36,864 bases of DNA from Bacteroidota bacterium. GTDB taxonomy: Bacteria; Bacteroidota; Bacteroidia; Bacteroidales; VadinHA17. The stretch is taken from positions 1 to 36,864 of the forward strand of contig JAKQPD010000099.1 in NCBI GenBank assembly GCA_029564935.1. Direction: 5' to 3'. Both the position numbers and the translations under genes were made by a program. This document shows positions 1 to 36,864 of the stretch, piece by piece (within the stretch, counting starts at the first letter, position 1; each line of letters begins with the position of its first letter). The notes beneath the pieces were generated by a model. The model ran no database searches and was not told where the DNA came from. It saw only the letters and a program-made list of their open reading frames with translations.

Positions 1-1
1 A

Positions 2-424
2 CTGGATGCCGGAGAAAACAGGAGCAATCTTTTCCGTGATGATTATTTCATAAGGCTTTCCGAGACAATACTGCTCAGAGCAGAGGCTAAGCAACGCAGC
101 GGTGATAAAAACGGTGCTGCAAATGATATAAATCTTCTCAGAAACAGGGCTCAGTGTACTTATCTGGTTACTGCTGCCGATATGGATGATAATTTCAACC
201 TGATTCTCGACGAGCGTGCACGTGAACTGGTCTATGAAGAGTGCAGATGGAACACCTTACTGAGAATGGGTGGAACCATAGCTGTAGACCGTATATCACA
301 ATATGCTTACTGGCCCGAAGCGCAGGCTACACTGACCTTCGATTATAATCTCTGGCCAATACCCCAGACTGTTATTGATACAAACAAGGATAATGTGCTT
401 AAGCAAAATCCGGGATGGGAATAA
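2..424 (+). CDS. SusD/RagB-family outer-membrane glycan-binding protein, C-terminal part (5' end outside window)
   Basis: The open frame runs in from the left edge without a start and ends at TAA 422-424, leaving about 140 residues. The helix reading YFIRLSETILLRAEAKQRSG is the conserved C-terminal helix of SusD/RagB proteins, which normally reads like Y-hydrophobic-R-L-A-E-x-x-L-x-x-A-E. The ending with WPIPQTVIDTNKDN and a final NPGW is also typical of the family. SusD proteins are surface lipoproteins that cap a SusC TonB-dependent transporter and bind the glycan to be imported; the partner susC would lie to the left. The rhamnosidase gene overlaps the last 10 bases, so the two are very likely in one polysaccharide-utilisation operon. 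The N-terminus and signal peptide cannot be seen. Confidence 0.88.
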   Translation: MDAGENRSNLFRDDYFIRLSETILLRAEAKQRSGDKNGAANDINLLRNRAQCTYLVTAADMDDNFNLILDERARELVYEECRWNTLLRMGGTIAVDRISQYAYWPEAQATLTFDYNLWPIPQTVIDTNKDNVLKQNPGWE

Positions 425-3400
425 TAAAACATTTCACAGGGAAGCTGGCATCAGTCTTGATTTTAAGCCTGATTGCCGGCTGTTCCTGCAGGAACACTGT
501 GACAAATGAAGGATTCAGGAAAGAGATCAGCCCTGACCTCAGGGCTGATTTCCCGGATCCTCCTCCTTATGCAAGGTTGAGAGCGTTCTGGTGGTGGCTC
601 AACAGCAACATCACCAAAGAGTGCATAACACAGGATCTTGAAGCCATGAAGGCTAACGGTTACGGGGGAGCAATTATCTTTGATGCAGGATCATCCAATT
701 ATACTGTGGCAAAAAAAACAGATCCGGGCCCGGCATTCCTGAGCGAAAAATGGATGGAATTATATGGTCATGCAGTAAAGGAGGCTGACCGCCTCGGTCT
801 GGAACTGACGATCAATGTCCAGAGCGGATGGAACCCGGGCGGACCATCCGTTACCCCCGAAATCGCAATGAAGAAAATAACATGGAGCGAAACAGATTTC
901 AGGGGTCCGGCAAAAATCAGTTCTGCCCTGCCTGACCCGCCATCTGAGTTACTGTATAAAGATATTCTTGTTCAGGCTATAAGAAAGAATCCTGCTTACC
1001 AGGATACCCTTGGAATCAAAAATTACGGAATAAAAATATTGCGCGACCGGATTGGCTGGTCAGGCATTTATCCTCTTTACAAATTAAGGGAGGATTATGT
1101 TGAAGAACCCATTAATCCGCTTAACCCGGATGACATATTTGATGTGACAGGATTCTTTAACAACGGAATTCTTGAATGGGATGTGCCTGAGGGAGAATGG
1201 ACAATTATCAGATACGGTATGACCTGCACGGGGGTTAAGGTTTCAACTTCGAGTGACGGCTGGGACGGACTTTCAATGGATCACTTGAGCAGGGATGCCT
1301 TACTTCAGTACAACGATGATGTAATCTCAAAGCTGATTACTAAAGCAAAGCAGGAGGGAAATTCCCTCAAATTCATTCATACCGACAGCTGGGAAATGGG
1401 AGTTGCAAACTGGACTCCCCGATTCATGGAGAAATTCAGGGAACTCAGGGGATATGATATGACTGATTATATGCCGGTAATAACAAACAGGATCGTTGTA
1501 AACCGCGATATTTCAAACCGTTTCCTTCATGATTTCCGCAGGACCGTAAGCGATCTGATCGCTGATGAATTTTACAGGACATTCTCAGAAATTGCACATC
1601 AGAACTCTGTATACACACATCCTGAATCAGGAGGACCACATTCAGCACCTATCGATGCAATTAAGACAATGGGCTATAATGACGTTCCTATGGGTGAATT
1701 CTGGGTACGTTCAAATACACACAGAATATCAGATGCACAGAGACTATGTGTTAAACAGAGTGCCAGTGTAGCTCATGTTTACGGAAAACAATTTGTTGCC
1801 GCAGAAGGCCCTACAAGCATAGGACCACACTGGGAAAGGCCTCCGAAAGATTGTAAGAATGTGATTGACAGAATATTCTGCTCAGGGGTGAACAGGATAG
1901 TCTGGCATACATATACTGCTTCTCCTGACGAATACGGAGAACCCGGCAATGAATACTTTGCCGGAACACACATGAACAGGCATGTAACATGGTGGAAAGA
2001 ATCTGAGGCATTTATAAGATATATGAACCGCTGTTCTTTTCTTCTCTCCCAGGGGAGCTTTGTTGCAGATGCCCTGTATTATTACGGTGATGATACTCCT
2101 AATTTCGTTTTTCTTAAGGAAGAGGTTACCGACCTTGATCCGGGATACGACTGGGATAAATGCAGCCTCGGTGTTCTGCTTGACAGGGTAAAGATTAAAG
2201 ATGGAAGAATTGTACTTCCCGACGGAATGACTTACTCAGTCCTTGTTCTTCCCGAAGAAAAAGCCATTAATATCATGCTGATGCGAAAGCTTGAGAAACT
2301 GGTTCGCGACGGAATGATCCTTATAGGACCTAAACCTGAGAGATCCACAGGATTGGCAGAGTACCCTGATGCTGATAGAGAGGTTTCTGAAATTGCCGGA
2401 AGGCTTTGGGGAAATATTGACGGCGAAAATACTAAAGTGAACAACTACGGAAAGGGGAAAGTCGTCTGGGGACAATCTCCGGGTGAGGTTTTAAAGTCTT
2501 CCGGTCCGGGTCCGGATTTCACTTTCTCTTCAGCAGGCGACAGCACATTTATTGAATATATACACAGGACAACAGGTAAGGAGGAAATATACTTTGTTGT
2601 AAACCGTCTTGCCAGGTATGGTATCTATGATACTAAGTACAGATATCTTACCGATCTTCCGGACAGATATGAGGAGGTTGTATGCAAATTCAGAGTTTCA
2701 GGCAAAATACCCGAATTATGGGATCCGATGAGCGGTGAAATAAAAAAGCCGGCGATATATATCGATGACGGACAGTTCACTTATGTCCCAATACATTTAA
2801 ATCCGGAAGGTTCGGTATTTGTAGTGTTTTCTCCCGGTCAGACCGGCAATCATGTTACAAGAGTGGTGAAAGATGGAAAGGAAATCTTCCCTGTGCCGGG
2901 ACTGGCAGGTTCATTATTTCCTGCTGTAGATTGTTATTTCAAAGAAAACAATATTGTTGCAAGGTTTTCGCAACCGGGTAATTACACACTCCGCTTTTCC
3001 GACGGCAGGGAATTGTCATTCAATGAAGCAGAGCCATATTCTGAGATACCCATATCTTCTTCAGCAGAAATTAAATTCCTTAATCGCTGGGGCCCGGAGG
3101 AGATGATAACAATTAATGAATTTCAATCCTGGACGGATTTCAAAGATAAGAGGATCAAATACTACAGCGGACCGGCCGAGTATTTAATATTCTTTAATAT
3201 TGACCGGAGTATAACCAAGGACCGAAAGATATATTGTGACCTTGGAAATGTTCAGGAGATTGCCGCTGTCTGGATCAATGATCAGTTTGCCGGTGTAACC
3301 TGGATCGCTCCCTTTGTTCTGGATATAAGCAGTTTTGTACAGGAAGGTAATAATAAACTGAAGATCAGGGTAGTGAATTCCTGGGTGAACAGACTGGTGG

Positions 3401-3558
3401 GAGATGGTGATCTGCCCCCGGAACAGCGTTATACACGTACGAATATCCTGAAGTTCAGTGGAGAAGACAGGGAAACATTTCTAAGAAAATCCGGATTGAC
3501 AGATAATTTGAAGATTATAACTGTAAGAGAGATTGAATTAAAAAATGTAAGGGATTAA
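415..3558 (+). CDS. GH106-like glycoside hydrolase lipoprotein (probable alpha-L-rhamnosidase)
   Basis: A 1047-residue protein whose start overlaps the susD stop by 10 bases, suggesting translational coupling. It begins with a lipoprotein signal: a hydrophobic stretch, then the lipobox LIAGC with Cys23 as the lipid anchor. The segment around residues 55-85 (RLRAFWWWLNSNITKECI followed by DLEAMKANGYGGA) is the signature start of the GH106 catalytic domain found in Bacteroidota alpha-L-rhamnosidases. The C-terminus (about residues 935-1010) has a galactose-binding-like beta-sandwich with the typical strands VWINDQFAGVTWIAPF and RVVNSWVNRL. Length fits the family, roughly 1000-1150 residues. GH106 enzymes release terminal L-rhamnose from plant or bacterial glycans such as rhamnogalacturonans. 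With the SusD neighbour it probably works at the cell surface or in the periplasm. Rhamnose specificity is from family knowledge; activity on another deoxy-sugar is possible. Confidence 0.85.
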   Translation: MGIIKHFTGKLASVLILSLIAGCSCRNTVTNEGFRKEISPDLRADFPDPPPYARLRAFWWWLNSNITKECITQDLEAMKANGYGGAIIFDAGSSNYTVAKKTDPGPAFLSEKWMELYGHAVKEADRLGLELTINVQSGWNPGGPSVTPEIAMKKITWSETDFRGPAKISSALPDPPSELLYKDILVQAIRKNPAYQDTLGIKNYGIKILRDRIGWSGIYPLYKLREDYVEEPINPLNPDDIFDVTGFFNNGILEWDVPEGEWTIIRYGMTCTGVKVSTSSDGWDGLSMDHLSRDALLQYNDDVISKLITKAKQEGNSLKFIHTDSWEMGVANWTPRFMEKFRELRGYDMTDYMPVITNRIVVNRDISNRFLHDFRRTVSDLIADEFYRTFSEIAHQNSVYTHPESGGPHSAPIDAIKTMGYNDVPMGEFWVRSNTHRISDAQRLCVKQSASVAHVYGKQFVAAEGPTSIGPHWERPPKDCKNVIDRIFCSGVNRIVWHTYTASPDEYGEPGNEYFAGTHMNRHVTWWKESEAFIRYMNRCSFLLSQGSFVADALYYYGDDTPNFVFLKEEVTDLDPGYDWDKCSLGVLLDRVKIKDGRIVLPDGMTYSVLVLPEEKAINIMLMRKLEKLVRDGMILIGPKPERSTGLAEYPDADREVSEIAGRLWGNIDGENTKVNNYGKGKVVWGQSPGEVLKSSGPGPDFTFSSAGDSTFIEYIHRTTGKEEIYFVVNRLARYGIYDTKYRYLTDLPDRYEEVVCKFRVSGKIPELWDPMSGEIKKPAIYIDDGQFTYVPIHLNPEGSVFVVFSPGQTGNHVTRVVKDGKEIFPVPGLAGSLFPAVDCYFKENNIVARFSQPGNYTLRFSDGRELSFNEAEPYSEIPISSSAEIKFLNRWGPEEMITINEFQSWTDFKDKRIKYYSGPAEYLIFFNIDRSITKDRKIYCDLGNVQEIAAVWINDQFAGVTWIAPFVLDISSFVQEGNNKLKIRVVNSWVNRLVGDGDLPPEQRYTRTNILKFSGEDRETFLRKSGLTDNLKIITVREIELKNVRD

Positions 3559-3571
3559 GATGTAAAATCAA

Positions 3572-3600
3572 AAAGCGGATGCTGTAATGGCATCCGCTTT
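3572..3600. terminator. bidirectional intrinsic terminator
   Basis: A perfect 11-bp stem (3572-3582 with 3590-3600, core AGCGGATGC / GCATCCGCT) closes a 7-base loop. It is followed on the plus strand by a T-rich run and preceded by an A-rich run, so it can end transcription in both directions. It lies between the converging GH106 and TonB-like genes. Confidence 0.85.
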
Positions 3601-3637
3601 ATTTTTGGGTCTAAGTTATAGCTGGTTCTTGAAATTT

Positions 3638-4573
3638 CTATTTGAAAACGATCCTGAGCATTTTTTCATCTTCAATGATCCTTCCGTTATTTTCCGCAGG
3701 CTTCCAAGCAGGACCTTCTTTTATAAGCCTGATAGCTTCGGCTGTATATTCTTCACCCGGACTGCTGAGTACTTTAATGCTGTCTATATTTCCGGTTGCC
3801 CTTACAACAAAGCTTACAACGGCTACTGCATTTTCTCCTTCAGTGAGTGTCTGAGGTTTCCTGATGTTCTCTTCAATATATTTAGTAAAGCCATTATTCC
3901 CTGAGACAGGCTGGGGTGCAATATAACCTGCCGGATTCGATAATGCAGCTGTTGTGTCGGCTTTATTCTGCTGGTCAGATCCTGAGACCGGTGTGGCCGG
4001 CACTGATTCTGAATTATCTGCAGGGGCAGCCGTTGCCAGGATTGTATTCTCTCCCGTGTCCAGTGAATCAGCCGGAACCATCACAGGTGCAGGATCAGGA
4101 GTAACCTGGGGAAGCGAAGGAACAGTTCTGATATCAGGGATTGTCATCTGTGACATCGATTCAAATGCCTGAAATCCTGCAATCTGAGCCTGATTAGTCA
4201 CAACCTTCATAAGTGCCGGTGTACCACTGTTCAGAAATTTGAACGGTCTGAACTGTTTTACCGAAATTTTCTTTTCGACCACAAGGTAAGCCGATGTGGC
4301 GACCAGAAGAATTATTACCGAAGCTATAATGCTGTAAATTAGCCGCTTCCTGTTTCTTACTCTTTTTTCTTCTTCTTCCTCTGCCAGATTTGTAAAGAAG
4401 GAGACTTCTTCTTCCGGAACTTCGGTAAAACCTTCTATTGCTGCTTCAGCATATTGATCCTTCCTGATGTTCTTCTGGAATGTGAACTCTTCTCTCTTTG
4501 TCATTTCTCCCCTTACATAGCGCTGGAATTCAAAGAGGATACTGTTACCGATTTCAACTTCTTGTTCTTTCAT
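3638..4573 (-). CDS. TonB-C domain protein with a large cytoplasmic N-terminal region and one membrane segment
   Basis: A 311-residue protein. Residues 1-77 are charged and acidic (EEEV and AEEEEEK stretches) and predicted cytoplasmic. One membrane helix lies at about 78-98 (LIYSIIASVIILLVATSAY). Residues 110-220 form a Pro/Ala/Ser-rich, low-complexity periplasmic linker, and about 225-311 is a TonB C-terminal domain, with a conserved core reading VVSFVVRATGNIDSIKV and an ending of the form EGPAWKPAENNG. TonB-C domains contact TonB boxes of outer-membrane receptors to pass on proton-motive force. Canonical TonB has a very short cytoplasmic end; the roughly 77-residue head here resembles Bacteroidota proteins that look like anti-sigma factors fused to TonB-C. 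It ends on the shared terminator and lies downstream of gltD with a 240-base gap, so it probably has its own promoter. Energy transducer is the best call; a signalling role is possible. Confidence 0.75.
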   Translation of the reverse strand: MKEQEVEIGNSILFEFQRYVRGEMTKREEFTFQKNIRKDQYAEAAIEGFTEVPEEEVSFFTNLAEEEEEKRVRNRKRLIYSIIASVIILLVATSAYLVVEKKISVKQFRPFKFLNSGTPALMKVVTNQAQIAGFQAFESMSQMTIPDIRTVPSLPQVTPDPAPVMVPADSLDTGENTILATAAPADNSESVPATPVSGSDQQNKADTTAALSNPAGYIAPQPVSGNNGFTKYIEENIRKPQTLTEGENAVAVVSFVVRATGNIDSIKVLSSPGEEYTAEAIRLIKEGPAWKPAENNGRIIEDEKMLRIVFK

Positions 4574-4813
4574 TTCTCTTCAATTCAAAGCGTGAAAACA
4601 TTTCATACCCGGGCAAAGCTTTTTCCGGGCCTGCCCTGTATTCTGACTTTCATTTCTTATTTAAACTTTATACACAACTTTGGACTCCATACCCAAAGCT
4701 TTGATAAATTTAAATACAAATTGAAAAGGAATCTAAATTTTAATGGAATTATATGTTTCCCGGCCTACGGGAAATATCCGTTCGTCAAAATTTTCCCGGT
4801 TTTGACAAAAAAA
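4574..4813. other. 240-base gap between gltD and the tonB-like gene, no firm feature
   Basis: This AT-rich gap should hold the end of the gltBD transcript and the promoter of the TonB-like gene, both on the minus strand. I see a 7-bp inverted repeat TTTCCCG/CGGGAAA at 4756-4774 and a CCCGG/CCGGG pair at about 4609-4640, but neither is followed by a T-run on the minus strand, so I do not call a terminator. Two AAAGCTTT palindromes are present without obvious meaning. No coding region is supported. Confidence 0.4.
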
Positions 4814-6238
4814 TCAGTCATTTTTTCTCAAAAACCGGTCGGTTTCTATTGCACATTTCCTCCCTGAAGCTATTGCATTTACTGCCAGACTGGCACCACT
4901 TACTGCATCTCCGGCTGCAAAAACACCTGAAAGGTTAGTGCACAGATTATCACCAACTTTTATATTCTTTCTGTTGTCAAGTTCAATTCCGGATCCATAC
5001 GTAAATCCATCAGTAACCGGATGTAAAAATCCCAGTGCCAGCAGAATAAGATCAGCTTCAATGACTCTTCTTGTTCCGGGAACAGGTGTCATTATTTTTT
5101 TCCCGCCGACGGATTCCCATTTAACTTCCTCAATCTCTGCTCCCCGGGTAATACTTCCGTCTCCAACGAACCTGATTGTTGAAATGCCCCACAGCCTTTC
5201 ACAACCTTCCTCGTGAGATGTTGATGTCTTCAGTATTCTGGCATACCAGGGCCACGGATTATCCTGAGCCCTCTCTGCAGGAGGTTTTGGAAGTATCTCG
5301 ATCTGCGTGACACCTGCTGCTTTCTGCCTGATAGCCGTACCAACACAATCTGAACCGGTGTCTCCTCCCCCTATAACAAGTACTCTCTTCCCTTCAGCAC
5401 TTTTCTCCCTGTCAGTTTCTGTAAGAATACCGGCATTCACCCTGTTCCGGGCTGTCAGAAAATCCATTGCGAAATGAATTCCCCTGAATTCACGGCCTTC
5501 CACATTAAGGTCGCGGGGAAATCCTGATCCTATTGCAATACAAACAGCATCATACTTAATTATGATCTCTCCAAATGGTATATCTGTTCCGATCCTGACT
5601 CCTGTTCTTACATCAACTCCTTCGCGGATCATAAGGTCAACCCTGCGGTCAATAACAGTCTTGCTGAGCTTGAAATCAGGAATTCCAAACCGGAGTATCC
5701 CTCCGGGTTTTTCATCCTTCTCAAACATTGTGACCAGATGGCCGGCATGGTTCAGGAGGTCGGCAGCAGCAAGTCCTGCCGGACCGCTTCCGATCACTGC
5801 AACTCTTTTCCCGGTGCGGACTTTTGGAGGTGCCGGTTTAATATATCCTTCGGCAAAGGCTTTTTCGGTAATGGCAACTTCGTTCTCGCGGATCGTGACC
5901 GGTTCATGACTTATATTCAGGACACAGGCATGCTCACAACCGGCAGGACATATCCTGCCGGTAAACTCCGGAAAATTGTTTGTTGCATGAAGACGTTCAT
6001 AAGCTCCCCGCCAGTCACCCCTGTAGAGAAGGTCGTTCCATTCGGGAATTAAATTATCAACCGGACAGGCCCAGTGACAAAAGGGTATACCGCAATCCAT
6101 ACACCTGGAAGCCTGAAGCATCCTGTCCTCACTGTTCAGAGTCTGCTCAACTTCACTGTAATCACATATCCTTTCATGAAGAGGTCTGTTACCAGCTTCT
6201 TTTCTCCTGACTTTTAAAAATCCTGTAATATCTCCCAT
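4814..6238 (-). CDS. gltD: glutamate synthase (NADPH) small subunit GltD
   Basis: A 474-residue flavoprotein that passes electrons from NADPH through FAD and Fe-S clusters to the large subunit, which makes glutamate from glutamine and 2-oxoglutarate. The N-terminal cysteine clusters are visible: Cys46, 49, 54 and 58 in CMDCGIPFCHWACP and Cys97, 101 and 105 in CPAGCEHAC. They are followed by the FAD dinucleotide motif GSGPAG at 150-155, a second nucleotide-binding motif (VIGGGDTGSD, for NADPH) and the C-terminal FAD-contact motif GVFAAGDAVSGASL. Length matches the family (about 470). It starts 24 bases after the gltB stop on the same strand, so gltBD is one transcription unit controlled by the attenuator in front of gltB. 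No defects were seen. Confidence 0.96.
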   Translation of the reverse strand: MGDITGFLKVRRKEAGNRPLHERICDYSEVEQTLNSEDRMLQASRCMDCGIPFCHWACPVDNLIPEWNDLLYRGDWRGAYERLHATNNFPEFTGRICPAGCEHACVLNISHEPVTIRENEVAITEKAFAEGYIKPAPPKVRTGKRVAVIGSGPAGLAAADLLNHAGHLVTMFEKDEKPGGILRFGIPDFKLSKTVIDRRVDLMIREGVDVRTGVRIGTDIPFGEIIIKYDAVCIAIGSGFPRDLNVEGREFRGIHFAMDFLTARNRVNAGILTETDREKSAEGKRVLVIGGGDTGSDCVGTAIRQKAAGVTQIEILPKPPAERAQDNPWPWYARILKTSTSHEEGCERLWGISTIRFVGDGSITRGAEIEEVKWESVGGKKIMTPVPGTRRVIEADLILLALGFLHPVTDGFTYGSGIELDNRKNIKVGDNLCTNLSGVFAAGDAVSGASLAVNAIASGRKCAIETDRFLRKND

Positions 6239-6262
6239 AAAACCTTATTATCACTTAAATAA

Positions 6263-9200
6263 TTATACTCTTGATCCAAATTCAACATCCATCTCCACAT
6301 CGGCAATCTTCTTTTTGATCTCTTCCAGCTTTTGTTCACTGAGTACTCTTTTATAATCATAAGGTATGACCTTTATGAACATTGGCAGATATCTTGAAGG
6401 ATCCTTAAGGATCATTTCCGCTTTCCTGCTTCCGGTATATTCGTAATGACGTCTTATTAGTTCCTGAAGTTCCTTAAGATCTCCGGATTCTTCAACCAGT
6501 GAAAGTTCAACCATTCCCATATTGCAGAAGTAGTCAAAGTTTCCCGACTCATTAAAAACATATGCTATGCCACCGCTCATTCCCGCGGCAAAATTACTGC
6601 CGGTCATGCCGAGAACAACAATTCTGCCTCCCGTCATATATTCACAGCAATGATTGCCAACGCCCTCAACAACAGCAACTGCTCCGCTGTTCCTTACGCC
6701 GAATCTTTCTCCCGCAACTCCCGAAATATAAATTTCACCTCTTGTTGCCCCGTAGAGTACTGTATTACCTATTATAATATTCCTGTCCGGTTCAAAGGAT
6801 GATTCCGGTGGGGGAACAACAATTATTCTTCCCCCCGAGAGACCTTTCCCCAGATAATCATTAGAATCACCTTCGAGTCGCAGTTCGATACCGGGAGCGA
6901 GGAATGCCCCGAAACTCTGACCTGCCGATCCGCTGAACCTGCACCTGATAGTTCCGTCCGGTAAACCCGCCGGTCCGTGAATCCGTGTGACTAATCCAGA
7001 TAACATGGCTCCGGTGGTCCGGTCAGTATTCCTGATATTCATTTCAATATTTACAGGATGTCCCTCATGAATAGCCTTATTAGCTTCTCTTATCAGCTCG
7101 AGATCCAGCACATTTTCAAGCTTGCTGCCCTGCTTTTCAATACATCTGAACGGATTGGTTCCTGCTCCGGCAGGGACAGTGAGAAGAGAGCTGAGGTCGA
7201 GTTTCTTTGTTTTCCAATTGTCATTCGTAGTGGTCCTCTCGAGAAGATCAAGCCGTCCGATTATGTCGTCAAGGCTCCTGAAGCCAAGTTCAGCAAGATA
7301 TTCTCTTACGTCTTCTGCAAGGAACCTGAAGAAATTGACCAGATAACCGGCTTTACCCATGAACCTTTTTCTCAGTTCCGGATTTTGTGTTGCTACTCCG
7401 GCAGGACATGTATTCAGATGGCATTTTCTCATCATAATACATCCCAGAACTACGAGTGCACTGGTTGAAAATCCGTATTCCTCAGCACCCATAAGAGCTG
7501 CCATTATAATATCGCGGCCTGTTTTTAACTGTCCGTCGGCCTGTAACATGACTTTTCGCCTCAGGTTATTCATCACAAGTGTCTGTTGTGTTTCAATAAG
7601 GCCCAGTTCAAGAGGCAGACCTGCATGTTGTATTGATGAAGTAGGACTGGCCCCCGTACCTCCTTCAAATCCGCTTATGGTTATAAGATCGGCTCCGGCT
7701 TTTGTAACACCGGCAGCTATGGTCCCGACACCAGCTTCGGAAACAAGCTTGACACTGATCTTTGCATCGGGATTGACATTTTTCAGATCGAATATCAGCT
7801 GTGCAAGATCTTCAATGGAATAAATATCATGATGAGGCGGAGGGGAGATCAGCGTTATTCCCGGTATCGAATACCTGGTTTTAGCAATTATCTTATCTAT
7901 TTTGTGCCCGGGCAGCTGTCCTCCTTCACCCGGCTTTGCACCCTGTGCGATCTTGATCTGTATCTCGTCGGCATTGACAAGATATTCCGTGGTCACACCG
8001 AACCTTCCGCTGGCAACCTGTTTGATTGCACTCCGTGTACTTGAGCCGTCTTCCTTTGGTTTGAAACGGAGAGGGTCTTCACCACCTTCTCCGGTGTTAC
8101 TCCTTCCTCCGATACTGTTCATTGCCAGCGCAAGTGTCTCATGGGCTTCCAGACTTATTGCACCGTACGACATAGCTCCGGTTACAAAGCGTTTCATTAT
8201 GTTTTCTGCAGGTTCAACTTCCTCCACAGGGATCGGATTCTTTTTCCATCTTAACATTCCACGTATGAACCCGGGTTTCATTGTATCTGCATCTGCCAGA
8301 CCGGCATATTTCCTGAATATTGACCTGTCCCCGTTCCTTGTGCTCCATTGCAGAAGAGATACGGTTTCCGGATTCCATCCGTGATGTTCTCCATGCTTTC
8401 TCCATGAATAAACACCTTCAACAAGAAGCCGGGGCCCTTCATCATCAGAAAATGCTTTCCTGTGAGGGATAAGGACTTCCTCTGTGATTTCTTCCAAACC
8501 TATACCGCCTATCCTGGATGTTGTACCTGCGAAATATCTGTCGATCACATCCCTGTGTATGCCCACAGCTTCAAAGATCTGTGATGACCGGTAGCTTCTC
8601 AGGGTACTTATACCCATCTTCGACATTATCTTGAGCAGACCCTTGTTTATCGAATTTATATAATTTGCTTCGGCTTTCTGATAATCGAGCTGGATGGCTT
8701 TGTTCTTTACGAGTTTGTCTATTATTGCAAAGCTCATATACGGATTTATAATGCTTGCTCCGTACCCGAACAGGAGAGCAAAATGCATCACTTCGCGCGG
8801 CTCGGCGCTTTCGACAACAATATCGATCTGCATACGTTTGCGCTTTTCGATAAGATAGTGATGTACAGCAGAGACTGCCAGAAGTGATGGAATGGGAGCA
8901 GAATCCCTGTTTATGCCCCGGTCAGACAGGATAATATAATTCTTTCCCTCATCAACAGCCTTTTCAGCATCGTGACAAAGACGGGTAACAGCTCTTTCAA
9001 GTCCTTCAGCCCCCTCTGAGGGATTGAAGTGCATATACAGATCGGCTGATGAAAATCCTTTATACCGGAGGTTCTTTACCACCTGGAAATATGTATTTGA
9101 TATTACAGGATTTCTGAATCTGACCATTTTGACCTTATCGGGAGATTCATCCAGCAGGTTTTGCTGAAGCGAACCGAGATAGCCCGATAATGTCATTACA

Positions 9201-10798
9201 AGATCCTCCCTTATAGGATCTATAGGAGGATTAGTGACCTGGGCAAAAAGCTGTTTGAAATAATTGAAGAGCCGGCAGGGTTTCTCGGAAAGTACTACCA
9301 GAGGGATGTCGTTACCCATCGATCCGATAGGTTCATTCCCCGATGCTGCCATTTCCTTGATGATCTTCTCGGTATCCTCCACCGAATAATTGAATACAGT
9401 TGAATAGCTGCCATAATCGGCACCCATGTCAGCGGGAACAGTATGTCCTGTTTCAATCTCATCGAGAGTTACCATATTCTCCTGTATCCATCTCCCATAG
9501 GGAAATTCGGCTGCAAGCTTATTTTTAAGCTCTGCATCGTAATAAATCTTTCCTTCTTCAGTATCAACAAGCAGCATTTTGCCGGCTTTGAGACGCCCTT
9601 TTTCCTTTATTTCCCCGGGAGGAAATGTCAGGACTCCGGATTCGGATCCCATAACAATAAGATCACTGTTTGTTATCAGGTAACGTGATGGCCGGAGGCC
9701 GTTCCTGTCGAGCATACCGCCTATATATCTTCCGTCAGAAAATATGAGTGATGCCGGTCCATCCCATGGTTCCATGAAGGTGGAGTGATAATGAAAGAAA
9801 TCGCGCAGCTCCGGGGAAATTGGATTTTTTGCATTTATCGATTCGGGGATCAATACTGACATTGCATATGGTAATGATTTGCCGCTCATTACCAGAAACT
9901 CGAGAACATTATCAAGTGATGCCGAATCGCTCATTTCGGGCTCGATGACAGGATAAATCCTGGAAAGATCACCCAGCTTGTCAGAACGGAGAATTGATTC
10001 CCTTGCTTCCATCCACAACCTGTTACCTTTAATTGTATTGATCTCACCGTTATGACCAAGCATACGGAAGGGCTGGGCAAGGTCCCAGCCTGGAAAAGTA
10101 TTTGTACTGAACCTCGAATGGACAAGAGCTATTGCACTCTGCAATCTTTTATCCATGAGATCACAAAAGTATTCTCCCAGTTGGATCGATGTCAGCATCC
10201 CCTTGTAAACAAGGACTTTTGTAGAAAGACTAGGAATATAAAATGATTTTTTCTGACTGATCCCGGATTCACGGATAGCTCTTTCAGCTCTTTTCCTTAT
10301 TACATATAACCTGCGTTCCAGTTCATCCTGACTTATATCGGCTTCGAGAAGGATCTGTCTGATAAATGGTTCTGCAGCCAGAGATATTTCACCAAGAACT
10401 GAGTTATTGACCGGTACATCGCGGAATCCTATCAGGCTCACGCCTTCCTCCTTTATGATCGCGAGAAGTATCCTTTCACATTCTGCGGCGTCTTCTTTAT
10501 TGCGTGGAAGAAAAAGCAGACCGGTACCGAACTGACCCTGTGGAGGTAATTCATACCCCTGTATAAGATAATAATCACGTGGTATCTGGATCATGACACC
10601 TGCTCCGTCTCCTGTTTTACTGTCGGCCCCTTCCGCACCCCGGTGGGTCATGTTTCTTAAAATATCAAGACCCTGAGTGATAATGCTATGGGATTTCCTG
10701 CCCTTCAGATGAGCAACAAACCCTATCCCGCAACTGTCATGTTCAAATTCGCTACTGTACATGCTATTTATTCCGGACTGTTCAATTTCTTTTTTCAT
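6263..10798 (-). CDS. gltB: glutamate synthase large subunit GltB
   Basis: A 1511-residue subunit that hydrolyses glutamine in its N-terminal amidotransferase domain, tunnels ammonia, and reductively aminates 2-oxoglutarate at an FMN centre. The Ntn-type nucleophile is Cys23 in EHDSCGIGFVAHLKG, so the first 22 residues should be a cleaved propeptide. The 3Fe-4S cluster segment CIMMRKCHLNTCPAGVATQ lies at about residues 1114-1132, and the C-terminal GXGXG beta-helix (repeats such as GGRIIVV and GGRIVVLG) closes the protein. Length is normal (about 1500). A Met at residue 13 is an alternative start, but the call keeps the first Met, about 18 bases after the leader terminator T-run. It is the first gene of gltBD and diverges from zwf. 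Regulation: see the leader ORF and attenuator at 10817-10939. Confidence 0.96.
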   Translation of the reverse strand: MKKEIEQSGINSMYSSEFEHDSCGIGFVAHLKGRKSHSIITQGLDILRNMTHRGAEGADSKTGDGAGVMIQIPRDYYLIQGYELPPQGQFGTGLLFLPRNKEDAAECERILLAIIKEEGVSLIGFRDVPVNNSVLGEISLAAEPFIRQILLEADISQDELERRLYVIRKRAERAIRESGISQKKSFYIPSLSTKVLVYKGMLTSIQLGEYFCDLMDKRLQSAIALVHSRFSTNTFPGWDLAQPFRMLGHNGEINTIKGNRLWMEARESILRSDKLGDLSRIYPVIEPEMSDSASLDNVLEFLVMSGKSLPYAMSVLIPESINAKNPISPELRDFFHYHSTFMEPWDGPASLIFSDGRYIGGMLDRNGLRPSRYLITNSDLIVMGSESGVLTFPPGEIKEKGRLKAGKMLLVDTEEGKIYYDAELKNKLAAEFPYGRWIQENMVTLDEIETGHTVPADMGADYGSYSTVFNYSVEDTEKIIKEMAASGNEPIGSMGNDIPLVVLSEKPCRLFNYFKQLFAQVTNPPIDPIREDLVMTLSGYLGSLQQNLLDESPDKVKMVRFRNPVISNTYFQVVKNLRYKGFSSADLYMHFNPSEGAEGLERAVTRLCHDAEKAVDEGKNYIILSDRGINRDSAPIPSLLAVSAVHHYLIEKRKRMQIDIVVESAEPREVMHFALLFGYGASIINPYMSFAIIDKLVKNKAIQLDYQKAEANYINSINKGLLKIMSKMGISTLRSYRSSQIFEAVGIHRDVIDRYFAGTTSRIGGIGLEEITEEVLIPHRKAFSDDEGPRLLVEGVYSWRKHGEHHGWNPETVSLLQWSTRNGDRSIFRKYAGLADADTMKPGFIRGMLRWKKNPIPVEEVEPAENIMKRFVTGAMSYGAISLEAHETLALAMNSIGGRSNTGEGGEDPLRFKPKEDGSSTRSAIKQVASGRFGVTTEYLVNADEIQIKIAQGAKPGEGGQLPGHKIDKIIAKTRYSIPGITLISPPPHHDIYSIEDLAQLIFDLKNVNPDAKISVKLVSEAGVGTIAAGVTKAGADLITISGFEGGTGASPTSSIQHAGLPLELGLIETQQTLVMNNLRRKVMLQADGQLKTGRDIIMAALMGAEEYGFSTSALVVLGCIMMRKCHLNTCPAGVATQNPELRKRFMGKAGYLVNFFRFLAEDVREYLAELGFRSLDDIIGRLDLLERTTTNDNWKTKKLDLSSLLTVPAGAGTNPFRCIEKQGSKLENVLDLELIREANKAIHEGHPVNIEMNIRNTDRTTGAMLSGLVTRIHGPAGLPDGTIRCRFSGSAGQSFGAFLAPGIELRLEGDSNDYLGKGLSGGRIIVVPPPESSFEPDRNIIIGNTVLYGATRGEIYISGVAGERFGVRNSGAVAVVEGVGNHCCEYMTGGRIVVLGMTGSNFAAGMSGGIAYVFNESGNFDYFCNMGMVELSLVEESGDLKELQELIRRHYEYTGSRKAEMILKDPSRYLPMFIKVIPYDYKRVLSEQKLEEIKKKIADVEMDVEFGSRV

Positions 10799-10816
10799 CT
10801 GTTCGTAATTAAACTT

Positions 10817-10850
10817 AAAAAAACCGTTCTCTGCTTTTAAGAGAACGGTT
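10817..10850 (-). terminator. attenuator terminator in the gltB leader
   Basis: On the minus strand, a perfect 11-bp stem (AACCGTTCTCT at 10850-10840 pairing with AGAGAACGGTT at 10832-10822) with loop TAAAAGC is followed at once by T's (10821-10817; seven with the two at the stem end). It is an ideal intrinsic terminator, yet it sits only about 20 bases upstream of the gltB start and no other minus-strand gene precedes it. It must therefore act on the gltB leader transcript. Its 5' arm can instead pair with 10873-10881. Confidence 0.85.
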
Positions 10851-10939
10851 CTTCATGATTTTCTGACCACATACCATTCTCAGTAACAGTTAGTATTCCT
10901 GTTATTATTCCTAATGGCTGCTGATAATGTGGCTTTCAT
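10822..10939 (-). promoter_or_regulatory. predicted ribosome-mediated attenuator controlling gltBD
   Basis: Three mutually exclusive pairings can be drawn by hand on the minus-strand transcript. Segment 1:2 pairs CCATT (10917-10913, inside the leader ORF) with AATGG (10878-10874), with an inner TAACAG/CTGTTA stem (10904-10899 with 10889-10884). Segment 2:3 pairs GAGAATGGT (10881-10873, overlapping the leader stop codon) with ACCGTTCTC (10849-10841): 9 bp with one G-U pair. Segment 3:4 is the terminator. A ribosome stalled on the Asn codons would cover segment 1, free segment 2 to pair with 3 and let transcription enter gltB. A ribosome reaching the stop would cover segment 2 and permit termination. 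The pairings are seen; the mechanism is inferred from classical trp/his-type attenuation. Confidence 0.7.
10880..10939 (-). CDS. gltB leader peptide, 19 residues, Asn-rich
   Basis: A short ORF with ATG at 10939-10937 and TGA at 10882-10880 encodes MKATLSAAIRNNNRNTNCY. Five of seven consecutive codons (residues 11-17) are Asn (AAT, AAT, AAC, then AAT and AAC), interrupted by Arg AGG and Thr ACT. The ORF begins about 18 bases after the expected transcription start from the TATATTTG box and ends 29 bases before the terminator hairpin, the spacing expected of an attenuation leader. There is no Shine-Dalgarno, normal in this phylum. The inferred signal is the level of charged Asn-tRNA, or general slowing of translation under nitrogen shortage. 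I know of no named family for this peptide. Confidence 0.65.
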   Translation of the reverse strand: MKATLSAAIRNNNRNTNCY

Positions 10940-10963
10940 TCAGGTAAAATTTAAATTCTGATG

Positions 10964-10971
10964 CAAATATA
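10964..10971 (-). promoter_or_regulatory. candidate gltB promoter -7 box (TATATTTG)
   Basis: On the minus strand TATATTTG matches the Bacteroidota -7 consensus TAnnTTTG exactly. It would start transcription near 10957, just before the leader ORF. A TTTG at 10988-10985 is only 13 bases upstream, shorter than the usual spacing to the -33 element, so only the -7 box is well supported. The surrounding 10972-11100 is very AT-rich. Confidence 0.5.
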
Positions 10972-11147
10972 TTATAAAAACTATCAAAATGGTTTAAAAA
11001 GATGTAAAAAAATTAATAAAATATTGAAAATATATCAAAAACATGTTAAATATATAATAAAGGTATGGGCTGTCAGAAATACCCTGTAAAATATTTACAA
11101 TGATCAGGTTTGATTTTTAATTAACTTACCGCATTTATTTGAATAAT

Positions 11148-12674
11148 ATGGAACAAACCGGCAGCCTTACTCTTGTGATCTTTGGTGCATCCGGCGACCT
11201 TACTTCCCGGAAACTCATACCGGCATTGTTTTCAATGAAGGGACAGAAACTTCTGCCACAGAAGTTTGCGATCCTGGGAACCGGACGTACTCATTTTACT
11301 GAGGATAATTTCAGGGAAAAAATGAAGGAGAGCATTTTTGCTTTCTCAGAAGAGAAGAACCCTGATCGTCGTCTGGCTGAAGGTTTTACAAATAGTATAT
11401 TTTATCTTCCGATGGACAGTTCAGCAGAGGAGGAATACATCAGGCTCAGGGGGAAGCTTGATAAGCTTAATTCATCCTTTGATACAGGAGAGAACTATAT
11501 TTTCTATTTTGCCACACCTCCGGCAATGTATGAAATAATTGCCCGGAACCTGGCAAAAGCCGGACTGGCTGATCAGACAAACGGGTTCAGAAGATTCATT
11601 ATAGAAAAGCCTTTCGGTTATGATTACAGGTCGGCTGTGGAGCTGAACAGAAAGCTTCATGAGCTTGTTGAAGAGGACCAGATTTACAGGATTGATCATT
11701 ATCTTGGCAAGGAAACAGTTCAGAATGTGCTTGTTACCAGGTTTGCCAATGGTATATTCGAGCCTTTATGGAACCGGAATTATATCCACAGGGTTGAAAT
11801 TACTGCTGCAGAGAGTATAGGAGTGGAGAACAGGGGAGGTTATTATGATTCATCAGGAGCGCTTAGGGATATGGTGCAGAACCATCTTCTTCAGATGGTC
11901 GGGCTGACAGCTATGGAACCTCCTTCATCCCTTAGTCCGGATGCAATCCGAAACGAAATTCTCAAGGTCTTTCAGTCTCTCCAGCCCCTCCATGAAGCTG
12001 AGGTATCGGAAAATGTCATCAGGGGACAGTATACAGGATCAAAGATCCGGGGTGATGTTGTAACGGGATACAGATCGGAAAAAGGAGTGCCCGGAGATTC
12101 CAGGACCGAGACTTATATAGCAATGAGGTTCTTTATAAATAACTGGCGATGGGGAGGAGTACCTTTCTATATGCGTACAGGTAAGAGACTTCCGACAAGG
12201 GTTACAGAAATAGTTATCCACTTTAAAAGAACTCCGCATCACCTCTTTCAGAGGCATGACGGTATCACGACATCAAATCAGCTCATAATCCGTATCCAGC
12301 CCGATGAAGGCATTCTTCTTAAATTTGATATGAAGGAGCCCGGATCCGGATTTAATGTTAAAAATGTAAATATGGATTTCCGGTACAGTCAGCTGGCAAA
12401 TATCAGGGTACCTTCGGCATATGAAAGACTGCTGTATGATGTGATGACAGGCGACCCAACCCTCTTTTCACGTGATGATGAAGTTGAAACAGCATGGAAA
12501 TTCCTGGAACCTGTGCAGAATGCCTGGGTAAACAACCCCGGGATTAAGGTCTTCGGATACCCTGCAGGAACCTGGGGCCCGGAGATATCAGACAACCTTA
12601 TGGGAGGATGCGGCCTGACCTGGAGATACCCCTGCAGGAACCTTGCCGAAGACGGCAACTTTTGCGAATTATAA
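11148..12674 (+). CDS. zwf: glucose-6-phosphate 1-dehydrogenase
   Basis: A cytoplasmic enzyme that oxidises glucose 6-phosphate to 6-phosphogluconolactone and reduces NADP+, the first step of the oxidative pentose phosphate pathway. The N-terminal nucleotide-binding motif GASGDLTSRKL is seen near residues 11-21, and the active-site signature RIDHYLGKETVQN carries the catalytic His in the middle of the protein. The C-terminal region has conserved segments such as YMRTGKRLP and ends WKFLEPVQNAW. Length is 508 residues, usual for the family. I chose ATG 11148; a TTG nine bases upstream (11139) would add three residues, but ATG is likelier. pgl follows after a 33-base gap filled with a hexamer repeat, so the two reactions are encoded together. 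No gnd is in the window. Confidence 0.95.
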   Translation: MEQTGSLTLVIFGASGDLTSRKLIPALFSMKGQKLLPQKFAILGTGRTHFTEDNFREKMKESIFAFSEEKNPDRRLAEGFTNSIFYLPMDSSAEEEYIRLRGKLDKLNSSFDTGENYIFYFATPPAMYEIIARNLAKAGLADQTNGFRRFIIEKPFGYDYRSAVELNRKLHELVEEDQIYRIDHYLGKETVQNVLVTRFANGIFEPLWNRNYIHRVEITAAESIGVENRGGYYDSSGALRDMVQNHLLQMVGLTAMEPPSSLSPDAIRNEILKVFQSLQPLHEAEVSENVIRGQYTGSKIRGDVVTGYRSEKGVPGDSRTETYIAMRFFINNWRWGGVPFYMRTGKRLPTRVTEIVIHFKRTPHHLFQRHDGITTSNQLIIRIQPDEGILLKFDMKEPGSGFNVKNVNMDFRYSQLANIRVPSAYERLLYDVMTGDPTLFSRDDEVETAWKFLEPVQNAWVNNPGIKVFGYPAGTWGPEISDNLMGGCGLTWRYPCRNLAEDGNFCEL

Positions 12675-12704
12675 CTCAACCTCAACCTCAACCTCAACCT
12701 CAAC
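12675..12704 (+). repeat. five perfect CTCAAC tandem repeats between zwf and pgl
   Basis: The hexamer CTCAAC is repeated five times without a mismatch directly after the zwf stop codon and ends three bases before the GTG start of pgl. It fills the whole position of a ribosome-binding region. Slipped-strand changes in copy number would alter the zwf-pgl spacing in 6-base steps without affecting either reading frame. Confidence 0.9.
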
Positions 12705-12707
12705 CCT

Positions 12708-13433
12708 GTGAAGAGACAATACAAAATCTACTCCGGCCCTGCCAGCCTTGCAGAAGCCTTTGCTGAGGAGCTTATAAATGAGATGAGGCAGGCAGCTGAA
12801 AACAAAACTCCGTTTACACTTGCTCTTTCCGGAGGAAGTACTCCGGGTATACTTTATTCTGTTCTTGCAGAAAAATACAGAAGGGCAGTGGACTGGAATT
12901 ACGTACATTTTTTCTGGGGCGATGAGCGATGCGTACCTCCTGACCATCCTGAAAGTAATTTCGGGGCAGCCAGCTCACTATTCCTGGGCAGGATTGAAAT
13001 TCCTGAAACGAATATCCACAGGATCAGGGGAGAGGCAGACCCGGCCGTCGAAGCCTTAAGATATTCAGGGGAGATCATTGCAAATACCCGTTCTTTTGAG
13101 GGGCTTCCTGTTTTTGATCATATTATCCTGGGTATGGGCGAAGACGGTCATACAGTTTCAATATTCCCATCAGATTCCGGATCATTTTTCTCAGATAAAA
13201 TATGTGAAGTGGCAACTCATCCTGTGAGCGGACAAAAACGGGTTACGATTACAGGAAAAGTTATCAACAGTTCCGACGCGGTCACCTTCCTTGTTACCGG
13301 TCATTCGAAAGCCGGGATGATTGAGCAGATATTTAAAACCAACCGGGAATTTCCGGCATCATTAGTGCTTCCTGCAAACGGCAGGATTACCTGGCTGCTC
13401 GATGAAGAAGCTGCAAGTTTTCTGGTTCGATGA
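12708..13433 (+). CDS. pgl: 6-phosphogluconolactonase
   Basis: A 241-residue enzyme that hydrolyses 6-phosphogluconolactone to 6-phosphogluconate, the second step of the oxidative pentose phosphate pathway. Family motifs are clear: FTLALSGGSTPGILYSVL near residues 36-53 for the phosphosugar site, then HFFWGDERCVPPDHPESNFG, and the GMGEDGHTVSIFP loop with the active-site His. Length is normal (about 230-250). The start is GTG at 12708, placed immediately after the CTCAAC repeat tract; no in-frame ATG upstream is available, since the zwf stop is 33 bases away. It follows zwf and is very probably co-transcribed. Confidence 0.94.
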   Translation: MKRQYKIYSGPASLAEAFAEELINEMRQAAENKTPFTLALSGGSTPGILYSVLAEKYRRAVDWNYVHFFWGDERCVPPDHPESNFGAASSLFLGRIEIPETNIHRIRGEADPAVEALRYSGEIIANTRSFEGLPVFDHIILGMGEDGHTVSIFPSDSGSFFSDKICEVATHPVSGQKRVTITGKVINSSDAVTFLVTGHSKAGMIEQIFKTNREFPASLVLPANGRITWLLDEEAASFLVR

Positions 13434-13515
13434 TTATACTGTTAAAAACTTATAAGAGTTTAATAACAATGAATTTTTTATATTGATCCAATTGTCGAAT
13501 CAAAACAATATTGTC

Positions 13516-13626
13516 ATGTCACACGAAAAAGCAAAGCAACAGGAAAAGGTAAAGAAAAAAGCCACAAAAACGTTAAAAGAAAAACGTGTTGCCAAGAAAG
13601 CAAAGAAAGCCGATAAGAAAAAATAG
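13516..13626 (+). CDS. short Lys-rich basic protein, 36 residues, unknown function
   Basis: ATG 13516 to TAG 13624-13626 gives a 36-residue peptide that starts MSHEKAKQQEKVKKKATKTL and ends in repeated AKK units with KKK at the C-terminus. About 45 percent of residues are Lys. It contains no hydrophobic segment and looks like a soluble, possibly nucleic-acid- or ribosome-associated coil or helix. It lies 82 bases downstream of pgl on the same strand and upstream of the terminator at 13695-13726. Similar tiny Lys/Ala-rich ORFs are common in Bacteroidota, but I recognise no named family. Compositional bias is the only evidence besides an intact frame, so it may not be translated. Confidence 0.5.
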   Translation: MSHEKAKQQEKVKKKATKTLKEKRVAKKAKKADKKK

Positions 13627-13694
13627 AATTCAGTTTATATTAACCGGCTTTTACAAGTTTTGCCAGCAGGTCCGGTGAGTCCTGCAGGTTATAA

Positions 13695-13726
13695 AAAGAA
13701 GAGGCTGTCGTAACAGCCTCTTCTTT
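13695..13726. terminator. bidirectional intrinsic terminator
   Basis: A perfect 13-bp stem (AAAGAAGAGGCTG at 13695-13707 with CAGCCTCTTCTTT at 13714-13726) closes a 6-base loop. A T-rich run follows on the plus strand and an A-run precedes it, so it serves both the zwf-pgl side and the converging cold-shock gene. Confidence 0.88.
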
Positions 13727-13737
13727 ATTTTCATTTC

Positions 13738-13932
13738 TTATTGTACCTTTTTTACATTCACAGCATTAATGCCTTTTTTCCCCTCTGCAAGTTCAAATGT
13801 AACCTGGTCATTTTCCTTGATCTTGTCTACGAGGCCTGATGCATGTACAAAATATTCATTATCCGAATCAGCATCTTTGATGAATCCGAATCCTTTTGAT
13901 ACATTAAAGAATTTAACAGTTCCTTTGTTCAT
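13738..13932 (-). CDS. cold-shock domain protein (CspA family)
   Basis: A 64-residue single cold-shock domain that binds single-stranded RNA or DNA and acts as an RNA chaperone. The RNP1 motif KGFGFI (residues 13-18) and the RNP2-like motif YFVHAS (residues 27-32) are both present. RNP2 has Tyr and Ala where many Csps have Val and Phe. Length matches the family (64-70). It ends on the bidirectional terminator at 13695-13726 and diverges from speA. The leader before the ATG is AT-rich and short, with no long structured cold-shock 5' region, so strong cold induction is not obvious from sequence. Confidence 0.93.
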   Translation of the reverse strand: MNKGTVKFFNVSKGFGFIKDADSDNEYFVHASGLVDKIKENDQVTFELAEGKKGINAVNVKKVQ

Positions 13933-14015
13933 TGTAATCGTGTTTTAAAATTAAGGGCGCTAAATTACATATTTTTATTGATATATTTTTTCTTATTCAT
14001 ATGTTATTTTAATAA

Positions 14016-14052
14016 CATTGCAAATTATTTCTACTATGACAGATTTGCAATG
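14016..14052 (+). promoter_or_regulatory. hairpin that encloses the speA start codon
   Basis: CATTGCAAAT (14016-14025) and ATTTGCAATG (14043-14052) are perfect reverse complements, 10 bp around a 17-base loop. The right arm ends with the entire ATG of speA. Just before it, GTTATT/AATAAC (14003-14016) forms a second tight inverted repeat. Either the stem masks the start codon in the mRNA or the dyad is a DNA operator; the sequence alone does not decide. Confidence 0.5.
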
Positions 14053-15942
14053 AGAAAATGGCGTGTTGAAGATTCGGCTGAGCTATATAACATAAACGGG
14101 TGGGGAGTCGATTATTTTTCAATAAATGACAAGGGAAACATTATAGTTACACCTCAGAAGAATGGTATCAGTGTTGATCTGAAAGACCTTATCGACGAGC
14201 TTGTTCTGAGGGATGTTTCAACTCCTGTACTTGTAAGATTCCCCGATATTCTCGACGACAGGATCATCAGCATTTCGAACTGCTTTAAGAAAGCATCGGA
14301 GGAATATGATTATAAGGCCCAGAATTTCATAATTTACCCTATAAAGGTAAATCAGATGAGACCTGTTGTTGAAGAAATCGTAAGTCATGGCAAGAAATTC
14401 AACATAGGCCTTGAAGCAGGATCAAAACCTGAGCTTCATGCTGTAATTGCAATTAATACTGATCCTGAGTCGCTTATTATCTGTAATGGTTATAAGGACG
14501 AGGATTATATAGAGCTTGCCCTTCTTGCCCAGAAAATGGGTAAAAGGATCTTCATTGTAGTTGAGAAATTAAATGAACTGAAGCTGATCAATTCTATTTC
14601 AAGGCGGTTAAAGGTGAAGCCTAATATCGGGATAAGGATTAAGCTTGCCAGCAGCGGGAGCGGTAAATGGGAAGAATCGGGAGGTGATATAAGCAAGTTC
14701 GGACTCACATCAAGTGAACTGCTTGAAGCGATCGACTATATTGAGAGAAATAAGATGAAGGGATCCATACGCCTCATTCATTTCCATATCGGCAGCCAGG
14801 TTACAAAGATCAGAAGGATCAAAACGGCTCTAAGGGAAGCATCACAGTTCTATGTTCAGCTTCGTAAGCTCGGCTTTAACGTTGAATTTGTCGACATCGG
14901 AGGTGGTCTGGGTGTTGATTATGACGGAACTGGTTCTTCAAACAGTGAGAGCAGTATAAATTATACCCTGCAGGAATATGTTAATGACTCGGTAAGCACT
15001 TTTGTTGACGCCAGTAATAAGAATAACATTCCGCATCCGAATGTTATTACAGAATCGGGCAGATCACTTACCGCACATCACTCGGTACTTATTTTTGAGG
15101 TTCTTGAGACCACCACATTGCCTGAGTGGGATGTGGAGGAGGCAATAAATGAAAGCGACCATGAGCTTGTTAAGGAAATCTATGGCCTGTGGGATAATTT
15201 CAGCCAGCCAAGGATGCTCGAGACATGGCATGACGCACAGCAGATCCGCGAGGAAGCCCTCGACCGTTTCAGCCTTGGGATCATTGACCTTAAAACACGC
15301 GCACAGATCGAAAGACTTTTCTGGTCAGTCGCCAGGAAGATATACCAGATCGCAGGCAAAGCCAGACATGTCCCGGAAGAATTACGACAGATATCCAGGA
15401 TATTGTCAGATAAATATTTCTGCAATTTTTCTCTGTTCCAGTCACTTCCCGACGCATGGGCCATCGACCAGATCTTCCCTATTGTGCCGATACACAGGCT
15501 TAATGAGCAGCCAACAGTAGCTTCAACAATACAGGATATGACATGTGACTCCGACGGTAAGATAGATAATTTCATTGCAACCAGAAATAATTCACATTAT
15601 CTGCCCGTCCACCAGTTAAAACAAAAAGAACCTTATTACCTTGGAGTGTTCCTTGTTGGTGCTTACCAGGAAATCCTCGGTGACCTTCATAATCTTTTCG
15701 GCGATACAAATGCAGTTCATGTTTCGGTTGAAGAGGATGGATACAAAATAGACCAGATTATCGATGGCGAAACAATAGCAGAAGTACTTGAATATGTCCA
15801 GTATAATCCGAAAAAGATGGTGCGGACTGTCGAATCATGGGTTACGTCATCGGTAAAATCGGGTATCATTACAGTCGAGGAAGGAAGAGAATTCCTTTCA
15901 AATTACAGGTCGGGATTATATGGTTATACATACCTTGAATAA
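14050..15942 (+). CDS. speA: biosynthetic arginine decarboxylase SpeA
   Basis: A PLP enzyme that decarboxylates arginine to agmatine, the entry to putrescine and spermidine. It belongs to the fold III (alanine-racemase-like) group; the PLP lysine is Lys99 in IIYPIKVNQMRPV. Other expected motifs are GSKPEL, HFHIGSQ, FVDIGGGLGVDYDG and, near the C-terminus, the active-site Cys in DMTCDSDGKIDNF. The start at ATG 14050 gives MRKWRVEDSAELY and 630 residues, the family length. The frame stays open upstream to 13978, but that extension is hydrophobic, AT-rich and unlike the family. It diverges from the cold-shock gene and has a hairpin over its start codon. No agmatine-processing gene lies next to it. 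Confidence 0.95.
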   Translation: MRKWRVEDSAELYNINGWGVDYFSINDKGNIIVTPQKNGISVDLKDLIDELVLRDVSTPVLVRFPDILDDRIISISNCFKKASEEYDYKAQNFIIYPIKVNQMRPVVEEIVSHGKKFNIGLEAGSKPELHAVIAINTDPESLIICNGYKDEDYIELALLAQKMGKRIFIVVEKLNELKLINSISRRLKVKPNIGIRIKLASSGSGKWEESGGDISKFGLTSSELLEAIDYIERNKMKGSIRLIHFHIGSQVTKIRRIKTALREASQFYVQLRKLGFNVEFVDIGGGLGVDYDGTGSSNSESSINYTLQEYVNDSVSTFVDASNKNNIPHPNVITESGRSLTAHHSVLIFEVLETTTLPEWDVEEAINESDHELVKEIYGLWDNFSQPRMLETWHDAQQIREEALDRFSLGIIDLKTRAQIERLFWSVARKIYQIAGKARHVPEELRQISRILSDKYFCNFSLFQSLPDAWAIDQIFPIVPIHRLNEQPTVASTIQDMTCDSDGKIDNFIATRNNSHYLPVHQLKQKEPYYLGVFLVGAYQEILGDLHNLFGDTNAVHVSVEEDGYKIDQIIDGETIAEVLEYVQYNPKKMVRTVESWVTSSVKSGIITVEEGREFLSNYRSGLYGYTYLE

Positions 15943-16034
15943 TGACTTCATTTATTTATTAAAAATTTCTTCCGGCCCTTCGATTTTTTTTCTAACTTGT
16001 AGTGCTTAACTATAAACATCTAAACTTTATTACT

Positions 16035-16661
16035 ATGAGCAATTCTACAATTGATTTCAATGCACTTATAAAGGAATCGAAGGATGTCCTGAAAGATCCC
16101 AAAACATACTTCTCGACAATGAAAACAACGGGAGGTATTGCAGAACCTCTGATCAAAGCCGTGATATACGGTGTGGTTGCAGGAATAATAGCATTTATCT
16201 GGAGCCTGTTCAAAATTGGAGGTGTTTCATCCGGACTGCTTGGAGGAGCAGCAGGTATTATGGCTATTATATGGTATATAGTGGCCGCCGTGATAGGATT
16301 ATTTATAGGGGCTGTGATACTCCTTGTTATTTCTGCAATCTGCAAGGGAAACACTGATTTTGAATCCAATATAAGGGTAACTGCTGCCTGTATGGTCATG
16401 ATGCCTATATCTGCTCTTTTTGGATTTATAACAGGATTGAGTATTACTCTCGGATCAATTGTAGGTCTTGCAGTTTCGCTGTATGGTTTATACCTTCTTT
16501 ATCACGGATTGACACAGACATTAAAAGCAGATACGGGGACATCCAAAATTGTTATTTTAATTCTGGCAGCTCTGGTCATTCTGTTCACAATTATGGGTAT
16601 CGGAGCTAAAAAGAAAGCAAGCAGATTTATGGAAGATTTCAATAAGGAGAACCTCAGGTAA
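16035..16661 (+). CDS. Yip1-like multi-pass membrane protein
   Basis: A 208-residue protein with a soluble N-terminus of about 45 residues (LIKESKDVLKDPKTYFSTM, a typical start of Yip1-domain proteins) followed by about five membrane helices rich in Gly, Ala and Ile. It ends with a short charged tail (KKKASRFMEDFNKENLR). Bacterial Yip1-domain proteins are poorly characterised inner-membrane proteins. ATG 16035 is preferred over an in-frame upstream start at 16002 because the protein then begins with the expected soluble segment. A terminator-like hairpin follows at 16714-16744, so it is probably a single-gene unit. Confidence 0.7.
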   Translation: MSNSTIDFNALIKESKDVLKDPKTYFSTMKTTGGIAEPLIKAVIYGVVAGIIAFIWSLFKIGGVSSGLLGGAAGIMAIIWYIVAAVIGLFIGAVILLVISAICKGNTDFESNIRVTAACMVMMPISALFGFITGLSITLGSIVGLAVSLYGLYLLYHGLTQTLKADTGTSKIVILILAALVILFTIMGIGAKKKASRFMEDFNKENLR

Positions 16662-16713
16662 CAAATTGAAAACTCTCAGCAAAACTAAAGCTGGCAATAA
16701 TAATATTCCTCAT

Positions 16714-16744
16714 TAAGCCTGGATGGTACAATTCGCCGGGCTTA
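16714..16744 (+). terminator. intrinsic terminator after the Yip1-like gene
   Basis: TAAGCCTGG (16714-16722) pairs with CCGGGCTTA (16736-16744) over 9 positions with one G-U pair and a 13-base loop. It is followed by a T-rich stretch (TTTATTTT) on the plus strand. Confidence 0.65.
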
Positions 16745-16841
16745 TTTATTTTAAATAGTTTTTATACTTTTATGCGCCCGGATTAAGCATGATCGCCTGT
16801 TACGGGTTTTGGTTATAATAATTCTTATCACAGTCTGGCTG

Positions 16842-18776
16842 ATGAAAAACTGGTTATTTTCCAGGAATATATATATTGTTCTGATATATAGGATCTTAAT
16901 TATCCTTCTGCTTTTTTCGGTTTCAAGAGCCGGATTTTATGTTTTCAACAATAAAATGTTCCCCGGTCTTACTGCCGGAGAATTCCTTACGATAATGCGA
17001 GGGGGCTTACTGTTCGATATCTCGGCAACAGTATATATAAACATGGTTTTCATTCTGTTTCAGTTAGTGCCTTTCGATTTCAGGTACGGAAGAAAATATC
17101 AGAAATCACTTGCATGGCTGTTCTTTATAACAAACGGTGTCGCATTTGCCGCAAATACCGCCGATTTTGTTTATTACAGGTTTGTTTTCAAAAGAGCTAC
17201 ATCGGATATTTTCGGGACTTTCGAGGGTGAACCGAATATATTAAAGATGATACTCAGGTTTCTGATAGATTATTGGCCGGCAACCCTCTTTTGCATTGCA
17301 CTCTGGGTTGTGATGGTTTGGCTCTACCGGAGGCTGGAACCTGTTAAGCCACAGCCTTCAAACAGAACAGTTTATACTATTGTCAATATCCTGATGATCC
17401 CGCTTGCCGCAGGACTTATGATCGGGGGAGCACGCGGAAGCCTGAATGAATCAACAAGGCCTATATCAAACAGTAATGCAGCCCGTTATGTAAAAGATCC
17501 GAAAAACGTTGCAATTGTTCTTAACACACCTTTCAGTATTTTCAGGACTTCGGGGAAAAAACCTCTGGAAAAAAAGAACTTCTTCAATGAAGACGAGCTT
17601 AAAGTATTATTCGATCCACACCATATTCCCTCGGGCGATAAGCCGGTGAAGAGTGAAAATGTAGTGGTGATCATACTTGAGAGTTTCGGCCGTGAATATA
17701 TAGGAGCACTTAACAGGGATCTTGATAGCGGAAAATACAGCGGATATACGCCTTTCATAGATTCTCTAATAAATGTCAGCCTTACTTTCGATGTTTCCCT
17801 TGCCAACGGTAAAAAATCGATCGACGCGATGCCTTCCATTCTTGCATCAATACCTTCTCTCGAAACGCCGTACGCGATATCACATTATTCAAATAATCAG
17901 ATTGAAGGCCTGGCCTCTCATCTTAAAAAGAAAGGCTACTACACAACTTTTTTCCACGGAGCGCTGAGCGGATCGATGGGATTCGATTCATTTGCCAGGA
18001 TGTCGGGGTTTGAAGATTATGTCAGTTATGAGGATTATCCATATTCTGGTGATACCGACGGGATGTGGGGCATATGGGATGAACCCTTTTTCGGTTATTT
18101 TGCAGAGAAGATGAAAGAATTCCCGCAACCTTTCCTTGCATCTGTCTTCTCGCTTTCATCTCATCACCCCTTCATTGTCCCGGAAAAATACAGGAATAAG
18201 TTTAAGAAAGGGCCGGTGCCCATTGCAGAGGTCGTCGGATATACAGATTTTGCCCTGGGTGAATTCTTCAGAAAGATATCATCAGAACCATTCTTTGAAA
18301 ATACTTTATTTGTTATAACAGCCGATCATACAAATGAATCTATTCATAAGGAATTCCAGAACAGCTTCGGCCTTTATTCTGTCCCTGTAATACTTTATAA
18401 ACCGGGAAGCGACCTGAAGGGAATTAAAAACAGAATTGCACAGCAGATTGATATTATGCCGACAGTCCTTCATTATCTTAATTACGATGAGGAATTCATT
18501 GCTTTTGGTAATGACCTGTTTGACGACTCTTATGAGCCCTTTGCATTTAATACAAACGGAAGTACCTACCATTTGTATATGAGGGATCATATTCTTATAA
18601 TGATCGATTATAAGCCTGTGGGATTATATAACTACAAGAGCGACAAATTCCTTGAAATAGATTTAAAGGAGAAGGAACCAGATCTGCTTTTGCTTATGGA
18701 AAACAAGCTGAAAGCCATAATTCAGTCCTATAACAGCCGGTTAATTGATAATAACATGATTGTGCGAAAACCCTGA
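16842..18776 (+). CDS. LtaS/sulfatase-superfamily inner-membrane enzyme
   Basis: A 644-residue protein with about five N-terminal membrane helices (to about residue 198) and a large extracytoplasmic alkaline-phosphatase/sulfatase-fold domain from about 270. Motifs match the LtaS-like family: NVVVIILESFGREYIG with metal-ligand candidate Glu280, FFHGALSGSMGFDSFA, FSLSSHHPF, and ITADHTNES with Asp495 and His496. At the place of the LtaS nucleophile Thr the sequence reads NGKKSIDAMPS, so Ser326 is the likely nucleophile. In Gram-negative Bacteroidota such proteins more probably transfer phospho-headgroups (phosphoglycerol or phosphoethanolamine) to an envelope glycan or lipid than make lipoteichoic acid. 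ATG 16842 is chosen over an upstream TTG (16809). Confidence 0.82.
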   Translation: MKNWLFSRNIYIVLIYRILIILLLFSVSRAGFYVFNNKMFPGLTAGEFLTIMRGGLLFDISATVYINMVFILFQLVPFDFRYGRKYQKSLAWLFFITNGVAFAANTADFVYYRFVFKRATSDIFGTFEGEPNILKMILRFLIDYWPATLFCIALWVVMVWLYRRLEPVKPQPSNRTVYTIVNILMIPLAAGLMIGGARGSLNESTRPISNSNAARYVKDPKNVAIVLNTPFSIFRTSGKKPLEKKNFFNEDELKVLFDPHHIPSGDKPVKSENVVVIILESFGREYIGALNRDLDSGKYSGYTPFIDSLINVSLTFDVSLANGKKSIDAMPSILASIPSLETPYAISHYSNNQIEGLASHLKKKGYYTTFFHGALSGSMGFDSFARMSGFEDYVSYEDYPYSGDTDGMWGIWDEPFFGYFAEKMKEFPQPFLASVFSLSSHHPFIVPEKYRNKFKKGPVPIAEVVGYTDFALGEFFRKISSEPFFENTLFVITADHTNESIHKEFQNSFGLYSVPVILYKPGSDLKGIKNRIAQQIDIMPTVLHYLNYDEEFIAFGNDLFDDSYEPFAFNTNGSTYHLYMRDHILIMIDYKPVGLYNYKSDKFLEIDLKEKEPDLLLLMENKLKAIIQSYNSRLIDNNMIVRKP

Positions 18777-18820
18777 TAAAGAATACTTTAATATTAATAA
18801 ACCAAAAACAGAAGTTGACT

Positions 18821-19666
18821 ATGAAATCACGTCGTCAGTTTTTAAAATTGTCGGGAGCAGGTCTTCTGGCAGCAGGTATTGCTCCGGTTTATATACCGGC
18901 GTCTGTCCCGATGCCGCCAAAGAAATTCACCTCAAAGGACGCCTTTGAGGTTGGAATGGCTGGCTTTACCTTCGCCCAGCTCAATCTGGATAAAATGATA
19001 GAAATAATGAAAAGGGTGGGAGTTACCAATCTTTCGCTCAAGGAAATGCATCTTCCTCTTAACAGCACCCATGAGAAAATTGAAGAAACTATCGGCAAAC
19101 TGAAAAGCGCAGGCATAAATGTTTATACGGTGGGGGTTATTTATATGAGAACCAAAGAATCGGTTGACCAGGCTTTCGAATATGCCAAAATGGCCGGGGT
19201 CAAAATGATTGTCGGAGCTCCAAATACCGAACTGCTGCCTTATGTTGAGCAGAAAATAAAGGAATACGATTTCAGACTGGCAATTCATAACCATGGTCCG
19301 GATAATCCCCTTTATCCGAATGCAACAGATATATGGAACCATATTAAAGACCTGGACCCGCGGATAGGGATATGTATAGACATAGGTCATACAACCCGTG
19401 ACGGACAGAATCCCTCTGTCGATATCCTGAAATACAAGGACAGGATCTATGATATTCATATAAAGGATGTGGATAAGCCTTCAAAGGAAGGTAAAACCCT
19501 GGAAATGGGAAGGGGAGTTATTGATATACCGGGCTTTGTGGCAACTCTCAGAAAAATAAAATATTCAGGCAAATGCAGCCTTGAATTCGAAAAAGATATG
19601 AAAGATCCTGCTGCAGGTATTGCCGAATCAATAGGATATTTCAAAGGTGTGATGGCCTGCAGGTAG
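18821..19666 (+). CDS. Tat-exported sugar phosphate isomerase/epimerase-like TIM-barrel protein
   Basis: A 281-residue protein with a clear twin-arginine signal (MKSRRQFLKLSGAGLLAAG) and then an AP-endonuclease-2/xylose-isomerase-like TIM barrel. Barrel-end motifs that usually hold the divalent metal and substrate are present: MHLPLN, VGAPN, IHNHGP, ICIDIGHT, IHIKDV and the final LEFEKD. Bacteroidota carry many such exported paralogues next to carbohydrate genes, annotated as sugar isomerases or epimerases without known substrate. It starts 44 bases after the LtaS-like gene, and a palindromic AT-rich repeat follows. ATG 18821 is preferred over a TTG two codons upstream because it starts the Tat signal directly. 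A second family member is at 22342-23217. Confidence 0.85.
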   Translation: MKSRRQFLKLSGAGLLAAGIAPVYIPASVPMPPKKFTSKDAFEVGMAGFTFAQLNLDKMIEIMKRVGVTNLSLKEMHLPLNSTHEKIEETIGKLKSAGINVYTVGVIYMRTKESVDQAFEYAKMAGVKMIVGAPNTELLPYVEQKIKEYDFRLAIHNHGPDNPLYPNATDIWNHIKDLDPRIGICIDIGHTTRDGQNPSVDILKYKDRIYDIHIKDVDKPSKEGKTLEMGRGVIDIPGFVATLRKIKYSGKCSLEFEKDMKDPAAGIAESIGYFKGVMACR

Positions 19667-19675
19667 GGGGGCGGT

Positions 19676-19723
19676 GTTACGGTATTGCGGTGTTATGGCG
19701 TTACGGTGCTATGAGGTTACGGT
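19676..19723. repeat. GTTACGGT-containing low-complexity tract
   Basis: Three copies of GTTACGGT start at 19676, 19700 and 19716, embedded in a G/T-rich stretch of related words directly after the TIM-barrel stop codon. It has no coding content on either strand that I can support and looks like expanded intergenic repeat DNA. Confidence 0.6.
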
Positions 19724-19740
19724 ACTGTGGTGTAGTATCA

Positions 19741-19780
19741 ACGTATTATAATACGTATTAAAAAACGTATTTTAATACGT
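19741..19780. repeat. AT-rich palindrome cluster (ACGTATT/AATACGT)
   Basis: ACGTATTATAATACGT (19741-19756) is a perfect 16-base palindrome. Overlapping it, ACGTATTAAAA (19753-19763) pairs with TTTTAATACGT (19770-19780), a perfect 11-bp stem with a 6-base loop. The block lies between two converging genes, so it may act as a terminator in both directions, although no clean T-run follows. Confidence 0.7.
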
Positions 19781-19807
19781 AGATCTTTACAGGTTTGAGA
19801 TGGTGGA

Positions 19808-20512
19808 TCATTTCACTTCACTCAGATAAACCCTTTTAATGAACTTCTTTTCTGCTAGGAAGTAAAAGCTGAAGATCAGGAGCTGATTCAGAATTGCAGC
19901 AATGAGCCCGGATGCTGATCCGTACCATAATGCGGCCGCATATGCCGGAAGCTGACCGATACCATACATCGGGTTACTGAAGTATTTATATGGACCGGTT
20001 ACCGCGAAATCGCAGATCTTCCTTCCGAGGAACATATCTTTCCAGTAGTAAATGTCAACAGAGACCACCTTTGCTGCCCATATCTTGATTATAAAACCAA
20101 AGACAATAAGTAGTGGAAGGATCAAGAAAACAGTGCTTCTGTGGTCAATATTATATAATGTTCCGGGCGAGGAAGATGCTATATATCCTATACTTGCACC
20201 GTTATGGAAGAAAAGAAATCCCAGGATGGTCTCATATGCGCGGTATCCCTTCCTCTCATCACCCAATCTTATGATAAACCGTTTGCGCAATCCGTTCTCC
20301 GGCAGGACAGATGATATAAAACCCAGATAAAGTATCTCGGCAATAATAAAATATATTGTTGCTATACCCTGGTTAAGAGGTTTAAAAAACGTGAGATATA
20401 ATGAAAAACAAAGGGAAACTGTCATAATTATAGTCCTGAAAAAAGTGGCGCTTCGCGGAACATATCCGGCCATGGAGATAACTATCTCAATGATTTGCCT
20501 TATTGATTTCAT
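19808..20512 (-). CDS. membrane methyltransferase-like protein (PEMT/ICMT superfamily)
   Basis: A 234-residue, mostly hydrophobic protein with about five or six membrane helices. The segment TGPYKYFSNPMYGIGQLPAY near residue 170 matches the cofactor-side motif of phospholipid N-methyltransferases and isoprenylcysteine carboxyl methyltransferases (G-P-Y-x-x-x-R/S-N-P-x-Y), and the C-terminal end EKKFIKR is also typical. Methyl transfer from S-adenosylmethionine to a lipid or membrane substrate is inferred from the superfamily; the substrate is unknown. The next gene, DUF4180, lies 45 bases upstream on the same strand and may be co-transcribed. Confidence 0.65.
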   Translation of the reverse strand: MKSIRQIIEIVISMAGYVPRSATFFRTIIMTVSLCFSLYLTFFKPLNQGIATIYFIIAEILYLGFISSVLPENGLRKRFIIRLGDERKGYRAYETILGFLFFHNGASIGYIASSSPGTLYNIDHRSTVFLILPLLIVFGFIIKIWAAKVVSVDIYYWKDMFLGRKICDFAVTGPYKYFSNPMYGIGQLPAYAAALWYGSASGLIAAILNQLLIFSFYFLAEKKFIKRVYLSEVK

Positions 20513-20557
20513 TTTTTCAGGAAATACTATGATGTCCGGTTCACTGTAAAATAAATA

Positions 20558-20914
20558 TCATCCTAATCTGTCTAAAGCTTCCGGGAATGAGGCAACAAAA
20601 AATATCTGGTTACCCCGGTTACATTCACGTATAAAGTCCCTGAGGCTTTTTCCGGGGTATTTTGAAAAATTTCCTGTGATTGCCAGTTGTACCCTGTAGT
20701 TTGAGAATTTCTGAAGTATTTCTCCTGCAAACCTGGTTTTCAGATCAAAGAAGTCTTTATTTAATGATGATTCATTGACTATCATAGCATTACAGTCATG
20801 CTGTCCTATTTCAGCTATTAAATCAAGAATATCTCCGACTTCGGCGATCTTTACTTTATTATCTGTCAGTTCTGCAATAATCTTTCCTGACGAAGATTTG
20901 TGATATTTTATCAT
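20558..20914 (-). CDS. DUF4180 family protein
   Basis: A 118-residue soluble protein with the DUF4180 pattern: an N-terminal strand-rich part, DILDLIAEIGQHDCNAMIV, then FFDLKTRFAGEILQKFSNYR, LAITGNFSKYPGKSLRDFI and a C-terminal VASFPEALDRLG. The family has no established function; in other genomes it often lies near transcription regulators. The frame stays open 60 bases further upstream to 20974, but that extension overlaps the dispersed repeat at 20937-21091 and does not resemble the family, so MIKYHKSSSG at 20914 is taken as the start. Confidence 0.78.
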   Translation of the reverse strand: MIKYHKSSSGKIIAELTDNKVKIAEVGDILDLIAEIGQHDCNAMIVNESSLNKDFFDLKTRFAGEILQKFSNYRVQLAITGNFSKYPGKSLRDFIRECNRGNQIFFVASFPEALDRLG

Positions 20915-20936
20915 CCGGCTAATCCTTTTGTTAAAC

Positions 20937-21091
20937 CACAAAGTGTAATACCTTAGAGAACTCAGGAACATCAACTATAACAACTTCTGCCCTTCCTGCC
21001 ACCCCTTACCAGGGGGGCGCTCAGATTCAAAAGTCCCCCTTGGGGCCTGCCTGCCGAAGCGACAGCGCAGGCAGGGATTTAGGGGTGAGTT
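20937..21091. repeat. dispersed intergenic repeat, copy 1, with a nested palindrome insertion
   Basis: This segment is closely similar to 31237-31364, with the shared words GAACTCAGGAACATCAACTA, GGGGGGCGCTCAGATTCA, AAGTCCCCCTTGGGG and GATTTAGGGGTGAGTT. The core is bounded by inverted ends GAACTCA/TGAGTTC. Compared with copy 2 it carries 30 extra bases (21046-21075). It overlaps no supported gene and looks like a non-autonomous mobile or REP-type element. Confidence 0.85.
21046..21075. repeat. 30-base palindromic insertion inside repeat copy 1
   Basis: CCTGCCTGC (21046-21054) and GCAGGCAGG (21067-21075) are perfect inverted repeats around a 12-base centre. Removing these 30 bases restores the exact sequence of the other repeat copy (five G's before ATTTAGGGG), so the insertion boundaries are well defined. 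It looks like a separate small REP-like unit that has inserted into a larger one. Confidence 0.8.
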
Positions 21092-21102
21092 CCGTATCGC
21101 TG

Positions 21103-22233
21103 CTATTCAGACGGGAATATCTTGTTTACGTATTTTGTTCTGATCGCCTTTTCAAATACTTTCCAGCCTTCAGCAGTCATCCGGTCGGGTGTAAATAAAC
21201 AGATCCCTGCGGCACCGTTTTCCATTGATTCCCGTATTGCTGCTTCCAGTTCTCCCGGAACAAGGCCGTGGTTCTCAGGATCCTTCTCAGCAGCTTTCTT
21301 TTCCGGTTCAGGACAGATGAACAGCCCGCTATAAACGGGTTTGGAATTGTTTATCGTTGTTACAGCTTCTTTTGATACTGCACCTATCCATTCCGGTCCT
21401 TCAAGATAAAAGTCGTTGTAATTCATCGGGAAGAAAGCATCAATGTCCCATTTATCCCATTCCTGCCTTACTATTTTTTTCGCAATTGAGTTAGGACCGG
21501 GGAAAACAGCAGCATTTATCTGTTTGTTTTTGGCATGGACCATGACAGCCAGCCGGTTGACCATGTCAGTTATCAGGTCATACCGGAATTGTTTCCATTC
21601 CTGTACAGATGAAGGATCAGGTACCGACTTTATATCAATGCCTGTTTTTGTCTTGAAATCTGCCACACATTTATCGCAATAACAATAGTCATACTGAGGA
21701 AACTCCCTGTCCATAAAAAGACCGTATTTTTCCCAGAGTCCCCGGGCAAGTATAACATCAGGAAATCTTATAAAATCGAGATGGATGCCATCGACTTCCG
21801 GTAAATCGGCAATCTTGCCATACATGTTTTCGAGGAATTGATAGACTTCTTCACGGTTGGGACACAAAAATTTGTAATGATCCACATAAGCAGGCTTGTC
21901 ATAAGCCGACTCGCCAAGGCCATTGACTGCATACAATTCAGGTCTGAGTTCAGGCCGGGGTTGCTGTACAAGTGTTGGTATCCAGGTATGAAATTCCATC
22001 CCGGCTTCCTTTGCCAGCTTACCGACCCTTTTGTAAGTCAGGGGATCCTGTCCGCCGGAATACATTAATCCATCAATACCTTTGTCCTTCAAAAATTTGA
22101 ATTTTGCTGCAAGATCAGCATCAGTGGCTTCTCCCGGACCGCTCAGCCAGGCGTAACAAGGGATTTTTGTTTCTTCGGTAACGCTGCATGATATAAACAA
22201 ACATAATGTAACGAATGTCAAAAGTTTTTTCAT
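21103..22233 (-). CDS. lipoprotein, glycoside-hydrolase-like TIM barrel (GHL10-like)
   Basis: A 376-residue protein with a lipoprotein signal (MKKLLTFVTLCLFISCSV, Cys16 as anchor). The mature part resembles the putative glycosyl hydrolases of the GHL10 type: EFHTWIPTL near residue 82, VDGIHLDFIRFPD near 148 with an Asp at the strand end where catalytic acids sit, CYCDKCVADFK (a Cys-rich helix commonly seen in these proteins) and DIDAFFPMNYNDFY. The family is predicted to act on glycans or cell-wall material, but few members are tested. It follows the Tat TIM-barrel gene at 22342-23217 with a 108-base gap, suggesting one catabolic unit. Family assignment is by motif resemblance only. Confidence 0.65.
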   Translation of the reverse strand: MKKLLTFVTLCLFISCSVTEETKIPCYAWLSGPGEATDADLAAKFKFLKDKGIDGLMYSGGQDPLTYKRVGKLAKEAGMEFHTWIPTLVQQPRPELRPELYAVNGLGESAYDKPAYVDHYKFLCPNREEVYQFLENMYGKIADLPEVDGIHLDFIRFPDVILARGLWEKYGLFMDREFPQYDYCYCDKCVADFKTKTGIDIKSVPDPSSVQEWKQFRYDLITDMVNRLAVMVHAKNKQINAAVFPGPNSIAKKIVRQEWDKWDIDAFFPMNYNDFYLEGPEWIGAVSKEAVTTINNSKPVYSGLFICPEPEKKAAEKDPENHGLVPGELEAAIRESMENGAAGICLFTPDRMTAEGWKVFEKAIRTKYVNKIFPSE

Positions 22234-22288
22234 TGTAATTTTTTTTTGATAACGGATGACCGACTCCTGACGCCCGATACCATTTGAC

Positions 22289-22340
22289 GGATACCGGACG
22301 TCGTACGCCGGACGCCGGATACCGGGCGCTGTACGCCGGA
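22289..22340. repeat. imperfect 28-base tandem duplication
   Basis: GGATACCGG occurs at 22289 and 22317, and GTACGCCGGA at 22303 and 22331, giving a 28-base period with 21 of 24 compared positions identical. It lies in the 108-base gap between two minus-strand genes, within GC-rich DNA unlike its neighbours. Confidence 0.65.
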
Positions 22341-22341
22341 T

Positions 22342-23217
22342 TTAATATTGTAGATTCTGAATGAACTGTGCACTATCTTTGAACGTCGCAGGATCCATTT
22401 CAACAAAGATGTTCTTTACTCCGCCCTTACCTGTTGCCTCAAAGAATTCTTTCCAGTCAACAATTCCTTTGCCGAGTGGAACACTCTTCTGGTCGAGTAC
22501 CGAATAATCAGCCAGGTGTGCAGAAATGAACCTTCCCGGATATTTGTAAAAATAATCCGCTGCTTTAATACCTATATTTATAACTGCAACCTGGAACTGC
22601 ATTTTCACAAGCTCGGGATCGAACTGTTTCAGAAGAGCATCATAAATAAGGACACCATCTATTTTTTCAAATTCACCGTGATGATTATGAAATCCGGTCT
22701 GGATACCGGCTTTTTTTGTTCTTTCTCCTATTTTATTCAATTCATCAGCAGCTTTCATCCAGTCATTCATAGTGGCATTCTTCGGCAGACCGAAGCTTGA
22801 CAGGATCATCTGCTTCTGTCCCGATTCTGAAGCAAATTGTATCCGTTCATCCAGGTTGTTCCTGAGCTCATTCATGCCATAATGGGTGCTTTCAAACTGC
22901 AGACCAAGGTCATTCATTATTTTGCGCATCTCTTTTCCCGTCATTTTCATGAGCGGACCGAATCCTGAACTTTCATATCCGGGAGGGGAACACATCTCAA
23001 CACTCTTATACCCCATGTCGGCCATCATCTTAAGAGTTCCGGCAAAATCCTTAATAAGCTGGTCCTTTATTGTCCAGACCTGGAAACCAAGAGGATACCT
23101 GACAGATTTTGGTAGTGAACGGGCATGAAGACCGGTGGGAATATGCGAAGCCACAACAGCTGAGCCTATCCCAAGAGCGCTTCTGCCTATAAACTGTCGT
23201 CGTGTTATCTTTTTCAT
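22342..23217 (-). CDS. Tat-exported sugar phosphate isomerase/epimerase-like TIM-barrel protein
   Basis: A 291-residue protein with a twin-arginine signal (KKITRRQFIGRSALGIG) and an AP-endonuclease-2-like barrel. The mature part begins YPLGFQVWTIKD, followed by MADMGYKSVEMCSPPGY, FESTHYGMNEL, TGFHNHHGEFEKIDG (a usual metal/substrate segment), ISAHLADYS and FVEMDPATF. The segment around residues 215-230 reads FQVAVINIGI, where homologues often have D-x-x-W-x-x-x-G; I see no obvious acidic ligand there, so the metal site may be altered. The substrate is unknown. It diverges from the amidohydrolase genes at 23555, with a 337-base gap holding a palindromic repeat. Confidence 0.82.
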   Translation of the reverse strand: MKKITRRQFIGRSALGIGSAVVASHIPTGLHARSLPKSVRYPLGFQVWTIKDQLIKDFAGTLKMMADMGYKSVEMCSPPGYESSGFGPLMKMTGKEMRKIMNDLGLQFESTHYGMNELRNNLDERIQFASESGQKQMILSSFGLPKNATMNDWMKAADELNKIGERTKKAGIQTGFHNHHGEFEKIDGVLIYDALLKQFDPELVKMQFQVAVINIGIKAADYFYKYPGRFISAHLADYSVLDQKSVPLGKGIVDWKEFFEATGKGGVKNIFVEMDPATFKDSAQFIQNLQY

Positions 23218-23290
23218 AATAATTGAGTTATTAATGGTTCATTGAAAATACCTTTTTAAGTTCTGCATGTACCCGGCTGCTGAAAAAACG

Positions 23291-23409
23291 GTGTGAAAAT
23301 CCTGATCTACCCCCCCATCCCCCCAAGGGGGGCTTTGTAAGCATCAGTAATTCATTAAGTCCCCCCTGGGGGATTTAGGGGTCAAAGGTCACCAGGAGGA
23401 TTTTCACAC
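23291..23409. repeat. 119-base element with perfect 13-bp terminal inverted repeats
   Basis: GTGTGAAAATCCT (23291-23303) and AGGATTTTCACAC (23397-23409) are perfect inverted ends. Inside are two opposed copies of the motif AAGTCCCCCCTGGGGGATTT and its inverse, related to the core of the repeats at 20937 and 31237. It is the main content of the gap 23218-23554, along with the unseen promoters of the two diverging genes. No coding region is supported there. Confidence 0.8.
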
Positions 23410-23554
23410 AGCTTCTAAAACAGTTAGCACTGTGTATAACCGTAATGTAAAAATATAAAATCTGTTTAATTATGTTATCTTTATTGCTCAAATGTTTTGC
23501 TTACATGCAAATCATCGCTGTCCGGTGTGATTAGCGGAAATAAACTTTTTACAA

Positions 23555-24844
23555 ATGAAAAAATGCTGTTCATCATTCTTAAGGATAGTTCTGTCGCTTC
23601 AGGCTTTATTGTGTTTTCAGGGTACGATTCCGTCTTATGGACAAGCCATTGATATTCTCCTGAAGGGAGGGCATGTTATCGATCCCGCATCCAATATTGA
23701 TGCTCCTATGGATGTAGCCATAGTTAAGGATAAGATATTCCGGGTAGCTCCCGATATTCCTGCTGAAAATTCAGCAAAGGTCATAGATGTAAGGGGAATG
23801 TATGTTACTCCCGGGCTCATTGACATGCATGTGCATGCTTTCCACGGCACTGATATGGGATCATATATTACCGATGGCTGGGATGCACTTCCTCCTGACG
23901 GATTTACATTCCGTGCAGGGGTTACAACTGTTGTCGATGCCGGATCAGCCGGTTGGCGGAATTTCAGGAAATTCAAGGAACAGACAATTGACCGGTCGCA
24001 AACAAGAATACTTGCGTTTCTTAATATTGTTGGATCGGGGATGTACGGGAGGTTTGAGGAGCAGGATGTTAATGATATGAATCCGGTGATGGTGGCCTAC
24101 ATGATCAACAGATTGTTTCCGGGTATTATTGTTGGTGTCAAGTCGGCACATTACTGGGGGCCGGATTTTACACAGGTCGATCGTGCAGTCGAAGCAGGCA
24201 GGCTGGCAAATGTTCCTGTAATGGTTGATCTCGGGGAACATCATCCACCATTGCCTATTGAGGAACTTTTTATGAAACACCTCAGGCCGGGAGATATCTG
24301 GACACACACTTATGCAAATGCACCACAGGATCGTGAGGTTCCGGTGGACGAAAATGGTAAGGTGAAGCCTTTCATTTTTGAAGCACAGAAACGAGGGATA
24401 ATTTTCGATGTCGGCCACGGAGGCGGAGCCTTTCACTGGAAACAGGCTATTCCCTCGGTACAGCAGGGATTTATTGCTGATGTGATAAGCTCCGATCTGC
24501 ATACCGGCAGCATGAACAGCGGAATGAAAGATATGGCTAATCTTCTGTCTAAATTCCTGAATATGGGTCTTCCGCTTCAGGATGTAATTAAACGTGCCAC
24601 TCTGAACCCTGCAAAAGCTATCAAAAGGACTGACCTGGGAACCCTTGGTGAAGGATCAGTAGCTGATATAGCAGTTTTCAGCCTCCGGGAGGGCAGTTTC
24701 GGTTTCCTCGATGTCCGCGGAACAAAAATGCAGGGCACTCAGAAACTTGAAGCTGAACTTACAATCCGCTCGGGAAAAATTGTATGGGACCTCAACGGAA
24801 TCGGATCTCCGGCCTGGGATGCCATGCCTTCAGCTTCAAAGTGA
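23555..24844 (+). CDS. exported amidohydrolase A (EF_0837-type amidohydrolase/deacetylase family)
   Basis: A 429-residue protein with a Sec signal peptide (hydrophobic to about residue 22, cleavage near SYGQA) and an amidohydrolase barrel. Visible active-site elements are His92 and His94 (IDMHVHAFHG), Lys196 (VGVKSAHYW, the usual carboxylated bridging lysine), His251 (WTHTYAN), His287 (FDVGHGGG) and Asp313 (SSDLHTGSM). At the strand-5 position where dihydroorotase-like enzymes have a metal His the sequence reads VMVDLGEHH. Members of this family are predicted hydrolases of N-acyl or cyclic amide compounds and often neighbour SelA/DgaE-like PLP enzymes, as here. It is the first of three paralogues in the window and starts a plus-strand set with 24898, 26229 and perhaps 27920. 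The substrate is unknown. Confidence 0.87.
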   Translation: MKKCCSSFLRIVLSLQALLCFQGTIPSYGQAIDILLKGGHVIDPASNIDAPMDVAIVKDKIFRVAPDIPAENSAKVIDVRGMYVTPGLIDMHVHAFHGTDMGSYITDGWDALPPDGFTFRAGVTTVVDAGSAGWRNFRKFKEQTIDRSQTRILAFLNIVGSGMYGRFEEQDVNDMNPVMVAYMINRLFPGIIVGVKSAHYWGPDFTQVDRAVEAGRLANVPVMVDLGEHHPPLPIEELFMKHLRPGDIWTHTYANAPQDREVPVDENGKVKPFIFEAQKRGIIFDVGHGGGAFHWKQAIPSVQQGFIADVISSDLHTGSMNSGMKDMANLLSKFLNMGLPLQDVIKRATLNPAKAIKRTDLGTLGEGSVADIAVFSLREGSFGFLDVRGTKMQGTQKLEAELTIRSGKIVWDLNGIGSPAWDAMPSASK

Positions 24845-24897
24845 AGGTTACTTTTACACAGGTTACAGAAATTAAAATTCAGGAAGCAATTTTTATC

Positions 24898-26190
24898 ATG
24901 TCAGAACCAGCGGTAAAAAGGACAATGAAAAGTAATACCCCTGCTTATTTCAGGAAAGCTGTTCCCGCTTTTTTATTCATTTTCTGTTTAATCTTACCAG
25001 CCCTTTCCCAGCAGGCAGATATCCTTCTTAAAGGCGGTCATGTGATTGATCCGAAGAATGGTATTGATTCACAGATGGATATCGAAATAGCCGGAGGAAA
25101 AATAATCAGGGTGGCTCCGGATATAAGTTCACAGGATGCAAAAAGAACTGTTGATGTGAAAGGTCTGTATGTTACTCCGGGCCTCATAGATATTCATACA
25201 CATGTGTTTGTAGGATCCGGTCAGGGCTTTGCTGACGGATTTTCAAGCGTTTCACCGGATGACTTTACATTTAAGGCAGGCATTACCACCGTTGCAGATG
25301 CAGGTACCTCGGGATGGAGGAATTTCCCGGTTTTCAGGAAACAGGTTATTGACAGATCACAGACAAGGGTCCTTGCATTTCTGAATATTGCGGGAAATGG
25401 TATGACCGGTTTCCCTTCAGAAGAGGATATTAATGACATGGATACACGGATGACTTCTCTTGTAGCAGAGCAATACCCCGATATAATAGTCGGCATAAAG
25501 ATCGGTCATTACAGGGGAAATGAATGGACGCCGTTTGACAGAGCTTCTGAAGCAGCACTTATTGCCGGAGTTCCTCTGCTTGTCGAATGCCACCTTCCCT
25601 TCCTTCCTCTTGAAGAAATACTTAAAAGGATGAGACCGGGAGATATATATACTCATTCATTTTGTGTGGCTTCCGACCGTGAATGCCTGCTTGACGAAAA
25701 GGGGAAAATCAAGCCTTTTGTAGCCGAAGCAAAGAAGAGAGGAGTCCGGTTTGATGTGGGTCACGGAGGAGGGATGTTCCATTTCGATGTGGCAATACCT
25801 GCATTGAAACAGGGACTGATCCCTGATTCCTTCGGATCGGATCTTCACCGTTCCAGCATGAATTCGGGAATGAAGAATATGCTCGATATAATGTCGAAAT
25901 ACTTTAATATGGGTATGACTTTTGAGGATATAATCTTCAGGGCTACCTGGAATCCGGCACAATCGCTCAGGCGGGATGATCTCGGACATTTAAGTGAAGG
26001 ATCTGTAGCTGACATTGCTGTTTTCAGCATAAGAAAAGGTACCTTTGGATTCGTTGATACAGGTGGTACCAGGCTGAACGGGGACCGCAGGATAGAAACG
26101 GAGCTTACAATCCGCGGAGGGAAGATAGTTTATGATCAGAATGGCATTTCCGCGACAGGCAGGATTGACAGTCAGGGAAACAGATTTTGA
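24898..26190 (+). CDS. exported amidohydrolase B (EF_0837-type amidohydrolase/deacetylase family)
   Basis: A paralogue of the preceding gene, about 430 residues, beginning 53 bases after it. The signal peptide core is AVPAFLFIFCLILPALSQ with the mature protein starting near QADILLKGGHVIDP. Active-site elements are His100 and His102 (IDIHTHVFVG), Lys201 (VGIKIGHYR), a His in YTHSFCV, DVGHGGGMFH and GSDLHRSSM. The strand-5 segment differs from A and C: LLVECHLPF with Glu and Cys-His, where A and C have Asp, hinting at different substrate or metal tuning. Two starts are possible, ATG 24898 or ATG 24925; the second gives a more standard signal-peptide length. The frame stays open into gene A, but that overlap has no family similarity. 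PLP enzyme 1 follows 38 bases later. Confidence 0.86.
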   Translation: MSEPAVKRTMKSNTPAYFRKAVPAFLFIFCLILPALSQQADILLKGGHVIDPKNGIDSQMDIEIAGGKIIRVAPDISSQDAKRTVDVKGLYVTPGLIDIHTHVFVGSGQGFADGFSSVSPDDFTFKAGITTVADAGTSGWRNFPVFRKQVIDRSQTRVLAFLNIAGNGMTGFPSEEDINDMDTRMTSLVAEQYPDIIVGIKIGHYRGNEWTPFDRASEAALIAGVPLLVECHLPFLPLEEILKRMRPGDIYTHSFCVASDRECLLDEKGKIKPFVAEAKKRGVRFDVGHGGGMFHFDVAIPALKQGLIPDSFGSDLHRSSMNSGMKNMLDIMSKYFNMGMTFEDIIFRATWNPAQSLRRDDLGHLSEGSVADIAVFSIRKGTFGFVDTGGTRLNGDRRIETELTIRGGKIVYDQNGISATGRIDSQGNRF

Positions 26191-26228
26191 AGAAATGGAA
26201 CAGATATTTTAACTAAAGAACAAGAAGT

Positions 26229-27836
26229 ATGGAACGAAGAGACATAATCAGGAGTCTGACAATTCTGCCATTTGCCGGAGGCTTTCGCCCAATTGAGTCA
26301 ATATTATCTCCGGTTACAGGTCCTCTGGAACCGGGCCAGAATATTTACCAGTCGATAGGAGTGGAACCGGTCATAAACTGTGTTGGCACATACACAATTA
26401 TTGGCGGTTCCATTGAAAGGCCTGAAGTTGTTGAAGCCATGCATGCCGCATCGGGCTTCTTTGTTCAGTATGATGAGCTGGCCCTCGGCATCGGAAGGAG
26501 GCTCGCGGAGCTGACTAAAGCAGAGTGGGGGATGATCTCATCGGGTTGTGCCGCCGGGATGAAACATGTTACTTCCGCCTGCATCGCAGGTGGCAATCCC
26601 GAGAAACTTGTACGTATCCCTGATCTTACAGGTTTTGACAAGACCGAGGTTGTAATTCCCAGAAGCTCAAGAAATGCCTATGATCATTCAATCAGGAACA
26701 TCGGAGTTACAATTATTACTGTTGATACACTCGAAGAGCTTGGGAAGGCCCTGAATGCGAGGACAGCAATGATATACGTTATGACCGGTCGTGATACTCT
26801 TCCGGGTAATAAGTTCGCAATAGATAAGATTGCCGCGCTTGCAAAACCATTGAACATACCATTTCTTGTTGATGCAGCCGCCGAAGATCTTACAATACCT
26901 AATGTTCATCTCCAGGCAGGGGCAACGGTGGTGGCTTACAGCGGAGGTAAGGCAATTTGCGGGCCTCAGTGTGCCGGACTGCTTCTCGGACAGAAGGACA
27001 TATTGATGTCGGCATGGCAGGCCAGCTCCCCGCATCACGGCACCGGACGCGACAATAAGGTCGGAAAAGAAGAAATGCTTGGAATGCTGGCGGCAGTCGA
27101 AGCCTGGGTCAAACGTGATCATGAGGCGAAATACAGGACATGGCTGGGATATCTTGATGTAATATCAAAACGTGTTTCAGCTGTAAGCGGAGTTACAGTA
27201 ACCCTGGGGGAGCCTGCTGACCTTAATAACCGGAGCCCATGGTTAATTATTTCATGGGATCCTGCAAGGCTTAATGTTGCAGGGCCTGAAATAGCTGAAA
27301 TGCTTGCACAAACACAACCCAGGATTGCTGTTCACAGCGGGAGTAATGAACAGGACAAAACAACTTTTCTAAGGGTAACATCCGGGCAGATGCAACCGGG
27401 AAATGATAAGATCGTTGCTGACAGAATTTTCGAACTGCTGTCGAAGAAATACCCTGAACCCAAAGAAATGACTGCACCCTCAGGAGATATTTCAGGAAGA
27501 TGGACTGTCGATATCCAGTTTTACAGCAGCAAGAGCCAGCATACTTTTATTCTTGAACAGGATGGCAACTGGATACAGGGATCACATAAAGGCGATTTTT
27601 CATTCCGTGAAATGGTCGGTACAATCGAGGGTGACCAGGTGAAACTGAGCAGCTCAGAAAGAATGATAGCCGATAATGTGCCCTTCATATTCTCGGGAAC
27701 CCTCTCGGGAGATACAATTACCGGCCAGATCTATATGGGGGAATATATAAATGCCAGTTTTACGGCAAACCGCAATAACTACAGGGGAACAAGAAGACAG
27801 ATAAGATTTCCCAAAGGTCAGCCGCTTGCGACCTGA
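26229..27836 (+). CDS. Tat-exported SelA/DgaE-like PLP enzyme 1 with fused C-terminal beta domain
   Basis: A 535-residue protein. The N-terminus MERRDIIRSLTILPFAGG has a twin-arginine pair and a short hydrophobic stretch. Residues 45-410 form a fold I PLP enzyme of the SelA-like/D-glucosaminate-6-phosphate ammonia-lyase group: VINCVGTYTIIGGSI, Asp215 in FLVDAAAED (pyridine-nitrogen partner) and Lys241 in VAYSGGKAICGPQCAG (Schiff-base lysine). Residues about 418-515 are an extra domain (ISGRWTVDIQF ... FILEQDGNWIQGSHKG ... SGTLSGDTITGQI) that looks like a lipocalin-like beta-sheet barrel; it is absent from PLP enzyme 2. Known relatives eliminate ammonia from aminosugar acids in the cytoplasm; a Tat-exported version is unusual. 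It lies 38 bases after amidohydrolase B. Function by analogy only. Confidence 0.82.
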   Translation: MERRDIIRSLTILPFAGGFRPIESILSPVTGPLEPGQNIYQSIGVEPVINCVGTYTIIGGSIERPEVVEAMHAASGFFVQYDELALGIGRRLAELTKAEWGMISSGCAAGMKHVTSACIAGGNPEKLVRIPDLTGFDKTEVVIPRSSRNAYDHSIRNIGVTIITVDTLEELGKALNARTAMIYVMTGRDTLPGNKFAIDKIAALAKPLNIPFLVDAAAEDLTIPNVHLQAGATVVAYSGGKAICGPQCAGLLLGQKDILMSAWQASSPHHGTGRDNKVGKEEMLGMLAAVEAWVKRDHEAKYRTWLGYLDVISKRVSAVSGVTVTLGEPADLNNRSPWLIISWDPARLNVAGPEIAEMLAQTQPRIAVHSGSNEQDKTTFLRVTSGQMQPGNDKIVADRIFELLSKKYPEPKEMTAPSGDISGRWTVDIQFYSSKSQHTFILEQDGNWIQGSHKGDFSFREMVGTIEGDQVKLSSSERMIADNVPFIFSGTLSGDTITGQIYMGEYINASFTANRNNYRGTRRQIRFPKGQPLAT

Positions 27837-27919
27837 TATATGATTAATTGTAAACCTTATTGTCATTTAGATGTTTAATAGCAGGATTAATTAGTTTAAA
27901 AAACAATAGAAGAATATAA

Positions 27920-29521
27920 ATGAAAAGACGTGATTTTATAAGAGTCTCTTCTGCAGCAGGAGTTATGGGACTTATTAATCCGGTATATGGTACCGGTTCA
28001 ATGAGCGGGATGGTGGATGATCAGGGTTTTGATCTGCATCCTTTTATAAAGGAACACCCCGAAGCTGTTTTCATTAATCTGACATCGGTCTCTGCTCCCA
28101 ATGACAAACAGGCCATACATGATGCTGCGTTCAGGCTTGCAGGAGAAATAATGGTGAGAACTAGTGGGGGGGAAGGTTTTCCGTTATCAACGAGGATCAC
28201 CTGTAAGCCCAACTGGACATGTACCGGGAGGATCGATCCGAAAAATCCTGATTCTCAACTTGGAATTACTACAGATGTTAATTTTATCGAAGGTTTCCTG
28301 AAGGCTGTAAAAAATCTGGGCCCGGAGAAATTCTATCTCAGGGAATGCGCCTGTCCGCATCAGTGGAATGCAGCAGGATATACTGCCATGGCCGAGAGAA
28401 ATGGGTTTGACCTCCGGGATCTTAGCTCAAAAGACTTCTGGGATCTTGCTGAAGGTGATATAATATTCCGGAAGGTTGACGGAGTTGTCTTTAAGGAAGT
28501 CGGTTTTATGGCTCCAATGACTGCCCAGGATACCTTCCTTATTAATATTGCCAAGCTCAAATCCCACCAGATGGGAATTACGGGTGCTATAAAGAACCTT
28601 CAGGGCATGACAGGAAGGAAATTTCATCAGTTCTGCGGAGGACATTACGATATTTTCAAGACCTATGACGAGCGTTATCATAAGTTCTTCCAGCCCGATT
28701 ATATGGATAAGATAGCGGAGCTTCAGAAAAAGCACGAAGAACAGGGAATTCCCAGGTGGAGGAGCAGGCAGGAGAGGCCTCCCTATGGTGGCGGAATGTT
28801 CATGGAACAGTGGGTACAGAGGATGATCGATGCTTACAGTGTTGCTCCGACCGGGATAAATATTGTAGAGGGTATTTATGGCCGCGACGGCGATGGTTTT
28901 TCCGGAGGTCCCCATAACGGCAAAGCCATGAATTATATGAGCAATAATATTATTTTCGGGAAAGATGCATTCAGGGTGGATATAATTGCTCACTGGCTTG
29001 CCGGTCACGAACCCGGAAATTTCGGACTATTCCATATCGGTATCGAACGTGGTGTTTCCAATGTGCTTAATCCCTTCGATATTCCTGTGTACCTCTGGGA
29101 AGACGGAAAGGCAAAGAAAGTAAGCCTTGATACTCTGAAGCGGACACCTCTTCTCACTCTGTATATGAGAAGGAATTATGACGGTCAGAATGAAGATCAG
29201 TACCACATGGTTGATGAACCGTTTGATTACTCTGCCTGGGAAACAGGTAAGATAACATCAGACCTGCAACCGTCAATCAAAGCCCTGGGTGCCGATAATA
29301 ATAACGGCATCGTCATGGAAGTGAATGTTCCTGAAGAGAGCGATGTATATGTCGATATAAAGAACCGTCACGGTGATGTCGTCTGGCGGCTCAGAGCCGA
29401 CGGGTTCGAACCGGGGAAACACGAGGTGGTATGGGACGGTTTCTCACAGCCCGGCATGTACACAATGTACGTGAAAGGCATGGGATGGGATGCCGAACGC
29501 GAAATGGTTATTTATACCTGA
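27920..29521 (+). CDS. Tat-exported DUF362 protein with FlgD/Ig-like C-terminus
   Basis: A 533-residue protein with a twin-arginine signal (MKRRDFIRVSSAAGVMGL). The central part is DUF362-like: VFINLTSV at the start, TRITCKPNWTC, LRECACPHQWNAAGY, INIAKLKSHQMGITGAIKNL and NIIFGKDAFRVDIIAHW. Many DUF362 proteins carry ferredoxin-type Cys clusters; I see only scattered cysteines here and no C-x2-C-x2-C pattern. The last 90 residues (VMEVNVPEESDVYVDI ... EPGKHEVVWDGFSQPGMYTMYV) match the FlgD-type Ig-like fold common at the C-termini of secreted Bacteroidota proteins. It starts 83 bases after PLP enzyme 1 and its last 10 bases overlap the end of the converging PLP enzyme 2 gene. Function unknown; its presence among the amidohydrolase/PLP genes suggests a shared pathway. 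Confidence 0.82.
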   Translation: MKRRDFIRVSSAAGVMGLINPVYGTGSMSGMVDDQGFDLHPFIKEHPEAVFINLTSVSAPNDKQAIHDAAFRLAGEIMVRTSGGEGFPLSTRITCKPNWTCTGRIDPKNPDSQLGITTDVNFIEGFLKAVKNLGPEKFYLRECACPHQWNAAGYTAMAERNGFDLRDLSSKDFWDLAEGDIIFRKVDGVVFKEVGFMAPMTAQDTFLINIAKLKSHQMGITGAIKNLQGMTGRKFHQFCGGHYDIFKTYDERYHKFFQPDYMDKIAELQKKHEEQGIPRWRSRQERPPYGGGMFMEQWVQRMIDAYSVAPTGINIVEGIYGRDGDGFSGGPHNGKAMNYMSNNIIFGKDAFRVDIIAHWLAGHEPGNFGLFHIGIERGVSNVLNPFDIPVYLWEDGKAKKVSLDTLKRTPLLTLYMRRNYDGQNEDQYHMVDEPFDYSAWETGKITSDLQPSIKALGADNNNGIVMEVNVPEESDVYVDIKNRHGDVVWRLRADGFEPGKHEVVWDGFSQPGMYTMYVKGMGWDAEREMVIYT

Positions 29522-30720
29522 GCCTTCGTCAGCTCTTCATAAATACGGGCAGCAACTATCCTTTCCTGCTTCGGTTCCAGCATGAACACAGTAATGTTTA
29601 TGCTGTTTTCCGCACCTGCTACAACTTCTATGGAAGGATTACCCCTGCGTAATCTTTCCTGGAATTCCTGACGGGTAACCTTTATCCTGTTAATATCCCA
29701 CGAAATATTCAGTGTGGGTGTATGATTAGCAACAGGAGGAACAGATACTGTTGTTGTGACTCCATTCACCTTTTTCACAGCATTTTCGATCAGTGCGATC
29801 CGGTCTTCCCAGATCTTCCATTCCTTTTCATGATCAATCCTGATATATCTGTCGATAGCTGCATACATTCCGAAGACCTCCTCTTTATTGACTTTCATCC
29901 CGCGTCCGATATTACCTCCGCGGGGAGGAGCATTCAGCCGTGCCGCTTCTATAAGATCCTTTCTTCCCATAAGTATACCTGCGCTCTGCGGACCGCGCAA
30001 TGCCTTGCCTCCTGATATGCATACAAGATCGAATCCCATATCGTTGTATTTCCAGAGGTTTTCAACCGGCGGTACATCGGCGGCTATATCTATCATTACC
30101 GGGATATTATGCTTTTTGCCAAGCGCTACGAATTCCTCGTGCTGGATCTTCCCGGATGGAGCGGCATAGTTCAGGAACCAGAGCATTGCCGTCTTTTCAT
30201 TTATGGCATCCTCAAGTTCCCCTGCTGTCTCAACCGGCACTATTCTTACGCCTGTGTTTTTAAGGGCATGGACATAACCAGTATTATGGCTGTTCTGTGT
30301 TATCACCTCCGATTTCATGTTACTGACATCGGGGAGTTGTCCGATCTTATTTTGATCTTTTCCTGTCAGGACTCCTGCGGTACCCAGGACCATAGCCGAC
30401 CAGCATCCTGCTGTAACAGTTGCCGCTTCAGCATGACAGATCGCGGCTATCTTTTCTCCAACCTTGTCCTGTACATCATCAAGCAGTACATATTCTTTGG
30501 AAGAGGCAACCATTGCTTCAACAACCTCTTCCGGAAGAAGTGAAGCTGTCATAAATGTATAAGTGCCAGCTGCATTGATGAACCTGCGCAGTCCCAGTTC
30601 GGCGAAAAGATCACGTTTTACAGGAGCAGCAACAAAGGGGCTCAATGGAAGAGACGCGCTCAGCGCCGCTCCTGCAACCGGCAGAACAGTCAGTCCTTTT
30701 ATGACCTCTCTGCGTTTCAT
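29512..30720 (-). CDS. Tat-exported SelA/DgaE-like PLP enzyme 2
   Basis: A 402-residue protein with a twin-arginine signal (MKRREVIKGLTVLPVAGAAL) and an Ala-rich hydrophobic region, then a complete fold I PLP enzyme: FINAAGTYTFMTASLLPEEV, Asp211 in VMIDIAADVP and the Schiff-base Lys239 in CISGGKALRGPQSAG. It lacks the C-terminal beta domain of PLP enzyme 1 and has the ordinary family length. True SelA (selenocysteinyl-tRNA synthase) is cytoplasmic and tRNA-binding, so the signal peptide argues against that role; ammonia-lyase-like chemistry is the better analogy. It follows the RidA gene by 14 bases on the same strand and converges on the DUF362 gene with a 10-base overlap. Confidence 0.84.
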   Translation of the reverse strand: MKRREVIKGLTVLPVAGAALSASLPLSPFVAAPVKRDLFAELGLRRFINAAGTYTFMTASLLPEEVVEAMVASSKEYVLLDDVQDKVGEKIAAICHAEAATVTAGCWSAMVLGTAGVLTGKDQNKIGQLPDVSNMKSEVITQNSHNTGYVHALKNTGVRIVPVETAGELEDAINEKTAMLWFLNYAAPSGKIQHEEFVALGKKHNIPVMIDIAADVPPVENLWKYNDMGFDLVCISGGKALRGPQSAGILMGRKDLIEAARLNAPPRGGNIGRGMKVNKEEVFGMYAAIDRYIRIDHEKEWKIWEDRIALIENAVKKVNGVTTTVSVPPVANHTPTLNISWDINRIKVTRQEFQERLRRGNPSIEVVAGAENSINITVFMLEPKQERIVAARIYEELTKAQV

Positions 30721-30734
30721 TTATTATTCCGGTA

Positions 30735-31199
30735 TTAAATATAAGCTATACAATCCATTTCGACGAGGGAATTTCCGGGAACTCCGCCCTTAGCTACGGC
30801 AACAGTTGTACGGACAGGAGGCTTGCTACCGAAGCGCCCCTTGTAAACTTCATTCATACCCTGAAAATCTGCAATATCATTAAGATATACATTTACCTTC
30901 AGGACTTTCTCCATTGAGGAACCTGCTTTAATGAGCTCGTTCTCAAGTTCTTTAAGGACTATTTCAGTATGAGCCTTGATTGTAAAAGGTTCTACATGGG
31001 CACCTTTTCCTGCAACAAATACAAGATTCCCGAATTTGGTATGGCCCGAGAATAGCGGAGCATTCTGGAAGCTTGTAATGCTGTCAGCTTCTTTTTCCTC
31101 CCTTGATGCAACAGCTGCTTTTGCAGCTACTCCTGCCCCGGCTATACCAAGCACAGATGCGAACATTTTCTTTAAAGCAGATCTTCTTTCAGTTTTCAT
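30735..31199 (-). CDS. Tat-signal RidA-family enamine/imine deaminase
   Basis: A 154-residue protein in which residues 1-35 are a twin-arginine-type signal (KTERRSALKKMFASVLGIAG, then GAGVAAKAAVA) placed before a normal-length RidA domain of about 115 residues. The domain shows LVFVAGKGA, KVLKVNVYLNDIADFQGMN and the substrate-carboxylate Arg130 in PPVRTTVAVA, with Glu147 near the end. The canonical GPYSQA segment near the N-terminus is replaced by FSGHTKF, so the active-site Tyr of classical RidA is absent. RidA proteins hydrolyse reactive enamines and imines released by PLP enzymes; this one is directly upstream of PLP enzyme 2 (14 bases) and both would be exported. Fairly sure of the family, less sure of the export and activity. 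Confidence 0.83.
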   Translation of the reverse strand: MKTERRSALKKMFASVLGIAGAGVAAKAAVASREEKEADSITSFQNAPLFSGHTKFGNLVFVAGKGAHVEPFTIKAHTEIVLKELENELIKAGSSMEKVLKVNVYLNDIADFQGMNEVYKGRFGSKPPVRTTVAVAKGGVPGNSLVEMDCIAYI

Positions 31200-31236
31200 A
31201 ATAATTCTATTTAAGTTAATATTAATTTAATTTTTG

Positions 31237-31364
31237 CCACTAAGTGTACATCTTAAAGAACTCAGGAACATCAACTACAATAACTCCTGCCCTTCTTGCC
31301 ACCCCTTGCCCCCAGGGGGGCGCTCAGATTCATAAGTCCCCCTTGGGGGATTTAGGGGTGAGTT
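31237..31364. repeat. dispersed intergenic repeat, copy 2 (uninterrupted)
   Basis: The same element as 20937-21091 but without the 30-base palindrome insertion. It has inverted ends AACTCA (31259-31264) and TGAGTT (31359-31364) and an internal CCCCCTTGGGGG palindrome. An extra CACTAAGT word occurs at 31238 and again at 31383. It lies between amidohydrolase C and RidA, where it may separate what was one operon. Confidence 0.83.
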
Positions 31365-31405
31365 ATATAGTAGATACTTAGGCACTAAGTAATACAAAAT
31401 AATAA

Positions 31406-32656
31406 TTATCTCCTGCCGGATACAATGACAGGATTTGCAATTCCATTGAGGTCATAAACGATCCTTCCGGCTCTGATTGTCATTTCACATTCGAACTTCC
31501 TGTCGGTTTCCAGTTTATAACCGGTATGATCAAACAGGCCGAATTTGCCCTGTCTGAGGTTCAGCACCGTGATGTCGGCATCAGCGCCAACGGACAGATT
31601 TCCTAGTTCTTCTCTTTTGATCACCCGGGCAGGTTCGGATGTGGTTGCTTTGATCACGCTTTGAAGATCCATTCCCATAGCCAGGAATTTTGACATTGTT
31701 GTGAGAAGGTCCTTCATTGCTGCATTCATACTGCCGATATGCAGATCAGTGCTTATCACGTGAGGGAATAAACCGCTCTTTACAGCCGGTATTCCCTGGG
31801 AATAAGCAAAGCTGATACCTCCATAGCCGACATCGAAGATAATACCTCTTTTAATGGCGTCCCACACGAAAGGTTTCACTTTGCCTGCAGCCGGATCAAC
31901 AACATATTCCCTGCCGCTTCCCAGCTGGGCAAAACAATGCGTGAATATATCCCCCGGGCGAAGATGTTTCATGAAAAGTTCTTCAATCGAAAGAGGCGGA
32001 TCAGCCCCTCCAAAATCTATCATTACCGGCATATCGGCAACTTTACCGGCTTCAACGGTACGGTCAGTCGGTTCCCATTCATGTCCGCTATAGTGAGCCA
32101 GCTTAATCCCCACTATCTCATTGCGGTTCTTCAGCGCATACTGCCCGGTGATCTTAGGATCCATATCCTTCAGATTCTGTTCAAAAGGCCCACCTCTCAT
32201 TCCTTCACCGACAATATTAAGGAAGGCCAGTACACGAGTCTGGGATCTGTCAATTATATTTTTTTTGAAATCAGGAAATGTTCTCCATCCTGCACATCCA
32301 GCGTCAACAACGGTTGTAACGCCAACCCTGAATGTAAAACCATCGGGTGTGACTGAATTTGGGCCGTTCATATATTGCTGGTCGAGGTTAGTTCCCTGAT
32401 AAACATGTACATGCATGTCAATAAGTCCGGGGGTCACATAGAATCCGCCTGCATTTACTACCTGAATACCTTCCCTGGCATCAATGTTTTTGGATAACAA
32501 GGCTATCTTGCCGTCTTTAACGGCTATGTCCATTACTTCATTGATATTGTTCTTCGGATCTATAACATGACCGCCCTTGAGGATTATGTTATATTTCTGA
32601 GCGATTACCGGATTTATCATTATCAGAAAGATTGCGAGCAGGAGCTTAATTTTCAT
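31406..32656 (-). CDS. exported amidohydrolase C (EF_0837-type), with altered active-site loop
   Basis: A 416-residue protein, third paralogue of the family, with a short Sec signal (LLLAIFLIMINPVIAQ). His82 and His84 (IDMHVHVYQG), the Lys in VGIKLAHYSG, the His in FTHCFAQ and STDLHIGSM are conserved. The strand-7 motif reads FDVGYGGISFAY where A and B have FDVGHGGG followed by FH, so a conserved His is Tyr here and the nearby His is lost too. The strand-5 position is Asp in VMIDFGGADPP. The enzyme may have a changed substrate or be weakly active. It starts 21 bases after the hflC stop on the same strand, and the RidA-PLP2 pair lies downstream beyond the repeat element. Confidence 0.86.
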   Translation of the reverse strand: MKIKLLLAIFLIMINPVIAQKYNIILKGGHVIDPKNNINEVMDIAVKDGKIALLSKNIDAREGIQVVNAGGFYVTPGLIDMHVHVYQGTNLDQQYMNGPNSVTPDGFTFRVGVTTVVDAGCAGWRTFPDFKKNIIDRSQTRVLAFLNIVGEGMRGGPFEQNLKDMDPKITGQYALKNRNEIVGIKLAHYSGHEWEPTDRTVEAGKVADMPVMIDFGGADPPLSIEELFMKHLRPGDIFTHCFAQLGSGREYVVDPAAGKVKPFVWDAIKRGIIFDVGYGGISFAYSQGIPAVKSGLFPHVISTDLHIGSMNAAMKDLLTTMSKFLAMGMDLQSVIKATTSEPARVIKREELGNLSVGADADITVLNLRQGKFGLFDHTGYKLETDRKFECEMTIRAGRIVYDLNGIANPVIVSGRR

Positions 32657-32677
32657 GTCAGTTAATTGTTTTTGGCA

Positions 32678-33622
32678 TTAATTAATGTTTATAAGGTATT
32701 TATATAATTCACTTTTTGTTGAAAGAATTATTGTAGTGGTTGTATCGAATGTTTTTTCGAATGTTTCCATCGACTTTATAAATCCGTAAAGGTTTCTTGA
32801 AGACGCTGACTGGTTATAAGCTGAAGCGTATATTGCAGTCGCCCTTGCATCAGCTGTACCTCTTATTTCTTCGGCCTTTCTGTATGCTTCCGACTGGATA
32901 GTTTTCAGATCTCTCTCTTTCTCTCCGTTTATCTTTGAAGCTTCGCCCAATCCTTCTGATCTGAATTTTTCGGCGATCCTTATCCTTTCACTTTTCATTC
33001 GTTCATAGACCTGGGTCTGGACTTCAGCTACATAATTGAGCCTCATGATTCTTACATCCAGGATAACGATCCCGAGGTCCTTTGCTTTATCATTCGATGA
33101 TTGAAGTATCTTTTCCTGGATCTTAGGTCTTCCCTCAATGATAGAAGAGAGTGTATCACCAACTTCTTCTCCAACAGACCCTGACGAGGTAGGAGTTCTG
33201 TTTTCTGATCTGACTACCTCTTCGAGGTTATGATTTGCAATATAATCGCGGGTTTCGCCATCCAGGATGTCAGCCAGCCGCGACTGAGCTCCTCTTTCAT
33301 CAGTCAGTCTCTTGAAGAACTGAAGGGGATCGGTTATCTGCCAGCGGGCATAAGTTTCGACAAATATGAATTTTTTATCCTTTGTAGGGACCTGGTTTGG
33401 ATCGCCATCCCATTCCAGGAATCTTTTTTCAAAATAGTTTTTTCTCTGGATGAAGGGTACCTTAATTTTCAGTCCCGGAGTGGTTTTCGCATTGCCTACG
33501 GGTTTACCGAACTGTGTTATCACTACCTGTTCAGTTTCCTTAATCATATAAACTGTTTCAAGGACGAAGATAAGGACTATGACCGCGACTGCGAGACTTA
33601 TGATGAGTTTTTTGTAATTCAT
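32678..33622 (-). CDS. hflC: HflC-like stomatin/prohibitin family membrane protein
   Basis: A 314-residue protein with one N-terminal membrane helix (about residues 7-26) and a large extracytoplasmic SPFH (band 7) domain: EQVVITQFGKPVG, TPGLKIKVPFIQ, RWQITDPLQFF and DVRIMRLNY, then a charged coiled-coil segment (RIRIAEKFRSEGLGEASKIN). HflC forms with HflK a large complex that surrounds and restrains the FtsH protease at the inner membrane. Length is close to the family (about 330). It starts 11 bases after the hflK stop, so the pair is co-transcribed. Confidence 0.92.
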   Translation of the reverse strand: MNYKKLIISLAVAVIVLIFVLETVYMIKETEQVVITQFGKPVGNAKTTPGLKIKVPFIQRKNYFEKRFLEWDGDPNQVPTKDKKFIFVETYARWQITDPLQFFKRLTDERGAQSRLADILDGETRDYIANHNLEEVVRSENRTPTSSGSVGEEVGDTLSSIIEGRPKIQEKILQSSNDKAKDLGIVILDVRIMRLNYVAEVQTQVYERMKSERIRIAEKFRSEGLGEASKINGEKERDLKTIQSEAYRKAEEIRGTADARATAIYASAYNQSASSRNLYGFIKSMETFEKTFDTTTTIILSTKSELYKYLININ

Positions 33623-33633
33623 GGTTTCTCTGC

Positions 33634-34608
33634 TTATTTATTTTTCATCTGCATCTGAAGGAGGGGAAGTACATTGTTTCCGTCTTCGTCTGTAATTATC
33701 TTATTCCCCAGCCGCGGGATCACGCTTTGCATAGTTTCAAGGTACAGCCTTTGTTTTGTAATTTCCGGAGCTTTAAGGTACTCTCTGTACAGTGCATTGA
33801 ACCTGGTCGCTTCACCAAGGGAATTGTTTACACGTTCCGTGGCATATCCTTCCGCCTTCTGAATGGTCTCTTCGGCCTGGCCCCGGGCTTTCGGAATGAT
33901 CTTATTATATTCCGACCTCGCCTGGTTTATCAGGGTCTCTTTTTCCTGCTGAGCCTGATTGACAGCATTAAATGCATCCTTAACGGGATCCGGAGGATTT
34001 ACATCCTGAAGGATGACCTGTTCTATTTTTATTCCAAGTGAGTATTCAGTACAGAGTTTCTGAATCTCAAGCTGAACAATACTTGAAATTTCTGCTCTCC
34101 CAACGGTAAGTACTTCATTTACTGTCCTATCACCTACTATCTGTCTCATTATTGCTTCCGAGATATCCCGCATCGTACTCACTGGCTCTCTTACCTTGAA
34201 AAGATATTTGTAAGGATCATCTATACGATACTGCACGACCCATTCCACATCTGCAAGGTTAAGATCGCCCGTAAGCATCAGTGACTCAACAGCGGTTCCT
34301 GATTTTGTATATTCTGATCTTATTCCGCTGCTCAGGGTACGGAAACCGAATTCCTCCTTGTGCTGTCTTTCCACAGCAACTTTGTACAGATTTTCGAGTA
34401 TCGGCATTTTTATATGGAGGCCTGGCTCCTCAGTACGTATATACCTGCCGAACCGTGTTATGACACCTGCCTCTTCCGGCCTGATCTGGAAAAATGTCAG
34501 CAGCAGTAGTATCAGAATAACAACAGCCCAGATAATATACTTGTAATAGGGCAGGTATTTCTTCCATTCCGGAGGTTTATCTGCCGGAGGATATTGATAG
34601 TAATCCAT
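33634..34608 (-). CDS. hflK: HflK-like stomatin/prohibitin family membrane protein
   Basis: A 324-residue partner of HflC. The short N-terminal tail has Pro/Tyr-rich residues (YYQYPPADKPPEW), then a membrane helix at about residues 23-42 and an SPFH domain: EAGVITRFGRYI, EPGLHIKMP, VEWVVQYRIDDPYKYLF and VGDRTVNEVLTVGRAEI. A coiled-coil region rich in Gln and Glu (NQAQQEKETLINQARSEYN) follows. HflK and HflC regulate FtsH. The M48 gene ends 15 bases upstream, so M48-hflK-hflC form one tightly packed run on the minus strand. Confidence 0.92.
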   Translation of the reverse strand: MDYYQYPPADKPPEWKKYLPYYKYIIWAVVILILLLLTFFQIRPEEAGVITRFGRYIRTEEPGLHIKMPILENLYKVAVERQHKEEFGFRTLSSGIRSEYTKSGTAVESLMLTGDLNLADVEWVVQYRIDDPYKYLFKVREPVSTMRDISEAIMRQIVGDRTVNEVLTVGRAEISSIVQLEIQKLCTEYSLGIKIEQVILQDVNPPDPVKDAFNAVNQAQQEKETLINQARSEYNKIIPKARGQAEETIQKAEGYATERVNNSLGEATRFNALYREYLKAPEITKQRLYLETMQSVIPRLGNKIITDEDGNNVLPLLQMQMKNK

Positions 34609-34623
34609 ATTTATCAGTAATAA

Positions 34624-36093
34624 TTATTGTCCGATCACCTTTATAATCTTACCAGTCTGAACGGAACTTGTCAGGTCCATATTATTAAGCAGGGCAACTT
34701 CCTGAAGCTTTGCCTGAGGCACATTGTACGAGGCAAGGGCGTTACCAAGGGTTGTTGTCCTCTGGACCCTTCTTACAAGTAATTTCGTCGGTTTGACATT
34801 TATCTTTGAAGGATCAGTAAGTTTTGCAAATGTTTTCATTGATGATTCCATCATGTTGAAATATGCATTGAAATCTGCCTCAGCAGTAACTCCGTGGAAT
34901 ACATAAATATAAGGACTGTATTGAATGAAACAGGTAAGCACGAGATTTGATGATTGCTGTCCTGTCGACTGGTCCTGGTTAACCTGCCGTGATACAGTGG
35001 CCTTTGCCTGTAATCCGTTAATGGTAGTATTTTTTGTTTCCAGAAGTGTCAGTCCCAGCTGAGCAAGAGTAGTGTCAGCAGCGCTCTGGAGGCTTTTCTG
35101 TGGAGACAACGTAAATACCATAAGGGCTTTTCCATCCTCAGGTCCCATATTTACCTGGGTAGGAGTGTTTTCATATTTCCATCCTGCCGGGTATGTAAAC
35201 CTGAATTTCATTTCAGGATGATAAAACGTGTTTCCTTCCACATAGCCCTGCCTGGGATCCTCACCATATATGATGCCGTCGATCATCTGAAGGTAGCTGT
35301 CCTGGTTTACCTTGAAATCACCGGTACCAAGCTTTGTCTGCCATTCTGTCGATAATTGATTAACAGAGTTATAACGATCTCCGGGATCGGGGTGGGTTGA
35401 CAGGAAAGTAGGTACTCCTCCCTGGCTTTCAGCCATGCTCATTTTATTAAGTACCTGGAAGAAGTCGGCCATTTTATGCGCATCATAATTTATTTTTGAG
35501 GAGTATTCAACTCCCAAAGCATCGGCCTGCCGTTCATCGTCACGGCTGAATTTAAGAAACAGCAATTGCATCCCCTGGAGTGCATTTTCCGCATACTGGG
35601 CAAATTTCTGAGATGCAATCATCCCTCCGATAAGAAGCAGCTGGCCAAGTTGTTGTTTGGTTTGCTGACTTACAGAATGGCGGGCAGTAATGTGTCCCAT
35701 TTCATGTCCTACCACACCCATGAGTTCCGCTTCGTTATTAAGCTGTGCCAGTATACCGCGGGTAAGATAAATATAACCTCCGGGTACAGCAAAAGCATTT
35801 ACGACTGGAGAATCAAGGATCTTAATATGATACTGAAGGTTAGGCCTGTGAGAAATTGTCCCCATTTCTTTAGTCTTTGCAGAAATGAAATTCAGAAGAT
35901 TGTCGCTCCGGTATTCACCGAAAGTTGCTACTACCTGGGGATCGTAGGCCAGACCCATTTGCACTTCCTGCTCTTCTGACATAAGCATGATCTGCCTCTT
36001 TCCTGTGACAGGATTAACTGCACAGGAAAAAACTATCAGCGTTGTCAGGAAAAGGAGTGTAAGCTTTACGGGCATAATCAATTTCTTCATCAT
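34624..36093 (-). CDS. M48-family metalloprotease lipoprotein with C-terminal LysM-like end
   Basis: A 489-residue protein with a lipoprotein signal (LLFLTTLIVFSCAV, Cys24 as anchor). The zinc-protease core has VGHEMGHITARHS with HEMGH at residues 130-134 and the third zinc ligand Glu187 in DDERQADALG. It is therefore a BepA/Oma1-like M48 peptidase, family members of which take part in outer-membrane protein assembly quality control. The region from about 270 to 420 is an extra beta-rich domain, and the last 50 residues (VRRVQRTTTLGNALASYNV ... LNNMDLTSSVQTG) resemble a LysM-type peptidoglycan-binding unit, though weakly. It is the first gene of a run that continues with hflK and hflC. The start may be the first or second of two adjacent Met codons. 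Confidence 0.88.
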   Translation of the reverse strand: MMKKLIMPVKLTLLFLTTLIVFSCAVNPVTGKRQIMLMSEEQEVQMGLAYDPQVVATFGEYRSDNLLNFISAKTKEMGTISHRPNLQYHIKILDSPVVNAFAVPGGYIYLTRGILAQLNNEAELMGVVGHEMGHITARHSVSQQTKQQLGQLLLIGGMIASQKFAQYAENALQGMQLLFLKFSRDDERQADALGVEYSSKINYDAHKMADFFQVLNKMSMAESQGGVPTFLSTHPDPGDRYNSVNQLSTEWQTKLGTGDFKVNQDSYLQMIDGIIYGEDPRQGYVEGNTFYHPEMKFRFTYPAGWKYENTPTQVNMGPEDGKALMVFTLSPQKSLQSAADTTLAQLGLTLLETKNTTINGLQAKATVSRQVNQDQSTGQQSSNLVLTCFIQYSPYIYVFHGVTAEADFNAYFNMMESSMKTFAKLTDPSKINVKPTKLLVRRVQRTTTLGNALASYNVPQAKLQEVALLNNMDLTSSVQTGKIIKVIGQ

Positions 36094-36279
36094 ATATGAA
36101 TATTTATAATTCTATCTTAACGGGTTCGGATAATCATTTTCAAATATCGTGAAAATCTTCTTTCATTGTTCAATATTCAGGCCATTATGTGCATAATCGC
36201 CTGAAATAACATATACCTGAGCCCGGGAAATTGGGAGGACAGGAGTAAGGAGACCGGACAAACCCTGAAGTATCAAAAC

Positions 36280-36864
36280 CTAAGGCAGTTTTCTTATCAG
36301 GATTTTATCAATCCTGTTGCCATCGATATCAACTATCTCTATTGAATAGCCTGCAAATTCTATTTTATCGCCTATCTGGGGAATCTTGTTTATCTTACTG
36401 AAAACGAATCCTGCAACTGTGGAATAATCAACTTTCTCGAAGTCTATTGTAAAACCTTCAATTATCCCGTCCAGGATTTCTGCCGGAGCATCGCCATTAA
36501 CAAGGACTGATTTATCATCTCTTATGAAAATATCCGGTTCGTATGGTTTTCCTTCTTCGGGAAGATCGCCAAGGATATTTTCCATTATATCATGAAGAGT
36601 GATGATTCCTTCAAAGCTCCCGTACTCGTTAACGACCACGCAGAACTGTGTAAGTTTTTTCTTGAACAGATCCAGAACATTATGAGCATCTGAACTGTCA
36701 GGAAGTATCAGAGGCTGAACGAGAAGGTCGCGGATCTTAACTGTTTTGTCTGAATTAAGCGCTATAAGATAATCTTTGATGTAAAGTACCCCTGTAAAAT
36801 TCTCCAGGCTGCCGTTACAGCACAATATTTTGCTATGCCGGGTGGCCAGTATTTCGGATTTTAT
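36280..36864 (-). CDS. CBS-pair/CorC-HlyC domain membrane-associated protein, C-terminal part (start outside window)
   Basis: The frame is open to the right edge, giving 195 residues without a true start. It contains the second half of a CBS-pair region (ENFTGVLYIKDYL, TQFCVVVNEYGSFEGIITLHD, IMENILGDL) and then a CorC/HlyC transporter-associated domain (SVLVNGDAPAEILDGII, VDYSTVAGFVFSKINKIPQIGDKI, ending in VDIDGNRIDKILI). Such proteins usually begin with a DUF21 membrane region and are linked to magnesium or cobalt efflux; that part is beyond the window. A 186-base gap separates it from the M48 gene and holds no feature I can support. Confidence 0.88.
   Translation of the reverse strand: MKSEILATRHSKILCCNGSLENFTGVLYIKDYLIALNSDKTVKIRDLLVQPLILPDSSDAHNVLDLFKKKLTQFCVVVNEYGSFEGIITLHDIMENILGDLPEEGKPYEPDIFIRDDKSVLVNGDAPAEILDGIIEGFTIDFEKVDYSTVAGFVFSKINKIPQIGDKIEFAGYSIEIVDIDGNRIDKILIRKLP

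Follow-up and report, generated by a model that had tools for sequence, protein, structure and literature searches.

A candidate extracytoplasmic deacylation-deamination module of amidohydrolases, PLP enzymes and RidA in Bacteroidota

Introduction

Enzymes that depend on vitamin B6 (PLP) normally work inside cells, hence a catabolic route in which they are exported would be unusual. The closest demonstrated pathway to the module described here is the ong pathway of Pseudoalteromonas prydzensis, in which an N-acetyl-aminoaldonate is deacetylated and PLP-dependent deamination yields 2-keto-3-deoxygluconate with no prior phosphorylation; a RidA-family gene within the cluster is essential (PMC9537276). 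However, this pathway is cytoplasmic and built from other families. Both OngB and OngC are predicted to be cytoplasmic; the nearest relatives of OngB are D-aminoacylases, and OngC belongs to the fold-type III PLP enzymes (PMC9537276), whereas the proteins of the present module are COG3964-type and SelA/DgaE-like (fold-type I) and have export-type starts.

Another described relative, DGL/DgaE, takes a phosphorylated substrate delivered by the PTS. His-163 of DGL blocks enamine release, and the H163A variant lets the enamine go (PMC9529869). Cap15 (8t7j) shares the fold family; it is an oxygen-dependent enzyme of Streptomyces antibiotic biosynthesis. PvdN of Pseudomonas is exported by Tat, and we know of no amidohydrolase or RidA partner for it. 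It provides one precedent for a PLP enzyme in the periplasm, but it uses oxygen and serves siderophore maturation (PMC7497351). In the literature covered, most subscription journals lying outside its scope, neither an exported RidA nor a cluster such as the one below was described, as judged from the search listings.

Results

The window, that is, the whole stretch of 36,864 nucleotides that was analyzed, contains the following genes.

22342-23217, minus strand: AP_endonuc_2 TIM-barrel protein, Tat-type start, divergent neighbour
23555-24844, plus strand: amidohydrolase 1, NF006689, COG3964-type, Sec-like start
24898-26190 (ORF as listed from 24784), plus strand: amidohydrolase 2, NF006689, Sec-like start
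26229-27836, plus strand: PLPa, SelA/DgaE-like, Schiff-base K241, RR start (loose rule only)
27920-29521, plus strand: DUF362 protein, PF04015, Tat-type start
29512-30720, minus strand: PLPb, SelA/DgaE-like, Schiff-base K239, RR start
30735-31199, minus strand: RidA-family protein, PF01042, RR start, R130
31406-32656, minus strand: amidohydrolase 3, NF006689, Sec-like start

The gene set named in the initial annotation, comprising three amidohydrolases, two PLP enzymes, a RidA and a DUF362 protein, is real, as open reading frames and family profiles agree. The listed start of amidohydrolase 2 (24784) runs into the amidohydrolase 1 gene; translation more probably begins at one of two in-frame ATG codons, 24898 or 24925. 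The order amidohydrolase 3, RidA, PLPb on one strand matches the arrangement in relatives. The DUF362 protein passes PF04015 (68.9; cut-off 24) and has a sub-threshold FlgD_ig match close to its C terminus. A gene similar to that of the TIM-barrel protein occupies the same place in two related loci, L006 and L070; whether this protein is a module member is uncertain.

All three amidohydrolases pass NF006689 (amidohydrolase/deacetylase, cut-off 371) with scores of 436.4, 423.2 and 446.4 bits, and all three miss the cut-off of TIGR03583/EF_0837 (220.2, 230.7 and 216.1; cut-off 432.15). Amidohydrolase 3, the only one searched against solved structures, has its best match in 2ogj (E 1.7e-47), which we take to be Atu3266; an OngB-like D-aminoacylase was rejected, the match to 1rjp having an E value of 4.1e-4. 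The metal centre of 2ogj is presumably formed by HxH, Lys, strand-5 His, strand-6 His and Asp. HxH, strand-6 His and Asp are kept in 101/101 amidohydrolases and the Lys in 100, but the strand-5 His is replaced in every one (Asp in 91, Glu in 10), so that a complete 2ogj-type centre was rejected; the module proteins also differ from 2ogj in their Sec-like start. The RidA protein passes PF01042 (70.3; gathering cut-off 27.3) and falls under the cut-off of TIGR00004, the Rid detoxifying hydrolase model (67.5; cut-off 106.25). Its R130, which we take to be the substrate-binding arginine of imine deaminase type Rid proteins, is found in 51/51 RidA proteins and in 2dyy.

PLPa and PLPb score 142.8 and 174.8 with TIGR01437 ('DgaE family'), both under the cut-off of 385.3. 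The solved structures nearest to PLPb by sequence are those of DGL (7lc0/7lce, E 5.9e-33), and Foldseek with the PLPb model also places DGL first (TM 0.86 by target length). The best fold matches of the model are DGL, Cap15 and SelA; an OngC-like fold-type III enzyme was thus rejected. The Schiff-base lysine, which DGL also has, is kept in 132/132 aligned relatives. Neither the His162-His163 pair of DGL nor the three DgaE phosphate arginines together (Arg301/332/346) occur in any of the 132 aligned signal-bearing enzymes, and the position of the DGL carboxylate arginine R226 is occupied by Lys in 67, Arg in 56 and other residues in 9. The missing phosphate arginines and His-163 fit a non-phosphorylated substrate and a released enamine, which RidA would then quench. 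In the PLP tree, the signal-bearing rows share one side of a branch with an SH-aLRT support of 99 (100/99 in a second tree). DGL and Cap15 form a group beyond that branch, among the signal-less enzymes, and neither is therefore a guide to the reaction of the signal-bearing ones. The C-terminal stretch of PLPa (about 27483-27779) is predicted to be all-beta, and a relative carries a similar stretch (E 1.2e-4) by itself, preceded by a Sec-type start.

Twin-arginine (RR) starts were scored with a strict rule, which we take to be of the TatP type, and with a less demanding loose rule. In the window, PLPb, RidA, the DUF362 protein and two TIM-barrel proteins satisfy the strict rule, and PLPa (RRDII) satisfies the loose rule but not the strict one. 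Among relatives, the loose rule is satisfied by 132/136 PLP enzymes and 48/51 RidA proteins, and the strict rule by 83/136 and 29/51; the other genes of those loci reach 48/794 (loose) and 42/794 (strict), and internal segments of the same proteins 0/181 (loose). RR starts in the PLP and RidA relatives exceed chance. RRxx-phi starts are present in 132/136 PLP enzymes and 49/51 RidA proteins, 130 and 46 of which also have a hydrophobic stretch; a RidA relative in locus L107 has the RR but no such stretch. Three of the four PLP exceptions are occurrences of a single protein with a start that reads as N, and the fourth is an ORF lacking its beginning; the two RidA exceptions are distant RidA proteins without a signal. 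Sec-like starts are found in 99/103 amidohydrolases, 36/37 YjgF proteins and 13/13 RraA proteins. The Sec- or Tat-type starts claimed for all three families therefore recur in relatives, and close relatives that keep the cluster and lack the extension were not encountered: all readable PLP starts in related-genome loci carry RR (one place in genome G009, with no locus, was left out). A TatC gene is present in the source genome.

An amidohydrolase and a RidA or YjgF gene lie beside the PLP gene in 24/32 dereplicated Bacteroidota loci. This bears out the earlier proposal that the three families belong together, as do the Granulicella, Sagittula and Aminobacter sets described below. The 109 PLP directons contain an amidohydrolase (77), RidA (39), YjgF (33), an exported sugar dehydrogenase/cytochrome c (GSDH; 39), an SBF transporter (21), an SMP-30 lactonase (14) and an RraA-type aldolase (11). 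Within the 32 dereplicated loci, 42/42 amidohydrolases and 19/20 RidAs fall inside the PLP directon. Within-locus linkage tests were strong for amidohydrolase and RidA and modest for CBM9, YjgF and GSDH; they were not significant for SBF (P 0.083), RraA (0.1) and SMP-30 (0.34). Strong PLPb matches were found in 6 of 41 related genomes (own included), with weak matches only in 6 more, and strong full-length matches in 8 of the 395 genomes of a phylum sample (own included), the best locus having an RR start in all eight. The module is missing from 19/24 other genomes of the genus, in which its distribution is patchy.

In Acidobacteriota, a Granulicella plasmid has a row of genes for RraA, a PLPb-like enzyme, RidA, a PLPa-like enzyme, an amidohydrolase and a lactonase; both PLP enzymes, RidA and the lactonase have RR starts on dissimilar N termini. 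Signal-less sets of ABC importer, amidohydrolase, RidA and PLP gene occur in Sagittula and Aminobacter, two of the six alphaproteobacterial loci with gene tables, and ABC importer, RidA and PLP gene without signals in two Rhizobium records and Thalassospira. In Priestia, the gene of a leaderless DgaE homologue lies between amidohydrolase and aldolase genes, with a sugar kinase and a gluconate symporter nearby, supporting kinship to an amidohydrolase-DgaE-aldolase unit without signals. The suggestion that the same chemistry was relocated stands in part: related signal-less units exist, but sameness of the reaction is uncertain because the DgaE phosphate arginines and His162-His163 are lost and the reaction of the structural relative Cap15 is oxygen-dependent.

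Discussion

We favour, with a probability of roughly 55%, an extracytoplasmic deacylation-deamination module, that is, a deacylase, PLP ammonia-lyase and RidA route moved to the periplasm. In the reaction sequence that we infer, Sec-exported COG3964-type amidohydrolases would take the acyl group off an N-acyl (R)/D-amino-acid-like compound. The SelA/DgaE-like enzymes would leave the cytoplasm via Tat already folded and PLP-loaded, and would subject the freed amino acid to alpha,beta-elimination, releasing an enamine/imine. Within the compartment where this product arises, the co-exported RidA would hydrolyse it, giving ammonia and a keto acid; elsewhere, a YjgF-like protein with a Sec-type start may stand in for RidA. 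Present in some of the relatives, the sugar dehydrogenase/cytochrome c, SMP-30, RraA and SBF partners make a 2-amino-2-deoxy-aldonate, such as N-acetylglucosaminate, a likely substrate class.

It is rather doubtful that in Bacteroidota and Acidobacteriota a full non-phosphorylative pathway for amino-sugar acids operates beyond the inner membrane, with the deaminated products alone being imported. In that case, the N-acyl-aminoaldonate would be made by an exported dehydrogenase and lactonase and deacylated by COG3964-type amidohydrolases. PLP ammonia-lyases that leave via Tat and no longer have the DGL proton donor would then set the enamine free, to be quenched by a dedicated exported RidA, and the keto acid may be cleaved by an exported RraA-type aldolase. 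In the source genome, a search run without a positive control gave no GSDH-cytochrome c match, SMP-30 relatives reach 27-30% only, and the exported RraA genes sit on contigs other than that of the module.

With the same location and chemistry, it is somewhat unlikely that the module acts on an N-acyl-D-amino acid or on a peptide with D-amino acids (peptidoglycan or gamma-glutamyl type) instead of an aminosugar acid. M81 metallopeptidase (12) and GGT (11) in the 109 PLP directons point to such a substrate, as do the ABC importers adjoining signal-less relatives (one ATP-binding protein is noted for peptide transport), the M81 and dipeptide epimerase genes near the signal-less relative of Mesorhizobium, and Atu3266, for which N-acetyl-D-serine was reportedly the first substrate found. 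However, the GSDH, SMP-30, RraA, CBM9 and SusC/D-like partners in some loci suggest sugar acids, and so do the Priestia aldolase, sugar kinase and gluconate symporter.

An exported module whose PLP enzymes carry out O2-dependent monooxygenation-decarboxylation to an amide, in the manner of Cap15 and with a resemblance to periplasmic PvdN, is unlikely. With the PLPb model, Foldseek gives 8t7j a rank next to that of DGL (E 5.8e-27 vs 5.1e-28), and the signal-bearing enzymes are without the proton-donor histidine of DGL; the Cap15 substrate is a beta-hydroxy amino acid, and PvdN is a PLP enzyme of the periplasm that uses oxygen (PMC7497351). Yet DGL outscores 8t7j by sequence (117.7 vs 80.3 bits), Cap15 clusters with DGL apart from the signal-bearing clade, and the recurrent RidA/YjgF partner would be left unexplained, because amide formation yields no enamine.

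It is improbable that the N-terminal extensions do not export, leaving the PLP enzymes and RidA cytoplasmic or membrane-anchored and facing the cytoplasm. TIGR01409, the NCBI Tat model (cut-off 16.7), is passed only by the DUF362 protein (17.4) and the TIM-barrel protein at 22342-23217 (22.4); PLPb reaches 14.7, and PLPa and RidA are unmatched. Among the matches listed (25 of 30 families, E<=0.01) for 20 PLPb relatives TIGR01409 is absent, while a different Tat model, TIGR02811, has a match in one of these relatives. P14 in the N-terminal stretch is invariant in alignments A2 and A3, so that more than RR is kept and the stretch may serve a purpose other than export. The hydrophobic stretch of PLPa is short and was rated weakest among the exported proteins (1.47; DUF362 has 1.36 on the same scale). 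Against this, RR is invariant across 13 PLPa and 20 PLPb rows in which many later columns vary, and it recurs on the dissimilar Granulicella N termini. Moreover, partner proteins bear clear Sec-type starts, residues 8-33 of the PLPb model have low confidence (pLDDT <50; mean 87.9), and the source genome encodes a second RidA of 125 aa without a leader on another contig. Finally, genomes of such bacteria commonly encode many exported enzymes, but an accidental neighbourhood of unrelated ones is very improbable given the 24/32 dereplicated loci, the second phylum and the signal-less triads elsewhere.

If the periplasmic deacylation-deamination module is real, PLP-dependent catabolism and enamine detoxification, which are usually cytoplasmic, would run in the periplasm of diverse bacteria, and nitrogen would be taken off the substrate ahead of uptake. 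Exported COG3964-type amidohydrolases, SelA-like 'class-V aminotransferases' and exported RidA/YjgF proteins would gain a joint function. The module would also be a natural test of the purpose of RidA, because an exported RidA would serve an exported enamine source only.

Results

The initial annotation had placed seven genes in this part of the window, and the ORF listing bore this out position by position; their coordinates arrange them as two converging sets.

Gene sets (from ORF coordinates) and amidohydrolase genes (from ORF and family profile)
23555-29521, + strand: set 1, amidohydrolase 1, amidohydrolase 2, PLPa (a SelA/DgaE-like PLP enzyme) and DUF362
32656-29512, - strand: set 2, amidohydrolase 3, RidA and PLPb (the second such PLP enzyme)
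23555-24844, + strand: amidohydrolase 1
24898-26190, + strand: amidohydrolase 2
31406-32656, - strand: amidohydrolase 3

PLPa begins 38 bases after the end of amidohydrolase 2, whose true start is probably 24898 or 24925 rather than 24784. RidA and PLPb are 14 bases apart, amidohydrolase 3 and RidA 206 bases; at their meeting point (29512-29521) the sets share 10 bases. Promoter and terminator scans of the window stayed near the shuffled level. The DUF362 protein (27920-29521), with its Tat-type start, adjoins PLPa in the window's genus and is present in two copies in the related loci L143 and L146. The genome comprises 441 contigs, of which the window is C191 (completeness 95.07, contamination 5.04); all three of its amidohydrolases of this type lie inside the window, and a fourth match is weak.

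The distribution of the module in the genus is patchy, with strong PLPb matches in 5 of the 24 other genomes and none or weak ones in 19. Among the loci listed, 109 directons with a PLP gene also held an amidohydrolase (77), RidA (39), GSDH-cytochrome c (39), YjgF (33), CBM9 (29), SBF (21), SusD-like (16), SusC-like (14), SMP-30 (14), M81 (12), RraA (11), GGT (11) or DUF362 (10). Accompanying families were named from one Pfam-scanned representative each; the SusC, SusD, FecR and sigma labels are our assumption. Of the 69 named loci at least 8 kb long, 32 remained after dereplication at 75% identity. An amidohydrolase was present in 25 of these 32, RidA or YjgF in 25, and both beside the PLP gene in 24; GSDH was found in 16, SBF in 14, SMP-30 in 13 and RraA in 8. 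Linkage tests in these 32 loci, conservative because every locus is centred on a PLP gene, gave 8e-11 for the amidohydrolase, 4e-4 for RidA, 0.009 for CBM9 and for cluster c20, and 0.03 for YjgF and GSDH; SBF (0.083), RraA (0.1), M81 (0.13) and SMP-30 (0.34) were not significant. Directon counts, linkage tests and the 24 dereplicated loci argue strongly against chance neighbours. Cluster c20 is a recurrent Tat-type family of ~450 residues (RR in 17/19); within PLP directons it lies next to genes for M81 and GGT (L031, L042, L047). In many relatives (L007-L016, L047, L052 and others), a second, Sec-type YjgF/RidA-like gene adjoins the PLP gene, and some of the loci with such a gene are without a Tat-type RidA.

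Twin-arginine starts were assessed with a TatP-type rule and with a looser variant. In the window, the strict rule is satisfied by PLPb, RidA, DUF362 and two TIM-barrel proteins, and PLPa satisfies the looser rule only; the amidohydrolase N termini are hydrophobic without RR. The two TIM-barrel proteins, with clear Tat-type starts, belong to AP_endonuc_2 (22342-23217 and 18815-19666).

The N termini of relatives were counted in 101 loci, namely 80 named ones among the matches listed and 21 of 27 unnamed ones (L085-L111), six weak-match loci (L090-L095) having been removed before these counts and the directon counts. The first ATG, GTG or TTG of each ORF was taken as its start, and open-ended ORFs were removed (PLP 143 to 136, amidohydrolases 109 to 103, YjgF 38 to 37, DUF362 15 to 10). 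An RRxx-hydrophobic start was found in 132 of 136 PLP and 49 of 51 RidA proteins, and RRxx followed by a hydrophobic stretch in 130 and 46, in counts that treat related sequences as independent, include a few proteins twice or more (some genomes are in both sets) and are tilted toward RR starts by the N-terminal pattern MKRREVIK among the named-set searches. The PLP exceptions come down to a single protein, present three times, with a start read as N, and one beginning-less ORF; the two RidA exceptions are distant leaderless proteins. The loose rule accepted 132/136 PLP and 48/51 RidA proteins and the strict rule 83 and 29; among controls, the loose rule accepted 48 of 794 other genes of these loci (42 by the strict rule), a set that itself contains further Tat-type families, and none of the 181 internal segments. 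Sec-like starts were found in 99/103 amidohydrolases (RR in 2), 36/37 YjgF, 13/13 RraA, 11/11 GGT, 26/29 SMP-30 and 37/43 GSDH-cytochrome c proteins; the M81 peptidases of these loci had neither a Sec-like nor an RR start (0/12). The RidA relative at L146 760-1188, the same gene as in L107, keeps the RR and has no hydrophobic stretch.

The MKRREVIK pattern was not used in the genus-level and 395-genome searches. In the latter, a phylum sample free of that pattern's bias, 8 of 395 genomes (own included) have PLPb matches with E below 1e-30; one locus, the best, was read in each, and 8/8 start with RR. The own genome encodes TatC; its two PF01042 proteins are the window RidA and a 125-residue protein, encoded on contig C121, in which the domain begins at the N terminus. 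In the PLPb model (mean pLDDT 87.9), residues 8-33 are under 50. TIGR01409, the NCBI Tat model, stayed below cut-off for PLPa, PLPb and RidA of the window, and was not among the families listed at E<=0.01 for 20 PLPb relatives. Comparison with relatives, in which RR and Sec-like starts recur, thus speaks well for the periplasmic relocation proposed initially; the curated Tat models do not, and lend the PLP enzymes little support.

The model of PLPa is of low quality (pLDDT 62.9), and its fold matches were therefore set aside; within this otherwise poor model the last ~100 residues are predicted all-beta. Across the 41 genomes searched, this stretch was found at 12 places in PLPa-like genes and in two short ORFs (23-25% identity). 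One of the short ORFs has a Sec-type start (L178), which may hint at an exported setting. No Pfam family was found for the stretch beyond one sub-threshold match, and no good match among solved structures (best E 0.27).

A plasmid search reaching beyond Bacteroidota gave 237 records with a PLPb match at E<=1e-15. Acidobacteriota are represented by one locus, in Granulicella tundricola, with the gene row RraA, PLPb-like, RidA, PLPa-like, amidohydrolase and lactonase; both PLPs, RidA and the lactonase have RR starts, and RraA and the amidohydrolase hydrophobic ones. The match begins at PLPb query residue 34-43 in 99 of 100 rows listed (two overlapping lists), which alone does not prove a missing signal because Granulicella, with its own leader, is included. 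The eight other proteins translated begin at or close to the domain, though the ORF among them from Sinorhizobium meliloti includes a short lead that may lie ahead of its true start. Among six alphaproteobacterial loci with a gene table, Sagittula and Aminobacter hold an ABC importer, amidohydrolase, RidA and PLP, two Rhizobium records and Thalassospira ABC, RidA and PLP, and Mesorhizobium M81, dipeptide epimerase, PLP and ABC. Two further regions came without a gene table; ORFs flanking the S. meliloti PLP gene, read by eye, resemble an ABC importer and an amidohydrolase. Priestia holds an amidohydrolase, DgaE, KDGP aldolase, sugar kinase and gluconate symporter; in Haladaptatus, amidohydrolase and RidA are absent from the 13 kb shown.

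In both trees, which were midpoint-rooted for drawing, signal-bearing rows lie on one side of a single branch: 41 versus 9 rows in tree 1 (SH-aLRT 99), where all Bacteroidota and Granulicella rows are labelled exported, including L081 whose own start is missing, and 23 versus 10 in tree 2 (support 100/99). The Granulicella PLPs group with PLPa and PLPb respectively, the PLPb-like one on a long branch; thus PLPa and PLPb seem to have parted before the spread between the phyla, whether that came about by descent or by transfer of the set.

Discussion

The proposed chemistry, in which an amidohydrolase would deacylate the substrate and a PLP enzyme would eliminate ammonia, is plausible. The best solved relatives of PLPb are DGL, a DgaE-type ammonia-lyase (7lc0, E 5.9e-33), and then Cap15 (8t7j, 1.3e-21), the same two being found by fold. 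The main mechanistic rival is a Cap15-like reaction instead of elimination; Cap15 is described as an oxygen-dependent monooxygenase-decarboxylase (PMC7497351). In DGL, according to PMC9529869, the enamine is protonated by His-163, and the H163A variant is still active but lets the enamine go, the authors mentioning RidA there; an enamine transient near 293 nm is reported for this variant. The same paper names the lysine Lys-217, and its other residue numbers fit a chain with the lysine at 213.

In the alignment, His-His occurs in 0/132 signal-bearing enzymes and any His in the loop in 14/132. The three DGL phosphate arginines never occur together in these enzymes, Arg being found at 301 in 1/107 PLPb and 7/25 PLPa proteins, at 332 in 5/107 and 3/25, and at 346 in 0 and 0. 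DgaE family-model scores and these missing residues reject the PLPs as DGL proper. For elimination, we infer from the same losses a substrate without phosphate and a released enamine that RidA would quench; all 51 RidA proteins aligned (51/51) retain the Rid arginine. SHH is kept in a rhizobial signal-less homologue, and RidA also occurs in an SHH-encoding rhizobial operon, so RidA is not tied to histidine loss alone.

In the aligned amidohydrolases of the window and relatives, HxH, the strand-6 His and the Asp are kept, as is Lys in 100/101. The strand-5 metal-ligand His of 2ogj, a solved amidohydrolase, is replaced by Asp in 91 and Glu in 10 of 101, and the metal centre is possibly altered. 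We take 2ogj to be Atu3266, which reportedly prefers (R)-acyl compounds. Family-model scores reject these proteins as EF_0837 proper.

In the own genome, GSDH-cytochrome c was not found (in a search without positive control), and SMP-30 relatives are distant ones only. Its three RraA relatives that begin with a Sec-type signal are encoded on contigs other than the window's, one of them next to SusC/D-like and SBF genes. It is therefore from relatives, rather than from the window, that the wider sugar-acid scheme is drawn. Locus L164 (own contig C189) carries SusC-like and SusD-like genes, a Sec-type RraA relative and a Tat-type protein, with an SBF transporter on the other strand and a further gene that is presumably an epimerase-like protein. 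A third PLPa-like gene of this genome (L142 9461-11146, contig C62) stands alone; its product begins with RR and carries the C-terminal stretch described for PLPa.

The closest functional analogue of the module is the ong pathway of Pseudoalteromonas, in which, as PMC9537276 describes, N-acetylglucosaminate is deacetylated and glucosaminate is deaminated to KDG, and a RidA-family gene with role unknown is required. It is a distinct system: a cytoplasmic location is predicted for OngB and OngC, and their families are not those of the window's enzymes. These family differences, together with the structure matches of amidohydrolase 3 and the fold matches of PLPb, reject ong membership. Compared with the ong pathway, the logic is similar but the enzymes are different, and the module probably sits on the other side of the membrane.
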